In this document: positions 1 through 64,000 of the stretch, in pieces
Layout: each line of letters begins with the position of its first letter
Numbering within the stretch: the stretch's first letter is position 1
Source: Rhodothermales bacterium
Lineage (GTDB): Bacteria > Bacteroidota > Rhodothermia > Rhodothermales > Bin80
Length of the DNA: 64,000 bases
NCBI GenBank assembly: GCA_022821385.1
Contig: JAJEDR010000031.1
Location: 1-64,000, forward strand
Reading direction: 5' to 3'
Made by a program: the position numbers and the translations under genes
Notes under the pieces: generated by a model
Databases searched by the model: none
What the model was told of the DNA's origin: nothing
Seen by the model: the letters and a program-made list of their open reading frames with translations, nothing else

Positions 1-132
1 CGAATACAACAACCTGTTAACAGATTGGTAAGTGGAAGATAAATACGATAAATAGTGACAATAGAGATCGTAGGTCGTGTCTCTAAAGGGCTAAAGGTTC
101 CACACTGTCACTTTAGGTTGCCTGTTGGAAAT

Positions 133-1152
133 TCAGGCTAGTATGCCATGTTCGTCGAACCAGCGGTACGTGTCAACGATCGATTCTCCGAGCGACCGCG
201 GGTGAAACCCGAGTTCCGCCTTCGCCTTAGCATTGGATATCTTCCGATTGCTATGGGCCATGACGCGGACGGATACCGGCGTGTATAGCGGTTGACGGCC
301 GCGACACCGATCCAAAGCGACTTGGAAGGGCGCCCATAACCGGGCGGCGAATATTGGGAACTGGAGACGAGGTATGGGTACTCCGGTTGCCTGCCGGCAA
401 AGTTCCGCCAGTTCGCGCACGGTGTGCCAGTGACCTGATACGAGGTAGTTCTCGCCACATCTCGCCTGTGTCTCGGCGGCCATCATGGCCGCCACGACAT
501 CGCGCACATCGACCCAGTCGTAGCCACCTGCGATCAGCGCGGGAAGTTTCCTGCGGTGGAGGTCGAGAAATAGCTGCCCCATAGGCGACGGAGCGCCATC
601 ATAGGGTCCGATCACGCTGGTCGGATTTAGGATTACGGCGTCCAGGCCGCGATCAATGCCGCGGCGGACTTCCACTTCGCCTGCGGCTTTCGAACGGTCG
701 TAAGGCAGGTCGCGCGGGCTGTCAGCAGGAGGGCGGCTCTCGTCCAACACTTTGTCCAGCGGATGCTGGTCGTAAGCGTGGATCGAGGAAACATGAACCA
801 GTCGTCTCACGCCACATTCGAGGGCCGCTTCCACGACATTGCGGGTGCCCAGGACATTCGTGCGATGGTATTCTTGAGCCCTGACGCTACCGATCGATAC
901 CTTCGCGGCCAAATGGAAGACGGTCTCCGCGCCCGCGAAGGCGCAGATCAGCGTTTCCCTGTCGAGGATATCACCCTTGACCCATTCGATGTCGAGATCC
1001 GCCGCCGTCCCTCTACGCTCCCGAAAGACCGCACGGACGTGACGGGGCCCATACTTGTCGGCAAGAGCCCGCGTCAACACCCCGCCGATCTGCCCACTTG
1101 CCCCGGTGACTACCCGTATGGTGTGAGGTCGTCCTTCATCGGGTGACTTCAT
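133..1152 (-). CDS. NAD(P)-dependent extended SDR epimerase/reductase
   Basis: A 339-residue extended short-chain dehydrogenase/reductase. The N-terminal Rossmann glycine motif TGASGQIGG lies near residues 16-24, the conserved 'FHLAAKVS' strand near residue 79, and the catalytic YDRSK (YxxxK) near residues 151-155, followed by the 'NPTSVIGPYD' substrate loop. The overall type resembles dihydroflavonol-4-reductase or 3-beta-hydroxysteroid dehydrogenase-like proteins, which act on hydroxyl or keto groups of lipids, sugars or polyketides. It lies 64 bp downstream of the GPP34-P450 gene on the same strand, so the two probably form one transcript and may act on one substrate. The substrate cannot be read from sequence. 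The family call is secure; the exact activity is not. Confidence 0.88.
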   Translation of the reverse strand: MKSPDEGRPHTIRVVTGASGQIGGVLTRALADKYGPRHVRAVFRERRGTAADLDIEWVKGDILDRETLICAFAGAETVFHLAAKVSIGSVRAQEYHRTNVLGTRNVVEAALECGVRRLVHVSSIHAYDQHPLDKVLDESRPPADSPRDLPYDRSKAAGEVEVRRGIDRGLDAVILNPTSVIGPYDGAPSPMGQLFLDLHRRKLPALIAGGYDWVDVRDVVAAMMAAETQARCGENYLVSGHWHTVRELAELCRQATGVPIPRLQFPIFAARLWAPFQVALDRCRGRQPLYTPVSVRVMAHSNRKISNAKAKAELGFHPRSLGESIVDTYRWFDEHGILA

Positions 1153-1216
1153 TGCGAAAGGCGCAATTCGCGAATCGTAGGCCAGATCATACGCTGGAGG
1201 AGCAGGCGTAGCGAAC

Positions 1217-3262
1217 TCAGACTCGAAGCTCGTGCCGCAGCTCGGCGAGCCTGAATTTGATTTTGTTACTGGGCGACTGCGAGGGCAACGGATCCATGGG
1301 CAACCGCTTGAAAGGGCGGGCCAACTCGATCTTGAAGTGGTGTGTGAGCATTAGCAGGTTAATCACCATGTGCATATGGGCCCAGCGGCGCCCAAGACAT
1401 GAGTGCGTGCCCAGCCCAAAGGGTGCGTAGCCTCGGCTCCGATGCTCGTTTCGCGGGGGCGCGTAGCGGTCAATGTCGAACGTCCAAGGATCAGGAAACA
1501 CCTCATCCAAGTAGTGCGCGGCCGTCTGCGCAATTACAAGCTGCGTCCCGACCGGCAATTCGTAACCCTCTACCACGCAAGTGTTCATCACCGTGCGCAT
1601 CGACATGGGCACGATCGGCGACATCCGAAGGGTCTCCATCAGCACTCGGCGGGTCACGTCGATACGGTCTGGACTCAAGTCATCCTCGCTAGGATCGCCA
1701 TCGGCCCACAACGCATCCGCCTCGGCTGTGACTCGCTCGTACAACTCGGGATTCTGCAGCATCCTGTAAAGGGCAAAGCCAACCTGGTCGCCCATGTACA
1801 TGGCGGTCATCAAAATCGCCCCTAGCGGCAGCGACAGGTCCGATTCGGGCAGGAATTGCGGATCAGACGCGTGCAGCGCCAAGTACGCGTCCACCACATC
1901 CTTGGGCATCCCAGCCCGCTGCGTGGTCGTATGCGTAGTCTCCATACGATCTATGATCCGTTGCATAGCCTTCGCCCGGCGGCGCATCGACAGGGTATGG
2001 AGCATGAACGTTGGCAACATCTTGATGATGCCTACATTGAGTACTCGTACCTTGTATTCGAGCGCGTCCATAATTTCGTCCTGAGTGTCAATGCTGGCCA
2101 GGAGCGGCGATGACTGTGCGTTCAGAAATAGCCGCATCATCACCTGCGCCGGCATGATGGCACCGACGTCCCAACTCGCCATGTGAGTGCGGGACAGATC
2201 AAAGACCTCGTCCAGACGCCTGGTCAAAGTCGTAAGAGAGTAGGCGGGTTGCAGCGACTTTCGAAAACGAAAGTGATCGGCACCGTCGGTCGAGTGCATC
2301 GAGCGCGACACACCGTACGCTTTGTCGACGCCCTCGAAGTACTCCTTCGACCGCAAGAACCCACGCCCCTTGCTATGGGCCCACTGATTCGTCTTCAACC
2401 CCGCAAGTACAATAATATTCTGGCGGAATGGGAGCCGTAACTCAAACACTGGACCGTACTTTTCGGCCAAATAGGCGAACCCTGCCGGAAGCCTCCCCTC
2501 TCGTAGCTCCCGGTTGAACACCAAATCACGTAGGGACACGGCTGGAATCGGCTTGGTAAGCGAAGGCCGGCGAAGCGAAGGTGCGACGATGCTCTCGGAC
2601 ACCGCTGTCGCAATCGCTCGACCGATCGTGTCCATATTGCTGACCAACTTAATTCGCTCTTCCGCCTCCTCGTCGATTGGAAACATCTGCTGGAACGCGT
2701 TACAGGCGTCGACGAGGCCAGTGATAATCACATCGCGCGGCCCCGGAATTTCATCCGCGAAGATAATCCTGATTAGCCGGGCCCTTACGAACTCGCTCGC
2801 CAGGGGGTCTTCTTCTAGCGATGTATCGCCCGATTGCTGCCGCTTGGTGAACGTATAGAAGTCGCCGGGATGGCGGTCGAGAATCTGTCGCCGAACAAGC
2901 CGGTCCAGCGCACTGGAAATCACTGATTCGGACTTTGGTGCGAGCCGCTCAACCCAGTAGCCGACATCATGTTGTTCCGTTTCGGTAGCAATCTCCCGCA
3001 AGATCCGGTCCAGCACCGGACTACCGGTCTCGGTAGAATCGAACAGAATCAGCGACTTCAAATCGGAGTCGATGCGACCTAGCAACGACAGTTCACCCAA
3101 GGCTGCTCCGGCCATCGCGCAGTTCAGGTTCCAGCCGGGTACCTGACGAAAATATCCGGTTTCTTCGTCCAGCAGTGCCAACAGCAACTCTTCCTGCAGA
3201 CTCAGGGTGGACGCCTCCCGAGCCGTTTCAATTGCTGTCTCGTGAGTCATCAATGCACACAT
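1217..3262 (-). CDS. GPP34 (GOLPH3-like) domain fused to cytochrome P450
   Basis: A 681-residue two-domain protein. Residues about 18-230 match the GPP34/GOLPH3 pattern: 'LSLQEELLLALLDEETGYF', then 'AMAGAALGELSLLGRI', 'GSPVLDRILREIA', a 'YWVERLAP' segment and 'LDRLVRRQILDR'. GPP34 proteins are peripheral membrane, lipid-binding proteins. Residues about 235-681 are a full-length cytochrome P450: the K-helix ExxR as METLRMSP, and the haem loop FGLGTHSCLG with the thiolate cysteine near residue 622. The I-helix segment reads LMTAMYMGDQVGFAL and lacks the usual acid-threonine pair. The start is supported by GAGGA about 6 bases upstream on the minus strand. There is no transmembrane anchor, so the GPP34 domain may tether the enzyme to membrane lipid (inference). 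The gene leads a likely operon with the SDR gene downstream. Confidence 0.85.
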   Translation of the reverse strand: MCALMTHETAIETAREASTLSLQEELLLALLDEETGYFRQVPGWNLNCAMAGAALGELSLLGRIDSDLKSLILFDSTETGSPVLDRILREIATETEQHDVGYWVERLAPKSESVISSALDRLVRRQILDRHPGDFYTFTKRQQSGDTSLEEDPLASEFVRARLIRIIFADEIPGPRDVIITGLVDACNAFQQMFPIDEEAEERIKLVSNMDTIGRAIATAVSESIVAPSLRRPSLTKPIPAVSLRDLVFNRELREGRLPAGFAYLAEKYGPVFELRLPFRQNIIVLAGLKTNQWAHSKGRGFLRSKEYFEGVDKAYGVSRSMHSTDGADHFRFRKSLQPAYSLTTLTRRLDEVFDLSRTHMASWDVGAIMPAQVMMRLFLNAQSSPLLASIDTQDEIMDALEYKVRVLNVGIIKMLPTFMLHTLSMRRRAKAMQRIIDRMETTHTTTQRAGMPKDVVDAYLALHASDPQFLPESDLSLPLGAILMTAMYMGDQVGFALYRMLQNPELYERVTAEADALWADGDPSEDDLSPDRIDVTRRVLMETLRMSPIVPMSMRTVMNTCVVEGYELPVGTQLVIAQTAAHYLDEVFPDPWTFDIDRYAPPRNEHRSRGYAPFGLGTHSCLGRRWAHMHMVINLLMLTHHFKIELARPFKRLPMDPLPSQSPSNKIKFRLAELRHELRV

Positions 3263-3479
3263 TCGCTTCCTCGTAAAGTCTTGCTGAGAAGATTACAGCA
3301 GAGGCCTGAAAACATTTAGATATATGCAGGTTCCTGTGGAAGGTTTCCACGATTCCAATCGAATGATTAGACTATGGCGGGACTGCTGGAATGGCAGTTG
3401 GCCCGTGATAGAGGGGTTCGCTGGTGTACGTTGCGCATGGCCGGAGATTCAACCCGCGGAACGTCCTAATATCATGCTT

Positions 3480-4054
3480 TCTTGTCCAACGATCTCAAAA
3501 TTTGAACAGATGCGACTCAGCGGCATGTTCCGCGGCCTTGCGGGACCAACTGGACGCACCCGAGATCGACGCGATGCTGTTTTTGGACCGCCTCGGACTT
3601 ATGGTGGACAGTAGGAAGCAGTGCGCAGATGTCGGCGGCTGACCCAGCGGTTTCAGGCCGCTAAAATGGGCCGTCCCGCCGGCATGGCAATCCTAGATTA
3701 CAGTGGATCTCACGGCTTGGATCAACGCCTGATGCTCCGCTTGACCAGCTGTCAGTGGATGAGCCACCAACAGAATGTGATCATCACCCGACCAACTGGA
3801 GTCGGTACAAGCTATGTGGCCTGTGTGCCTTACAGAATAAAGCATGTCTGGAAATCTTACTCTCCGACCGCGAAGAGTGTACCCATCCGGAAGCCTTTGA
3901 ACAGCTGGCCCGCATAGATGTACTTTTGTTGGACGATTGGGAACTGCACCGGATTAGTCTGCCCCGACAGTGAAACTTGATGGAACTCCTGGATGACCGC
4001 AATACCGTGCAATCCACGATTGCGACCAATCAATTTCCCTTGGATCAATGGTGA
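3480..4054 (+). pseudogene. Decayed istB (IS21-family ATPase) remnant
   Basis: Joining three reading frames gives an IstB-like protein in the correct order: 'FEQMRLSGMFRGL', then 'LRDQLDAPEIDAMLFLDRLGL', 'RLTQRFQAAKM', the 'SCQWMSHQQNVIITRPTGVGTS' region, 'ARIDVLLLDDWEL' and 'LMELLDDRN...ATNQFPLDQW'. IstB is the AAA+ helper ATPase of IS21-type transposition. The Walker A motif is damaged (RPTGVGTS instead of GPTGVGKS), the frame shifts several times, and no istA was seen nearby. The element is therefore dead and old. The call rests on conserved order and motifs read by eye. Confidence 0.72.
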
Positions 4055-4307
4055 GAAAGATGTTACTCCTGTGAATGTTGTCTAGATCTCCTCAGAAGAA
4101 AAGAATTGCAGACCCAAGAATTCTTCAAATTTTCTGTATCTTCTGTCGGAACATTTAAAAGTCATCTAAAAGGCATATGCAATGCACTTTGCCATTAACG
4201 ATCCATCACCAGAGTCAAGCGACTCGATGGGGAAATCCAGGAAATCAAAACCGCCGGAAGGGGGTACAATGGGTTTGAGAATTTCAGATCTGTGATTCTC
4301 TTTTTCT

Positions 4308-4325
4308 GAGAGGCTTAAACCTCTC
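4308..4325 (+). promoter_or_regulatory. Leader hairpin upstream of the HU gene
   Basis: A perfect inverted repeat, GAGAGG at 4308-4313 and CCTCTC at 4320-4325, with a 6-base loop, lies 32 bases before the HU start codon. It has no T-run and so does not look like a terminator. It could be an mRNA leader hairpin or a protein site. The rest of 4055-4357 shows no gene. Confidence 0.25.
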
Positions 4326-4357
4326 TTCACAACAATAACAGTAGAACCAAAAATCAA

Positions 4358-4651
4358 ATGACTAAGTCTGATCTTGTAACCAAAGTATCTCGGGAAGTTG
4401 GATCGAAACTTTCCAAGACCGAATGTAGTTCGGTCGTGGACGCACTGTTGTCCTCCATTACGGGGGAGCTTGCGCAAGGAAATTCAGTCGAAATCCGAGG
4501 CTTTGGCACCTTCAAGGTCCGTGAGCGCAAGGCGCGAATGGGACGGAATCCAAATACCAGTGAGCCTGTAGCGATTCCAGCTCGTAGCGTCCCCGTCTTT
4601 ACGCCCTCAAAAAACTTACGTGACCGCGTGGACCAAGGTGCTTCTGCGTGA
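4358..4651 (+). CDS. HU/IHF-family DNA-binding protein
   Basis: A 97-residue histone-like protein. It has the family's helical dimerisation half ('MTKSDLVTKVSREVGSKLSK') and the beta-arm region 'EIRGFGTFKVRERKARMGRNP', followed by the 'PVFTPSKNLRDRV' end. HU and IHF proteins bend DNA and shape the nucleoid. The G-F-G-T-F and R-x-G-R-N-P core residues are all present, so it should be functional. It is a single gene with its own leader and no obvious operon partners. Confidence 0.95.
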   Translation: MTKSDLVTKVSREVGSKLSKTECSSVVDALLSSITGELAQGNSVEIRGFGTFKVRERKARMGRNPNTSEPVAIPARSVPVFTPSKNLRDRVDQGASA

Positions 4652-5206
4652 TCGTAGGCGCAAGTCCTGAGAAGAATGCTAATTCTGACCAGGATTCAGT
4701 GTCGTCAAAGAAACCGGGACACTCATTGTTGCTGAGCTGTCCGTTTCGAGGAATCCGCGAATGCGGAATGCGTGGACCTGGACGCGCGTATTGCGCGAAT
4801 TGACTACTGACCGATTCAACACGCCCGGAATGCGGACGAAGTTGTTCTTCCGCATAGTACGCCTCGTAGAAGGTGCACGGCATCCACGCTCACATGAAAT
4901 TGTCTCGCGATCTTGGTTGTGATCGTTAATTAGTCATCCAAGAGCAGCGAAAACCTTGATGCTAGGAATTACTCGGACCTCTCCTTATCGGTGGGGTTGG
5001 GAGCAAGCACTGGACGTACCAGTCACTGGCCAGTCGAAGATTCGGGGGTTTAGTGTACGAGTAATCAGATGAGCGCAAAGGATGGGCTAGTCTCCCCGGC
5101 CCAGAAACCCGGGGCTCATTGATGCCTGCCTGACCAAGTCGGGGACGTAGTCTCAACTTAGCAGGGAACTCGTTTTTGGAAACCTTCTGGGTAAAGGCAA
5201 ACTCAG
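4652..5206. other. 555-bp stretch without a convincing gene
   Basis: No intact gene is supported. A plus-strand frame at about 4700-4918 contains 'RELTTDRFNTPGMRTKL', which loosely recalls the 'vREi...pGfRTk' region of IS4-type DDE transposases, but the similarity is too short to call. On the minus strand an 88-codon open frame (4962-5228) has no recognisable domain. The stretch is probably mobile-element debris. Confidence 0.3.
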
Positions 5207-5617
5207 TCAATCGGTCTCGACGGCCCATACGTCATCGACCGCTTTTAACCCCGCATGCTTGTGAAAGCGGCCCAGCGTGCTTCTGAGCACGAGCTCCGTG
5301 CCCTCGCAGTGGTCCTGCACACTTTTCATCAGGCGCTTGCCTATGCCCAAACCCTGAACATCAGGCTCCACGGCCAAATCGCAAAGATAACTGTACATCA
5401 CCCCATCTGTCAGCACCCGTGCTATACCCAGTAGACGGGTCCCTTTCCATGCTGTGAGTACCAGAGATGCACGCTCAAACATCGTCCATAAACGCTCCGG
5501 GTTCGAAACCGGACGATGCAGCGGAGCCCGACGATAAAGAATACGGATCAGTTGCGGCGTGAGGTTGTCCAGACCTTCTCTTATCTCAACCGTGTCAATA
5601 GTCCGTGATTCCTTCAT
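5207..5617 (-). CDS. GNAT-family N-acetyltransferase
   Basis: A GNAT acetyltransferase of about 136 residues, counted from the ATG at 5617 (MKESRTIDTVEIREG). A longer frame up to 5698 would overlap the end of sucC and adds only atypical sequence. The acetyl-CoA-binding motif A is clear: 'CDLAVEPDVQGLGIGKRLM', with the Q/R-x-x-G-x-G/A core, preceded by the beta4 strand 'LLGIARVLTDG'. GNAT enzymes move an acetyl group from acetyl-CoA to an amine; the acceptor here is unknown. It starts 13 bp after the sucC stop on the same strand, so it is probably co-transcribed with sucC. Confidence 0.85.
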   Translation of the reverse strand: MKESRTIDTVEIREGLDNLTPQLIRILYRRAPLHRPVSNPERLWTMFERASLVLTAWKGTRLLGIARVLTDGVMYSYLCDLAVEPDVQGLGIGKRLMKSVQDHCEGTELVLRSTLGRFHKHAGLKAVDDVWAVETD

Positions 5618-5630
5618 TTGACCATCTTGT

Positions 5631-6803
5631 CTATGCTGCCAACGCCAACCGCACCTTGTCGGCTGCCTGCTCAAACAATACAGCAGATTCAAGTTCAATC
5701 CCGCTTTCGTTCAATACTCTTTGTCCCTCCGCAGCATTCGTCCCCTGTAGACGCACAATCAGCGGAACGCTAATTCCAACATTGCGTGCAGCCTCTACAA
5801 CACCCCGGGCAACCCGGTCGCAGCGAACAATACCACCAAATATATTCACCAGCACTGCCCGCACATTTGAATCCTTCAGAATGATGCGGAATCCGGCTTC
5901 AACGGTCTCTGCACTTGCAGTGCCGCCGACATCGAGGAAGTTAGCCGGATTGCCCCCAGCAAGTTTGATGATATCCATGGTCGCCATAGCCAACCCCGCC
6001 CCATTTACCATACACCCAACATTTCCGTCCAGCTTTACATAGTTCAGATTAGAGGCGTGTGCCTCTACCTCCAAGGGATCCTCTTCGTGTAAATCCCGGA
6101 GTGCGGCCAGGTCCTTGTGTCGATACAAAGCATTGTCATCCAAATTGAGCTTTGCATCAATAGCAACCACACGACCATCCTTGGTAAGTACGAGTGGGTT
6201 AATCTCAGCCAGAGACGCGTCGACTCCTATATATGCAGCAAAGAGCGAACTTATAAAACTAGCGGCCTGCCTTGCAGTCTTGCCCTCAAAGCCGAGCCCG
6301 TAGGCTAATTGCCGGGCTTGAAATCCTTGCAGACCAAGTCCCTGGTCCGCCCATACTTTGAGAATCTTGTCCGGCGTTTCAGCAGCTACTTTTTCTATTT
6401 CCACACCGCCTTCCGTTGAGGCCATCACTACGTGTTGGCTGCGGGCCCGGTCAAGGGTTACTCCTATGTAGAACTCCTTTGCAATATCAACAGCAGGAGC
6501 AACCAGAACTCTACGCACCAGCTGCCCTTCTGGACCGGTCTGATGCGTAATCAAATTCATGCCAAGAATTTTCCCGGCCACGTCCGCTACTTCATCCAAG
6601 CCGCGCGCCAGCTTTACCCCACCTCCTTTACCACGCCCGCCCGCGTGAATCTGAGCTTTAACTACAAACAGCTCCCCATAGACCGGCACCATAGCCTGAG
6701 CCACCCCTACCGCCTCAGCGACCGTTGAGGCAACTTCGCCAGGCTGCATAGCTACACCATATTCTTCCAGTATATCCTTAGCCTGATACTCGTGAACTTT
6801 CAT
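5631..6803 (-). CDS. sucC: Succinate-CoA ligase (ADP-forming) subunit beta
   Basis: The ATP-grasp beta subunit of succinyl-CoA synthetase, 390 residues when started at the family-typical MKVHEYQAKDIL (ATG at 6803) rather than the in-frame start 48 bases upstream. It shows 'VKAQIHAGGRGKGGGVKLA' in the ATP-grasp domain, 'EINPLVLTKDGRVVAIDAKL' for metal and nucleotide binding, and 'VNIFGGIVRCDRVARG' in the C-terminal CoA-ligase domain. It converts succinyl-CoA, ADP and Pi to succinate, CoA and ATP in the TCA cycle. No sucD is adjacent, so the alpha subunit is encoded elsewhere. It is divergent from lptG. Confidence 0.95.
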   Translation of the reverse strand: MKVHEYQAKDILEEYGVAMQPGEVASTVAEAVGVAQAMVPVYGELFVVKAQIHAGGRGKGGGVKLARGLDEVADVAGKILGMNLITHQTGPEGQLVRRVLVAPAVDIAKEFYIGVTLDRARSQHVVMASTEGGVEIEKVAAETPDKILKVWADQGLGLQGFQARQLAYGLGFEGKTARQAASFISSLFAAYIGVDASLAEINPLVLTKDGRVVAIDAKLNLDDNALYRHKDLAALRDLHEEDPLEVEAHASNLNYVKLDGNVGCMVNGAGLAMATMDIIKLAGGNPANFLDVGGTASAETVEAGFRIILKDSNVRAVLVNIFGGIVRCDRVARGVVEAARNVGISVPLIVRLQGTNAAEGQRVLNESGIELESAVLFEQAADKVRLALAA

Positions 6804-6880
6804 TAAACTCAGAACGATTATGACGGGGACAGGTACATGCTTATTCTCCAATTGTTCAATTCCGGTGAGGTGAACGCGAC

Positions 6881-7963
6881 ATGATCTTGACTACTATGGA
6901 TCGACATATCACGGGGCGGATATTGGGAACGTATGTGTTTCTGGTACTGTTCTTGGTCATCTTCTTCGTGTTACTTCACTACTTGGAGTACATCGACGAT
7001 TTTTTGGATCGTAATGCTCCAATGCGAAAAATTTATTTCGTGTACTACCCCAGTTTTATCCCCGATATTATCCGGCAGGTTTCGCCCCTTGCGCTTTTTC
7101 TTGCTGCAATCTTCACCACGAGTCGACTAGCGCAGTCATTTCAGATCGTAGCGCTGCAAACCAGTGGCGTTGCGCTGCAACGCCTCGCGGTCCCCTATTG
7201 CCTGATTGGGGTATTTGTGAGTGTGCTCCTGTTCTTTGTAGGAGGATGGATTGTACCAAATACTAATCAGACCGTCCTTTCCTACGATGAACTCTACATA
7301 AATACCAGGACACAACAGCTCTACGTCAGCGAAATTCATCGACGCAACGACCCCACCAGTGTAGTTACTGTGGGATACTTTGATCGTCGAACCAACACAG
7401 CCCACAGGGTTCAGCTACAACGATTCAACACGGACGGTACGCTTAGTGAGCGCGTGGATGGACGGCAAATGGTTTGGCAGGACTCATTATGGCATTTTTC
7501 ATATGCTGTAATACGAAAATTCAATGATGGATATGAGAGCCGTCAAATCGTGGCACCTCTAGATACCGTTCTTCTTGTATTTCCTCGGGACCTTGCCCGT
7601 AGACAAAGAGACATTGAGTCAATGACGATTCCAGTCGCAGCAGATTACGTCGATGCCTTGCGGCGAAGTGGGGTGGGTGACACAGGTCGTGCCATGATTG
7701 GATACTACTCCAAATACGCCTATCCCGTGGCTAACCTGATTGTCATGCTCATCGCGCTCCCATTAGCTTGCAGGCGTAGACGTGGAGGGCAGGCAGTTCA
7801 AATTGGAATCGCACTATTGGTCGCCTTTGTCTACCTCGCCGCACAAAAACTCATTGAACCGTTTGGCTACACGGAGGAATTGAGCCCGCTCCTGGCTACC
7901 CTACTTCCACATGTCCTGTTCATGGGGGCTGCAATCGCAGCATTGACCACTGCACGAAAATAG
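6881..7963 (+). CDS. lptG: LptF/LptG-family lipopolysaccharide export permease
   Basis: A 360-residue YjgP/YjgQ-type permease. N-terminal transmembrane helices ('GTYVFLVLFLVIFFVLLHYLEYIDDF') and the conserved 'PSFIPDIIRQVSPLALFLAAIF' segment are followed by a periplasmic domain (about residues 125-265) and three C-terminal helices ending near residue 358. LptF/LptG with LptB forms the inner-membrane ABC exporter that pulls LPS out of the membrane. The start ATG at 6881 has GAGGTG about 8 bases upstream. It is convergent with the DUF3467 gene, whose stop codon abuts this one. Whether it is the F or the G paralogue is not certain; G is the closer match by eye. Confidence 0.85.
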   Translation: MILTTMDRHITGRILGTYVFLVLFLVIFFVLLHYLEYIDDFLDRNAPMRKIYFVYYPSFIPDIIRQVSPLALFLAAIFTTSRLAQSFQIVALQTSGVALQRLAVPYCLIGVFVSVLLFFVGGWIVPNTNQTVLSYDELYINTRTQQLYVSEIHRRNDPTSVVTVGYFDRRTNTAHRVQLQRFNTDGTLSERVDGRQMVWQDSLWHFSYAVIRKFNDGYESRQIVAPLDTVLLVFPRDLARRQRDIESMTIPVAADYVDALRRSGVGDTGRAMIGYYSKYAYPVANLIVMLIALPLACRRRRGGQAVQIGIALLVAFVYLAAQKLIEPFGYTEELSPLLATLLPHVLFMGAAIAALTTARK

Positions 7964-8317
7964 TTATGCTTCCCCCACCTGACCACCGCCAAACTGAACG
8001 GACATAGGCTCTGATACCGGACTGCCCGGGATCTCCCCGTTTGCGTGTTCGAATTTCTCAATATTCTGCCCCAGGGCGTGCAACATCCGTTTAGCGTGCC
8101 GCGGTGTGAGAATTATCCGGTTCTTGACCTTCGCTCTTGGAATCCCCGGCATCACAAGAATGAAATCCAGCACAAACTCCTCCGATGAATGTCCCACCAT
8201 AACCAGATTGGCATACTGACCGTCCGCAACAGTTTCACTCAACTCAATCTTTAGATCCGTGCTGTCATGATCAGGCTCCTGGGCATAATCATCAATATCG
8301 TTAGCGTCCTCTGCCAT
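7964..8317 (-). CDS. DUF3467 domain protein
   Basis: A 117-residue acidic protein matching DUF3467, a small family common in Bacteroidota and relatives. Key parts are 'ANLVMVGHSSEEFVLDFILVMPG' and 'KNRIILTPRHAKRMLHALGQNI'. It has no signal peptide or membrane segment and its function is unknown. It follows the cystathionine beta-synthase-like gene by 21 bp on the same strand and is probably in the same transcript. Its stop codon directly abuts the lptG stop. Confidence 0.85.
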   Translation of the reverse strand: MAEDANDIDDYAQEPDHDSTDLKIELSETVADGQYANLVMVGHSSEEFVLDFILVMPGIPRAKVKNRIILTPRHAKRMLHALGQNIEKFEHANGEIPGSPVSEPMSVQFGGGQVGEA

Positions 8318-8338
8318 TGTAGCGTGATTTTCTGTGAA

Positions 8339-9325
8339 TCAGTTCAGGTTATTAGCTTGCATCCAACCGTCATTGTAAGTCTTGCTCATGTACTTTGTCC
8401 CCGAATCGGGTAGCAGAACCACCGCCAGCGCATCAGGAGCAAGTTCTTGACCGTGTTTTTCGAGCCATTCAAGTGCACCAGCTAATGCAAGGCCACTGGA
8501 TGATCCTACGAATATAGCCTCTTCTTTGACCAACCGCCGTGCCATATGCATGGCGTCTCTGTCACTCACGCGAATATAATCATCAATTAGGTCCATATGC
8601 ATGTTTCCGGCCAAATACTCTTTGCCCGCACCTTCGATCTGATGGCTGTAAACCTCATCAGGATCAATAATACCTTCATGAAAATACTTATAGTACGTAG
8701 ACCCGTAGGGATCAACACCAATTACACTGATCTTGGCATTTTGCTCCTTCAGGTATCTCGCACTCCCTGAGATTGTGCCGCCCGTGCTTGCTGTCGCAAA
8801 GAAGTGCGTAATCCGCCCTTGTGTCTGCTGCCAGATTTCCGGACCGGTGGTCTGGTAATGTGCATTCACGTTGGCCTCATTGAAATACTGGTTAAGATAA
8901 ATGCTACCCTGGATTTCTGTGGCAATCTTCTCGGCTACGCTGTAATAGGAGCGTGGATCATCGTGAGTGACGTCCGTTGGACAAATCACCAATTCCGCAC
9001 CGAAGGCCCTGAGAAGATCCCGTTTCTCCTGGCTGACCTTCTCCGTCAGTGCAAAAATACACCGATAGCCTCTCGCTCTCGCAGCCTGTGCAATGCCCAC
9101 ACCGGTATTCCCGCTTGTAGCCTCAATCAATGTGCCGTTCGGCTTCAATTGACCGGACTTCTCCGCTGCCAAAACCATTGAGACACCAATCCGATCCTTA
9201 ACTGATCCTCCCGGATTAAAGCACTCTAGCTTAACCAAAATCCTGCATGGCAGACCCTTCGCCATGTGATTCAGTTGGACAACTGGAGTGCTGCCGATTG
9301 TGTCCAAGATGTCTTTGTGCCACAT
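8339..9325 (-). CDS. PLP-dependent cystathionine beta-synthase/cysteine synthase-like enzyme
   Basis: A 328-residue fold-type II PLP enzyme. The PLP lysine lies in 'FNPGGSVKDRIG', the substrate loop is TSGNTG, the phosphate-binding loop is STGGTISG, and the C-terminal motif 'LLPDSGTKYMSKTYND' is nearer to cystathionine beta-synthases ('RNYMTKFLSDRWM' type) than to CysK. The C-terminal CBS regulatory domains found in eukaryotic CBS are absent. The likely reaction is beta-replacement on serine or O-acetylserine with homocysteine or sulfide. It is divergent from lon. CysK activity remains possible. Confidence 0.88.
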   Translation of the reverse strand: MWHKDILDTIGSTPVVQLNHMAKGLPCRILVKLECFNPGGSVKDRIGVSMVLAAEKSGQLKPNGTLIEATSGNTGVGIAQAARARGYRCIFALTEKVSQEKRDLLRAFGAELVICPTDVTHDDPRSYYSVAEKIATEIQGSIYLNQYFNEANVNAHYQTTGPEIWQQTQGRITHFFATASTGGTISGSARYLKEQNAKISVIGVDPYGSTYYKYFHEGIIDPDEVYSHQIEGAGKEYLAGNMHMDLIDDYIRVSDRDAMHMARRLVKEEAIFVGSSSGLALAGALEWLEKHGQELAPDALAVVLLPDSGTKYMSKTYNDGWMQANNLN

Positions 9326-9542
9326 TTTAGCTTCTTCTACTCGATATTGAACGTGAAACTAAAGCAAATGGTTACCAATCATGGCTAAAACGACATTTTG
9401 TCATCCAATATTCTGATTGGCGCAGTTTTTGACAATTCCTCTACTAAGCCTTCTTAAATTCCATCATGAATTACTGGTTTTGAATGCTATCCTCAGACAA
9501 TCCGACTGAATACTCATCTCTCACCAATCTCTGAGACTGAAA

Positions 9543-11939
9543 ATGAATGCGTCTGATCCGCAGGTACTGCCCATTCTGGTCCTCCGCAATACGGTCCTCT
9601 TCCCGGGAGCCATACTGCCGATCACGGTGGGGCGCAATGCTTCGCTGCAACTGATACGTAATACTGTCAACCAGAACAACCTCTTTGGGGTGATCTCTCA
9701 GCGAGAACAGGAAATTGACGACCCAGAGGCCGAAGATCTATATAGCGTAGGCACTGTCGCTACAATTCTGAAGATGACCAAGATGCCGGATGGTGGAAAA
9801 AATATAATTATTCAGGGGGAAACCCAGTTCAGAGTTGAAGAATTCACGCAATCAAGGCCCTACTTCAAGGCACAGATCGAAACCCTTGAGGAATATGAAG
9901 ATCTGCCAGATGATGTCGAAAAAAAAGCCTTAAAGCATTCAATAACAAATTTGGCCATTGACATCGTAGACCTCTCACCAAACCTCCCAAATGAGGCGGC
10001 TGACGCCATACAAAAAATCAAGTCTCTCACATTGCTGATCAACCTTATCGCCTCGCAGCTGCAAATCAGCGTTCAGGAGAAACAGTCGCTTCTGGAGACT
10101 ACGTCATTAAAAGATCGAGCAGAACTGTTGATCAAGCACCTGAACAAAGAAATCGAGGTTCTGAAAGTTTCGAAGAAAATCCGTGCGCGTATGAGTGATG
10201 ATGTGGATAAGCAGCAACGGGAGTTTCTTCTCAGGCAGAAAATGAAGGCTATCCAGGATGAGTTGGGAGAGGGATCAAGCGATAATGAGCATGCTGAGCT
10301 GCACGAGCGGGCCAAGGAAAAACAACTTCCTGAGCATGTCATGAGTGCGTTCGAGAAGGAGATGAAAAAGCTTGAACGTTCAAACCCCGTCATGCCTGAT
10401 TATGCAGTTACACGTAACTACGTAGACTGGATCCTCGACCTGCCCTGGACTGAATACACTGAGGATCAACTGGATATCGCGCACGCTGAGCAGGTTCTCG
10501 AGGAAGATCATCACGGATTGGAAAAAGTCAAGCAGCGCATACTGGAGCACTTGGCCGTGCTCAAGCTCAAGGGAGATATGAAGGCTCCTATTCTGTGCTT
10601 CCACGGCCCTCCTGGAGTTGGTAAAACCAGTCTTGGCAGAAGCATTGCCCGTGCGATGGGGCGTAAGTTCATCCGAGTCAGCCTCGGGGGAGTCCACGAT
10701 GAAGCGGAAATACGCGGTCACCGACGCACATACATTGGTGCATTGCCCGGCCGCATACTACAGGGACTTAAAAAAGCTGGCTCTGCCAATCCAGTGTTCA
10801 TGCTGGATGAAATTGACAAAATTGGTAACATTCATAGAGGGGATCCCTCCAGTGCTCTACTAGAGGTGCTTGACCCGGAGCAGAACAACGCCTTCAATGA
10901 TCACTACCTAGAGCTGGATTACGACTTGTCTAACGTACTGTTTATCACGACTGCGAATTCGCTGCATACAATTCCTGCGCCGCTTAGAGATCGCACGGAA
11001 ACCATCGAGATATCTGGATATACGCAAGAGGAAAAACTAGCTATCGCTCAAGGGTACCTCGTCCCGCGCCAGATTGAGCGTAACGGCCTTGACGAGACGC
11101 AGTTCACACTTGATGAAGCAGCATTAAACTATATCATCGACGGATATACCCGTGAATCCGGAGTCCGAAACCTTGAGCGCACGATTGGGAGCGTGGCACG
11201 TGGTGTTGCAAAAAGAATAGCAGCCGAAGAAATCACTGAGTCGACGGTATCAAAGGATGATGTCGAGACGTATCTGGGGGCACGTAAGTTCTTCAGCGAA
11301 ATAGCTGAACGAACCGAAGTCCCTGGTGTCGCCACCGGACTTGCGTGGACACCTACAGGCGGCGATATCCTGTTTGTAGAGGCCTCTGTCTCCCGTGGTA
11401 GCGGTGAACTTATTCTAACCGGTAGCCTGGGAGACATTATGCAGGAGTCCGCCAAAGCTGCTCTCAGTTACATCAAGGCACGTGCTGATGAACTGGAAAT
11501 CCCACAGCATGCCTTCAAGCATTACGATGTACATGTACATGTTCCCGCTGGTGCCGTCTCAAAAGACGGCCCCAGTGCCGGTGTTGCGTTACTCTCAGCG
11601 CTCGTATCAATCTATTCGCAGCGGAAAGTGCAACACGATCTGGCAATGACCGGTGAAATCACTCTTCGCGGCCTCGTATTACCCGTTGGGGGCATCAAGG
11701 AAAAGGTTCTAGCCGCTAGACGAGCGGGGATCAAACATGTCCTCCTGCCGTCCAAGAATGAGAAAGACATAAAGGAGATCAAACCCGAAACGCTGGAGGG
11801 GCTGAACGTCCACTATGTCCGACGTATGAGTCAGGTACTTGACATGACGCTGGACACAACCGCAATCAGACATCCCGGAGAATTCTTCACAGCACCTGCA
11901 CCGAGTAATGGTGCGCACCAGGGGACATCCCCCTCCTAG
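9543..11939 (+). CDS. lon: ATP-dependent protease Lon
   Basis: A full-length 798-residue LonA. The N-terminal substrate-binding domain opens with '[19 protein letters not shown]'. A long coiled-coil region follows (about residues 190-300), then the AAA+ module with Walker [10 protein letters not shown] and '[11 protein letters not shown]', and the C-terminal protease domain with the serine in [10 protein letters not shown] and the lysine in [10 protein letters not shown]. It degrades misfolded and regulatory proteins in the cytoplasm. It is divergent from the CBS-like gene, and a TTGACA lies about 115 bases upstream. Its stop overlaps that of a small minus-strand gene through the shared palindrome CTAG (11936-11939). 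Confidence 0.97.
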
Positions 11940-12166
11940 GTTGCCTCGGCCTCAGCAGAATCTTTTTCGTCGGCGGATGATTCTGGTGTGCTGAAAATCT
12001 CAGAACACTCTTCCGAGACGTAATCAACAAAGGTGCTTATGGCTTCGACGGTTGTGTTCAGGGTTTGCGTGGCTATGAACTCGACCTTTTGATCCAGTCC
12101 AAGCTGTCCAAAAACACGCTTGGCCTCAGCAAACGTGTCACGGTTATCTTCCTGTTGCGTGCTCAT
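11936..12166 (-). CDS. Small acidic protein of unknown function
   Basis: A 76-residue acidic protein with no signal peptide or transmembrane segment. The N-terminal half looks helical ('AKRVFGQLGLDQKVEFIATQ') and the C-terminus is a disordered E/D/S/A tail. I do not recognise a family. It fits neatly between lon and rsgA, starting 76 bases before rsgA on the opposite strand, and shares the CTAG stop palindrome with lon. The plausible start and compact placement favour a real gene. Confidence 0.6.
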   Translation of the reverse strand: MSTQQEDNRDTFAEAKRVFGQLGLDQKVEFIATQTLNTTVEAISTFVDYVSEECSEIFSTPESSADEKDSAEAEAT

Positions 12167-12242
12167 TTTCGGTGCGCCTTAAGTAAATTACCCATGTCCC
12201 TGTAATACGTGTACGCGGACGCTCTGTTGCGATCAACCATTA

Positions 12243-13184
12243 ATGCTCATGCACACCGGCACAGTGGTTCGTTCCACCGGAACCTGGATTGATGTCTCGG
12301 TCGAGGGGAAAATGATCCCTTCGCGCATTCGCGGTCGAATGCGTCTGGATCACGAAGACAGTACGCAGCCGATCGCCGTAGGCGATCGCGTCGGTCTCGT
12401 GATTCAGAATGACAACACCGGATTAATCACCCAGGTCCATCAGCGATTTAACTGTCTACAGCGCCGGGCTGCGGGACGCAAAGTACGGAAGCGTCAAATT
12501 CTTGTGGCAAATGTTGACTTTATATGGATTGTTCAGGCAACTCGGCAGCCGGCACTGAACTGGAGACTGGTTGACCGCCTGCTGATTGCCTGTGAAACTC
12601 AGGACATTCCTGCAGGGCTGGTGATTAATAAAATGGATCTGGCTTCACCAGATCTCTCAATATCAGTCGGAGAGCTCGGTGAGTATTACCGGAAGTTGGG
12701 TTACCCAGTCGTGCTGACCAGTGTGAAGGAGCCGGTCAACCTAGAGACATTGTGCAATCTGTTTTCCGACAAGATTAATGTGCTTTTAGGTCCCTCAGGA
12801 GTTGGCAAATCTTCGCTTCTTAATGCCATTGACCCCGAGATAAATATTCCTACAAAATCTATCAGCGACAAAACAAGTAAGGGACGCCATACCACAGCGC
12901 ATACCGAACTGCATTCACTGATCACTGGCGGCAGTGTTATGGATACGCCGGGCATACGCGAATTTGGTCTTCTGGATATCAAACCGTGGGAACTTGCGCA
13001 TCACTTCCCGGAATTCAGGCCACATCTCACAAGATGCCGTTTCCCCGCCTGCACACACGATCACGAACCGAACTGTGCCGTGAAGCGTGCACATATGATG
13101 GAGAGAATCAGCGACGAACGCTATGAAAGCTATCTCAATATCCTTTATACCTTACGTCTTGGCGATGCAGATATAGGACGCTGA
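12243..13184 (+). CDS. rsgA: Ribosome small-subunit-dependent GTPase A
   Basis: A 313-residue circularly permuted GTPase. An N-terminal OB fold is followed by the GTPase motifs in permuted order: G4 NKMDL, G1 GPSGVGKSS, G3 DTPG. The C-terminal zinc-binding segment is 'CRFPACTHDHEPNC'. RsgA matures the 30S subunit using GTP. All key residues are intact. The TGA stop overlaps the ATG of the following FG-GAP gene by one base (TGATG), which suggests translational coupling. Confidence 0.96.
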   Translation: MLMHTGTVVRSTGTWIDVSVEGKMIPSRIRGRMRLDHEDSTQPIAVGDRVGLVIQNDNTGLITQVHQRFNCLQRRAAGRKVRKRQILVANVDFIWIVQATRQPALNWRLVDRLLIACETQDIPAGLVINKMDLASPDLSISVGELGEYYRKLGYPVVLTSVKEPVNLETLCNLFSDKINVLLGPSGVGKSSLLNAIDPEINIPTKSISDKTSKGRHTTAHTELHSLITGGSVMDTPGIREFGLLDIKPWELAHHFPEFRPHLTRCRFPACTHDHEPNCAVKRAHMMERISDERYESYLNILYTLRLGDADIGR

Positions 13185-14530
13185 TGCTCAGATCTATTGG
13201 ACTGGCTGCACTTGGTTTAATCATTCTGGAGTGCTCTTGTATTGCCGCACAGTACCGTATTGAAGCTCTGACGCCAGCATTCGGATATTCAATAGCTGCA
13301 GGCGATTCAACTCTGGTGATTGGCGATCCTAGTGCGGCGGATGGAAGCGGCATGATCTGGACCTACCGTCAAATACCACAGGGAGGATGGACGCCAGCAC
13401 TGACGCTAGAGGGCACCCCAAAGGACAGCTTAGGCTACAGCTTGGCCGCGGATGGCCATTTATTGGTCGCTGGTGCCCCTGGAAACCGTAGAGCCTACTT
13501 TTACGATCTTCGCGATAACCAGCTTCCTCAACCCCTGAGTTTCGTTACGCAGGATACAGATGGCTATGGACGAGCAGTGGCCATGCACGATATTTTCGTG
13601 GCTGTCGGCAGCCCAGCAGATCAATTTGGGCGCGGGCGTATCGACCTTTATATACAGTCCCCACAGAATGAATGGGACTGGATGCAGACCCTTCGCGGAG
13701 AGTCCGGCGGTGAAGCCTTTGGACATGCGCTTGCCATGGATTCGGAAATCTTGTTGGTCGGCGCGCCTCAGGCCTACGAGCCACGTGGGGAAAGAGCCGG
13801 CCTTGCCTACATCTACGAAAGAGCCTCTGGCTCAGAATGGCGACTCCAAGCAGAACTTCGTGGCGGTTCTGCCGGATATGAGCATGCGTTCGGCACGAGT
13901 GTTGCCTTGGGAACATACAACCAATACATACGCGCGGTCGTAGGCGCACCCGGTGCCTCGCTTGTCTACATCTATACTCTAGGGGTGCCTGATTGGGAAC
14001 AGACCTACTCGTTCACGCCTGTTCCACCAGTACCATCAACAAAAGCGGGCACCAGCATCGCATTGGCTGAAGATCATGTCATTATAGGAGCCCCATCAAG
14101 CTCATCTGCACAAAATGGTTTCGTATGGGTCCTGCGTCTTGACGAGTTCGGGGCAGGTTCGCACCGCGTGAATATCCAGGGTGGTGCCACATTCGGCCAT
14201 GCTATTGTGGCTTGGAAAGATCAATATGCGATTACGGAACCCGGTGTCGCGATGCACATTTTCGCAAAAAACAGCGTACTCTCCCGCAAAGAAACCCCTG
14301 AACTTATCAAATTGGAAGCGTACCCTAACCCGTTCACCGAATCCATAACCATCACTCTCTCGAGCAACGCACCTGATCAGCTGTTCATCACTGACATCTA
14401 CGGACGTCTGATCACCTCCATTGCGAGAAAGGGGCAGAACCACATTCACTGGTACCCACACGCATTGGCTGCGGGAATATATATAGTTTCAGCCGGGACG
14501 ATCTCTAAACCGATCATCCGGTTGCCCTGA
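13184..14530 (+). CDS. Secreted FG-GAP repeat protein with C-terminal sorting-type domain
   Basis: A 448-residue exported protein. A signal peptide (about residues 1-22, ending CSCIAAQ) is followed by repeated blades of the type 'GYSIAAGDSTLVIGDPSA', 'YGRAVAMHDIFVAVGSPAD' and 'FGHALAMDSEILLVGAPQA', which are FG-GAP/integrin-alpha-like propeller repeats. The last 80 residues start 'LEAYPNPFTESITITL' and end '...AAGIYIVSAGTISKPIIRLP', the form of a type IX secretion sorting domain. It is probably surface-attached or secreted. It starts inside the rsgA stop codon (TGATG), an unexpected pairing with a ribosome-maturation gene. It ends 9 bp before the convergent alr stop. Confidence 0.82.
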   Translation: MLRSIGLAALGLIILECSCIAAQYRIEALTPAFGYSIAAGDSTLVIGDPSAADGSGMIWTYRQIPQGGWTPALTLEGTPKDSLGYSLAADGHLLVAGAPGNRRAYFYDLRDNQLPQPLSFVTQDTDGYGRAVAMHDIFVAVGSPADQFGRGRIDLYIQSPQNEWDWMQTLRGESGGEAFGHALAMDSEILLVGAPQAYEPRGERAGLAYIYERASGSEWRLQAELRGGSAGYEHAFGTSVALGTYNQYIRAVVGAPGASLVYIYTLGVPDWEQTYSFTPVPPVPSTKAGTSIALAEDHVIIGAPSSSSAQNGFVWVLRLDEFGAGSHRVNIQGGATFGHAIVAWKDQYAITEPGVAMHIFAKNSVLSRKETPELIKLEAYPNPFTESITITLSSNAPDQLFITDIYGRLITSIARKGQNHIHWYPHALAAGIYIVSAGTISKPIIRLP

Positions 14531-14539
14531 CACAAGCGA

Positions 14540-15688
14540 TCACTTTACAATTACCCGCCGAAGAAGCGGCGAGATCCCTGAAAGGATCACATGCGGTGTT
14601 GTGTCACATATGCCGGCAATTTTACTGACCGAATTAACCGCTCCTGGATCTGATGCTATGATTTCGACTACCTGACCGGGTTTTGCATCTAGTGCCTGCG
14701 CTATACTGATCATGGTTGCATTCATACTTACACGGCCAACGATCGGACAAACTGCACCTTCAATCCTGAATGCCCCCTTATTCGACAGACGATGGTCTAC
14801 GCAGGCGTTATATCCTGTTGGTATCAAAGCCAGTGTAGTGACCTCAGAAGCTTGCCAGGTGAGTCCATAGCCGACCCTCTCTCCCGGATCAATCGTCCTT
14901 AAACTTCGCAGGTGTGATTGGACGGACAAAGCTGGTCTAAGAGACAGACTACGAGATGGATGGGTGTCAAATCCGTACAAACCGAGTCCCACCCTTGCCA
15001 CATTACCAACTGCCCCCTGCGTCCACGCGGTTCCGGCGGTATTGGCGATATGTAAATGCTGCACACGATCGCGATGTGGTTCAACCTGCCTGTTCCATCT
15101 TGAAAGTTGTGTCCTGGTAAAGTCAGTATTGCTGCCCGAGGCATCCGCGAAATGAGAGCAGATGCCCTCCAACTCCAAACTAGGTGCACTGGCAACTAGG
15201 TGCAATGCCTCATTAAACTCTGAAGGTGCAACGCCGTGACGATGTAGTCCGGTATCAACTTTAAGGTGCAACCTGCATTGGGATTGGCGATGGGTTGCCA
15301 GTTCTCTGAGTTGCCCTAAATCTCCCACCATGAAGGCAACATCACGCAACCGGCTGCTCAGGATATTTTCCGAGGGTGTGAATCCCATAACCAGGAGAGG
15401 CGTACGGATGCCCTCATTCCGCAGAATCAATGCTTCATGGTACCCGTCTACCACAAAGAACGGGCATTCCGCCGGATCAAGTACTCGGGCTACATGAACT
15501 AACCCGTGACCATAGGCATTGCTTTTCAGAACAGGGGCTACGGCTGCGTTTCCACATATTCCCTGGAATACTTTCAAGTTGTACTCCAAGGCCGATCGGC
15601 TCACATTGACCTGAACTTGACGCTGATACGTGTATCGCCGAGCTCTCAGCCTCCTGAATACTCCACGCATCAATAAACGGGGCTTCAT
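14540..15688 (-). CDS. alr: Alanine racemase
   Basis: A 382-residue fold-type III PLP racemase counted from the ATG at 15688, which overlaps the topA stop by one base (TGATG on the minus strand). The PLP lysine is in 'VLKSNAYGHG' near residue 58, the TIM-barrel motif is 'LHLKVDTGLHRHG', and the catalytic tyrosine is in 'RVGYGLTW' of the C-terminal domain. Two usually conserved acidic positions differ: the GYADG-type motif reads GYNACVDHR, and 'VSMD' reads VSMN. The enzyme makes D-alanine for peptidoglycan. Its activity is likely but substrate preference might be shifted. Confidence 0.88.
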   Translation of the reverse strand: MKPRLLMRGVFRRLRARRYTYQRQVQVNVSRSALEYNLKVFQGICGNAAVAPVLKSNAYGHGLVHVARVLDPAECPFFVVDGYHEALILRNEGIRTPLLVMGFTPSENILSSRLRDVAFMVGDLGQLRELATHRQSQCRLHLKVDTGLHRHGVAPSEFNEALHLVASAPSLELEGICSHFADASGSNTDFTRTQLSRWNRQVEPHRDRVQHLHIANTAGTAWTQGAVGNVARVGLGLYGFDTHPSRSLSLRPALSVQSHLRSLRTIDPGERVGYGLTWQASEVTTLALIPTGYNACVDHRLSNKGAFRIEGAVCPIVGRVSMNATMISIAQALDAKPGQVVEIIASDPGAVNSVSKIAGICDTTPHVILSGISPLLRRVIVK

Positions 15689-18084
15689 CAAGCCTTTTTT
15701 CTACGCCCTCTTAACCTGCGCGGTTGGGTAGCTTTCTCATTAAGAAGCTTAATGGCTTCTTCCAGTGTCACGTGCTCCAAATCACGCTGACCTTTGATCG
15801 AAGCGTTCAGTTTTCCGCGCTTAACAAATGGGCCGTACCGTCCATTATCAAAGTACACCATCTCCCCGGAATCAGGATCTTTGCCCAACTTAATTGGAAA
15901 CCTCAGGAGGTCCAGGGCAAGCTCCAGGTCTACATCTTCCGCTTGAACGTGCTTGGGGATTGATTTTCTCTGTGGCTTGGTTTTGGAGCCCTCAGGTTCC
16001 GAGATTTCCAGATAGGCACCATATTTGCCATTCTTAAGCAGTATGGGTCTTCCACTTTCAGGATGAACGCCCAATTTCTCAGCAGGTGTTTGCGTAGCAG
16101 TTAGAAGCGATAGCAATTGCTCCTCGTCCAGATCTGCAGGCAATAAATTGTCGGGAATCCCACTGCGGATTTCCCGCCCACCCACAGTAGCCTGTACATA
16201 GGGCCCATAGCGTCCAACACGGACAACACATTGACTCCACTTGGGAGAGGTGATTGTAGATATCTCACGGGCGTCTGCCTGATCCAGGGCGTTTTCTACA
16301 AGCTTCTGAATTCCCTCCTCTCCCTGATCAATTGAGTAGAGAAATGCCTGCCCATCCTCCTTGCCTTGCGCAATCTCGTCGAGGCGTTTCTCCATTTGAG
16401 CAGTGAAGCCTATATCTACAAAGGAATCAAATCGTTCCTCCATCAATGCAGTCGTAGCAAATGCACGGAGGGTCGGACCAAGTGTCCTGCCGGATAAAAT
16501 TGCGCTCCCTCTGTCTTGAATTGTACTGATAATCGTTGCGTACGTACTCGGCCGGCCAATACCTTTCTCTTCTAATTTCTTGATCAGGGATGCTTCTGTG
16601 TAACGGGCAGGGGGCTTGGTTTCGTGGCATTTCGATTCAATATTGAGGCATCTCAAAGGCTGTTGTTCACGAAGTGCGGGGAGGCGTTGGGCTGCATCCT
16701 TCTTCGTAGCCTCGGGATCATCGGTGCCCTCGGCATAAACCTGCAGAAACCCCTTGAATAATACCTCACTTCCCGTAGCCCGAAAATGTACCGGCTCTGA
16801 GTCGGATAGGGTTGCAGTGGAGATTACACGCGTATCTCGAATCCTGGCATCCACCATTTGACTTGCAACAGTGCGTTTCCATATGAGGTCGTACAGCTTG
16901 TATTCATCTCCGCTCAACCTCAGCTCGGCAGCGGTTTTCATATCTCGGCCAGCAGGCCGGATTGCTTCGTGAGCTTCCTGAGCATTGCTCACCTTGCTTT
17001 TGTATCTACGTACGTGGCTGCTAAGATTTTCTGCACCATACCTACGCTGAATAACATGTCGAACACCCTGTAATGCTTCCTTTGAAAGCGTGACCGAGTC
17101 TGTCCGCATGTAGGTGATGAATCCTCGTTCATATAGTTTTTGCGCCACCCTCATTGTTTTTCTTGCTACCCATCTGAGCTTACGGCTCGCTTCCTGCTGT
17201 AGTGAGGAAGTGATGAAGGGAGCCGCAGGTTTCCGTGAACGTTCTTTGTACTCAACACTTGAAACACTCCAGTAAGCCGATGGCAAGCGGGCAACCAAGT
17301 GCTCACCCTGTTGCTTGCTCAACAACAGTATCCCCGAATCCTTCAATGACTCTTTGAGCCGGCCGGTGTTATCGTCAAAATCACGTCCAATTGCCAGTCG
17401 GCGTTCACCAAGATGTGTCATGGTTGCAGTGAACTCACCTGTATTGGCCTGTAGCGTCGCCGCTAGATCCCAATACTGGGCTGGAATGAATGCCATGCGT
17501 TCCTTCTCTCGCAGGACCAACAGCCGAACAGCTACACTCTGAACGCGCCCTGCACTCGTTCCACGGCCAATCTTACGCCATAAAACCGGGGAGATCTTGT
17601 AACCCACCAGACGATCAAGTACTCTTCTTGACTCTTGAGCTTCTACCAGGTCCAGGTCCATTGCCCGGGTGTTTTCGAGCGCTCTGTGGATTGCCTCTTT
17701 GGTAATTTCGTGAAATACCATTCGGTGAACAGGCACTTTGGGCTTCAAGACCTCTACCAGATGCCAGCCAATGGCCTCACCTTCACGATCTTCGTCCGTT
17801 GCAATCAGGAGTTTATCTGCACGAGCGAGTGCATCCTTAAGCTCCTTGACGACCTTGCGTTTATCTGGCGGAATGATATAAAACGGTTTAAACTTACCGT
17901 CTTCAAGCCGCACAGCAATGGATGCCCAAGGCTCTTTCTTATATTTGGCCGGAACTTGTCTTATTCCATTGGGCAAATCCCGGACATGCCCCAGACTGGC
18001 CATAATCCTGTATTTGGAAGACGGTAGAAACCGTCCAATCGTTCTAGCCTTGGTGGGAGACTCAACAATTACCAGACTGGACAT
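15688..18084 (-). CDS. topA: DNA topoisomerase I
   Basis: A 798-residue type IA topoisomerase. The Toprim domain has 'SLVIVESPTKARTIGRFL' and 'DEDREGEAIGWH'. The catalytic tyrosine lies in 'GFITYMRTDSV' near residue 325. The C-terminus carries tandem repeats of the 'RYGPYVQ' / 'KYGAYLEI' / 'RYGPFVKRG' type and ends in a basic tail instead of four-cysteine zinc fingers. It relaxes negative supercoils behind RNA polymerase and forks. It is the first gene of a topA-alr pair joined by overlapping stop and start codons. Confidence 0.96.
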   Translation of the reverse strand: MSSLVIVESPTKARTIGRFLPSSKYRIMASLGHVRDLPNGIRQVPAKYKKEPWASIAVRLEDGKFKPFYIIPPDKRKVVKELKDALARADKLLIATDEDREGEAIGWHLVEVLKPKVPVHRMVFHEITKEAIHRALENTRAMDLDLVEAQESRRVLDRLVGYKISPVLWRKIGRGTSAGRVQSVAVRLLVLREKERMAFIPAQYWDLAATLQANTGEFTATMTHLGERRLAIGRDFDDNTGRLKESLKDSGILLLSKQQGEHLVARLPSAYWSVSSVEYKERSRKPAAPFITSSLQQEASRKLRWVARKTMRVAQKLYERGFITYMRTDSVTLSKEALQGVRHVIQRRYGAENLSSHVRRYKSKVSNAQEAHEAIRPAGRDMKTAAELRLSGDEYKLYDLIWKRTVASQMVDARIRDTRVISTATLSDSEPVHFRATGSEVLFKGFLQVYAEGTDDPEATKKDAAQRLPALREQQPLRCLNIESKCHETKPPARYTEASLIKKLEEKGIGRPSTYATIISTIQDRGSAILSGRTLGPTLRAFATTALMEERFDSFVDIGFTAQMEKRLDEIAQGKEDGQAFLYSIDQGEEGIQKLVENALDQADAREISTITSPKWSQCVVRVGRYGPYVQATVGGREIRSGIPDNLLPADLDEEQLLSLLTATQTPAEKLGVHPESGRPILLKNGKYGAYLEISEPEGSKTKPQRKSIPKHVQAEDVDLELALDLLRFPIKLGKDPDSGEMVYFDNGRYGPFVKRGKLNASIKGQRDLEHVTLEEAIKLLNEKATQPRRLRGRRKKA

Positions 18085-18534
18085 TGGTTAAGACTTTATT
18101 TGCGGCGCAGTTCACGCGCGGAAGCAAGCAACGTTCCAATGATAAACTACGAAGATTAGATAACCGGACAGAAACCTGCGTAACTAATCCAGCTTTCAAG
18201 CAATTATTGGGGCCAGTGTTGTTCCTGCTAAGATATAGGATAATTCCTGCCTGACTACAGCATGTGTACACCAGCCGCTACTTTTATGGAATGATTGAAT
18301 TTCGATTTCACCAACGACGCACATTCTGAAGATAGTTTAGCTTGAGATTACCAGAAACAATTCGCAGTTTGATGACTAGGCAGGCCAATCTGGTGTAGTA
18401 ATACCTCGTTTCTTATATCCCCAAAAAGCCCCACATCATAGAGAGATATCATATCCAGGAAAAACCGGCAAAGGAGTTTGTCCACAATTAAAAAATGAAG
18501 CCGACGACCGTTAAATGATGAGACTGGTTTCGTA
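18085..18534. other. Intergenic region between topA and the group II intron
   Basis: A 450-bp AT-richer stretch. It contains the topA upstream region and the 3' exon flank of the group II intron. A minus-strand frame (down to 18348) starts inside intron domain VI and runs across the splice site; it has no recognisable domain and is not called. I see no RNA gene here. Confidence 0.4.
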
Positions 18535-18679
18535 GTAGAGTCAGGGAGTGGCGCGGTGTCCTTAGGATCGGGAGTCCTCATTGTATTCCCTCCCTTTGTT
18601 TCCCGTTCATTGCGCCGTAGATCCGTTTCCACTCCCTGCTCATCAAACCGGACGTGCGGTTTTCCCGCATCCGGCTTTC
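18535..18679 (-). ncRNA. Group II intron catalytic domains V and VI
   Basis: Domain V lies at about 18645-18678 and the reverse transcriptase stop codon (18643-18645) touches its end. Domain VI spans 18535-18641, about 107 bases, far longer than the usual 35-45. The outer stem is GAG (18639-18641) with CTC (18538-18540), then a bulged A, then a perfect 10-bp stem (18629-18638 with 18542-18551). About 77 bases are inserted in its distal loop. Confidence 0.75.
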
Positions 18680-20028
18680 AGTTGAACGCATGACTTCGCC
18701 CACGGAAGGTCTCTCGTCTTCGGTACAAGGCGGCGCAAACCGTAGGTTTCCCACAGGTTTACATCCGAGAATTGCACGTGTTTCCCGGCAGTTACCTTGT
18801 GTTTCCGACAAAACCACTGTCGCAGCCGCTTCGACGTGTGCAGGTCTATGGCACGATAGGACGGGGATACTTGACCCAGTACGAAGTAGTTCGCCCAACC
18901 AGATATCATCCAGTTTAGGCGTTGAACAATCTCCTCTGCGTCCAGAAGCCCATACTTCCGGCTTGTTTGCTCACTAATCTTACGGCAGATGCTTTGGATA
19001 CTTGACGCACTTGGGCGGGTGCCAATATAACGGCCCTTTCCATTTGGTCGATAGTTCCATCCGATGCGGTATCCCAAGAATTCAAATGATTCCTCGGGGC
19101 ATCGCAAGCATCGGGTCTTCTGGACATTAAGCCGCAGCTTCAGCTTATCCATGAGAACTTTCGCGATCCGCTGCATCTCTGCGGCCGGAGCGCGTCCTAG
19201 AATACAGAAGTCGTCCGCATAGCAAACGATCTGTGCGCCAAAGTAGCGGGCGTAGCCCAGCTGTTTCCACCCCAGTATGAATCGACGCATATATAGGTTG
19301 CTCAACAGCGGAGAGATCGGGCTACCTTGCGGCGTACCTTTTCGTTCCTTGCGGGCACGATTCGTGCGGCGTTTGCCACCTTTCTCGTCTTCCTCTACTA
19401 CGGGCATCACCAGCCATGACTTGATCAGTCCGAGCATGCGGCCATCGCTTACGCGGCGGGCTATGCTCTTCATCAATTCTGCATGGGGTATCTCCCCAAA
19501 GTAGTTGGACAAATCCGCATCCACAACTTCGTTGTGGCCGCTGTTTAACAATCTATGGATACGGCGCACCGCATCCTGCGCGTTTCGCCCCGGTCGATAT
19601 CCGTATTGTTCCGGTTGGAGATCTGCCTCAAAAATCGGGGATAGTATCAGCATTGCTGCGGTCTGTATCACGCGATCCCGTAGACACGGTATCCCTAACG
19701 GTCGAAATTTACCCGGAGTTTTCTTTGGGATCAGTACTTGTCGTACCGCTTGCGGTTGGTAAATACCTTCCCGCAGTTCCCGCGACAGTTCCCGAAGCCA
19801 CGCCTCCACACCTGAGGCCTCAATGTCCGCTATCGACTCCCCGTCCACTCCCGGTGATCCACCGTTACGGCGGACCATCCGCCAAGCTTCCCAGAGAAAA
19901 TCCATGCGGTACACCTTGTCTATCAAGGCATGAAATCGCCGCTCCGGTTCTTCCTTCGCTTTCTCATGTAGTACAGTCTGGAATCTCCGAACTTTATCCG
20001 ACCCTGTTAGACGTTTGTCAGTTGTCAT
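18643..20028 (-). CDS. ltrA: Group II intron reverse transcriptase/maturase
   Basis: The 461-residue intron-encoded protein. The reverse transcriptase domain includes 'RPLGIPCLRDRVIQTAAMLIL', 'YGYRPGRNAQDAV', 'DADLSNYFGEI', 'GTPQGSPISPLLSNLYM' and the catalytic 'VCYADDFCIL'. The C-terminal maturase (group II intron maturase, GIIM) part runs through 'RLNWMISGWANYFVLG'. There is no HNH endonuclease domain, so mobility would use an endonuclease-independent route. The protein helps the intron RNA fold and splice and reverse-transcribes it. Its stop codon lies at the edge of domain V. Confidence 0.95.
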   Translation of the reverse strand: MTTDKRLTGSDKVRRFQTVLHEKAKEEPERRFHALIDKVYRMDFLWEAWRMVRRNGGSPGVDGESIADIEASGVEAWLRELSRELREGIYQPQAVRQVLIPKKTPGKFRPLGIPCLRDRVIQTAAMLILSPIFEADLQPEQYGYRPGRNAQDAVRRIHRLLNSGHNEVVDADLSNYFGEIPHAELMKSIARRVSDGRMLGLIKSWLVMPVVEEDEKGGKRRTNRARKERKGTPQGSPISPLLSNLYMRRFILGWKQLGYARYFGAQIVCYADDFCILGRAPAAEMQRIAKVLMDKLKLRLNVQKTRCLRCPEESFEFLGYRIGWNYRPNGKGRYIGTRPSASSIQSICRKISEQTSRKYGLLDAEEIVQRLNWMISGWANYFVLGQVSPSYRAIDLHTSKRLRQWFCRKHKVTAGKHVQFSDVNLWETYGLRRLVPKTRDLPWAKSCVQLKAGCGKTARPV

Positions 20029-20581
20029 GTCCTTTCTTCCGTGTCCATACTGTGTTCAACTTAGGGCCCCTTTTCTCGACGGGCATTACCCCGCGTCTCC
20101 AATACTACGGGCCCATCCGCCACCCTGTCAGCCCAGCCTGCCCCTCACGGGGTTCTGGTTGCCCTGTGCCGTTCGCAGCACTGACAGGGCTTCCCGTGTT
20201 GCCACTTCTTTCATCTTACATGCATGCCAGGGTCATTACCCCGGTGGGAATTGTCCAGTGCATTTGTCGTTCGCTTCCCAGACAACCGGCGGCCTTCTCC
20301 CATCTCACGGAGGATCGGCTCCCACATTAACAGTTTCGAGGCCTGCTTAACCTTCACTACTCGTTCCAGCCTGCATGCTCGCTGAATCGCCTTTGCGATC
20401 CTTTTAACCAAAGTGCTTCAATCCATGTCGTCACCTCCATAAATCGCTTTGGTCGCTACTAACTGGAACGACCGTTGTTAGGTGGGCTTCGCAACCCACT
20501 AGAAAGAAGCGCCTTTCCACGGCGCACATGAGATTTTGAGTTAATTGAGTTCCAGAATAGATAATTGGATAATCAGTGACA

Positions 20582-22075
20582 ATGTTAAAAACTGCAATCT
20601 CATGGTCTTGCTTGAGTGTGTTGCTTTTGACTGCTTGCAACCGGTCAATGGAGGGAGATGGAAACCTGGAGTTGCAGAATCAGAAGCCGAACATCATCGT
20701 TTTTTTAGTCGATGATTTGGGAAAAGAGTGGCTTAGCAGTTACGGTGCTACAGACATCGCTACCCCCAACATAGATGCTCTGTCTGAAAGCGGCATGCAA
20801 TTCAATAATGTCTATGCAACGCCTCAGTGCACGCCTTCACGTGTGACATTTTTGACTGGTCAATATCCTTTCAGACACGGTTGGGTAAATCATTGGGATG
20901 TGCCCCGTTGGGGAGGAGGGGCCCACTTTGATGAGTCTCTCAATCCATCTCTGCCCCTGGAAATGAAACAGGCTGGATATAAAACCTTCATCGGAGGGAA
21001 ATGGCAAATCGATGACTTTAGAGTGGAGCCTGATGCACTGACCAAGGTAGGGTTTGATGAATTTTGCATGTGGACAGGCTACGAAACCGGGAATCCAGAA
21101 GCCTCGCAGAACAGATATAATGATCCATATATTTTCACCAAAGAAGGGAGCAGACTGTATCCTGGCGAGTATGGCCCAGACATCTTCAAGGGTTGCCTCA
21201 TTGATTTTCTGCGTAAGAATAAGGAGGAGCCCATGTTTGTTTATTACCCCATGGTACTTACACACGGGCCCTATGAAAAGACTCCCCTTGACTCAGAGGT
21301 ACTTCCTACTACACTAGAGACACATGCGTCGATGGTGAGATATACGGATTTAATCACCGGAGAGATTGTGCAGGAATTGGACAAACTCGGGATACGTGAA
21401 AATACCCTGATAATTTGGACGACAGATAACGGGACTTCAAGGGGCTTTTCGGCTCACATGAATGGAAGGATAATAGATGGAGGGAAGGGCTCTACTTCAG
21501 AATCAGGAATTTGCTTGCCATTCATAGCCAGTTGGCCTGGGACTATAGAAGCAAGTACCAAATCGAACGCACTAATAGACTTCACAGATCTCTTCCCCAC
21601 TTTTCTTGATTTAGCTGGGGTGAACATAGGAGACAAATGGATCGTGGGTGACGAAACACAGGTGATTGATGGAAAATCCTTTAAATCTGTATTGCTTGGG
21701 AACTCCCTTAATTCGCAACGTGAATGGATTCTAGGAATGGGAGGAGGCAACAATGCTCGATTGACAGATCAAGGCGTTGAGAATCAATATGTGTTTCGGG
21801 ACCGGGTGGTGCGTAACCTGCGCTACAAACTTACTATAGGCTCCAACAAAAGCCCGACAGGATTTTATGACTTGGAAGTCGATCCCGATGAACAACAAAA
21901 CTTAATCGACCGACTCGATACAGAAGAAAGGACTAAAAACTTCGAGGAATTGATGAGTGTCTTAGACTATTTCCCTGATAAAGACAACGATCCCCGGTAT
22001 ATACCCAACCCACCCCAGCCTTGGGATGTGGAAGTAACAGCCGAAAGCCAGGCTTGGAAAATAGGATCTCAGTAG
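20582..22075 (+). CDS. Sulfatase (arylsulfatase-type lipoprotein)
   Basis: A 497-residue type I sulfatase counted from the ATG at 20582 (a GTG two codons earlier is less likely). The N-terminus is a lipoprotein signal with lipobox 'LLLTACNR'. The metal site starts 'IIVFLVDDLG', and the formylglycine motif is CTPSR in 'TPQCTPSRVTFLTGQYP', where the cysteine is oxidised to formylglycine by an activating enzyme. Later metal and substrate residues are 'GKWQID' and 'TDNGTSRG'. It hydrolyses sulfate esters, probably of sulfated polysaccharides, in the periplasm or at the surface. No polysaccharide-lyase partner is nearby. Confidence 0.93.
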   Translation: MLKTAISWSCLSVLLLTACNRSMEGDGNLELQNQKPNIIVFLVDDLGKEWLSSYGATDIATPNIDALSESGMQFNNVYATPQCTPSRVTFLTGQYPFRHGWVNHWDVPRWGGGAHFDESLNPSLPLEMKQAGYKTFIGGKWQIDDFRVEPDALTKVGFDEFCMWTGYETGNPEASQNRYNDPYIFTKEGSRLYPGEYGPDIFKGCLIDFLRKNKEEPMFVYYPMVLTHGPYEKTPLDSEVLPTTLETHASMVRYTDLITGEIVQELDKLGIRENTLIIWTTDNGTSRGFSAHMNGRIIDGGKGSTSESGICLPFIASWPGTIEASTKSNALIDFTDLFPTFLDLAGVNIGDKWIVGDETQVIDGKSFKSVLLGNSLNSQREWILGMGGGNNARLTDQGVENQYVFRDRVVRNLRYKLTIGSNKSPTGFYDLEVDPDEQQNLIDRLDTEERTKNFEELMSVLDYFPDKDNDPRYIPNPPQPWDVEVTAESQAWKIGSQ

Positions 22076-22386
22076 ACTTGAGGTTCCTTGGCACTTATCT
22101 GCGAATGAGGTATTCTGCTGGTAAACTCGAGACATTGAACCAGTCCAATTGAATGCCTCAGGCTGAGTTCTTCTCGCAAAACTGAAATGACAAGACACGC
22201 CTTTCTCTGCGATCATTCTTGCCTTGATTCCACTGAGTTGCCGTTCCGAAGAGTCAGACAAAAAATTCATGGATGCGATTACGGCCAAATGTTTGGCTTT
22301 TTCTTTCAGCCGATGGTATGTCAATCTCAATGTGAACCGTTCATTGTCCTAAAGATAGACGTCCACCACTCCCCGACTAAGACGAC
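22076..22386. other. Intergenic stretch between sulfatase and beta-propeller genes
   Basis: A 311-bp gap between convergent genes. The short open frames on both strands have no signal peptide or domain. No strong terminator hairpin was found. Confidence 0.4.
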
Positions 22387-23550
22387 TCAGTGGATAGCCA
22401 TATCCCAAGCAACCACCATGTGAATGAGGGTGTCGGGGTCGACAAGTCTTCCATAGACGCGGTTTCCCCGTATTCTCATAGGTCGCATCTGACGGGATAA
22501 GTTGGTTGTAGCGATTACCTGTCCCTGTAAATCCACAATCAACCATTCAATTTCCAATGCACCTTCACGCATGCTCAGGCTAATCCAGAGCCTGTCAAGA
22601 TCATCAACGAGGAAATACGAAAACGCCGGTTTGGTGGCGGGCATTCTCGCGCGCGCTAGATTGTTGAGCGTGGCGTTACTGGCGGGGAACCCGTAAGAGG
22701 CCAATGCATCATCCCGCTCCTTACTTGTTACTTGAATGGGCTCATGCGAAATATTGATTTCATCTTGCAGAGCACCGTCCAGACCTACGACCCGAATACG
22801 AATAGCGTCATTCCACGCATAGTACAGCGGGCCACCAGGCCCAAAAACAAAATGCGGTGAACGGCCATATATGAGTGAGTGGAATACCATCGTGTCATGT
22901 GTGGTGTGTACCAATTCCTCACGGACTGGTAGCACAGCAATCGAATCGGACAGGACCCGGTGGTCCCGGCTTTGCACATATACCCGATTGAACCGTGTCA
23001 TGTGAGCTTCCGCCGGTGACCCCACACCTTGCCCGCATAGAAGAACAAACCCCTGTTGCTCTACGCCCAGTAGCGAAATTGGTGGGCAGGCATCATTCGA
23101 ACTGCCCAATGAAAGACTGTACTCAAATTCGTGGCTTTCTGGAGAGAACACGGAAAGACGGCGCGGCCAAAAGTCAAAAGCATAAAGCGTATCGCTGGGA
23201 CCAACATGAATTTGTGGTGCATTCTGGAATTCTCCAGGGCCTGCCCCTAATCTGCCAATGGATGTGATATGATCGCCAATAGCAGAGAATACATGAATTC
23301 CGTTGAATGGGGACTCTACTACATAAACCTGCCCCTCGGAGTCTGCACTTACCTGAGTGACCGCGCCAAACAGCAGCGTGTCCCCGGCAGCTTCGTCGCC
23401 GATCCGAAAACCTTCGGTAAGCGTTACAGTCTGGACCTGCAACAGCATCCCCTTGGCAGTATTGACAGGGACAACTGAAAAGATCACAGAAACAAGAACA
23501 GCAGTGCGTGCAACTACGGCATAAATCAGGTTTGTTTTCCAAGTGGTCAT
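22387..23550 (-). CDS. Secreted six-bladed beta-propeller-like protein
   Basis: A 387-residue exported protein. A signal-type hydrophobic segment (residues about 8-33) is followed by NHL/6-bladed propeller features: 'VSADSEGQVYVVES', 'GIHVFSAIGDHITSIG', 'GRLGAGPGEFQNAPQI' and 'DTLYAFDFWPRRLSVFSP'. The GxGPGEF signature is typical of the '6-bladed beta-propeller' family that is expanded in Bacteroidota and Rhodothermota. The ligand is unknown. A related but more divergent protein is at 39116-40108. Confidence 0.78.
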   Translation of the reverse strand: MTTWKTNLIYAVVARTAVLVSVIFSVVPVNTAKGMLLQVQTVTLTEGFRIGDEAAGDTLLFGAVTQVSADSEGQVYVVESPFNGIHVFSAIGDHITSIGRLGAGPGEFQNAPQIHVGPSDTLYAFDFWPRRLSVFSPESHEFEYSLSLGSSNDACPPISLLGVEQQGFVLLCGQGVGSPAEAHMTRFNRVYVQSRDHRVLSDSIAVLPVREELVHTTHDTMVFHSLIYGRSPHFVFGPGGPLYYAWNDAIRIRVVGLDGALQDEINISHEPIQVTSKERDDALASYGFPASNATLNNLARARMPATKPAFSYFLVDDLDRLWISLSMREGALEIEWLIVDLQGQVIATTNLSRQMRPMRIRGNRVYGRLVDPDTLIHMVVAWDMAIH

Positions 23551-24352
23551 AGCGCTACCTGAACTGTTCAGCGATTTGGTTTTCTTCCGTCACCCACGAA
23601 AAAATGGCTCCAGATCTGGCTGTTCAGTGACAACGAAATTTTTTCTCTGGGGACAATTAAAAGTTTCGTTGGAGAGGACGCACAACGATAAGGACGCATT
23701 CTCGCAAGCTTTGGTTCTTCAAGCCACAAGCCTAGTGAATTGTGGTCAGAAGCACGCCTTCCAAAGCTACATAAACGATCTCAGGACTTGGAAGACCAAC
23801 CTGACCGGGAGTGTATTGCGTTTCTTGTTGCGCATCCATTCCGTATAGTTGCCTGTTATCGCCTACTGGGAATTAGGTACCTTCTTTGACCTAGTCGAGG
23901 GTCCGCCACCATCACTAACGCTACGAAGCTTACATCTTAACCCGTCGTCCCACACTCGGCCCGAAAACTGCATGCCTTTGCCGGATGTCGGCTACAGCGG
24001 AATAGTGCGTCTGTGGGAACTCGCTGGCGCCAAGAACGGGAAAGCGGGATAGCGAACGATCTGCTTCAAAGAACTGCGCCCAAGGTGTCACGTCTCGCCA
24101 GACATAAACTGCTGGGAATGGAAGCTAAACATCTGATGGAGACTCCTATTTTCCAATCGTTTATTGTAGGTACAAAGCTGAGCTACCCAGCCGTTGCACT
24201 GGCCAGTGTGGGAGGTTTTACCGCTCGCTTTCATCAGCCTACTCAAGCCGACCAAAGAACCCGCTTGAATCAGCTGCGGGAGATCCAAAGTTTTGAAGTA
24301 AATTACTTCGCTGTACGCAAATCGTTAATCAACATACAATCTGACACTTGGA
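23551..24352. other. 802-bp stretch without a supported gene
   Basis: Several short plus-strand frames occur (for example 23543-23848 and 23849-24052) but none shows a domain, a signal peptide or consistent similarity to a transposase. It contains the upstream regions of the beta-propeller gene and of ppdK. It may be an eroded gene, but I cannot identify it. Confidence 0.4.
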
Positions 24353-26989
24353 ATGTCCACCCAATACGTGTATCGCTTTGGAAGCGGAGCCACCGAAGGA
24401 TCAAAAGAAATGAAAGCCTTACTTGGCGGAAAGGGAGCCAACCTGGCAGAGATGAGCGCCATTGGCCTGCCTGTCCCCCCCGGCTTCACGATAACAACTG
24501 AAGCCTGTCGCTACTTCAGCGACAATCAATCCTGGCCCGAAGGGCTGGGTACCCAGATACAAGAAGGCATACACCACCTCGAGAATGCATTAGGACGCAA
24601 ATATGGAGATCCTGACAAACCCCTCTTGGTCTCTGTCCGAAGCGGGGCTGCACAATCAATGCCCGGTATGATGGATACCGTACTCAACCTGGGGCTAAAC
24701 GACGAGGTTGTTACCGGACTCGCGCGAGAAAGCGGTAATGAGCGCTTTGCTTACGACGCGTACCGTCGGTTTATTGACATGTTTGGAGATGTAGTTATGG
24801 GCGTACATCACCACTACTTTGAGGGCGCAATTGACGCAATGAAGAAAGCCAAGGGGGTTACAGATGATTTGGAGCTGGATGCAGATGACCTAAAACGTCT
24901 TGTACGGTCATTCAAAGATCTTTATGAAATGCATGCCGGCCACGCGTTCCCGACTGACCCGCAAGTACAACTCGAACATTCCATAAATGCAGTTTTTAGC
25001 TCGTGGGACATTCCACGGGCCCGCAAATATCGTCAGATTAACAAAATCACCGGCCTTTTGGGCACCGCCGTCAATGTGCAGGCTATGGTCTATGGCAATA
25101 TGGGTGATACTAGTGGAACCGGTGTTTGCTTTACACGCAATCCTGCTACCGGTGAGAGAGAGCTCTATGGTGAGTATCTCGTCAACGCTCAGGGAGAGGA
25201 TGTAGTGGCTGGCATCCGCACACCTAAGCCGATTTCGGAGATGGCCGAAGAATTTCCTCAACCACATGAGGATTTGGTCCGAATGACCACAAATCTCGAA
25301 AAACATTACCAGAATATGCAGGATATAGAGTTTACGATCCAGGACGGATCGCTTTATATCCTGCAGACCCGTGATGGTAAGCGAACCGGACGTGCAGCCC
25401 TGCGCACTGCAGTGGACCTAGTTAAAGAGGGGATCACTGACAAAGCAAATGCTGTAAGAAATCTCGTAGAGCCAAGACATCTTGATCAACTGTTGCATCC
25501 TGGTTTCAAGGACGAACTCGCATACCGTGATGATGTGATGGCAACCGGACTCCCGGCCTCTCCGGGGGCCGCAGTGGGACAGGTGGTATTCAGTGCTGAC
25601 AAAGCCGAAGACTGGGCACAGGATGGCAAAAAAGTTGTCTTGGTCCGCATCGAAACGAGTCCAGAAGATGTGGGAGGCATGGATGCGGCGCAGGGAATAC
25701 TAACCTCCCGGGGAGGCATGACAAGTCATGCAGCCGTGGTCGCACGCGGCTGGGGCAAACCCTGCGTAGCAGGCTGTGGAGAGGTTGTGATTAACTATGC
25801 GGAAAAATCCTTCGTTGCAAATGGAACCACAGTGAAGGAAGGAGACTGGATCAGCATCAATGGCTCATCGGGAGAGGTCATTCATGGTGCACAGGAACTG
25901 GTTAGCGCTCAGATGAGCGAGGACTTTGCAACATTCATGGAATGGGCCGATGAGATCCGCCCCATGGGTGTGCGGACCAACGCCGACACGCCTGAGGATG
26001 CCGCAAAAGCAATTTCGTTTGGAGCAGAGGGTATCGGCCTCTGCCGTACGGAGCACATGTTCTTTGAAGGCAATCGCATTTTGTCTGTTAGAGAAATGAT
26101 TCTGGCCAAGTCAGAAGAGGACCGTGAGGCCGCGCTAGCCAAGCTGCTTCCCTTCCAGAGGGAAGATTTTGCCGGAATTTTCCGTGCAATGCCGGGGATG
26201 CCAATCACAATCCGACTGCTGGACCCACCGCTGCACGAGTTCCTCCCGCATGATCAGGCTGGAAAATCAGAAATGGCGCAGCTCATGGGCGTATCACTCG
26301 CTGAAGTTGAAGCGAAAATTGCCGAGTTGCATGAGTTCAATCCTATGCTGGGTCACCGCGGCTGTCGCCTCGGAATAACGTACCCTGAGATCACCTCTAT
26401 GCAGGCAAGGGCCATCATTGAAGCCGCGGTAGAAGTCAAGGGAGAAGGAATTGATCCAAAGCCGGAAATAATGGTGCCTCTGATCGGAACTGTACAGGAG
26501 TTTGTCAACCAGAAGGAGCTTATCCAGCAGACCGCAGAAACCGTATTTGAGGAAACTGGAACCCGGGTAGAATACCTGATCGGCACTATGATAGAGGTTC
26601 CGCGTGCCGCATTGACTGCTGCAGAAATAGCCAAAACGGCCGATTTCTTTTCCTTCGGTACCAATGATCTGACCCAAATGTGCTTTGGATACAGCCGGGA
26701 TGACGCCGGTAAATTCCTGCCCAGCTATGTGGAACAAAAAATCCTTCGTGACGATCCATTCCAGACACTTGACCAGGAAGGGGTCGGACAACTTGTCCAA
26801 ATGGCTACCGAGCATGGCAGGGGCTCCAACTCAACCTTGAAAGTGGGCATCTGCGGCGAACACGGCGTCGAGCCAAGCTCGGTCGGATTCTGCTATCGCC
26901 TGGGCCTGGATTACGTTTCCTGTTCACCTTTCCGCGTCCCTATTGCCCGCTTATCTGCAGCCCAGGCACACCTGGAAAATATAGCATGA
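24353..26989 (+). CDS. ppdK: Pyruvate, phosphate dikinase
   Basis: A full-length 878-residue PPDK. The nucleotide-binding ATP-grasp domain opens with '[23 protein letters not shown]'. The phospho-histidine is in '[22 protein letters not shown]' near residue 460, and the C-terminal PEP/pyruvate TIM barrel has '[13 protein letters not shown]' and '[11 protein letters not shown]'. It interconverts pyruvate + ATP + Pi and PEP + AMP + PPi, so it serves gluconeogenesis or PPi-linked glycolysis. The asparagine-synthetase-like gene starts 4 bp after its stop. Confidence 0.97.
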
Positions 26990-26993
26990 TATC

Positions 26994-28673
26994 ATGGGCT
27001 GGCTGACAGGTTTTGCGGGCACATCAAAACCTGCAAAGCTGGCTGTTCAGCATGAACAGGCCCGGTTTAACATTCGGGAACCGAATCTGCGCGCACAGGC
27101 AGGAGGGCCTGCGGAGACCTGCTTTGGTGGAAAACTTCCGGGTGGCGGCGCCTTTTTCGTTACGGGTGTGGGAATTCGTGATGATCGCATCCTGCAGGAA
27201 CAGGACTGGGCTGCCCTCCTGACCCAAACCGAAACTGATCTGGCAGACTTGGACGGACACTTTGTTGTCCTGCGCTGGCAACCCGGCAAAGTAGAGTTGC
27301 TCACAGATAGCACCGGTACACGGACTGTTCACCTTCTTGAACATGCAGATGGAGTGTATTTCAGTACACGGCTTGACTGGCTTGCGCAGTATGCTGGCCC
27401 GCTAGAGATAGACTACGCCAGGTTTGGTGCACAGTGGCTCCTGGCAAACTCACTGGATACAACCAGTCTGGTGAAACAAGCCATCCGCCTCGGACCTGGC
27501 GGATGCGCTGTGGTTGAGCACGGACGCTTGAAGGTTAGCCTTCGACCATGGAGCTGTACGACCACACAACTTGATCATAGCGGAGAAGGATATAAACATG
27601 CACTTCAAAAAACACTCCAGGTTAGTGGACCGAAACCATGGAGTCTAGGGCTGTCAGGGGGATTGGATTCACGTGCATTGCTGGCACTCGGCAAATACCG
27701 TAATACGCATGTCTGGGGTCCCCCCGACCATCCTGATGTACAGATATCAACTGACCTGGCCCGCACTGCGGAGGTTGAACATAAGTATCTCCAGATTCGG
27801 TTGCCGCACATCACACGTTGTGTTGACCTGCTGCGTGAACGGGTCGCACTAACCCAGGTGATCACCCCCGCTTCCGCAACTATAGAGCGCATTGCTTACG
27901 GCAAGTTGCATAAAACAGGCCTGGGCATTCTGGATGGTGGTTTCGGTGAGATCGCACGCCGACAACTCATGAACCAAGTCGTTTTCAGGCGTGCCTTAAA
28001 TCTGGGCAAAGCACAGACAACGCTGCCGCGCATACTTGCGGGAAAAGCTGATTTTTTTGCACCAGATGTGGACAAAACCATGACTGGCGGTGCCGAAGAT
28101 GAGTTAAATGCCTGTTGGCAGCGCCTCCCCGCATCAATGACCACTGCCGATAAGGCAGACCTGCTGAGCGTTCAATCACGCCTGCCAAACTTCTTTGGGC
28201 ATGAACAGAATTATCTGGATAACGTGTGTGTTTCATACATGCCGTATGCACAGCCCTCGGTGCTCAGGGCATTGTTTCAGGTTCCCCTCCGGCTGCGCTG
28301 GCACGGGCGTCTGTTGCGAAAACTCGTTCGACAGCATGCTTTCGCTCTGGCGCATCAACCTCTAGTAAAAGGTACCGTGCAGTATCCTTTCGGTCTAGGA
28401 ACGGTCAGTTCCCTCGCTTATACCCGGGTAAAAAAGAAGATGGGATTGGCCTACAGTGATCCACGCCCGCGGGATTTTATTAACCATTTACGTGAGTTCC
28501 TGTTGGACACGCTTCATAGTACCTCCGTACGAGACTGTGATGCATACGATCAGGCGAAGCTGCAACTTATGGCCGATAGCTTCGCTAGTGGTGATACCAG
28601 CTACATTGGCCTGCTGGACTGGTGGCTCGCTTTTGAAACTTGGAGAAGCATGCTGCGCCGGGACAACAGCTAA
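26994..28673 (+). CDS. Asparagine synthetase-like protein lacking the glutaminase cysteine
   Basis: A 559-residue protein with the two-domain plan of asparagine synthetase B. The N-terminal Ntn-like part has 'DLDGHFVVLRWQPGKVELL' and 'GVYFSTRLDWLAQ'. The C-terminal synthetase has the PP-loop 'SLGLSGGLDSRALLAL' near residue 220. The start reads MGWLTGFAG, so the catalytic Cys2 of class II glutaminases is absent and no glutamine-derived ammonia is expected. Such variants include amide-bond-forming enzymes (for example lasso-peptide cyclases and beta-lactam synthetases) and ammonia-dependent synthetases. It starts 4 bp after ppdK and is surely co-transcribed. No precursor peptide or biosynthetic partner was found nearby, so the role is open. 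Confidence 0.8.
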   Translation: MGWLTGFAGTSKPAKLAVQHEQARFNIREPNLRAQAGGPAETCFGGKLPGGGAFFVTGVGIRDDRILQEQDWAALLTQTETDLADLDGHFVVLRWQPGKVELLTDSTGTRTVHLLEHADGVYFSTRLDWLAQYAGPLEIDYARFGAQWLLANSLDTTSLVKQAIRLGPGGCAVVEHGRLKVSLRPWSCTTTQLDHSGEGYKHALQKTLQVSGPKPWSLGLSGGLDSRALLALGKYRNTHVWGPPDHPDVQISTDLARTAEVEHKYLQIRLPHITRCVDLLRERVALTQVITPASATIERIAYGKLHKTGLGILDGGFGEIARRQLMNQVVFRRALNLGKAQTTLPRILAGKADFFAPDVDKTMTGGAEDELNACWQRLPASMTTADKADLLSVQSRLPNFFGHEQNYLDNVCVSYMPYAQPSVLRALFQVPLRLRWHGRLLRKLVRQHAFALAHQPLVKGTVQYPFGLGTVSSLAYTRVKKKMGLAYSDPRPRDFINHLREFLLDTLHSTSVRDCDAYDQAKLQLMADSFASGDTSYIGLLDWWLAFETWRSMLRRDNS

Positions 28674-28742
28674 GCTCTGGAGATCTCTGACTGGTTTTCT
28701 TCAAACATTGTGTATCCAAGGAGATCGGAAAACTAGCCGCTA

Positions 28743-29945
28743 TCACACGTCATTCCCAAGCGGAACAAAGGCCTGAACCCCCGTGATCGCACGCCCGAGT
28801 ATCAGGACATGTATGTCATAGGTCCCCTCATATGTATTGACGCTCTCCAGGTTGACCATATGATGAATCACCCGAAACTCTCCGCTGATTCCATTTCCTC
28901 CCAGCATATCACGGGCAGTTCTTGCAATCTCCAGTGCAGTGTTGCAATTATTACGTTTGGCCATAGATACCATTTCGGGTATGGCACGCCCCGTATCCAT
29001 AAGTTTCCCCAGACGCCAGGCTAAAAGCTGCATCTGTGTAATGCTGGTGATCATGTTGGCCAGTTTCGTCTGCACGAGTTGCATGGCTCCGAGCGGGTGA
29101 CCAAACTGGTGTCGCTCCATAACGTACTGTCGTGCCCTTTGGAAACAGTTTTCTGCGGCCCCACATGCTCCCCACACGATTCCGTAACGGGCACTGTTAA
29201 GACAGGTAAACGGTCCACGCAATCCGCGGACCTCGGGAAAAATTCTTGAATCAGGAACGAATACATCATGCAGTACAATTTCCCCCGTGAGTGACGCCCG
29301 GAGACTCATCTTGTGCCCGGTCTTCGGTGTCGTTAAACCTTTGCTTCCCCGCTCAATTATGAATCCTCGAATCACACCTGGATCATCGACCGACTCCTTC
29401 GCTTTTGCCCACACTACGGCTAAATCTGCAATTGGAGAATTTGTGATCCACATCTTTGCTCCGTTCAGTTTCCAACCTCCAGAAACCCGAAGCGCGGTGG
29501 TTTCCATGGAACCCGGATCAGAACCATGATTGGGTTCGGTTAGGCCAAAACACCCAATTAGCTCTCCGGTTGCCAGTCGTGGCAGAAATGTGTTTCGTTG
29601 CTCGTCGGTGCCAAACTTCCAGATCGGCAACATAACCAGCGAGGACTGCACGGACATGAAGGAACGGTATCCCGAATCAACGCGCTCAAGCTCGCGAGCT
29701 ACCAGCCCATAGGCTGTGTAGCTGACTTCAGCTCCGCCAAATTCTTCAGGAATGAACGCTCCTAACAGCCCGATCTCCCCCATCTCCCGTGCAATTTCCG
29801 TGTGGAAAACCTCATCCTGATTGCCTTCTAGCGCGCGCGGTTCAAGTTTTTCCTGTGCATATCGTCTGGCCAATTGTTGAATCAGACACTCTTCTTCGCT
29901 TAATGTGTCCTCGAAATAAAGTACATCGTCTACATTCAGGGGCAT
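28743..29945 (-). CDS. gcdH: Glutaryl-CoA dehydrogenase (acyl-CoA dehydrogenase family)
   Basis: A 400-residue acyl-CoA dehydrogenase most like GcdH. It has '[20 protein letters not shown]' for FAD and substrate contact, '[25 protein letters not shown]', and the catalytic glutamate in '[20 protein letters not shown]' near residue 380. GcdH oxidises and decarboxylates glutaryl-CoA to crotonyl-CoA in lysine and tryptophan breakdown, passing electrons to ETF. It stands alone, convergent with the asparagine-synthetase-like gene, with an inverted repeat just upstream. Confidence 0.9.
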
Positions 29946-29993
29946 CGTTCGAATCGGAAATAGGTTAAGGTCTGTACGGTAATCTAACTGTTG

Positions 29994-30018
29994 AGATGTT
30001 TCGCTGAAACTAACATCT
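29994..30018 (-). promoter_or_regulatory. Inverted repeat upstream of gcdH
   Basis: Bases 29994-30018 contain AGAT-GTTTC-gct-GAAAC-taac-ATCT. GTTTC/GAAAC pair perfectly around a 3-base loop, and AGAT/ATCT extend the symmetry. It ends 49 bases upstream of the gcdH start, a place where an operator is plausible. Confidence 0.3.
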
Positions 30019-30162
30019 TAAACTTAAATGTTATAATGCGGTGCAGTTCGGAGAAAGATATTGGAATCAAAGGTTGGACCGACCTTTTTATGGGGCGATT
30101 TTTGAGAATTATAACTCAAGCTGTGATAAACATGAGAGACATTGGGCATGTCCTGGGATTTA

Positions 30163-30520
30163 AATACGGGCAAGCAAGTCTGCTCGGCATCATGATTAAT
30201 GGGTCTGGCAAATAACCATTAAATAAAATCTTGCCTGCCGGGCGCTTCGATACGGGTGAGTAAGCCCGTTCAGCATCATGATTGATGAATCTTGCAAGTA
30301 ACCGCCAAATAAAACTCCACGCCATTCAGAGCTTTGATTTGGATAAGAAAGGCCTGCTCAGCATCATGATTAATGGGTCTAGCAAATAACCGTCAAATAA
30401 AAAACATCTTGCCTGCTTGGGGTTTCAATACGAGCCAGCAAGTCCGTTCAGCATCATGATTAGTGGATCTAGCAAATAACCATCAAATAAAAATTCTTGC
30501 CGTTCGAGGCTTCAATCCGA
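30163..30520. repeat. Four imperfect tandem repeats of about 88 bp
   Basis: The core GCATCATGATT starts at 30187, 30273, 30361 and 30451, so the periods are 86, 88 and 90 bp. Each copy continues with 'GGTCTAGCAAATAACC(G/A)TCAAATAAAA' variants and a more variable CTTGCC...TTCGATACG segment. CATCA-TGAT-TGATG can form a small hairpin in some copies. There are no unique spacers of fixed length, so this is not a CRISPR array. More copies of the same family lie at 31251-31400 beyond the frameshifted lipoprotein gene. Confidence 0.85.
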
Positions 30521-30544
30521 AAACGACGGTTGTTTGTTTCAAGC

Positions 30545-31137
30545 CTACTGCTCTCCGCAAGCTGATTTGCGCGCTTCGGAGAAGCCGGTGAGCGGCCAGT
30601 CAAAGCGGACATTACCCTCGTTGTACCAGGGGAGCAGGAATGCCACTTTACTGCCACCACTGATATCGCGCAAAAATCTAGTGTGAGAATCGCGGAGAAA
30701 GACTAGGTCGTTTGGCATGTCATACGCAGCATGAATCACGTGGTACTCAACGTCGCGCCCGTCAACCCGCGCTGATAGCGTATAGCTCTCGGCCCTACCC
30801 TCACCTAATAACTTGCCTCCCCGCAGCAACGGTTCGGAGTCAAAAAAGAGCCTCACTAAGGGATCATCCTCATGACAACTGGCGATAATTTTACCCGGAC
30901 ATCTTGCCAGGGAAAGCTCATCGGTCTTACCGGCGATACCCACGGACTTTGGAAGCCTCGCGTAGTAGGTTCGCCCCACTCATTTTTGAATTGGATGACC
31001 TCCCATTTATCCAGCAACTCGCTGGTGTCACCGGATTCTTGGGCTATACTGGTCGTTTCGTTGATCGCAGTACTATCACTATCCGGGAACGTGCAGGATG
31101 TGAGTACAATTACAAAAAGGGCAAAAGTGATTTTCAT
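30545..31137 (-). pseudogene. Frameshifted lipoprotein gene
   Basis: Two overlapping minus-strand frames form one gene. The upstream part (from 31137) begins with a lipoprotein signal 'FALFVIVLTSCTFPDSD' and runs to 'WEVIQFKNEWGEPTTRGF'. The downstream part (ending 30545) continues with 'LVRLFFDSEPLLRGGK' and ends '...VRFDWPLTGFSEARKSACGEQ'. The frame changes at about 30950-30975, either a real mutation or a sequencing error. The 'W-V--F-NEWG-PT--GF' pattern recurs in small Bacteroidota lipoproteins of unknown function. It is flanked on both sides by 88-bp repeats. Confidence 0.55.
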
Positions 31138-31250
31138 TTGGCTAGTGAATAGGTGAGGGTCGTCTCCGTATTTTCCAGATACCAGGTCTAGATCATCAAC
31201 TCCCTTATAGGCGTCCCCAATTTACCGTACACCTTCCCGCCCCTAATGTG

Positions 31251-31400
31251 CGCACGGATAAGGAAAGTCCGCTCAGCATCATGATTGATGGATCTAGCAA
31301 ATAACCGTCAAAACACTTCTTGCCGGTCGGGACCTTGATATGGATAAGGAGAAAACTGTTCTGCGCCATTAGCAATAGTGATCCAGGCAATAGCCATGGA
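31251..31400. repeat. Two further copies of the 88-bp repeat, one degenerate
   Basis: A clear copy with the GCATCATGATT core at 31276 (including 'GATGGATCTAGCAAATAACC') is followed 88 bp later, at about 31364, by a decayed copy (GCGCCATTAGCAATAGTGAT...CAGGCAATAGCC). The period matches the array at 30163-30520, so both belong to one family interrupted by the lipoprotein gene. Confidence 0.75.
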
Positions 31401-31412
31401 AGGTTCACTATG

Positions 31413-32897
31413 TCAGTCTCCGTCATCTGCGGAATCTCCTGCCCAGTAGGGGACGTATTGCATGAATTTTCGACTCGCATTTGGATCCAGGGGTACAATG
31501 CTTCCAGCAGCTAAGGCCTCTGCCAAGACTCGTGATGCCTTCGCGCTGTTCTTCCGGTCTATCCCGAACCTCTGCCGAACAGTAGTATTCGTCACACCAG
31601 CCCCACCATCCGTGTACCGCAGGCAGGCATGCAGGTATACAGCTCGTACAAGATCGGCAGAACTCATCTCGGATAATGACTTTGCTGCATAAATCGTAAC
31701 GCGTGTGCTGTCGTTGGTCACTTCAATCCGTGGGGCCGGCAGCTTCTCTTTTTCAGTTTCATACACAATCTTGTCCCAGCCGCTACCAAGTTCCTCGCAA
31801 ATTCCAAGTCTGCGAAGAAGCGCAGATAGCGCCTCATTTCGTGATTTGGGAGGGGCATTTACGAACTGTTCTGGGTCTACCAATGGTGCGCCAGGGTTCA
31901 GGACTTCAATACGATTCTCGAATATCTCAATTAATGGCCCCGCACCTCTTGCGGTCAAGTCTTGATGAATCAGTGCGTTTGCAATAACTTCGCGAATCGG
32001 GATAATAGGAAAGCGTGGTTTCTCTTTTCTAATCCCACCCTTGAAAATCTCATCGATTGGTGCAAGATTATTTACGTAGCGTATAATATCGGTGAATCCC
32101 GATGCATAACCCGCTGAGAATTCCTTTTGCTGACTCGCATGGTATCTGCCTGATCCAGAATATCTAACAATTCTTGTCGCTTTGCGATGCAGCGAGCCCG
32201 CCTCCTCTAGGTTTCGCGCAAATGCCAAGAGGCCCAGATTCAAAATATCCCATGCTCCATCATCACGCTGGCGTACAAAGCTCTCATTCTGCAGTGTTTG
32301 CAGAAGATTGGACGTTTGCGGAGGTGTGGGAGTGGTTGACAAACTGAAATATGATTCGTAATCCAGAAAGCGTAGCACATCAGATCCCTGTACACGTTCA
32401 ATAGCAGTCCCTTTTTCAAAAGTTCTCCTGTCTGACACGCGCCAGAGTTGTCTCTCCCGTTCAGGAAAGTCGTTTAGTTTTCGAGTATGAGATCCTACGC
32501 GGATATATGCCTCGTTATCAAACCTTACGGGTTGGTGAGGTGCACGGGGAATCACTAGTACTACCACATCTTTACCGTCCACGGTATCCTCATAGAAACG
32601 GAAATCTATTGAGGGCTTAAGCCTTTGAGCCAACCAGTGATCAAGATCGTCGCGTTGTACTCGCTTTGAATCTGGATTGAAGCTTGTCCCGATAACCCGG
32701 TGGTCTTTATCGTTAATCCCCCAGATCACGTAACCATTAGATCTTCCAGCAATTGCAGTCGCATTCGCAATTGCGGAAATATTCCGGCCAATTTTATCCG
32801 GCTTCGCATAGCTGGACTTGAACTCAAACCATTCCGTCTCTCGGGGACATGCACATAGTCGTTTTACGAGAGCAGGAATATCCTTTATGACCGTCAT
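31413..32897 (-). CDS. AlbA_2 (Schlafen-type) and HATPase domain protein, RecG-like C-terminus
   Basis: A 494-residue protein. The N-terminal AlbA_2/Schlafen domain shows 'ETEWFEFKSSYA', 'ISAIANATAIAGRSNGYVIWGI' and 'AYIRVGSHTRK'. The middle and C-terminal part has an HATPase_c_4-like 'REVIANALIHQDL', 'GPLIEIFENRIEVLNPGAP', 'RNEALSALLRRLGICEELGSG' and a winged-helix-like tail (to residue about 470). Proteins of this type are called ATP-dependent DNA helicase-like or transcriptional regulators, and some occur in defence loci; the function here is unknown. It lies next to the 88-bp repeats and the broken lipoprotein gene. Confidence 0.85.
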   Translation of the reverse strand: MTVIKDIPALVKRLCACPRETEWFEFKSSYAKPDKIGRNISAIANATAIAGRSNGYVIWGINDKDHRVIGTSFNPDSKRVQRDDLDHWLAQRLKPSIDFRFYEDTVDGKDVVVLVIPRAPHQPVRFDNEAYIRVGSHTRKLNDFPERERQLWRVSDRRTFEKGTAIERVQGSDVLRFLDYESYFSLSTTPTPPQTSNLLQTLQNESFVRQRDDGAWDILNLGLLAFARNLEEAGSLHRKATRIVRYSGSGRYHASQQKEFSAGYASGFTDIIRYVNNLAPIDEIFKGGIRKEKPRFPIIPIREVIANALIHQDLTARGAGPLIEIFENRIEVLNPGAPLVDPEQFVNAPPKSRNEALSALLRRLGICEELGSGWDKIVYETEKEKLPAPRIEVTNDSTRVTIYAAKSLSEMSSADLVRAVYLHACLRYTDGGAGVTNTTVRQRFGIDRKNSAKASRVLAEALAAGSIVPLDPNASRKFMQYVPYWAGDSADDGD

Positions 32898-33465
32898 CTA
32901 ATGTCCATGCGAAATAGCTCAGGCACACTCTCATGCGTGTGCGAGCTCAGTAATCCTACCATGGTTCGAAATCGGATTTAATAAACCCTGCGTCCTTATG
33001 AGATACTAGATGAGATAGTTTTTTCACGTGGATTGATGGAATAGAAGATTAATCAGGAAAGGTTCGCATCTTAAACCGAATAAGTAAGAGGGAACAAATG
33101 GAGTTTACGAAAAAAATGCTCCGAAATGTATAAGGCTAATTCCCCTTGTCAATTCAACTACATATTCCTAATATTGTCCGACCGCTCGCTCTTATTATTG
33201 TCCGGTCACTTTGGGTGTCTGTACTTTGCTGGTAATTGTATGTGGTTATCAGTTTTTCGTGCGCCGTGGAAAGGCTCACATGAAGCCGAAATCTAATCAT
33301 TCCACATAAATCACAACCGAACCGAACCAAATTATTAATGGGATTGACTCCCAGCAAGGCATGTGATCCGCCGCGCGTTCCAACACTGCGGACAGGACAC
33401 TGGTTCATTCGCAACAAAGCCTGCGGCCCGGGGTTTGACCAGTGTCAACTAATCAGCTACACTTC
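32898..33465. other. 568-bp intergenic region
   Basis: An AT-rich gap between divergently transcribed genes. An 87-codon minus-strand frame (33154-33417) has no recognisable motif and is not called. It should contain the promoters of both flanking genes, but no clear promoter could be picked. Confidence 0.35.
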
Positions 33466-33978
33466 ATGCGTTTGGGTTCCGCCAGAATTCTTGTTTGCCT
33501 GACCATCCTGCTGTTGATCGTCCCCGTTTCATATTCACAGATACCCCGCCCCCGTGTCGGACTGGGTATGGGTGCCGTAGGAAGTACAGGGACAAATCCG
33601 TTTGGTCTCGGCCTTGATACCCGTCTCGCCTTTCCAATTAACCCCGATCTTTCAATCTCCGCCGGGGCCAGCTTTGTCAATTACGTCTTCCAGGGGCGTG
33701 ACGGTGCTGCCTATTTTATCAGCCCGAGTATTTCGCTCATCGTCACGATGAACGCCGCCGCTGTGCGCTCACCGTACCTTGTTGCTGGACTGGGCGCTTA
33801 TCTTCCGTTGGCCGGCGATACCAGTGATGACGAGGCAGGCCCAATTGTTGAGGTCGGAATAGGCTGGGTATTCGCGCTCCAGGCCACCTCGGTCTTTCTG
33901 GAGATAACGCCCGCACTGGTAGTAGCACGTTCGGCGGTGGATATGCAGCTTCCTGTTCGCGTTGGCATTATTCTGTAG
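33466..33978 (+). CDS. Small outer-membrane beta-barrel-type protein
   Basis: A 170-residue exported protein from the ATG at 33466 (a GTG eight codons earlier is possible). The signal peptide 'ILVCLTILLLIVPVSYSQ' is followed by alternating amphipathic strands rich in glycine and aromatics: 'VGLGMGAVGSTGTNPFGLGL', 'LSISAGASFVNYVF' and 'SPYLVAGLGAYLPLAG'. It ends in an aromatic-poor strand 'QLPVRVGIIL'. The pattern fits an outer-membrane barrel of about eight strands. A terminator-like hairpin follows. No specific family was recognised. Confidence 0.65.
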   Translation: MRLGSARILVCLTILLLIVPVSYSQIPRPRVGLGMGAVGSTGTNPFGLGLDTRLAFPINPDLSISAGASFVNYVFQGRDGAAYFISPSISLIVTMNAAAVRSPYLVAGLGAYLPLAGDTSDDEAGPIVEVGIGWVFALQATSVFLEITPALVVARSAVDMQLPVRVGIIL

Positions 33979-34000
33979 CCTGTTTCCGGTGCGAAGAATA

Positions 34001-34027
34001 ACATCGGGGAATAATCCCCCGGTGTTT
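34001..34027 (+). terminator. Intrinsic terminator-like hairpin
   Basis: A 9-bp stem, ACATCGGGG (34001-34009) with CCCCGGTGT (34017-34025, one G-T pair), encloses a 7-base loop and is followed by a short T run. It lies 22 bases after the preceding stop codon. The T run is only three bases, so efficiency is uncertain. Confidence 0.45.
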
Positions 34028-34129
34028 GGTGCTCCACCGCCTTTTTGCCCCCTCGACTGCACCAAGTCTTGCAGGGAATTTCCCTAGCGGCATTGCGCAT
34101 CGTACCGGTTAATTCGGGTTCAAAGACAC

Positions 34130-35290
34130 ATGACTGCTAACCAGCAAGAAGCGTCCCTGTATGTGCACATTCCTTTTTGTGCCCAACGCTGCTCTTACTG
34201 TGATTTCTACTTTGTCACGACCCAGCGCAGGCAAACTGAATTCATTGAAGCTCTTTGCCTCGAAATAGCCCAGAAAGCCCGAACTTTCCCCAACACACTG
34301 CTGTCAACCATATACTTTGGCGGCGGCACACCTTCGCTTCTGCCCTCCCAGGCGATCACCCATATTTTGGCACAGATCTGTGCATCTTTTGATACATCCC
34401 AAGTTGACGAAATTACGCTGGAAGCTAACCCGGAAGACATTAATGCTCCGGTTCTTGAAGAACTCAAACACGCCGGTATAACCCGAATGAGCCTCGGAGT
34501 TCAGTCTTTCAGGAATGCCGACCTAAGCTTTATGAACCGGTGCCACAACTCAGATCAGGCACTATTGGCATGTAAGCTGATTCAGTCAGCTGAATTGAGC
34601 AGCTGGTCACTTGATTTGATTTTTGGTGTTCCGGGGGCATCAACAAAGATCTGGCAAGACAACCTGTCCCGCGCCATAGAAACACAGGTCCCGCACATTT
34701 CCACCTACAACCTGACCATTGAGCCCCAGACGCCTTTGCACAAACAGGTCGCGAATGGATTTGTCAAACCGGTTTCAGACGAAAACGCAGCAGATCAATT
34801 TCAACAGGCCATGGATATCCTAACATCTATGGGATATGAGCACTACGAGATCTCCAACTTTGCGCTCCCGGGACACCGTGCGATGCATAATACGCGCTAC
34901 TGGCAACATACAAACTATCTGGGAGTCGGTCCAAGCGCCCATTCATTCTGGTGGCAGAGTGACAAAGCTCTCAGGTGGCAGAATGTCCGCAGCCTGCGCA
35001 AATACCTGGAGGCCGTGACAATTGCCGAATCACCCACTGTAACCCAAGAGACTCTCTCAATGCACGACCTGGCCCGAGAGCGAATAATGCTGGCACTCCG
35101 TACATCTGAGGGACTTGACCTGGATGATCTAAAAAACACATATGGCCTTGATCTTATAGCCCATAAAAAGGAGACGCTGCTACAAATGAAAGCCCGGGGA
35201 TTCATCGTTCAGCAGGGCACAAACATGCGCTTGACCACACAAGGATTGCATGTATGCGATAATCTGACTGCGAAATTATGGCCAGACTGA
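34130..35290 (+). CDS. hemW: Radical SAM haem chaperone HemW
   Basis: A 386-residue coproporphyrinogen III oxidase-like radical SAM protein. The cluster motif is 'HIPFCAQRCSYCDFYFV' (CxxxCxxC, followed by DF as in HemW rather than HemN). Also seen are 'IYFGGGTPSLLP', 'TLEANPEDI' and 'RMSLGVQSF'. HemW proteins bind haem and help insert it into respiratory proteins; they do not replace HemN. The C-terminal HemN-type domain is complete. Two DUF192 genes follow on the same strand. Confidence 0.9.
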   Translation: MTANQQEASLYVHIPFCAQRCSYCDFYFVTTQRRQTEFIEALCLEIAQKARTFPNTLLSTIYFGGGTPSLLPSQAITHILAQICASFDTSQVDEITLEANPEDINAPVLEELKHAGITRMSLGVQSFRNADLSFMNRCHNSDQALLACKLIQSAELSSWSLDLIFGVPGASTKIWQDNLSRAIETQVPHISTYNLTIEPQTPLHKQVANGFVKPVSDENAADQFQQAMDILTSMGYEHYEISNFALPGHRAMHNTRYWQHTNYLGVGPSAHSFWWQSDKALRWQNVRSLRKYLEAVTIAESPTVTQETLSMHDLARERIMLALRTSEGLDLDDLKNTYGLDLIAHKKETLLQMKARGFIVQQGTNMRLTTQGLHVCDNLTAKLWPD

Positions 35291-35346
35291 ACCGGTCAGC
35301 AATGATTCGGTTGAAATACTCGACTGGTAACCCTCTACCCGAATAA

Positions 35347-35799
35347 ATGAAACGAATCCTCATCACTGCAATTGCTGTAATTCTGTTGCAGGGGTGCTCA
35401 AGCGAACCAGAGGAACTCGCAAGGGGGGAACTTGATTTTCTGGACACTGACGGGCAAGTGATCCGCACTATCGAGGTTGAATTCGCAGAAGACGATGCCG
35501 CTCGGGCAAGAGGTCTGATGCACAGACGTCAACTCACTCTCAGCGAAGGGATGCTGTTCATATTCCCGACTCCAGATTCTTTGAGCTTCTGGATGGCGAA
35601 CACACCCCTTCCACTTGATATCATGTTCGTGGGAGCAGACTCTGGAATTGTGAATATTGCCAAACGCACCACACCACTCTCCCATGAACACATTCGGTCC
35701 ACTGACCTTGCGCAATATGTGGTAGAAGTTCGAGGGGGATTCAGTGACCGGTTCGGGATTGACAGTTCAACAAGTATTCGCTGGAAAAAAACCGAGTGA
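35347..35799 (+). CDS. DUF192 lipoprotein, first of a tandem pair
   Basis: A 150-residue lipoprotein. The signal ends in the lipobox 'LLQGCSS'. The DUF192 domain follows (about residues 35-148): 'VEFAEDDAARARGLMHRRQL', 'EGMLFIFPTPDSLSFWMANT', 'LPLDIMFVGADSGIVNIAK' and 'QYVVEVRGGF'. DUF192 is a small fold of unknown function, often with extracellular members. It lies 56 bp after hemW and 6 bp before a paralogue of similar length, so the pair is a tandem duplication in one transcript. Confidence 0.9.
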   Translation: MKRILITAIAVILLQGCSSEPEELARGELDFLDTDGQVIRTIEVEFAEDDAARARGLMHRRQLTLSEGMLFIFPTPDSLSFWMANTPLPLDIMFVGADSGIVNIAKRTTPLSHEHIRSTDLAQYVVEVRGGFSDRFGIDSSTSIRWKKTE

Positions 35800-35805
35800 C
35801 TCAGA

Positions 35806-36285
35806 ATGAAATATTCTACTTTCCTGGTGCTTCTAGTTCTCTTGACGGCCTCCTGCCAGAATTCATCTGAGACTACCCCGTCCCTTTCAACACCGGAAAT
35901 TCCATTCAGGGTTGACGGGACGCTTGATTTTCTTCGTGCGGGCGAACCGATGCTCTCTCTGGATATTGAGATCGCCGATACAGATTCCCTTCGTGAGCGG
36001 GGTATGATGCAGCGAACATCGTTCCCGCCCGAATCAGGTATGCTGTTCGTGTTTGACACGCAGGAGCCTCGCCAATTCTGGATGGGCAATACACCGTTAT
36101 CCCTGGATCTGCTATTTGTTTCTGCTGATTCAGTGGTCGTGGACATCGCTAAGCGCGCGAAACCCTATTCTGATGAGCCTATTGTCGGCGGACAGCCAGC
36201 GCAGTTCGTGTTGGAAGTCCCCGGCGGATATACTGACACAAGAGGAATCGTTGAAGGGGATCGGATTCGCTGGGTTCGCAACTGA
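35806..36285 (+). CDS. DUF192 lipoprotein, second of a tandem pair
   Basis: A 159-residue paralogue of the preceding protein. The lipobox is 'LLTASCQ', and the domain keeps the same landmarks: 'IADTDSLRERGMMQRTSF', 'SGMLFVFDTQEPRQFWMGNT', 'PLSLDLLFVSADSVVVDIAK' and 'QFVLEVPGGY'. It has a longer N-terminal linker (about residues 20-40). Both copies keep the family's core residues, so neither looks decayed. Confidence 0.9.
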   Translation: MKYSTFLVLLVLLTASCQNSSETTPSLSTPEIPFRVDGTLDFLRAGEPMLSLDIEIADTDSLRERGMMQRTSFPPESGMLFVFDTQEPRQFWMGNTPLSLDLLFVSADSVVVDIAKRAKPYSDEPIVGGQPAQFVLEVPGGYTDTRGIVEGDRIRWVRN

Positions 36286-36359
36286 TCCCTTTACCTGGAA
36301 GCCGATCAAGCAATCCTGGTAACGGGAAGCGCCAGTCTATCTACCAAATGTCGGTCTCG

Positions 36360-38036
36360 TTATCTCTGGACGAATGTCCATCGAGCGAGTAATTCCGTAT
36401 CGGGATCCGGGATCACTTGCATCACAGACTTTGCCACGGGACTTCTGTGTTCCACGGCTAGATTGCCTTCAAGCTCAAGTGTTAGGCGTTCTTTGGAACC
36501 GTCGTCATAGACAATCTCAAGAGCAGGAGCAATACGAAAAGTGTAGGTGGGCTGGGTCTGCTGCAGAGAGACCACAAGCTCGTTTGATTCCTCATCATAC
36601 TGCCAGTAACCGTCCAAATACACGACACCGCCCTGATACAACCACTGGTCAAAGAACCATCCGAGCTTCATACCGGAAGCCTCTTCAATATGACGGCGAA
36701 AATCGCCTGTCGAGGCATTACGGTCCTTGTAGGCGGCATAATAGGTCCGGACACCGTGATTATAGGCTTCCTCGCCTACCAGCGCCCGGAGCATATGCAA
36801 CACCCAGGCCGCTTTCTGATAAATCATACTTCCGGAAACATTGTTCAGATCGGGCAGGTGCTCACGAATAATTCGGAAATCATAGTCGTCTTCATAGTAA
36901 GCAAAGACACGATCACGGGAATTCTTAAGCCCCTCCACAAAATCCTCCCTTCCGTATGCATACGCCCGAAAAAGCAATGTATAATAGGTGGCAAATCCCT
37001 CACTTAACCAGAGATCATTCCATTCATATTCGGTGACTGCATTGCCGAACCACTGATGGGCAACCTCATGTACTATCACATGCTGCCAGCGCTTGTCCCG
37101 GGTGCCGGTCACCGAGCGATCGCCGTAGAAGATGGCCGAGGCCGCTTCCATTCCACCTCCTACGGAATTTGATTGGATGTTAGCGAGCTTTTCGTAAGAG
37201 AATGGACCCACCAAGTCGGTGAAATAAGCCAGCGCCTGTTTGGTCGGGACTGCAAAATCGTAGAATCCGGCGTCCCGGCCCTGTTTGTACACCCAGGTCT
37301 GAATAGATTTGCCATCGAAAACATCCACATATTGAACCGCAAACTCTGCGACGCCAAGTACATAAAGCCAGGTTGCGATCGGTACGCTGTTATTCCAGTG
37401 AGTCAGACGCATTCCATTCACCAAGTCGGTCTCCTCCTTTAGCAGGCCGTTCGAGATGACTTGATAATGATTTGGAGCAGTGATGATGAATTCGTTTGTA
37501 GCTTTATCATAAGGGTGATCAACGGTGGGTAGCCAGTTCTTCGCACGTGAGGACCAATTATCACTAAAAAAGGATCGGTCGCCGTGCTTAGTCAATGCAA
37601 TTTTGAGGCCCGAAGCCGGAACACCATAATATTCAACCGTGATCTCAATACGCTCTTGCGCCGCCATCTCTTGCCCAAGTTCGATAAATATCTGATCATC
37701 TTCATGACGATAAATCAGATCTCCGCCGTCCATATGCACGCGCTTGACGGTCATACCGTTACCTCCCAGAGATTCTGACTGATTGATCAGATCAAGCCGC
37801 ATAGTGGACTGTCCCGGCGCCAGATATCGTGCTTCTACGGTGGCCTGCCCCATGATAACGTCGGTAGTGTCACTGAGCTGCAATGCGAAGGCGTAATGCA
37901 AAATGTCAATGCCCCAATTCTTGGGATAGCCGTCCTGCACAGGTCCCGGTTCGGCAGGCTGTGCCAAAACGGATGCGCTTGGCACTGTCACGAGGAGCAA
38001 TAGTGACGAGACGCAGAGGAAATGGCGAATGCTCAT
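36360..38036 (-). CDS. M1-family metallopeptidase (secreted aminopeptidase)
   Basis: A 558-residue exported gluzincin. The signal peptide 'FLCVSSLLLLVTVPSASVLAQ' precedes the N-terminal saddle domain. The exopeptidase loop is 'NSVGGGMEAASAIFYG', and the zinc site is 'VHEVAHQWFGNAVTEYEWND' with the third ligand in 'LWLSEGFATYY' (HExxH-18-E), near residue 320. The long C-terminal helical domain of classical aminopeptidase N is absent, as in short M1 enzymes. It probably trims peptides in the periplasm. It is convergent with the DUF192 pair. Confidence 0.93.
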   Translation of the reverse strand: MSIRHFLCVSSLLLLVTVPSASVLAQPAEPGPVQDGYPKNWGIDILHYAFALQLSDTTDVIMGQATVEARYLAPGQSTMRLDLINQSESLGGNGMTVKRVHMDGGDLIYRHEDDQIFIELGQEMAAQERIEITVEYYGVPASGLKIALTKHGDRSFFSDNWSSRAKNWLPTVDHPYDKATNEFIITAPNHYQVISNGLLKEETDLVNGMRLTHWNNSVPIATWLYVLGVAEFAVQYVDVFDGKSIQTWVYKQGRDAGFYDFAVPTKQALAYFTDLVGPFSYEKLANIQSNSVGGGMEAASAIFYGDRSVTGTRDKRWQHVIVHEVAHQWFGNAVTEYEWNDLWLSEGFATYYTLLFRAYAYGREDFVEGLKNSRDRVFAYYEDDYDFRIIREHLPDLNNVSGSMIYQKAAWVLHMLRALVGEEAYNHGVRTYYAAYKDRNASTGDFRRHIEEASGMKLGWFFDQWLYQGGVVYLDGYWQYDEESNELVVSLQQTQPTYTFRIAPALEIVYDDGSKERLTLELEGNLAVEHRSPVAKSVMQVIPDPDTELLARWTFVQR

Positions 38037-38489
38037 AAACTTGACTGTTGTAACCCGTAGACGATCTATGAAGATAAGAAGCTACTATCCGTCTAGCAAT
38101 CTATCAGCCTACGTAGTTGCGTTCTCCAACCTCCCTCTCTTGACACCTGACAATCATGTACAGCATGAGCCAATAAAGATGACGCTCCTTGCGGAAATCC
38201 TCCAATTAGCACATCTGCAGTGATAGGCATCGGCCTAGGGTGGCTTGAACGTGGCATCATCTAGGGCAACCTTTGGAGATCAGTATTGATCTGTGCACTT
38301 CGCGAGACATGCTGGATGCACAGCTTTCTCGCTGTTCAAGGTCACTGGAATACAGTCTCTCGACCGGCAGTCTTTAAATTCCCTGGTATAAACATCTTGG
38401 CAAGTAACGTTAGTTAAGTACCGGAGAATAAAGCCCAGTGAGGAACCTGTCATGCTACGGTATCTATAAGATCCAAACTTGCTTATCTA
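38037..38489. other. 453-bp intergenic region
   Basis: No gene is supported. A TTGACA box lies at about 38140 and a short open frame (38029-38223) has no recognisable content. The region separates the divergent M1 peptidase and NTF2-like genes and should carry both promoters. Confidence 0.35.
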
Positions 38490-39017
38490 ATGCGAAAACT
38501 TATACTGATCACGGCTTTACTGCTATCCTGGCAGTCTGCTTCACACGCACAGGAAGCCAACCCAGACGATGTGAGTTCCGTGGATGCCATTTTGACCGCC
38601 GTATATGATGTGATTTCCGGGCCAGCTGGCCGGGAGATCGATTGGGAGCGATTTCACTCGCTTTTTCTTCCCGATACACGCCTGATACCAATTGTGCGCG
38701 ATTCCACGGGCGCTACATCGTACATTTCCTGGACGCCGAAGGAGTTCATGGAGCGGACCAGTGAGGCATTCCTCCGGGACGCGTTCTACGAGTTGGAGAT
38801 CGACCGGTCAGCCCAGCACTACGGCAATTTAGTCCATGCATTCAGCACGTATGAGTCGTACCGTTCGCTTGAGGAGGGTACAGAGCCTTTCGCCCGGGGC
38901 ATCAATAGCTTCCAGCTGCTATACAAAGGCGATCGCTGGTGGATAATGACCATTTTCTGGCAACCGGAATGGCCTGGCTTGCCGATTCCGGCCGAATACC
39001 TACCTGCCGGCGAGTAG
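38490..39017 (+). CDS. Secreted NTF2-like/SnoaL-like protein
   Basis: A 175-residue exported protein. The signal peptide is 'LILITALLLSWQSASHAQ'. The mature part resembles the NTF2-like cone fold: 'SSVDAILTAVYDVISGPAGR', 'WERFHSLFLPDTRLIPIV', 'SYISWTPKEFMERTSEAF' and a C-terminal 'INSFQLLYKGDRWWIMTIFW'. Members of this superfamily bind small hydrophobic molecules or are enzymes; the role here is unknown. Confidence 0.75.
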   Translation: MRKLILITALLLSWQSASHAQEANPDDVSSVDAILTAVYDVISGPAGREIDWERFHSLFLPDTRLIPIVRDSTGATSYISWTPKEFMERTSEAFLRDAFYELEIDRSAQHYGNLVHAFSTYESYRSLEEGTEPFARGINSFQLLYKGDRWWIMTIFWQPEWPGLPIPAEYLPAGE

Positions 39018-39115
39018 GAATACTCTTGTCGATCAGGCGCGCCGAAAATAGCGTTCAGTTAAAATTGTGGCGATGCAGTCCGTCCAAGCCAATGCGGGGA
39101 GGGCCTTGACCTGAG

Positions 39116-40108
39116 TCACCGTGCCGGAGGCGGCTCGACTACACGGATCTCGTACGGCTGCGATTCGGACTCAGTGGATACCAGCGCGTACAGTTTGTTT
39201 CCACTGGAGAACATGGGAGTTTCGGAAACCGGACCACGTGCCATCAGATCGCCCTCGTACGAGTACAGGCTCAACCTTGACCCCTCCGCCCCTGTCGAAA
39301 AAACAGCAATGTGATCAGACAGCAGGAACAAATCCCGTTCCATTTCTATTTCCGAAAGGACCTCCGATGCCTGGGAAAAATCCTTTACCGGCCCAAAATC
39401 GGGTGAGTCGTGTTCCAGCTCAATAAAGGAGACGGCCGCGTTCCGGGTGTTGTACTTCCATATCCTGTGTGTCTGGGGCAAGACTAAAAAAAGTATGCCG
39501 TCGGCATCCTTGATGTAGACCAACGAGCGCCCGAATAGTAAGGGCATTGGCATCAAGTTAGCCGCTATTGATGATTTCGTGAGTGCAAGGGACTCAAGAC
39601 TACTGGATGTACTCATGCGATACAACAGGGATTCGCCCTCTGGTGTCGTAGCCGAATAATCGGTATCCACCAGGTAAAACCAGCCCCCTACTCGTCCGAG
39701 TCTGCGAAACCTGTTCAATTCTGGACTCCTGACTTCCATCAAACAGGTGCCACTATTGATCTCGTAGCCCGTAATCCTTCCGAGCCGCCGATCAAGAACA
39801 AAGACGGTGTCACCGGCGACGGCAAACGAGGTCACGTCCGTGTGTGCGCACGGCCCCTCTGCCTGTTGGCCTATCATTCGAACCTTGCGATCAGAAACCA
39901 GCAGGAACAGCGCTCCGGTATTGTCGGCCACGATTGCAGAATCAGGACCAAGGGGAATATAGCCTTCAATAGCCGAAATCGGTGGAATATCGTCGTCAGT
40001 GATGTATCGCACGACACCCTCCTGCGCCGCCGCGACCTGGGCAGAAAGTGCCACAATGAAAATGAGCAACAGGTGGAGGAGCGGGGTTACTGGTCTCGTA
40101 CGGATCAT
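39116..40108 (-). CDS. Secreted beta-propeller-like protein
   Basis: A 330-residue exported protein. The signal peptide 'LLHLLLIFIVALSAQVAAAQ' is followed by repeated beta-strand blocks: 'DSAIVADNTGALFLLVSDRK', 'VTSFAVAGDTVFVLDRRLGR' and 'LSLYSYEGDLMARGPVSET'. It lacks the GxGPGEF signature of the 22387-23550 protein but has similar size and layout. The function is unknown. It is convergent with the NTF2-like gene. Confidence 0.65.
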   Translation of the reverse strand: MIRTRPVTPLLHLLLIFIVALSAQVAAAQEGVVRYITDDDIPPISAIEGYIPLGPDSAIVADNTGALFLLVSDRKVRMIGQQAEGPCAHTDVTSFAVAGDTVFVLDRRLGRITGYEINSGTCLMEVRSPELNRFRRLGRVGGWFYLVDTDYSATTPEGESLLYRMSTSSSLESLALTKSSIAANLMPMPLLFGRSLVYIKDADGILFLVLPQTHRIWKYNTRNAAVSFIELEHDSPDFGPVKDFSQASEVLSEIEMERDLFLLSDHIAVFSTGAEGSRLSLYSYEGDLMARGPVSETPMFSSGNKLYALVSTESESQPYEIRVVEPPPAR

Positions 40109-40377
40109 CGCATTTGAGTTGCCGAAGTTTGTTTGGTCATAGCCAAAAAGTATGGAGTGACAGCAAATAGTCCCGACGGGAAATTCCTTTCTGCAGCCGA
40201 CTGCAGTCCTTGGCGGCTATGTCAAATTTTCTGGCAAAAATTGTTCCAATGATGCAATACCCTGCCCCACATGTGCAATCAGCATCGGAGTACAGGTGAG
40301 GACGCAATGCCGGCCGGCAATGAGGCGAGCACGCTGGCTACTCGCCCACCACGACCTTATAGTCAAGAGGGCGGCTG

Positions 40378-40613
40378 TTAAAGGCACTGAAACACCCAAA
40401 CCGACCTAAGTATTGTTTGCGGTGCAGTCAGTTCACGCGAGCCCTGTTCGGGCAAATCCCTGGCAGTAATCTCAATGAAGTCGTTCGCCTATTGCAGGGA
40501 TTCGATAGTTTCGGCGTCACGCACGGTCCCGCTGACCGTAACCGTTTGCCGCGCCGCTACCAAAGAAACAAGACCCAAGAGTAGAATACCGCAGAGGCTG
40601 CAGTGCCAAGCAA
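40378..40613 (-). pseudogene. Decayed 5' remnant of a TonB-receptor-type gene
   Basis: On the minus strand one frame reads a signal-like segment 'CGILLLGLVSLVAA', then 'RQTVTVSGTVRDAETIESLQ', which is the start of a carboxypeptidase-regulatory (CarboxypepD_reg-like) domain as found at the N-terminus of Bacteroidota TonB receptors. A TAG at 40499-40501 interrupts it, and the same frame continues 'ANDFIEITARDLPEQGSREL' before a stop at 40378. No barrel follows. The rest of 40109-40771 holds nothing recognisable. Confidence 0.4.
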
Positions 40614-40771
40614 GGCACTCTAAAAGAGTGGATCTGACCCTGCAGGACAAATGGATACGGCAATTACGCGATGGATCCGACTGATTCGACCCTGCCTAGC
40701 GCCCGAATTTCCACTACGTGCCAACCGACGCAGAATCAACTGCGACGTTTGACCCGCATACAGAAAGGGGT

Positions 40772-41104
40772 TTATAGTCCAAACGATTCTCCGCAAGCAC
40801 AAGTCCTTGACGCCTGCGGGTTAGAAAAATGAAACCCCTTGCCCTCCAGTCCATCGGTAAAATCCAATTCCGTACCATCCAGATAAAGCCTGCTGCGATG
40901 ATCTATGACGACTGACAAGCCACCCACATCAAGTTGCGCATCACCATGCTTTACTTCGGTGTCCCAACCTAAATCGTATGTGAGCCCCGAACAGCCACCC
41001 TGAACTACCGCTAGGCGTAGATATGCCTTATCCAGGTTGATACTTTCCTGCACAGCTACCCTTTGAAGCTGTGAACGGGCTCGATCTGTGATACTCAGAA
41101 CCAT
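40772..41104 (-). CDS. sufA: Iron-sulfur cluster assembly A-type carrier
   Basis: A 110-residue A-type carrier. The three conserved cysteines are in 'QGGCSGLTYDLGW' and 'SRTCACGESFGL' (CxC). It accepts Fe-S clusters from SufBCD and passes them to target proteins. It is transcribed divergently from sufB across a 137-bp gap, so it probably belongs to the same regulon. IscA or ErpA naming is equally possible from sequence alone. Confidence 0.9.
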   Translation of the reverse strand: MVLSITDRARSQLQRVAVQESINLDKAYLRLAVVQGGCSGLTYDLGWDTEVKHGDAQLDVGGLSVVIDHRSRLYLDGTELDFTDGLEGKGFHFSNPQASRTCACGESFGL

Positions 41105-41200
41105 GTGTAATCTGAAGTTGAATTGTCATCCCGCCAGCTAAACACAGGAACGAAGGACACCGGTGAAGGTTTATTCCGTGTCACTCGTCGACGGATCAGT

Positions 41201-41217
41201 ACACCCTTTCGGGGTGT
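41201..41217. promoter_or_regulatory. Hairpin in the sufA-sufB intergenic region
   Basis: A perfect 6-bp inverted repeat, ACACCC (41201-41206) and GGGTGT (41212-41217), with a 5-base loop, ends 24 bases before the sufB start. No poly-T follows. It could be an operator for a SUF regulator or an mRNA leader hairpin. Confidence 0.3.
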
Positions 41218-41241
41218 TACAAAATTTGTCTTGTATCCAAT

Positions 41242-42702
41242 ATGAACACTGATACTCAATACCTGCACGAAGTAGCCGAAAGCGACTACGAGCATGGCTG
41301 GTCGACAGCTATCGCCTCTGACACAATCCCGAAAGGATTGAGCGAGGATGTGATCCGATTGATCTCATCGAAAAAGCAAGATCCTGACTGGATGTTAGAG
41401 AATAGACTGCGTGCGTTCAGACACTGGGAAAAACTTGCCTCCGACCAGGATAAATATCCGCGCTGGGCCCACCTGAAGTATCCTGAGATTGATTTCCAGG
41501 AGATCAGCTACTATTCGGCCCCCGGAAGTAAACCGCGCTACGAAAGCTTGGATGAGGTTGATCCCGAGCTTCTTCAAACGTTTGAAGCACTGGGTATTCC
41601 TCTTGAAGAGCAGAAAGTACTGGCTGGTGTAGCTGTGGATGCTGTTGTAGATAGCGTCTCAGTCGCAACGACCTTTAAGGAAGAACTTGCCAAGCTCGGA
41701 ATCATTTTTTGCTCCTTCACCGAAGCCATAGAGAACCACGGTGATCTGGTGCGCAAGTATATGGGCAGTGTTGTGCCCTACACTGACAATTTTTACGCCG
41801 CACTTAACGCTGCTGTATTCAGTGACGGATCATTCTGTTACATCCCTCCCGGTGTTCGCTGCCCGATGGAGTTGTCTACCTATTTTCGAATCAATCAGGC
41901 GGGCACTGGACAGTTTGAGCGTACGCTGATTGTTGCTGATGAGGGCTCATACGTGTCCTATCTTGAGGGCTGCACCGCGCCGCGCCGGGACGAAAATCAA
42001 CTCCACGCTGCCGTAGTTGAGATTATCGCACATAAAGATGCCGAGGTTAAGTATTCAACAATCCAGAATTGGTATCCCGGCGACAATGAAGGAAAGGGCG
42101 GAGTGTTTAATTTTGTGACTAAGCGGGGGATCTGCGAAGGATCTGGGTCCAAGATATCATGGACGCAACTTGAAACAGGATCGGCAATCACCTGGAAATA
42201 CCCCAGCGTGATCCTGAAAGGAGATTATTCAACCGGAGAATTCTATTCAGTGGCCTTCACCAAAGGCCAGCAACAGGCAGACACCGGAACCAAGATGCTC
42301 CACCTAGGCCGAAATACGTCCAGCACTATCATATCCAAAGGGATTTCTGCCGGTCGCTCAAATAACAGCTACCGTGGGTTAGTCCGGATCAACAAGGGAG
42401 CTGAGAACGCGCGCAATTTTGCGCAATGTGATTCCATGCTTCTGGGGGACCGGTGCGGTGCACATACTTTCCCCTATCTGGAGATTCACAACCCGACCGC
42501 CCAGGTAGAACATGAGGCAACCACCAGCAAGGTGGGGGAAGATCAGATGTTCTACTGCCAGCAGCGGGGAATTAGTGAACAGGACGCGATTAAACTTCTG
42601 GTGAGTGGATTCTGTCAGGAGATTCTAACCAAATTACCTATGGAGTTTGCCGTCGAGGCGCGTAAACTCCTTGCCATTGAACTAGAGGGATCCGTCGGAT
42701 AA
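41242..42702 (+). CDS. sufB: Fe-S cluster assembly scaffold SufB
   Basis: A 486-residue SufB. It shows '[20 protein letters not shown]', '[20 protein letters not shown]', '[20 protein letters not shown]' and the C-terminal core '[20 protein letters not shown]', which carries the cysteine of the cluster-assembly site. SufB with SufC and SufD builds Fe-S clusters. It is the first gene of a five-gene operon; sufC starts 37 bp later. Confidence 0.97.
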
Positions 42703-42739
42703 GTATTAATCGCGGATCATACTTCTCATATCACGAGGA

Positions 42740-43501
42740 ATGACACCAATTTTAGACATTCGGGGGCTACGGGCCTCCGTTGAAGATATGCCCATACTGA
42801 AGGGCGTTGATCTTTCAGTGAACGCTGGCGAAATTCACGCCATTATGGGTCCAAACGGATCAGGAAAAAGCACTCTGGCTGCTGTACTCGCAGGACGAGA
42901 TGATTATGAAATTGACGGCGGCTCCGTTCACTATCGGGGAGAGGATCTCCTGGATATGGACGTAGACGAGCGCTCACGCGAGGGAGTTTTTCTCGCTTTC
43001 CAATACCCGGTAGAACTGCCAGGCGTGAGTATGATGAATTTTCTCAAACAGGCCGTCAATACGGTCCGCGAACACCGCGGACAAGCCCCCCTCGGGGCCG
43101 CCGGACTTTTGCGTCTGGCCCGGGAAAGAGCCGCCTTGATTGGACTGGATCCACGCCTGAAACAACGCTCGGTAAACCAGGGATTCTCGGGCGGGGAGAA
43201 AAAACGGAATGAAATCTTCCAACTGGCTATGCTCGAGCCTACCTTGGCGGTTCTGGATGAAACCGATTCCGGGCTTGACATTGACGCGCTGCGCAGCGTC
43301 GCACGCGGCGTTAACCATTTGCGTATGCCAACTCGTGCGTTCCTGGTGATCACCCACTACCAACGCCTGCTCAATTATATCGTGCCCGACTTCGTCCATG
43401 TGATGGTGGACGGACGAATTGTCAGGTCCGGGGGCAAAGAACTTGCGCTCGAGCTTGAAAAGCACGGATATGATTGGGTTTACGATGAATTAGCTGCATA
43501 A
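42740..43501 (+). CDS. sufC: Fe-S cluster assembly ATPase SufC
   Basis: A 253-residue ABC-type ATPase. Walker A is GPNGSGKS, the Q-loop region is 'FLAFQYPVELPGVSMMNFLK', the signature is 'FSGGEKKRNE', and Walker B is 'LAVLDETDSGLDIDALR', which has D-E-T-D-S-G-L-D, the SufC hallmark. It powers conformational change of SufB-SufD. It lies between sufB (37 bp) and sufD (14 bp). Confidence 0.97.
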   Translation: MTPILDIRGLRASVEDMPILKGVDLSVNAGEIHAIMGPNGSGKSTLAAVLAGRDDYEIDGGSVHYRGEDLLDMDVDERSREGVFLAFQYPVELPGVSMMNFLKQAVNTVREHRGQAPLGAAGLLRLARERAALIGLDPRLKQRSVNQGFSGGEKKRNEIFQLAMLEPTLAVLDETDSGLDIDALRSVARGVNHLRMPTRAFLVITHYQRLLNYIVPDFVHVMVDGRIVRSGGKELALELEKHGYDWVYDELAA

Positions 43502-43515
43502 CTGCCAAAGAGAGT

Positions 43516-44802
43516 ATGCCTAAACTGATGGACAAACGTGCGGAAGACCGTTTTCTGGCAGCCTATGAACGGGCCCAGTCCTTGAATGGCACTACAGATG
43601 CACTTTCGGACCTTTCAAGGAAGGCGATCGATCGCTTTGTGCAAACCGGCTTTCCTGGACGGAAGAATGAGTCCTGGAAGTACACTAATGTGACACCGGT
43701 AATCAGCCGCCCCTACCAGGTGGCTGGCACGGGAAAGGCGACCGCCAAGGGTATTGAAGCGTTGGACGCATATGTTGTGGTGCTCGTTAATGGCTGCTTT
43801 TCACCAGAACAATCAAGTCTTGATGAACTCCCGTTGGGGGTCTCAATTGAGAGTCTTTCCGCTGTTGCTGAGCATGATATAGTTCAGACACACCTGGGTA
43901 GTTATGCAGACTACGCTCAGGAGCCCTTCACAGCACTGAATACTGCCTTTGTAAAGGACGGAGCTGTAGTGACCGTTGCACCCGGGGTTACACTTGACAA
44001 GCCGGTGCATATTATTCATGTGGTTTCGAATGATCAGCCGACGCTCCTCCAGCCAAGAACACTGATTCATGTAGCCGACGGAGCCTCAGTGCAGATTCTC
44101 CATTCGACCGAGTGCGCGGATCCGGTCTCTTTATTGATCAACGCAGTAACTGAGATTCGTGTCGGAAGTAGTGCTAATGTGGATTACCTGGATCTGCAAG
44201 TGGGAATACCACAAATGAGCCGTGTTACCAACCTGAGTGTTTATCAGGATGCCAACAGCAAATTCCACAGCAGTGTGTTTACGTTTGGAGGAGAGCTGGT
44301 ACGCAATAATCTGTCGATTCTGCCCGACGCAGAAAACTGCGAAAGTCTGCTTAATGGACTTTTTGTGGCACGTGGGCGCTCCCATGTGGACAACAACACG
44401 CTTGTTGATCACGCCAAGCCCAACTGTTTCAGCTCAGAATATTACAAGGGCATCCTGGATGATCGTGCGATCGGAGTATTTAACGGCAAAGTTCTCGTCC
44501 GGGAGGATGCGCAACTGACGAACGCGTACCAGACAAACCGAAGCATCGTGCTCTCCGATACAGCACGTATGTATTCAAAACCGGCACTGGAAATTTATGC
44601 CGACGATGTTAAATGCTCGCATGGAGCAACTACTGGCCAGTTGGATAAAGACGGGTTGTTTTACCTTCGCTCACGTGGGATTCGGGAAAAGGAAGCCCGC
44701 CGCCTTATGCTGACCTCATTCGCCGGCGAAATCATCGAAAAAGCGCCCATTGCTGCCTTGCATGGTGTGCTCTACGACCATGTGGAGCGCATGCTGCGTT
44801 GA
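43516..44802 (+). CDS. sufD: Fe-S cluster assembly protein SufD
   Basis: A 428-residue SufD. An N-terminal helical region ending 'GFPGRKNESWKYTNVTPV' leads into the beta-helix core. The C-terminal helical motif is 'DDVKCSHGATTGQLDKDGLF' followed by 'LRSRGIREKEARRLMLTSFA', with the conserved histidine of the SufB-SufD interface. It pairs with SufB. The sufSE ATG is 17 bases after its stop. Confidence 0.96.
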   Translation: MPKLMDKRAEDRFLAAYERAQSLNGTTDALSDLSRKAIDRFVQTGFPGRKNESWKYTNVTPVISRPYQVAGTGKATAKGIEALDAYVVVLVNGCFSPEQSSLDELPLGVSIESLSAVAEHDIVQTHLGSYADYAQEPFTALNTAFVKDGAVVTVAPGVTLDKPVHIIHVVSNDQPTLLQPRTLIHVADGASVQILHSTECADPVSLLINAVTEIRVGSSANVDYLDLQVGIPQMSRVTNLSVYQDANSKFHSSVFTFGGELVRNNLSILPDAENCESLLNGLFVARGRSHVDNNTLVDHAKPNCFSSEYYKGILDDRAIGVFNGKVLVREDAQLTNAYQTNRSIVLSDTARMYSKPALEIYADDVKCSHGATTGQLDKDGLFYLRSRGIREKEARRLMLTSFAGEIIEKAPIAALHGVLYDHVERMLR

Positions 44803-44819
44803 CGCGGGCGCTCCGCGCA

Positions 44820-46532
44820 ATGTCAGACCTTACTGCGATAAGTGACACCCGTATTCGGGCAGATTTTCCGACTCTTCGGCAGGAAGTGTATGGGCATCCA
44901 TTGGTTTATCTGGACAGCGCAGCTTCTTCGCTCAAACCACAATGTGTAATTGACTGTTTGGCGAACTACTACACCAATGAACACAGCAATGTGCACCGTG
45001 GTGTACACTATTTGAGTCAGCGCGCCACCGAACGTTACGAGACCTCCCGACAACGCCTGGCAAAATTTGTTGGATCACCAAGTGAGCGTTCTATTGTCTT
45101 CACACGCGGAACTACCGAAGCGATCAATCTTGTAGCATCCGTCCTTGGGGACAAGTACATCCGGCGGGGAGATGAAATCCTGACCACGGTCATGGAGCAT
45201 CATTCCAATCTGGTGCCCTGGCAATTGCTTGCACAGAAAAGCGGAGCACGATTGCGTGTGTCGAATGTGCTGCCGGACGGAACGCTGGACCTGGATGCGT
45301 TTGTAGACCAGATGAATGACCGCACGCGTCTGGTCACGCTGGGACACGTTTCAAACAGCCTCGGAACCCTCAACCCTGTGGAGCAGGTCATTGAAGAGGC
45401 CCATACAAGGGGCATTACGGTTCTTCTTGACGGTGCGCAGGGGCTCCCTCATCTGCCGCTGAACATGGAGACATTGAACTGTGACTTTTACTGTGCAAGC
45501 AGCCATAAGGCTTATGGTCCAACAGGAATAGGCTTCCTGTATGGCAGAGAAACACTCCTGGAAGAACTGTCTCCCTGGCACGGCGGTGGAGACATGATTG
45601 AGGAAGTGCATCGCACATCTTCGACCTGGGCAGATATCCCTCACAAATTTGAGGCAGGTACCCCTAACATTGCCGGTGTCCTTGGCATGGCGGCAGCAAT
45701 TGACTACATTGACAGCATTGGCATTGAATCTCTTCGAATAAGAGAAAAAGCGCTCCTGCAATACGCCCACTTACAGGTCAGTACTGTGCCCGGCCTGAGG
45801 ATTGTCGGTACGAGTCCAGAAAAGGTCGGTGTACTTAGTTTCCTTTTGGAGGGCAAGCATCCCTACGATGTGGGGTACGCTTTGGACCAAGCGGGCATCG
45901 CCGTGCGCACAGGCCATCACTGCACAATGCCTTTGATGAAGCACCTGGGTATTCCAGGCACCGTCAGAGCCTCTCTCGGAGCTTACAATACCAGGCAAGA
46001 CATAGACAGGCTTGTGACCCGACTAAAGGAGATTGTCGCCGGGCCTCTCACCCGCACAGGGCCGACGGCCACCGAGGCCCCTTCTTGCGAGAATGATGAA
46101 CCGTCTAATGCGGAGACCATTCAAAGTCGTAAAACAGCCATACTTGAAGACATGGAGCTGTTCGACGATGCTGACGGAAGAAGAGAATATTTGATTGAAC
46201 TCGGCGAAGATCTGCCGTCAATGAAGGCCTCGCTCAAAACCGAAGCTAACCGGATTCATGGATGTCTGGCAATGGTTTGGCTGCACAGTACGGTACGTAA
46301 TGGCCGTATATATTTTGAGGCGGACAGTGACGCATTGATTACGCGTGGAATGATTGCGCTACTGATCCGTCTAACGAACGGCCAGCCGCCTCGGAGCATC
46401 CTCGAGACAGATCTGATGGCGCTTATTCATGATGTGGGCCTGCCAAGTCTTATAACTGCCCGCCGAAAAAATGGATTGAATCACATGCTTGAGCGTATTC
46501 AGAAAGAAGCATTGCTGGCCGAAACAACATGA
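44820..46532 (+). CDS. sufS-sufE: SufS cysteine desulfurase fused to SufE sulfur acceptor
   Basis: A 570-residue fusion from the ATG at 44820 (an in-frame TTG at 44799 would overlap the sufD stop). Residues about 1-410 are SufS: 'VYLDSAASSLKP', the PLP lysine in 'YCASSHKAYGPTGIGFLYG', and the persulfide cysteine in 'AVRTGHHCTMPLMKHLG'. A linker of about 30 residues rich in T, E, P and S is followed by SufE (about 440-570): 'LIELGEDLPSMKASLKTEA', the acceptor cysteine in 'NRIHGCLAMVWL', and 'LITRGMIALLIRLTNGQPP'. SufS strips sulfur from cysteine and SufE relays it to SufB. All catalytic residues of both halves are present. The stop overlaps sufT by four bases (ATGA). Confidence 0.95.
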   Translation: MSDLTAISDTRIRADFPTLRQEVYGHPLVYLDSAASSLKPQCVIDCLANYYTNEHSNVHRGVHYLSQRATERYETSRQRLAKFVGSPSERSIVFTRGTTEAINLVASVLGDKYIRRGDEILTTVMEHHSNLVPWQLLAQKSGARLRVSNVLPDGTLDLDAFVDQMNDRTRLVTLGHVSNSLGTLNPVEQVIEEAHTRGITVLLDGAQGLPHLPLNMETLNCDFYCASSHKAYGPTGIGFLYGRETLLEELSPWHGGGDMIEEVHRTSSTWADIPHKFEAGTPNIAGVLGMAAAIDYIDSIGIESLRIREKALLQYAHLQVSTVPGLRIVGTSPEKVGVLSFLLEGKHPYDVGYALDQAGIAVRTGHHCTMPLMKHLGIPGTVRASLGAYNTRQDIDRLVTRLKEIVAGPLTRTGPTATEAPSCENDEPSNAETIQSRKTAILEDMELFDDADGRREYLIELGEDLPSMKASLKTEANRIHGCLAMVWLHSTVRNGRIYFEADSDALITRGMIALLIRLTNGQPPRSILETDLMALIHDVGLPSLITARRKNGLNHMLERIQKEALLAETT

Positions 46533-46864
46533 ACTGCGAAGTTATTGATAACGCCAAAACCGCCGGACTGGCTGACGAGGTCATCGCATCCATCCGGCAG
46601 GTCTACGACCCGGAAATTCCAGTCAACGTGTACGATCTGGGGCTCATCTACAAGGTCCGACTGGATGAGGACGACCGTGCATTCATTACAATGACATTGA
46701 CAACCCCCAACTGTCCGGTCGCAGACAGTCTACCCAGTCAGGTGGAATCTGTGGTGATGCTTACCGAAGGAGTGACCGACGCTCGTGTCGAGCTAACTTT
46801 CGACCCCCCTTTCACCATTGACATGATGAGCGATGAGGCCAGACTGGAACTCGGTTTCATGTAG
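46529..46864 (+). CDS. sufT: MIP18/DUF59-family Fe-S maturation protein SufT
   Basis: A 111-residue DUF59 protein. It has 'ASIRQVYDPEIPVNVYDLGLI', the conserved cysteine in 'TTPNCPVADSLPSQVE', and a C-terminal 'FDPPFTIDMMSDEARLELG'. SufT-type proteins help mature certain Fe-S enzymes. It ends the suf operon, coupled to sufSE by an ATGA overlap. Confidence 0.93.
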   Translation: MNCEVIDNAKTAGLADEVIASIRQVYDPEIPVNVYDLGLIYKVRLDEDDRAFITMTLTTPNCPVADSLPSQVESVVMLTEGVTDARVELTFDPPFTIDMMSDEARLELGFM

Positions 46865-46920
46865 CTCGCATGAACCTAGAATTTTCTAACTTGTGGACGT
46901 CCTGAGCATCGTGTATCTCC

Positions 46921-49167
46921 ATGAATACTGTGTCGAAGTGTTGTGTGTTATTGAGTCTGGCGTTATGCCTCTTCTCCGTTCCGAAGACAGCAGCACAAAC
47001 CGCTACCGTCCGCGGGTTCGTGACCGATGCATCGGATGGACAGGCGCTCCAAGGTGTTAACGTTGCATTGCGCGATGCCACCGGGAATCTGCGCGGAGAT
47101 ATAGCTGACGATGATGGATTCTTCATCGTTGTTCGTCTGCAGCCGGGACGTTGGTTCCTGCAGGCCTCCTTCATCGGATACGAGACGTTCACCGATACAC
47201 TTGATCTCGCTGAAGATCAGACGGCTAGACTCACGATTGCGCTAAATCCCGGGATCGAAATGGAAGCGCTTGTTGTTGAGGGGGAACGTGATGGAGGAGC
47301 TATGGTCGCAGCCGGAGTACAGACCATCCGACCGGCTGACGTAGATCTTGTTCCTACCCCAGATGTTTCGGGGGACTTGGTCTCATACCTCTCTGCCATG
47401 CCTGGGGTGGTTTCCATCGGGGATCGCGGAGGGCAAGTCTTTATCCGTGGCGGGGAACCCTCCCATAACCTCTCGCTTCTGGACGGGATGTATATCTATC
47501 AACCCTTCCATATACTCGGCTTCTACTCAGCTTTCTCGTCCGACATACTGCGTAATGCCGACATTCATGCCGGAGCATTCAGCAGTAAATATTCTGGTCG
47601 TATGTCCTCCGTCATTGATGTGCATACGCGGAATGGAAACCTTCAGGAATCACGCAGAACATTCTCTTTGGCGCCTTTCGTCAGTATGGGAATACTGGAA
47701 GGGCCAGTCAAAAGGGGACGTATGTCGTATTTGTTTTCAGGGCGTGCCTCAACGATTGAACGCGTTGCCTCCAGTTACATCAGCCAACCGGTCCCCTATA
47801 CATTTGGAGATTTCTTTGGTAAGGTTCACTGGATTATCAGTGATAGCCACCAGGCCTCAATCAGTGCTATACACACCTATGATCGTGGAACCTTGGACAC
47901 CGTCAATGAGGAGAGCGATGAAATCCGCTGGAACAACACTGCTTATGGAGCACGTTGGCTAGTAGCCCCGCCAAGCCTGCCAATGCTTGGAGAGGTGCTC
48001 TTTTCCGTATCAATCTTAAATATGGAGCGAGGACCTCGCGATGAACCAGTACGCTCCAGCGACATTGAGGGGTTCAACCTGACGGTGAACCTGACCAATT
48101 ATGGTCGTCGGACGAATGTGGACTGGGGATTTTATTTGCGAGCGCCGAGGCTGGATGCCAGCCTAGATGGACTGTTTCAGAATCTGGACTTCACCAGTGA
48201 TCGGATCCTCTCGACTGGCGCATACTTTGAACCGGAGATAACCTTTACCCCCAGCCTTAAGGGACGTTTTGGACTTATTGCGGAATTCCTTGGTGACCAA
48301 GGATTTCATTTTGAACCGCGTGCACGTGTGCTCTATGAATTGGGCGAACACCAGTTCAGTTTTGCCGGAGGGCTTTATCGTCAGGAAATGGTCGGTTTGA
48401 ACGACCGCAGGGATGCGACCAATGTTTTCACGGCGTGGACCGGTTCACCGACGGGGAGTCTTCCCAACTCGATTCATGCTCTGTTCGGATACAGCACCTC
48501 ACTGCGTCCGGGAATGAATGTGTCCGCCGAACTTTTCTACAAGAAATTCTCCAGTTTATTTGTGTCAGAATGGACTGCATTCCCCCGGTTCACAACACGC
48601 CTGCAGGAGGCATCCGGGCGCGCAGTGGGGCTGGATCTAAGGATGGAACTTCGAGGAACCAGCTACTACGGCTTTGTCAATTACGGCCTCTCATCGGTAG
48701 AATACAACGCTATGCAGGAATCATTGCCTATCTGGTTCGGCTCGGACGAGGTCAGATATCGACCCCCGCACGATCGCAGGCATCAGGTAAATGTGCTTGC
48801 AAGCTTTACATGGAGCAAATTTGATATAAGCGCACGCTGGAATTTCGGAAGTGGCTTGCCCTACAGTCAGATCCGGGGCTTTGATGGTTTTGTGCTCCTG
48901 GATGGCCCGGTAGATGTGTCTACCGACCCAGGTATGGCCCGTGTAATTTACGACCGACCGTTTGAGGGTATATTGCCAAGTTATCATCGCCTGGACCTTT
49001 CAGTTGATCGCGTTTTTCAATACCGCGACGATTCGTTCATCACCATTCAGGCCGGCGTGATCAATGTCTACAACAAAAGCAATCTTTTCTCGCTGGACAT
49101 CTTCACGGCTGAGCGTAATAACCAATTACCGATCATCCCGACTGCGGGTATAAAGTTTGAATTTTAA
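46921..49167 (+). CDS. TonB-dependent receptor with carboxypeptidase-regulatory-like domain
   Basis: A 748-residue outer-membrane receptor. The signal peptide is 'CVLLSLALCLFSVPKTAAQ'. A CarboxypepD_reg-like domain follows (about residues 26-115): 'TVRGFVTDASDGQALQGVNV' and 'FIGYETFTDTLDL'. The plug domain (about 115-215) includes 'DLVSYLSAMPGVVSIGDRGG' and 'VFIRGGEPSHNLSLLDGMYI'; a long barrel ends in 'NQLPIIPTAGIKFEF', with terminal phenylalanine. It imports an unknown ligand using TonB energy. The stop TAA overlaps the ATG of the next gene (TAATG), so the two products probably act together. Confidence 0.93.
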   Translation: MNTVSKCCVLLSLALCLFSVPKTAAQTATVRGFVTDASDGQALQGVNVALRDATGNLRGDIADDDGFFIVVRLQPGRWFLQASFIGYETFTDTLDLAEDQTARLTIALNPGIEMEALVVEGERDGGAMVAAGVQTIRPADVDLVPTPDVSGDLVSYLSAMPGVVSIGDRGGQVFIRGGEPSHNLSLLDGMYIYQPFHILGFYSAFSSDILRNADIHAGAFSSKYSGRMSSVIDVHTRNGNLQESRRTFSLAPFVSMGILEGPVKRGRMSYLFSGRASTIERVASSYISQPVPYTFGDFFGKVHWIISDSHQASISAIHTYDRGTLDTVNEESDEIRWNNTAYGARWLVAPPSLPMLGEVLFSVSILNMERGPRDEPVRSSDIEGFNLTVNLTNYGRRTNVDWGFYLRAPRLDASLDGLFQNLDFTSDRILSTGAYFEPEITFTPSLKGRFGLIAEFLGDQGFHFEPRARVLYELGEHQFSFAGGLYRQEMVGLNDRRDATNVFTAWTGSPTGSLPNSIHALFGYSTSLRPGMNVSAELFYKKFSSLFVSEWTAFPRFTTRLQEASGRAVGLDLRMELRGTSYYGFVNYGLSSVEYNAMQESLPIWFGSDEVRYRPPHDRRHQVNVLASFTWSKFDISARWNFGSGLPYSQIRGFDGFVLLDGPVDVSTDPGMARVIYDRPFEGILPSYHRLDLSVDRVFQYRDDSFITIQAGVINVYNKSNLFSLDIFTAERNNQLPIIPTAGIKFEF

Positions 49168-50150
49168 TGCGTAGGATTCATTTACTTCGTACTGCTGCGC
49201 TGCTGTTTACTGTATCGTTCCTGACCAGTTGTGATCAATCCATTGACCCGGTCATCGGTGAAGACCGACCCTTCACAATCTGGGGTTACCTGGATGCCCA
49301 TGCCGATATTCAGCGGGTCCGTGTATTTTCCATTGAGGAACGTCTGGGCGTTGATCGTGCCGGACCAATTGATGCGGTGGTAACGTCTACCAACTTGACA
49401 ACAGGGGATGCACATACATGGGTCAATCGTGAGATTACGTACAGTGACAGCAGTGTAGGTCACGTGTTTGAGGCAGCATTCCGCGCCCAATACGAAGAAA
49501 GTTACCGACTCAGTGTGCGACGATCCGATGGCGCTGAATCAAGTGCCGAGGTAACGATCCCTCCGCCTGTTGAAGTAGAACTTACCGATGAGCGTAATCG
49601 CGTCATTGTTCCTATCCAGATTCACGGCAAGCCGCCAAACCTGGTGGATGTGTCCGTTATATACGATGCAATCACCCTGCCACCTGCGAATCCATGGCCA
49701 CCCGGATCGGTCACACCACCTTCGGTCCGCCTGCCTGTTGAAGTCTCGTACTCGGGAAAAGAAGAACCCACCGACAATGGTTGGCGCTACGAGCTTAATC
49801 TGCGTGACGATTTCGCCATTGTTCAGGAAGAATTTGAACTGAGTTGCCTCTCCCCCGACCACATTGCACTGCGCCGCATCTACTTTCAATTCCTGGCAGC
49901 AGACGAACAATGGGCTCCCCCCAATGACTCATTTGACCCCAATCTTTTGATCGAACCTGGTACGTTTTCGAACGTGGAGAATGGCTATGGTTTCTTTGGA
50001 GGTGGCTACACGGTCTCAACCCATTGGGTACCAACGGAGATTATTCTACGCAACATCGGCTACCGCACCGCAGGACCATGTCCGCTTTCACCACAAAATA
50101 CTCCTGATTGCCAGTTGCCGCCGGAACCTTGCCTGGACCGGGACGGGTAG
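49167..50150 (+). CDS. DUF4249-like lipoprotein, partner of the TonB receptor
   Basis: A 327-residue lipoprotein. The lipobox is 'VSFLTSCDQ'. The mature domain resembles DUF4249, with N-terminal 'PFTIWGYLDAHADIQRVRVF', 'EESYRLSVRRSDGAESSAEV' and a C-terminal region rich in aromatic and cysteine residues ('GPCPLSPQNTPDCQLPPEPC'). DUF4249 lipoproteins commonly sit next to TonB receptors with regulatory-like domains and are thought to work with them at the surface. It is translationally coupled to the receptor. Confidence 0.75.
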   Translation: MRRIHLLRTAALLFTVSFLTSCDQSIDPVIGEDRPFTIWGYLDAHADIQRVRVFSIEERLGVDRAGPIDAVVTSTNLTTGDAHTWVNREITYSDSSVGHVFEAAFRAQYEESYRLSVRRSDGAESSAEVTIPPPVEVELTDERNRVIVPIQIHGKPPNLVDVSVIYDAITLPPANPWPPGSVTPPSVRLPVEVSYSGKEEPTDNGWRYELNLRDDFAIVQEEFELSCLSPDHIALRRIYFQFLAADEQWAPPNDSFDPNLLIEPGTFSNVENGYGFFGGGYTVSTHWVPTEIILRNIGYRTAGPCPLSPQNTPDCQLPPEPCLDRDG

Positions 50151-50164
50151 GACTAATCTGGACT

Positions 50165-50760
50165 CCAACGCCACAACAGCAAGATCACAGCACCTCTTTC
50201 TTGCTTTGGCCCGCCCAAAGAATGACCGTACTTCGCGGTAGTCTTCTTCCCGGTCTCCTTTATCAAAGGGGCCTGGAACTTGATCGTCCACCCCATGGTC
50301 CGCAGGACCGTGCGTCATCCACGAAGGTGCTGGTCGCGATGCCTTCCTTGAGGTCATTGATATCGTTCCATCCGAGTGCTATCCTAGCCTAAACTCCCGC
50401 GCTTCGGGGAAAAAGGCGTTCGGTTAGACTGGCATCCGCAATTGCCCGCACCGTAATGGTCGGCCCATTTACGTGCAATTAGTCGTTGACCGTTGCCGGT
50501 AAACCATCCCAAGCACCCAAGGCAAGCAATCGCGTGCGAAAACGACTGATCGTACTGTGGTCAGGGACAGAATCCTCAATCGCTAAATCACTAAAGCGCC
50601 GGGCAGAAAGCGGCTCCCAAACATTTGGCTCAAGCTCCCGATCTGATAACTTGTGCTATTGTCCCACCAAAAGCATCTTGAACAACAAGAGCGAACAATA
50701 CATGTTCTGACCTCGATACTTCTTCCCGACTGGGTAGATCTCCAGCGGGAGCCGCGCGAT
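50165..50760 (-). pseudogene. Decayed IS5-family transposase
   Basis: One minus-strand frame gives a recognisable IS5-type N-terminal region interrupted by stops: 'MYCSLLLFKMLLVGQ', stop, 'HKLSDRELEPNVWEPLSAR', 'RFSDLAIEDSVPDHSTISRF', 'RTRLLALGAWDGLPATVND', stop, 'LHVNGPTITVRAIADASLTE'. This matches the pattern 'FKALLLQ..YGLSDEELE...FxxL...VPDHTTLxRFR...IVDATLxE'. The DDE core beyond is not recovered cleanly. The gap from 50791 to 51306 shows no further gene. Confidence 0.7.
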
Positions 50761-51306
50761 GGATTCCCAGTGCATAACCTTGTTTAACTCCACATAAAAA
50801 GACCGCTTGCAACTGCATCAATAAAATGTTGACCAAAACTCAACTGGACGGTACGGGGTCTGAAATGACTAGGCATACAACCAAGCTACAAATTGGAACA
50901 GCACGAATCTAACAAAATTCCATAGTTCTGTGCAATAGTCTCAATAAATAACCAATATTACCCAGTATATAACAGAGAAAGAACATGATTGACGGAACAA
51001 ATACTTGAGTTGTTACTAAATACTCAGCGATCTAGTAAGGCTATGTCTATAGCGTTGTTATGGTCTGTTGGCTATGCAATATTCGCAAGGCGAGTGCAAT
51101 GGACCTGAGCCATGCTCCGCCACAGAACGCGCCACTGCGTGGCGTTGTCAGTCCAATACAACAAAATGAAGGGTTGGCATGCCGGGGAGTCGGCCGGAGG
51201 ACGAACATCCTCCGAGACCGTTGCACAAACTATCGAGATTGATCCTTGAAGTAATCGTCTCCAATATTACGATGCTTTTTTGCCACAGACTCGTCCAGTT
51301 GGTACC

Positions 51307-52602
51307 ATGAAGAAATCTGATCAAGCCCGAAATCTGCGCCTGTTCTCATTCCCACGTGCGTACGGTACTATGTCACTCGTTCATCCAGGCTCCTCCTCAC
51401 AAGCGAAAAATCTCCTTGGTTTAGGGGGGACAGGAGGCTTGTTTTATTGTTTGATTGTTCTGGCATCCCCGGTCTTGGCGCAGAGTCCCGTACTCGTTCG
51501 CGGTGGCTATACCGAGACCGTGCTCAACGACACAGGTCAGGTGAACGTGTCGGTGGTGGATGCGGAGGGATTTGGCCCGAACGACCACGGCACCAGGATT
51601 ACCAACACCTTTCTAGCGAACACCGGAAAAGCTCGCCTAGTTCAGCTCAACGAGTGGGCAGAATATTGGTATGATGGTCGGACTATTTTGGGAGGTAATC
51701 CGACTGGGCTGATATACCACTCATTGAATATAGGCAGCGGCATCTTTTGGACTGCAACCGACGATTCGCCGCTCTACGATACCAATACGGCAAGCGAATG
51801 GGACGATGATGGAGACCGACCGTTCCATAAGAGTTTCATGGTCGCAACAAGCTGGTTTGCTACACGTGACATCCTGTTCATCTCGGCATCCGAAAATTAT
51901 ACAATTGTTTCAGGCAACGACCGCCGGGCGATTTACTGCGACGACTACCCGCACATCCATCGGAACGACTACTGGATTCCGCTGTGTGGAGCGATGGACG
52001 ATTACATTGCTTACAGTGGAGTAGCAAGCGACAGGACGATCTTCGCGGGCGGCATAAGGAACAAAACTGTGGCAAATAGTGGGGTGCGGCCAGGGGGTGT
52101 CTTTGAACAGCATACGATCTATGTCGAATCTCCTGACGGCTCTACCTCCCATGCTACGGCGGTGCTTGCCGCTTACGCCACAAATCTTGCTGCCGCTAAT
52201 CCCGCCTGGGGAGCAGTCAGGTTGAAACAGGAACTGATGGCACTAGCGACCGATGAAGTTCTTATGCATCGGGACGGTGAGACGAGAGTGGTGAAAGTTA
52301 TCCGTCCCACGCCCACCGCGATAGAGGTTGAGATCCCCGTTACCCTTGCATTGTCGCAAAACTACCCAAATCCTTTCAATCCGTCAACGACACTGACGTA
52401 CTCACTGGACCGTCCCGGTTATGTTGAAATATCTGTGTACGATCTGGCTGGACGTGTTGTATCTACTCTTGTAGATGGTATGCAGTCGGCTGGACACTAT
52501 CAGTTACGGTTTGATGCCGATGGGTTACCGGTAGGTACGTATCTGTACCGTCTCCGCGCAGATGGACAAACCATCACTCGCTTCATGACCCTTGTCCGAT
52601 AA
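51307..52602 (+). CDS. Divergent subtilase-like surface protein with C-terminal sorting-type domain
   Basis: A 431-residue protein from the ATG at 51307 (51370 is an alternative). A signal-like segment 'GLFYCLIVLASPVLAQ' precedes a domain with echoes of S8 peptidases: 'VSVVDAEGFGPNDHGTRITN' (compare DHGTHVAG) and 'PDGSTSHATAVLAAYATNLA' (compare GTSxAxP), followed by 'NPAWGAVRLKQELMALATDE' (compare NP.W...VK..LM.TA). The spacing between the presumed Asp and His is much shorter than in active subtilases, so activity is doubtful. The last 85 residues, 'LSQNYPNPFNPSTTLTYSLD' to 'TITRFMTLVR', are a typical FCB-group secretion/sorting domain. It stands alone between IS relics. Confidence 0.75.
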   Translation: MKKSDQARNLRLFSFPRAYGTMSLVHPGSSSQAKNLLGLGGTGGLFYCLIVLASPVLAQSPVLVRGGYTETVLNDTGQVNVSVVDAEGFGPNDHGTRITNTFLANTGKARLVQLNEWAEYWYDGRTILGGNPTGLIYHSLNIGSGIFWTATDDSPLYDTNTASEWDDDGDRPFHKSFMVATSWFATRDILFISASENYTIVSGNDRRAIYCDDYPHIHRNDYWIPLCGAMDDYIAYSGVASDRTIFAGGIRNKTVANSGVRPGGVFEQHTIYVESPDGSTSHATAVLAAYATNLAAANPAWGAVRLKQELMALATDEVLMHRDGETRVVKVIRPTPTAIEVEIPVTLALSQNYPNPFNPSTTLTYSLDRPGYVEISVYDLAGRVVSTLVDGMQSAGHYQLRFDADGLPVGTYLYRLRADGQTITRFMTLVR

Positions 52603-52717
52603 GGGCACGACTATTGCGTCAATGCAATGCTGATGCCTTCGAGTACTACTCTGTTTCCGGCAGAAAGAATATCGACGGAGGGACTTGCGAATCTGCCAGA
52701 TGCTAGACATTGCCCCG

Positions 52718-52828
52718 GTGACAGTTACTTTCCGGGGACAATCTCGACCGGCCTTGCTATGCGGACGGGCAATTGCATAGGAAACGGACCACTTCAATCG
52801 GAGTAAGTGACCCAGTTCTATCGGAATA
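52718..52828. repeat. Short degenerate repeats resembling IS21-type ends
   Basis: Three related 21-23 bp motifs in the same orientation: GTGACAGTTACTTTCCGGGG (52718), GGACCACTTCAATCGGAGTA (52786) and TGACCCAGTTCTATCGGAAT (52808, 22 bp after the second). Several such repeats near each end are typical of IS21-family elements. No istA or istB is beside them. The rest of 52603-53027 has no supported gene. Confidence 0.35.
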
Positions 52829-53027
52829 CGCATTGCAGCACATTTTACACAGTGCCGGGATGCATATATGGTTACGCCAAGGGTACGTACGGTAGACAAC
52901 GCGGTGGTTATGAGTACATCAACTCCGAACTGGAAGACGGATCGGATGCAGTTCGAATCCAGCTTGAACCAGATCTGTCCATCACGCCAGGTTACCGATG
53001 CCCTGACGACAATGCGAGAATCCCCCC

Positions 53028-53597
53028 CTACTCAACGATTTCTAAGCCCTCAAGTACCTTCTTTGGACAACCTGTCCACTCCTGAACATAAACATTTCCA
53101 GAATACTGCAGATCGTCTACACCCATCTTGCTTGACCAGAAACCAGACGCAACCAAGTCCCTGAATCTGTTGAAAAAGGCTACACCCGCGCTTAACTCCG
53201 GGGCGGCCCTGGACGGCCAGGCAATAATGTCAAGAATCTGTTCACGCTGTTCCCGGTCTGCCTCCACGAACGGGGCTCCGTGCTGCTTGCGACAATAAGC
53301 ATCCAGCCACGCCAGACCGCCACGAATAGGTACCTGGAGTTCGTCCTGATCACCCACATTAAAATCAATGAATTCAACTACTCCGGCTTCCGAAGCACTG
53401 CCACTACGATCATCAGCAGGAATAATCATGTCCGCCAGAACCGTGATCGTAGCTATCTCGTGCTCATTGAAAAATGTGGCCTCCGTATCTGTTTCGGTTT
53501 CCTGAAGAGCTATACCCTCAACAGGAGCGCTGGCAACAGGAATCCCTGACAATAGGGATGCGGATGCCATCAGCTTTATGGATTGACGTCGATCCAT
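53028..53597 (-). CDS. Gluconate 2-dehydrogenase subunit 3-family protein
   Basis: A 189-residue protein from the ATG at 53597, which overlaps the GMC oxidoreductase stop by one base (TGATG on the minus strand). The N-terminus has an RR-containing export signal ('MDRRQSIKLMASASLLSG'). The mature part has the subunit-3 pattern 'FFNEHEIATITVLADMIIPA', 'AGVVEFIDFNVGD', 'GLAWLDAYCRKQHGAPF' and 'ELSAGVAFFNRFRDLVASGF'. Proteins of this family act as partner subunits, and probably export chaperones, of GMC-type flavin dehydrogenases. The gene order GMC then subunit 3 supports a complex. Confidence 0.9.
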   Translation of the reverse strand: MDRRQSIKLMASASLLSGIPVASAPVEGIALQETETDTEATFFNEHEIATITVLADMIIPADDRSGSASEAGVVEFIDFNVGDQDELQVPIRGGLAWLDAYCRKQHGAPFVEADREQREQILDIIAWPSRAAPELSAGVAFFNRFRDLVASGFWSSKMGVDDLQYSGNVYVQEWTGCPKKVLEGLEIVE

Positions 53598-55324
53598 CAA
53601 AGATTTCCTCGCTTGCGTTGTTCAATAATGTACTCACTGGTGCGCCAAGACAGGGCCAATATGGTCCAGGTTATGTTCTTGTGGGCCTGCGAAACAAGCG
53701 GGCCGCCATCCGCGACAAAAACATTCTTGGCATCGTGTGCCTGACACCACTTGTTGAGCACGCTGGTACGGGGATCATGGCCCATGCGTGTCGTACCCCC
53801 TTCGTGAATGATCCGACCAGGTGGCAGAATTCCATAACCCTCCTCCTTTGAGGGCATACCGTTCGTCGGTTCACCGCCCATGGCGTAGATGATACTGCGC
53901 ATGGTTTCCTGCATATGCTTTACCTGCGCATATTCCTGATCGCTCCACGTCACATCAAACCGCAAAACAGGTATACCGTACTGATCAACCTGATGTGGAT
54001 CAATCGTGCAGCGATTGTCACGCCGTGCGATCATCTCTCCGCGGCCACTAAGCCCTATTACCGCACCGTACAGACGCCTGTAGTCTTCTTTGAGCTGTAC
54101 TCCGTAACCTCCACCACCCTGTGGACGTGGGGTTCCATCGGCGTCCATGTGATTTATTCGCTGTATTTCCCCCAAAAAACCATACGATGGCATCTGCCTT
54201 CCTCCCCACGGCTCAATGTGATACCCCCGTACAAAATCAAGCTTTTCGTCCTCCAGCCACCACGGCACGTAGACATGCATGCCACCTACCCCATCTTCAT
54301 TGTGAGGAACGTTATTGAACAACGCAGGCACAATCCCCATCACGGAAGTACCCGTCGAATCGGTCACGTACCGTCCAACGCAGTCGCTCGAATTCGCAAG
54401 ACCATTTGGATGGCGGGTACTGCGTGAATTCAGCAACAGCCTAGCCGACTCACAAGCGCTCGCAGCAAGCACTACGATACTCGATCGCACCTGGTATTCC
54501 CGACTATCTTCCTTATTCACGTAAGACACGCCGGTGGCCAACCCATTCTCGTCCGTCAGGATCTCGCGAGCCATCGCATGTGTAATGACGGTAAGATTAT
54601 TTGTTTGCTCAGCGGGACGGATTAATACCGACGGTGAAGAAAAATTCGAGTTCGTTGAACAACCGCGTCCGCACTGCCCACAGTAATGACATGCCGGGCG
54701 CCCATTGTGGGGACGGGTAAGAATGGAAAGTCTGGAAGGAATCACCGGGATGTTCATCCCCTTGCAGGCTCTCTGCAGAAGCTTCTCGTAGCAACGCGGT
54801 TCCGGTGGTGGCAAAAATTTGCCATCCGGCTCATTGCGTATACCCTCCATAGAACCGAAAACCCCTACGAAATCCTCCACCTTGTCGTAGAATGGACTGA
54901 TATCCTCATAGCCAATTGGCCAGTCATCCCCCAGACCATCAATGCTGCGCCGCCTAAAGTCATCCGGCCCGAAACGTAACGAGATCCTGCCCCAATGATT
55001 GGTGCGTCCACCTAGACAGCGCGCCCTGAACCAGTCCCATTCAGTACCTGGGGCGTGCGTGTAGGGCTCACCCGCTATGCTCCATCCACCCGTCGTACCA
55101 TCAAATTCTCCAAACTGCTTGGTTGGAATTGCTCTACCACGCCTCGGGGAGTCATAATTCCACTTGAACATCGCACTATGCGACTCAGCATACCAGGGGT
55201 GCCCCGCCTCCAGCATCACGACCTTAGCCCCTGCATCGGCCAGCACTTTGGCCGCCATCCCTCCTCCGGCACCGGAGCCAATGATGCACACATCGTAACT
55301 CCGGGGACGTAAAAGTTCAATCAT
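53597..55324 (-). CDS. GMC-family FAD-dependent oxidoreductase
   Basis: A 575-residue glucose-methanol-choline family enzyme. The FAD Rossmann motif is 'VCIIGSGAGGGMAAKVLADA' at the start. Also seen are 'RCLGGRTNHWGRISLRFGPD', a cysteine-rich insertion 'CHYCGQCGRGCSTNSNFSS', and the C-terminal signature 'IHEGGTTRMGHDPRTSVLNK' with 'ADGGPLVSQAHKNITWTILA', carrying the catalytic His and Asn. It oxidises sugar or polyol hydroxyls. It is paired with a subunit-3 homologue that carries an export signal, so the complex likely works in the periplasm and may form 3-keto sugars (inference). Confidence 0.93.
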   Translation of the reverse strand: MIELLRPRSYDVCIIGSGAGGGMAAKVLADAGAKVVMLEAGHPWYAESHSAMFKWNYDSPRRGRAIPTKQFGEFDGTTGGWSIAGEPYTHAPGTEWDWFRARCLGGRTNHWGRISLRFGPDDFRRRSIDGLGDDWPIGYEDISPFYDKVEDFVGVFGSMEGIRNEPDGKFLPPPEPRCYEKLLQRACKGMNIPVIPSRLSILTRPHNGRPACHYCGQCGRGCSTNSNFSSPSVLIRPAEQTNNLTVITHAMAREILTDENGLATGVSYVNKEDSREYQVRSSIVVLAASACESARLLLNSRSTRHPNGLANSSDCVGRYVTDSTGTSVMGIVPALFNNVPHNEDGVGGMHVYVPWWLEDEKLDFVRGYHIEPWGGRQMPSYGFLGEIQRINHMDADGTPRPQGGGGYGVQLKEDYRRLYGAVIGLSGRGEMIARRDNRCTIDPHQVDQYGIPVLRFDVTWSDQEYAQVKHMQETMRSIIYAMGGEPTNGMPSKEEGYGILPPGRIIHEGGTTRMGHDPRTSVLNKWCQAHDAKNVFVADGGPLVSQAHKNITWTILALSWRTSEYIIEQRKRGNL

Positions 55325-55515
55325 CGCGTGTAAAAATTATTTGCAGAATCTACAAATTAATTGCTCTCAAAGTGCACCCCATTGGAAAAACCTACGTATA
55401 AGGTCCTGTTTCTGGGTAGATCCAGAACGAATTTCAACTTCTGGATCGGGCTAGAACCGATAGAAACTGACACCGTTCAACCAAAATTCTTAAACGTCGC
55501 AAGACACCATTATTT

Positions 55516-55728
55516 ATGCAAGATCGTGAACAAGGCACCGTAAAGTGGTTCAGTGCTGAAAAGGGGTATGGCTTTATTCAGCGTGACAACGGTGATAAAG
55601 ATGTATTTGTGCACTACTCTGAAGTCAACAAGGAGGGATATAAATCACTTGATGAAGGACAACGGGTAGAGTTTGACGTAACCCGTGGCAACAAAGGGTT
55701 TCAGGCCCAAAGTGTAGACCTGCTCTAG
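55516..55728 (+). CDS. cspA: Cold-shock domain protein
   Basis: A 70-residue cold-shock protein. It has '[20 protein letters not shown]' with RNP1 (KGYGFI) and '[18 protein letters not shown]' with RNP2 (VFVHY). It binds single-stranded RNA and DNA and melts secondary structure. A stem-loop overlaps its stop codon. Confidence 0.96.
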
Positions 55729-55740
55729 GGTCTACATCCT
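55714..55740 (+). terminator. Probable terminator hairpin at the cspA stop
   Basis: GTAGACC (55714-55720) pairs with GGTCTAC (55729-55735) around an 8-base loop that includes the stop codon, and ATCCTTT follows. The T tract is weak. Confidence 0.4.
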
Positions 55741-55768
55741 TTCCCAATGCCTGTCTGAGGAAACTCTG

Positions 55769-56869
55769 CTACAGGCGGCGTGTGACCAGACGAAAGAGCA
55801 GCGGAGCTGCGAATAGCAGCAAAAATCCGTACGCTAATGTCCCGTACCCGCGGGATACCAGTGCGATAATGCCAAAGCGGGAGCACGCTACGGCCGCTAC
55901 CAGGATGGCTACTGTCAGCAGCCCTGTGTGTACGCGAGACAGGCGCCGCCGACCAGTGCTGTGCAGGTGTGCGTCCACCCGCTGAATTACAGCGTGCAAC
56001 ATGCCCGTGGACGTTTCAACGAGCGTCCAGAGGATTACTATTGCGTACACTGCAGTCAGATTGCCGGGCAACATCTCCAGCCAAGGAACCTCCGCCAATA
56101 GTACATCGCCTGTGGTGTAATGCCCCATCAGAGCCAGATAGGTCAAAACGAAAGGAAGCGTGGCCATAATGCCGGTCACGATACCGGCTAGTAACGTGTG
56201 TCGGAATCGATGCTGATCGTCCAGTACAAACAGGGTGGCCGGCATGGCTCCCAGATTGTAGCCGACATACAAAATCCCAACAAAAAGTAGCGCAGGCACT
56301 CCGATCTGGGGAGCCTCTACTTCTTGGGCAGCCTGAAACACCCGCAGAACATCGTCCCACGTCCCTGCCAATACAACCCCTGCAAATACCGCAAAAGAGG
56401 CATACAGCACCACCGATCCCAGTGTCTTGAAACGCTCAATCTGGCGCCGCCCTCCAACTTCCAAAACAACGACCAATACGATTACAACAGCAATGGACAG
56501 TGCTTCCGGCAGGCCCAGTACCGATTCGGCAACACGAACCGAAGCGGCGATGACAACCGCAACGGTGACCAATACCATTACCGCATAAATGACATCAAAC
56601 AGGGGCCAAAACGGGCCCACCAACGATTGCATGAAGCTGCGGTAATCATACGTGCGGTGGCGTCGGGCAAACTCGAACGTAAGCACCGCCATCACCGAAA
56701 ACCCCAACCCCAAAGCTGCAATGCACCATACACCGGCAGCTCCATATCGCGCCCCATACTCTACGATTTCTCGGCCGGTTGCGTACGCACCTCCAATGAG
56801 AACCGACTGAAAAACTATGCCCGGTAACAGATATGCCCGGAATGCTCTCCCAAATCGAGATGCTGACAT
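55769..56869 (-). CDS. YkvI-like membrane transporter (APC superfamily)
   Basis: A 366-residue integral membrane protein from the ATG at 56869 (MSASRFGRAFRAYLLPG); an in-frame start 36 bases upstream would overlap the dehydrogenase gene. About ten hydrophobic helices are visible, with the family opening 'LLPGIVFQSVLIGGAYATGR' and 'VEYGARYGAAGVW', then 'LYVGYNLGAMPATLFVLDDQ' in the middle. It matches the YkvI-type family of uncharacterised APC-like permeases. It starts 4 bp after the dehydrogenase stop, so it is the last gene of a three-gene minus-strand operon. The substrate is unknown. Confidence 0.8.
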   Translation of the reverse strand: MSASRFGRAFRAYLLPGIVFQSVLIGGAYATGREIVEYGARYGAAGVWCIAALGLGFSVMAVLTFEFARRHRTYDYRSFMQSLVGPFWPLFDVIYAVMVLVTVAVVIAASVRVAESVLGLPEALSIAVVIVLVVVLEVGGRRQIERFKTLGSVVLYASFAVFAGVVLAGTWDDVLRVFQAAQEVEAPQIGVPALLFVGILYVGYNLGAMPATLFVLDDQHRFRHTLLAGIVTGIMATLPFVLTYLALMGHYTTGDVLLAEVPWLEMLPGNLTAVYAIVILWTLVETSTGMLHAVIQRVDAHLHSTGRRRLSRVHTGLLTVAILVAAVACSRFGIIALVSRGYGTLAYGFLLLFAAPLLFRLVTRRL

Positions 56870-56873
56870 AGGT

Positions 56874-57821
56874 CTAGTAGTCCAGGAGCACCTTGACCGC
56901 ACCACTATCCGGCGTTGATGCTAATGCCAGACCTTCAACGATCTGACTGAACGGCAACCGGTGCGTCACGAGTGGCCATGGATCCAACCGGCCAGTAGCA
57001 ATCATATCCAGCGCCAGACGAAAAGACCGTAACCCTGGTTCGCGTTGCGCCAGAACACTGGTATGTATATGTACATTCTTGCGCAACAGAGCTTCAATGT
57101 CCACTGGTAGAACGTCTGTCTTAGGTACACCGAACAATGCAATGTGGCCGTGTTTGCGAACCAGGCGAGTACACAGATTGATTGTTTCTGCGGTTCCTAC
57201 TGCTTCCACCACGAGATCCGCCATTATCCCCTTTGTACGCGCTTGTACCACAGATGCCACCTCTTCCTTCTTTGCATGGATGACCCTAGACGCACCAACT
57301 TTCGCAGCCATCCGGAGCCTGCACTCCTGCACGTCCACACCAATGACTGTACGCGCCCCCATTTGATTCAGCAGCATGGAGAACAACAGCCCCGCCGGCC
57401 CCTGACCGACAACAACGACTGTTGCATCCAACACATTGGGGAGTTTGCGGCAGCAATAAATTACCGTTCCCAATTGCTGTCCCAATACGGCCCTTTCGGG
57501 GCTCAAACCATTGGGAGTCGGGATTACAGACTCTGGCGAAGCGGGTAGCAACTCCGCGAAACCGTCATACTCCGGTGCTAGGGCCAATACACGCGTACCC
57601 GGCGTCAATCCAGTACCGTCCAGTACGACACCTACACATTCGTGTCCGGAATGCCCCGGAGTGGCAGGATATCCGCCAACTCGATCCTGCCAAAAATGAA
57701 TATCACTGCCGCATATACCGCTCACTTCAACCTGCAGCAATAGACCTCCCTCTGGACAGTCTGGATCAGGTACCTCCACTAACCGGGCTTCAGACGGACT
57801 TGTGTACTGTAGTGCACGCAT
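56874..57821 (-). CDS. Medium-chain zinc-type dehydrogenase
   Basis: A 315-residue MDR-family dehydrogenase. The catalytic zinc site is 'VSGICGSDIHFWQD' (cysteine near residue 37) and 'PGHSGHECVGVVLDG'. The nucleotide-binding motif is 'VVVVGQGPAGLLFSMLLNQM'. The lobe with four structural-zinc cysteines found in sorbitol and threonine dehydrogenases is missing between 'GTRVLALAPEYDGFAE' and the next strand, which explains the short length. Likely substrates are polyols or hydroxy acids from the sugar pathway. It lies between the TIM-barrel gene (6 bp) and the YkvI-like gene (4 bp). Confidence 0.9.
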   Translation of the reverse strand: MRALQYTSPSEARLVEVPDPDCPEGGLLLQVEVSGICGSDIHFWQDRVGGYPATPGHSGHECVGVVLDGTGLTPGTRVLALAPEYDGFAELLPASPESVIPTPNGLSPERAVLGQQLGTVIYCCRKLPNVLDATVVVVGQGPAGLLFSMLLNQMGARTVIGVDVQECRLRMAAKVGASRVIHAKKEEVASVVQARTKGIMADLVVEAVGTAETINLCTRLVRKHGHIALFGVPKTDVLPVDIEALLRKNVHIHTSVLAQREPGLRSFRLALDMIATGRLDPWPLVTHRLPFSQIVEGLALASTPDSGAVKVLLDY

Positions 57822-57827
57822 GCAGCT

Positions 57828-58754
57828 TTAGCTGAATGCACTGCGTAAGAGCTCCAGACTTTTCGGGATCGCGGTCTGCTCACTCTCCTTCCCTTCAAAC
57901 TCCAGTGAAACATATCCGGCATAGTTGTACCGGCGCATGATTTCTGCGATACGTGGATAATCCAGGTCCAGCGTGTACCAGGTCCCACCACCATAGTAGG
58001 TCTTGGCTTGCATCAAAACGGTGTGGGGCGCCAGCATTTCCAGCTTGTCGTATGGATCTTCCAGGAAATTGCCCGTATCAAGCGTAACTTTCAACCAGGG
58101 CGAATCAATCGCCTCGACGATTCTGAGCACACCCTCCGGTGTACGTCCGAGTCCCCAATGGTTTTCCAGCCCAAGAAGTACACCACACTGCTCCGCCTTG
58201 GGGATCAATCGTTCAATGGAACCAATGACCCACCCGAACGCCTCCTCATCTGTGTAACCTTCCAATGGTGGCTCAATGCCACGATTATCCATTAGCGCAG
58301 TAAAGGACGCCGAGGTTCCCCACCTCCCGGTATTGAGGCGCATGGTCGGTATCCCAAGTTCGTAGCAGAGCTCAATCTGTCGAATGGTCTCGTTAATATT
58401 TTGCTGTCGCACCCGGGGTTCCGGGGATACGAATCCCTGATGTGTAGAGAATCCCATCAAATCCAGACCGTTAACGAAGGCCCTGCGCTTCAGGCTCTGC
58501 AAGTATCCAGGCTCTTCGGAAGCCATCTGCACATGAAGCAATTCTATGCCATCAAACCCCATCTCCGCGGCCTGATCAATGCAATCTTCAATAGGATAGT
58601 TCTCCTTCGGACCGTTGAACCGCCAGAACGAATAGGTAGATACACCTATTGGATTCGGACGGAGTGCCCTGGGCTTGGAAACAGCCACAGGTGCAAGCGA
58701 AAGCCCCGTTGCAGCAGCTGCAGCGGTTCGTAAAAATTTACGTCTATCAGTCAT
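57828..58754 (-). CDS. Tat-exported sugar phosphate isomerase/epimerase-type TIM barrel
   Basis: A 308-residue AP-endonuclease-2-like TIM barrel. The N-terminus has a Tat signal 'TDRRKFLRTAAAAATGLSLA'. The barrel includes 'CIDQAAEMGFDGIELLHVQM', the metal-ligand strand 'GVLLGLENHWGLGRTPEGVL', 'KVTLDTGNFLEDPYD' and 'AGYVSLEFEGKE'. Exported members occur in the 3-keto-sugar loci of Bacteroidota and relatives. It is the first gene of the minus-strand operon and is divergent from the AGE gene. Confidence 0.9.
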   Translation of the reverse strand: MTDRRKFLRTAAAAATGLSLAPVAVSKPRALRPNPIGVSTYSFWRFNGPKENYPIEDCIDQAAEMGFDGIELLHVQMASEEPGYLQSLKRRAFVNGLDLMGFSTHQGFVSPEPRVRQQNINETIRQIELCYELGIPTMRLNTGRWGTSASFTALMDNRGIEPPLEGYTDEEAFGWVIGSIERLIPKAEQCGVLLGLENHWGLGRTPEGVLRIVEAIDSPWLKVTLDTGNFLEDPYDKLEMLAPHTVLMQAKTYYGGGTWYTLDLDYPRIAEIMRRYNYAGYVSLEFEGKESEQTAIPKSLELLRSAFS

Positions 58755-58854
58755 GGTTGACCCCTGTAAATATCGATTGAACGGATGAATGGTCTAAATT
58801 AGGAAAATACTAGTCCAATTAGGCCTCCTAAAGTAATGGCTTCCCATCTTTTTT

Positions 58855-60021
58855 ATGACTGAGTACGAACGCATGCGTTTGCAGGCCCGATACGAGCACG
58901 AGCTATTTGAACGTGTCCTTCCGTTCTGGGAAATGCATTCCCCGGATCCGACCCATAGGGGCTACTTTAACAATTTAGACCGCGACGGTACGGTCTATGA
59001 CACCACCAAACATATCTGGCTGCTGGCACGACAGGTCTGGATGTTCAGCAAGTTGTATCGACTCGTTGACCAACGCGAATCCTGGCGCTCTCTGGCTACA
59101 AGCGGCATGGATTTTCTCAGAAATCATGCCCTGCGCCCGGACGGACGCGTGTATTTTGCGCTTGCACGTGATGGCCTACCCATTTACCAACAGCGCAAAA
59201 TATTTACAGAGTGCTTTTATGCACTGGCACTGTCCGAGCATGGCCGCGCAATGGATCATCCTGCGCAGGTAGAAGAGGCCGGACTCATGGTCGAGCGTAT
59301 CTGGACCTGGGCTTATGACTGGTCGAAGGTTGGACGTCCGACCTTGGCAGGTTCAGCTCCGTCTCAAATGCTTGCTGTGCCAATGATGCTGCTGAACCTC
59401 CTCGAGGAGGTCATGATCGATGCCGATTGCTCACCCGAAATAGATGATTGTTTTAAGCGCATCCAGTTGCATGTCCACGGCAGCCGTGTCTTCGAATCCG
59501 TAGCCCCGGATGGCTGCCTTCTGGACGGACCCAATGGACGCCTGATGAATCCCGGACATGCGATTGAGGCCGGCTGGTTCCTGCAGCAGACAGCCCTGAG
59601 AGCCGGACACCCCGATATGATTGAATTGTCTCGAAACATGATTCGGAATGCCCAGGATTGCGGATGGGACGAGGAGCATGGCGGACTCTACTACTTTATA
59701 GATGCAGAGGGATTCAGTCCAGTCCAGCTGGAGTGGTCCATGAAGCTCTGGTGGCCCCATTGCGAAGCTCTTTACGCACACCTGCTCAATTATTCGCTTA
59801 CATCAGCTCCTGAAGATCTTGCCGCCTTTCGAAAAGTGGATGAGTACACGTTCCGCCATTTTGTGGATTCAGATTATGGCGAATGGTATGGCTACTGCGA
59901 CCGGGAGGGGCACGTAACTCATCGTTTCAAAGGCGGCCCCTACAAAGGCTGCTTCCATGTTCCACGAGCCTTATGGCTCTGTTGGCAGCTCCTGCGCAAT
60001 TGGCCCTCCTGCAAAAGTTAA
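58855..60021 (+). CDS. AGE-family epimerase/isomerase
   Basis: A 388-residue (alpha/alpha)6-barrel protein of the N-acylglucosamine 2-epimerase family. Landmarks are 'YFNNLDRDGTVYDTTKHIWL', 'REIFTECF'-type 'RKIFTECFYALALSEH', 'LMNPGHAIEAGWFLQQTALR' and 'MKLWWPHCEALYAHLL', with the conserved catalytic histidines. It has no signal peptide and would work in the cytoplasm on a sugar or its keto derivative. It is the first gene of the plus-strand operon. Confidence 0.93.
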   Translation: MTEYERMRLQARYEHELFERVLPFWEMHSPDPTHRGYFNNLDRDGTVYDTTKHIWLLARQVWMFSKLYRLVDQRESWRSLATSGMDFLRNHALRPDGRVYFALARDGLPIYQQRKIFTECFYALALSEHGRAMDHPAQVEEAGLMVERIWTWAYDWSKVGRPTLAGSAPSQMLAVPMMLLNLLEEVMIDADCSPEIDDCFKRIQLHVHGSRVFESVAPDGCLLDGPNGRLMNPGHAIEAGWFLQQTALRAGHPDMIELSRNMIRNAQDCGWDEEHGGLYYFIDAEGFSPVQLEWSMKLWWPHCEALYAHLLNYSLTSAPEDLAAFRKVDEYTFRHFVDSDYGEWYGYCDREGHVTHRFKGGPYKGCFHVPRALWLCWQLLRNWPSCKS

Positions 60022-60068
60022 CGTTCCAAGCCCTATAATAAGGCGCAACTTGAGTCAAATAATTCTCC

Positions 60069-61706
60069 ATGGCGACATTTACGTTCCTGGACTGGTTTTG
60101 GGTTGGACTCTTTCTCCTGCTGATGCTCGGGAGCGGCATCCTGTTCTACCGACTGGGCAAACGTTCGGAATCTGATTTTTTTCTGGCAGGGCGTGGATTG
60201 CCCTGGTGGCTGCCTGCCAGTAGTGTATACGCCACGCATACGGCTACAGATACCCCCATGTGGATCACGGGTGTGATCTACAAGAATGGGATGGCCGGCA
60301 TCTGGTATACGTTCTTCTGCGGCTGGGCAGCCATCAGTGCTTTTGTGTCTACGCGGATTTTTCGACGCTCATTAGCCTATACACAGGCCGAATGGAATGT
60401 CGTGCGCTTCACCGGCCTCGGCAGTGAGTTGCTGCGCGGCTGGATGGCCGGATGGCAATTCTTTATGAATATGTTTGTGCTTGGCTGGGTTGGTATTGCC
60501 ATGGGACGTGTATGTGAGTACCTGTTTGCGTGGCCAACCTGGATCGGACTGATAGTTTTTTCGCTAGTGTGCGCCATCTATGTCCTGGCGGCCGGATACT
60601 GGGGGGTCGTAATGGCCGACTTCCAACAGGGCGTGATCGCTTTCCTGGTCATCATTATCGTCTCTGTATGGGGTATCCATATCGCCGGCGGCCCAACGGG
60701 AATCCTGGATAAACTGGCTGTGCTCGGAGAGCTTGACCGTATTAACCCGTTTGCTTTTACAGGATGGTGGTCCGGAGACTTCCCGATCGCCTGGTTCATC
60801 ACCATGATGATGATTGCCTTTTTAGGTGGCTTCGGGATGGGGACTACCATAGACTGGTATGTGGAGGCCCAACGCATCCAATCCGCAAAAACTGTACGTG
60901 ATGCCAGCTACAGTATCTGGTGGGGAACCATCATTGGCCTCGTTCGCAACTCTGTCTGGGCCGTCGCCATTCTGGCGTTCTTCGTCCTCTTCCCGGCCAT
61001 CACGGACCAGAGTGAGTACGAAATGGGCTGGTTCCGGCTCGGATTCGACTACCTGCCTGCGGGTATGCTGGGCTTCTTCTTCGCAGCTATCCTGGCAATT
61101 CACCTGTCAACGATTTCGTCGCACCTCAACCTCGGTGCTTTGTACGCTACACGTGACCTGTACCAGCACTACGTCAATCCCAAGGCAAGCGAAAAGCGTC
61201 TGGTGCAAGTTGGCCGGATATCCACTGGAATATTGCTTCTGGGGTCCTTCTTCTACGGCCTCATTATGGAGGACATCACCTCGTGGCTCATCTTTGCACT
61301 CTGGATCATGGCTGCGGGTATCTGGCTACCCAATATCCTTCAGGTTGTCTGGTGGCGCTTCAACGCCTGGGGATACCTGTCCTCCTGGATTGCCAACCTG
61401 GGATTCAGCTGGCTCGTTGTGTGGATACTACCGGAGTTGAACCTGATCCCCCATCTGTTGGATTATCAGCAGTTCTGGATACTCATGATCCTTGGTGCGA
61501 TGGTGTACTTCCCGGTCACGCTACTCACAAAGTCTGAACCGATGGATCACCTTGTTCATTACTACGTAATGTCACGTCCCATCGGTTGGTGGGGACCTGT
61601 TCGGCGCGAAGCAGAACGACGCGGCCTAATCATGTCCAATGGTGAGGCGGTCCCTGGTGCAGATCAGGCTAGTCGTCCAGCAGACACTTATCCAGAAACG
61701 CCATGA
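60069..61706 (+). CDS. Sodium:solute symporter (SSS family)
   Basis: A 545-residue transporter with about 13 transmembrane helices. The start 'WVGLFLLLMLGSGILFYRLG' and 'LAGRGLPWWLPASSVYATHT' are typical of SSS proteins; the sodium-site helix is near 'TISSHLNLGALYATRDLYQH', with 'WGTIIGLVRNSVWAVAIL' in the middle. It probably imports the sugar product of the exported enzymes. Its stop overlaps the next gene by four bases (ATGA), which starts a run of three small membrane proteins. Confidence 0.93.
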   Translation: MATFTFLDWFWVGLFLLLMLGSGILFYRLGKRSESDFFLAGRGLPWWLPASSVYATHTATDTPMWITGVIYKNGMAGIWYTFFCGWAAISAFVSTRIFRRSLAYTQAEWNVVRFTGLGSELLRGWMAGWQFFMNMFVLGWVGIAMGRVCEYLFAWPTWIGLIVFSLVCAIYVLAAGYWGVVMADFQQGVIAFLVIIIVSVWGIHIAGGPTGILDKLAVLGELDRINPFAFTGWWSGDFPIAWFITMMMIAFLGGFGMGTTIDWYVEAQRIQSAKTVRDASYSIWWGTIIGLVRNSVWAVAILAFFVLFPAITDQSEYEMGWFRLGFDYLPAGMLGFFFAAILAIHLSTISSHLNLGALYATRDLYQHYVNPKASEKRLVQVGRISTGILLLGSFFYGLIMEDITSWLIFALWIMAAGIWLPNILQVVWWRFNAWGYLSSWIANLGFSWLVVWILPELNLIPHLLDYQQFWILMILGAMVYFPVTLLTKSEPMDHLVHYYVMSRPIGWWGPVRREAERRGLIMSNGEAVPGADQASRPADTYPETP

Positions 61707-62005
61707 TTCGTCGAAACTGGTCGGCTAATGAAGCTGACGAATGGACAAAAGAAGACTGGATAGCTATCATCCTGTCTCCCGCATGCTATGTGCTTATTAC
61801 CCTCGGGGCCGCCCTGTCGATACTGCTACAGGTGTCCGGGTACATCATGTTGGCTATCGGTGTCGTGCTGACCATTCTGTTACACCTTGTGATCGATCCG
61901 AAACTCAAGGCCATCTCCAATGAGTACGAAACCAAACAACAGGAGTACCTGCAGGAACTGGAAGCCAAGGTTCGCTGGCAAGCAACAAACAAGAATACAT
62001 CATGA
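61703..62005 (+). CDS. Small membrane protein of the symporter operon, about 100 residues
   Basis: A 100-residue protein with two hydrophobic segments ('SPACYVLITLGAALSILL' and 'GYIMLAIGVVLTILLHLVI') and a charged C-terminal helix. I recognise no family. It starts inside the symporter stop codon (ATGA at 61703-61706) and ends with the same type of overlap to the next gene, so all are translated together. It may be an accessory subunit, as small membrane partners (YhdT with PanF, YjcH with ActP) are known for other SSS transporters. Confidence 0.85.
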   Translation: MIRRNWSANEADEWTKEDWIAIILSPACYVLITLGAALSILLQVSGYIMLAIGVVLTILLHLVIDPKLKAISNEYETKQQEYLQELEAKVRWQATNKNTS

Positions 62006-62115
62006 ATCAAGCATTAGCCACAGTCATTGGCATGACAATCGCGTACGCAGCCTCCTTTCTTGGACTTATACTGGCGTACCGCGCCTGGCGCAAACACCAT
62101 CCGCGTGAGGACTAA
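62002..62115 (+). CDS. Single-pass micro-protein of the symporter operon, 37 residues
   Basis: A 37-residue protein beginning MNQALATVIGM, with one hydrophobic segment 'GMTIAYAASFLGLILAYRAW' and a basic tail 'RKHHPRED'. It overlaps the previous gene by ATGA (62002-62005), and its TAA stop overlaps the next ATG (TAATG). The precise double coupling argues strongly that it is real, although the family is unknown. Confidence 0.75.
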   Translation: MNQALATVIGMTIAYAASFLGLILAYRAWRKHHPRED

Positions 62116-62237
62116 TGGGAGTTTTGCAGCAGGCTGATTTCAGTTTTCTTTGGGGCATCGGGATTCCGGCGTTCATCTTTCTCATTGCCTTCGCGGTTAC
62201 CTGGTTTCTCTACCGTCACTTTGCATCAAAAAAATAG
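62115..62237 (+). CDS. Single-pass micro-protein of the symporter operon, 40 residues
   Basis: A 40-residue protein, 'MGVLQQADFSFLWGIG', then the helix 'IPAFIFLIAFAVTWFLYRHF' and the tail 'ASKK'. Its ATG uses the last A of the previous TAA stop. It is not related by eye to the 37-residue protein. It is the last member of the coupled run; 173 bases later the DUF1080 gene starts. Confidence 0.75.
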   Translation: MGVLQQADFSFLWGIGIPAFIFLIAFAVTWFLYRHFASKK

Positions 62238-62410
62238 CGCCATAAAGGAGTCCTTCACCTTTCAGTGTCTGAGCACTGTAGTACTTCGGGATATGGCCAG
62301 AAGACGGCGAACGCTCTCGTGTACCGATTTCGGGGTAAAGTGACACCACCAGCTTATATGACAGGAGACTTGCTTGGGAATTATTACAAAAACTATCCAC
62401 ACCCTCTTTA

Positions 62411-64000
62411 ATGCGCACCTCCCTCATCCTCGCCACGCTGTTTATGGTCAGCTTTGCTGCAAATGCACAGCCTCGCCTACCGCTGCAGCCTATGTCGCTG
62501 GAGTCACTGTCTGCTTTTGATAAACCAGGGGAAAACTGGAAACTAGCCGGGGGCGTGCAAGCGAATCGGCATATCCGCCATGATCTGGTCATTTCACCAG
62601 GAACGGGGGTCCTCGTTAATCAACCTTCAGAAGGAGCACGCACCAACCTCTACAGCAACTGGTCACATGGAGATATAGAGCTTGAGCTTGAGTTTATGAT
62701 GCCCCAGGGATCCAATTCCGGCATCTACCTTCAGGGCCGTTACGAGGTCCAATTGTTAGACAGCTGGAAGCGCTCTCAAGTAACCTTTGGGGATGTTGGC
62801 GGGATCTATCAGCGCTGGGATGAATCTAGACAGCAAGGATTCGAGGGGCGTCCACCACGCCTGAATGCCAGTCGTGCACCAGGCCTTTGGCAAAAACTGC
62901 ATATTCTGTTTGAAGCACCTGAATTCGATGCGAACGGTCGCAAAACGCGGCATGCCCGTTTCGCTCAGGTTACACTCAATGGCAGTGTTATTCAGGAGAA
63001 CGTAACTGTTTCGGGCCCCACGCGTGCTGCTGGCTTTGAAGATGAAGCCCCTACCGGTCCACTCATGATTCAGGGAGATCATGGGCCCGTTGCATTTCGG
63101 AATTTTAGCTACCGCCCCTTCGGAAGTGAATCGGTATCCGTGACCGATGTAACCTACCATGAGTACCATGACGGACAATTGGAAGAGGTGACATGGACCG
63201 GCTTGGGAACACCAACGCTGACAGGAACTGCCAATACTCTGCAGGAACACACTGTTGCAGCCACGGGCCCCGTTGCTATTCGCTATGAAGGCAACCTCCA
63301 CATCCCCCGAAGTGGCACATACAGATTTGGCGCCGCACTAGGCTGGATTACCGGAGATCCTCACTGGAGCGGTCGTCCAATTGGAGGGGCGCTGCTGCAA
63401 ATATCAGGACAAAACACCCTTAAACACGCACAAAATCAAACTACCGTGTACGCAGATACACAACTGGATCAAGGAGTTCATCCGTTTGTGTTCAGCTACC
63501 ATAAAACCGTCGGCCGGGGATCTCCGTCGGTCACGCTGAGCATAGAGGGACCTACTATACCGGTCCAAGCTCTGCTCCGTCCCACCCAAAGGCCTGCACC
63601 AGTAACGCGCATTCCGGTAGCAACCAGCTCCACTCCCTTGATCCTGCGCGGATTTGTAGTTCACCAGGGAACTAAACGAACCCATGCAGTCAGTGTCGGC
63701 AACCCCGACAATTTGCACTACAGCCTTGACCTGACCGACGGTGCACTGCTGTACGCATGGCGTGGGCCTTTCTTGGATGCCGCATCAATGTGGCATAACC
63801 GAGGACACGACCAGACCGTTATGCCGCTCGGAAGCACACTAACCTTTTCGGGAGTGTCAGGGTACAGCATAAGCACAGACGAGGCACCCAAATTCATGGG
63901 CTATCGACTCAATCCTCATCCGATATTCACCTACTCATTGGGAGACGCAAGTCTGGAAGACCACATACAACCCCGTAGTGACGGGACTGGATTATCGCGT
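62411..64000 (+). CDS. Secreted DUF1080 (3-keto-disaccharide hydrolase-type) protein, cut by the window end
   Basis: At least 530 residues; no stop before the window edge. The signal peptide is 'TSLILATLFMVSFAANAQ'. Residues about 28-225 form the jelly-roll DUF1080 domain: 'WSHGDIELELEFMMPQGSNS', 'GIYLQGRYEVQLLDSW' and 'GPLMIQGDHGPVAFRNFSYR'. Then comes a PA14-like beta domain ('GPVAIRYEGNLHIPRSGTYR') and a further beta-rich region with 'YAWRGPFLDAASMWHNRGHD'. DUF1080 members cleave 3-keto-glycosides in the periplasm. It sits downstream of the symporter cascade, possibly in the same transcript. Confidence 0.85.
   Translation, partial: MRTSLILATLFMVSFAANAQPRLPLQPMSLESLSAFDKPGENWKLAGGVQANRHIRHDLVISPGTGVLVNQPSEGARTNLYSNWSHGDIELELEFMMPQGSNSGIYLQGRYEVQLLDSWKRSQVTFGDVGGIYQRWDESRQQGFEGRPPRLNASRAPGLWQKLHILFEAPEFDANGRKTRHARFAQVTLNGSVIQENVTVSGPTRAAGFEDEAPTGPLMIQGDHGPVAFRNFSYRPFGSESVSVTDVTYHEYHDGQLEEVTWTGLGTPTLTGTANTLQEHTVAATGPVAIRYEGNLHIPRSGTYRFGAALGWITGDPHWSGRPIGGALLQISGQNTLKHAQNQTTVYADTQLDQGVHPFVFSYHKTVGRGSPSVTLSIEGPTIPVQALLRPTQRPAPVTRIPVATSSTPLILRGFVVHQGTKRTHAVSVGNPDNLHYSLDLTDGALLYAWRGPFLDAASMWHNRGHDQTVMPLGSTLTFSGVSGYSISTDEAPKFMGYRLNPHPIFTYSLGDASLEDHIQPRSDGTGLSR

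Follow-up and report, generated by a model that had tools for sequence, protein, structure and literature searches.

In this study, we characterized a gene that joins an N-terminal GPP34 (GOLPH3-like) domain to a cytochrome P450 in a Rhodothermales genome (GCA_022821385.1), where it lies in the first 64,000 nucleotides of contig C12 (JAJEDR010000031.1), the stretch of DNA analysed here and referred to as the window. The GPP34-P450 fusion is real, and we consider it probable that it is a sterol-tailoring P450 forming, with the SDR encoded next to it, a mobile two-gene unit that has spread among sponge symbionts. The unit is often enlarged to the order Rieske, GPP34-P450, SDR, 5alpha-reductase (SRD5A), together with an RND or MMPL exporter. 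We infer the sterol substrate, the order of the steps and a docking role for the GPP34 domain.

A GPP34 domain in frame with a cytochrome P450

The fusion gene is a single open reading frame free of internal stops (Table 1). Its ATG follows a purine-rich GAGGAAG, and, since the usual first residue among the fusion homologues is the fifth codon (MTHETA/VTHETA), the true start may lie four codons downstream. The initial annotation had placed a GPP34 domain at about residues 18-230 and a P450 at about 235-681, and both domains were recovered well above the Pfam cut-offs; PF05719 matched with E 3.2e-29 (102.9 bits against a cut-off of 29.1, profile positions 1-200 of 201) and PF00067 with 133 bits against a cut-off of 22.8. 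An ExxR motif (METLR, residues 542-546) and the heme-thiolate loop complete the P450 hallmarks. That the junction is genuine, as had also been claimed, is borne out by stop-free full-length homologues in relatives, on contigs up to whole chromosomes.

Structure prediction, which the annotation had recommended, was informative for one of the two parts. The GPP34 part was modelled by AF2 with pLDDT mostly 80-91 (per 10-residue block), and its best Foldseek matches were GOLPH3/Vps74 (E 9e-8 to 3.5e-5), among them 9qpq, a COPI-GOLPH3 complex, and 3kn1 (E 9e-8 and 1.6e-7, TMt 0.67 and 0.63, respectively), so that the domain has a GOLPH3-like fold. AlphaFold was also run on the full-length protein and on its P450 part, with 25-26 mostly close homologues, and the mean pLDDT was 46 and 51, respectively. 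Given this shallow alignment the P450 is modelled poorly, and therefore its assignment rests on sequence and its Foldseek ranks are only indicative.

Table 1. Features at the start of contig C12 (positions in the window; residues of the fusion protein).
Feature	Position	Strand	Basis
GPP34-P450 fusion gene, class A, 681 aa	1217..3262	-	ORF, Pfam, hallmarks, tree
GPP34 (GOLPH3-like) domain, residues 22-223	2594..3199	-	PF05719; AF2; Foldseek
Between-domain stretch, residues 224-259 (linker and P450 N-terminal segment)	2486..2593	-	Pfam boundaries
Cytochrome P450 domain, residues 260-657	1292..2485	-	PF00067, E 1.8e-38
Non-canonical I-helix MTAMYMGDQVG; alcohol position without Thr, one residue shorter than class B	1778..1810	-	alignment
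Heme-thiolate loop FGLGTHSCLG, residues 615-624, Cys622	1391..1420	-	P450 hallmark
SDR, 339 aa, HpnA/SdmB/3beta-HSD-like; last residues and stop apparently reshaped by IS insertion	133..1152	-	PF01370, PF01073
Transferred two-gene unit (SDR and P450)	137..3289	-	blastn; GC3
Putative IS5-like element, one end; 11-bp TIR CCTGAATTTCC, CTAG target; contig edge	1..136	.	repeat comparison

Two classes of fusion that differ in the I-helix

The fusions fall into two classes, A and B, on opposite sides of one fully supported branch of the tree. The I-helix of class B is canonical (GLHTTAS, GLDTTAS), and loci L155 and L167 sit inside this class. The monooxygenase signature [AG]Gx[DE]T is absent from the window protein, which has MYMGDQVG, and from class A generally, in which the Thr is missing; other class A variants are VYLGDAF and IYVGGGI. 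In all class A copies examined, loss of the Thr and deletion of one I-helix residue fall on a single branch (starred in the tree), and the Cys ligand and ExxR are kept. As the Thr that usually activates O2 is missing, ordinary monooxygenation is not assured.

The nearest solved sequences are CYP51, with a best PDB match of only 74 bits. We rejected membership of CYP51 on the basis of this low score, the different I-helix and the presence in relatives of another, unfused P450 beside the oxidosqualene cyclase (OSC) and ERG24, which is distinct from GPP34-P450. The likeness is that of a sterol P450 with an extra domain, as in the Methylococcus CYP51-ferredoxin fusion, although in the present protein that domain is an N-terminal GPP34 and not a ferredoxin, and class A lacks the I-helix Thr motif.

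Distribution of the fusion

Full-length homologues without stops, at 28-48% identity, are carried by the majority of genomes in the window's genus, by several more from its family and by members of a second family in the order. The window genome itself carries a second, more distant GPP34-P450 of class B with a canonical I-helix (L065; G000:C65, 10121-12115, + strand). An acyltransferase-3 gene follows this class B fusion, and such a gene also stands beside the copy in L075. In the phylum sample, 23/394 genomes had a GPP34 match, and open frames of P450-fusion length occurred only in the window's family and the second family of the order; elsewhere GPP34 was mostly free-standing (220-340 aa), with one fusion to a molybdopterin oxidoreductase. 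At L133 (G117:C6, 1-2889, - strand), GPP34 is fused to a molybdopterin oxidoreductase in a frame of 963 aa truncated by the contig end, a second kind of GPP34-redox-enzyme fusion.

The named genome collection yielded 42 loci at 71-87% identity. The MAGs that carry them are labelled Gemmatimonadota, Acidobacteriota, Latescibacterota, Chloroflexota, Binatia, Verrucomicrobiota (Opitutales), and Alpha- and Gammaproteobacteria; copies this similar occur in sponge MAGs of six or more phyla besides the window's. Names of the RHO, IRC and SB06 type presumably belong to other sponge MAG sets, and we take the p16x MAGs to be from the same Ircinia set as those named jk18x. Kelly et al. 2022 (PMC9531527) used the jk18x naming for their MAGs from Ircinia sponges. 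In a Gemmatimonadota order sample the full fusion was present in 33/146 genomes, many with two or three copies, which makes this order a likely home lineage. In the plasmid collection no match covered 80% of the fusion protein, and a distant P450 was all that the viral collection yielded. One Ircinia MAG (L052, 8001-10036) has the GPP34-P450 in two overlapping frames (480 + 198 aa), reflecting a frameshift or a sequencing error.

The two-gene unit and its horizontal acquisition

The SDR lies 64 nt downstream of the fusion gene on the same strand, and its role as partner, proposed in the initial annotation, is upheld by its retention at 25/31 sponge-MAG loci with enough downstream sequence. It matches PF01370 (E 9e-34) and PF01073 (E 5e-19; 68.8 bits, cut-off 22), the latter placing it in the 3beta-HSD/isomerase family. 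Its scores against HpnA (TIGR03466, 209 bits) and SdmB (NF052578, 196.7 bits) fall below the curated cut-offs of 367.65 and 600, respectively, and it is assigned to neither family. At L033 and L051 (about 10150-12870), the P450 and a more divergent SDR (71% identical) lie on either side of an insert of 2.7 kb.

Identity, base composition and phylogeny together indicate that the window fusion was acquired horizontally with its downstream SDR. The DNA is 85-87% identical to that of Gemmatimonadota sponge MAGs from base 137-140 to about 3275-3289, and at both ends the blastn match stops at the SDR and P450. GC3 is 70 and 67 in the two genes of the unit versus about 53 for the window outside them. 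In rpoB, the window genome shares 71-77% identity with members of its family, yet only 49-60% (longest segment per genome) with the MAGs sharing the 71-87% identical fusion. The best solved relatives of this rpoB, 9n9p and 8dkc, are enzymes of Bacteroidota, in keeping with the probable membership of the organism in that phylum. In the tree, the window copy sits inside a starred clade of Gemmatimonadota copies from Ircinia, apart from the class A copies of the window's genus and the second family, which make up a clade of their own. Vertical inheritance was rejected, since the class A copies of the genus are only 35-40% identical to the window copy and lie in that separate clade. Across MAGs, the GC3 of the fusion gene tracks flanking GC (r 0.79), which points to residence in different genomes and argues against misbinning.

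After the CTAG in which the SDR terminates comes CCTGAATTTCC. Contig C39 of the same genome opens with an element ending in GGAAATTCAGG, followed by CTAG and a C-terminal steroid 5alpha-reductase fragment. The element end occurs at several other sites in the window genome, with CTAG after 5/5 further copies checked. On our reading, these sequences belong to a putative IS5-like element that has 11-bp terminal inverted repeats, duplicated its CTAG target and lies between the SDR and an SRD5A relic; such an insertion would explain the contig break and would put C12 next to C39. IS5-like ends (window 1-136; L110, G000:C39:1-139) stand at several contig ends and are probably behind several assembly breaks. 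At the start of C39 a 32-aa Steroid_dh match was rejected as an intact SRD5A and is the relic beyond the IS (L110, 136-229). The same relic lies directly behind the SDR in the Gemmatimonadota MAG of L028. As the window genome has only this C-terminal relic, the full cassette is not intact there.

A unit of foreign appearance at bases 1-3262 of contig C12 might suggest that the fusion, or its genomic place, is an assembly artefact. We rejected this explanation as exceedingly improbable, because the fusion is repeated on numerous long, independent contigs and on closed chromosomes, because its DNA here is about 13% away from that of the nearest copies, with a GC3 intermediate between host and donor, and because the terminal inverted repeats and CTAG duplication link C12 to C39 and the SRD5A relic that follows there.

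Class A fusions lie among sterol genes

Neighbouring genes at fusion loci were counted by tblastn. Around class A fusions in sponge MAGs of many phyla, in addition to the SDR (25/31), we found SRD5A (16/25), KshA-type Rieske (13/33), RND (10/33), MMPL (9/33), 24-sterol methyltransferase (SMT, 4/33) and SQLE-OSC (3/33) genes. In the window's own order the counts were 7/12 for Rieske, 10/12 for RND and 3/12 for SMT, and in the Gemmatimonadota order (about 40-55% identity to the window protein) the arrangement was SMT-RND-P450-Rieske or Rieske-P450-SMT-RND. At the 16 class B loci, Rieske, SMT, SDR and SRD5A genes were all absent. A Rieske or SMT neighbour was present at 17/23 native class A loci versus 0/16 class B loci (Fisher 2e-6), a count whose independence is overstated, because class A is one clade and the sterol link is effectively one evolutionary event.

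The families of these neighbours are supported by matches to Steroid_dh (E 7e-52), Rieske and KshA_C (E 3e-21) and Sterol_MT_C (E 9e-21). The closest PDB relative of the Rieske protein is KshA (3-ketosteroid 9alpha-hydroxylase), the RND protein is AcrB-type and accompanied by an adaptor, and the MMPL protein carries a Sterol-sensing match and also resembles HpnN. An OSC was present within 8 kb at three of the 33 sponge-MAG loci (L032, L039 and L053), as a squalene epoxidase/cyclase fusion. At these loci and in the window's own genus and order (L113-L117, L120-L121), the squalene epoxidase-like segment is in frame with the cyclase (about 1160 aa), and the fusion adjoins an SMT and a separate P450 and resembles MsbE of the Melophlus msb locus. 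Two further arrangements were observed: L159 (G463:C60, 8274-12445, - strand) has tandem class A paralogues beside Rieske and RND genes, and at L067-L069 and L080, in the second family of the order, an FAD amine-oxidase-like gene of about 470 aa adjoins the GPP34-P450.

Elsewhere in the window genome we found an SMT (contig C19) and a KshA-type Rieske gene (contig C35). OSC and the delta-14 reductase ERG24 were not found in this genome, and both are present in several of its genus mates. Sterol must therefore come from the host or from neighbours, and the organism, whose sponge habitat we deduce from its gene relatives, probably modifies sterols from either source.

Discussion

The initial annotation had supposed a lipid or terpenoid substrate, and the genomic context favours this, with a sterol as the lipid in question. 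Its account of the domains, the fusion and the SDR likewise stood; it had not registered the transfer, the sterol genes nearby, the change in the I-helix or the insertion sequence where the contig begins. In the mechanism that we propose, sterols partition into the inner membrane, the GPP34 module would keep the soluble P450 there, and the P450 would oxidise a sterol carbon, after which the 3beta-HSD/SdmB-like SDR would oxidise or decarboxylate next to C3. Where SRD5A is present, a delta-4-3-ketone would be reduced to its 5alpha form; the Rieske enzyme may carry out a second oxidation and the SMT may alkylate the side chain, with the product exported by the RND or MMPL pump. CYP5122A1 of Leishmania, a P450 claimed to be a sterol C4-methyl oxidase (PMC10402201), makes it a concrete option that C4 is oxidised and the SDR then decarboxylates; alternatively, a 3-ketone would be formed and then 5alpha-reduced. 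BstA provides a precedent for an RND protein that binds sterols.

How the GPP34 domain contributes is less certain than its fold. With a maximum KD19 of 1.28, the fusion protein lacks transmembrane segments, so that any anchoring would be peripheral, and membrane docking by GPP34, as the initial annotation supposed, is plausible. Docking is weakened as a proposal by the Ala/Ile/Ser that the profile alignment places at the positions of the GOLPH3 PI4P-pocket arginines, which we take to be R90, R171 and R174, and by the acidity of the domain (22 K+R vs 36 D+E). Since class B has GPP34 without sterol neighbours, the domain is not specific to sterol work. The same missing arginines and net acidic charge would suit a module for protein interaction or oligomerisation, serving to tether the P450 to the pump, SRD5A, a reductase or a similar partner, as opposed to a membrane anchor. 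GOLPH3 also binds protein tails, and the frequency of free-standing GPP34 and its fusion to a molybdopterin oxidoreductase fit a general adaptor. No such partner was identified, however, and a tether is compatible with a peripheral membrane role, so that we regard it as a serious possibility that stops short of being the probable one.

A further question is what the class A P450 does with its altered helix. Loss of the Thr and of one residue in every class A copy examined, with the Cys ligand and ExxR retained, would fit an isomerase/dehydratase-type enzyme, a peroxide user or a sterol-binding carrier. We consider a role other than monooxygenation somewhat unlikely, given that the heme loop is conserved and that some P450s without the I-helix Thr still monooxygenate with help from the substrate; dN well below dS in the P450 part indicates a functional gene but does not specify which function. 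No redox partner gene was found beside the fusion gene. As to the pathway, a Rieske enzyme nearest to 3-ketosteroid 9alpha-hydroxylase and RND efflux neighbours could belong to a cluster that degrades or detoxifies host sterols, yet the biosynthetic SMT and SQLE-OSC genes co-located at L032, L039, L053 and in native clusters, and the 5alpha-reductase among the neighbours, argue for tailoring and make degradation improbable. A hopanoid or other triterpenoid substrate is more improbable still: the SDR is slightly nearer HpnA than SdmB and the MMPL neighbour is HpnN-like, but the squalene/hopene cyclase C-terminal domain had no match in the window genome, and the SMT, Steroid_dh and KshA_C neighbours belong to steroid families.

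Sterol tailoring by a GPP34-P450 is related to several systems already described. GOLPH3/Vps74 share fold and profile with the window domain, which differs in being bacterial, fused to a P450, acidic and without conserved PI4P-pocket Arg. Kelly et al. 2022 (PMC9531527) described clusters of steroid genes (CSG) in Ircinia symbionts, transferred across about ten phyla, which share with the GPP34-P450 unit the MAG set (jk18x, p16x), sterol genes and cross-phylum transfer. ERG24-CYP51-LSS forms the core of a CSG and is usually accompanied by a 'DFR' that we take to be an SdmB homologue; the GPP34-P450/SDR/SRD5A unit is not mentioned for it, the genes are distinct (SDR about 30% identical), and the window genome, without OSC and ERG24, does not have the ERG24, CYP51 and LSS of a CSG in one operon. 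SdmA and SdmB demethylate sterols at C-4 with a Rieske oxygenase and an SDR (PMC10202945). Rieske and SDR recur here, the SDR being SdmB-like, but both score far below the SdmA/SdmB cut-offs, and the unit adds a P450 and often a 5alpha-reductase. The msb locus of a gammaproteobacterial Melophlus sponge symbiont (Mohanty et al. 2020, PMC7074536) has, like the sterol clusters here, a Rieske enzyme, an SDR, an SMT and a squalene epoxidase-cyclase fusion, and no GPP34-P450 or SRD5A is named in the portion of that report available to us. In line with the view of the initial annotation that no such system had been described, our literature searches returned no bacterial GPP34-P450, with bioRxiv and most subscription journals outside their coverage. 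Among bacterial P450s of sterol clusters, this one is set apart by a new domain partner, by the change in its active-site helix and by its mobile cassette. Tentatively, and with rather less confidence than in the two-gene unit itself, we suggest that these elements may form an undescribed, transferred sterol pathway (Rieske, GPP34-P450, SDR, 5alpha-reductase and exporter), in which a membrane-held P450 with altered oxygen-activation chemistry would remodel sterols of the sponge or of neighbours.

Sponges contain unusual sterols, some of which serve as molecular fossils of early animals, and whether host or symbiont makes them is disputed (PMC10070321). The unit offers a concrete, mobile and testable symbiont gene set for sterol tailoring, even in a bacterium apparently unable to make sterols. 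A bacterial GOLPH3-type domain attached to an enzyme means that the ancestral role of this domain could be tested, and the P450 clade is one in which the active-site helix changed once, on a branch with members in sterol clusters.
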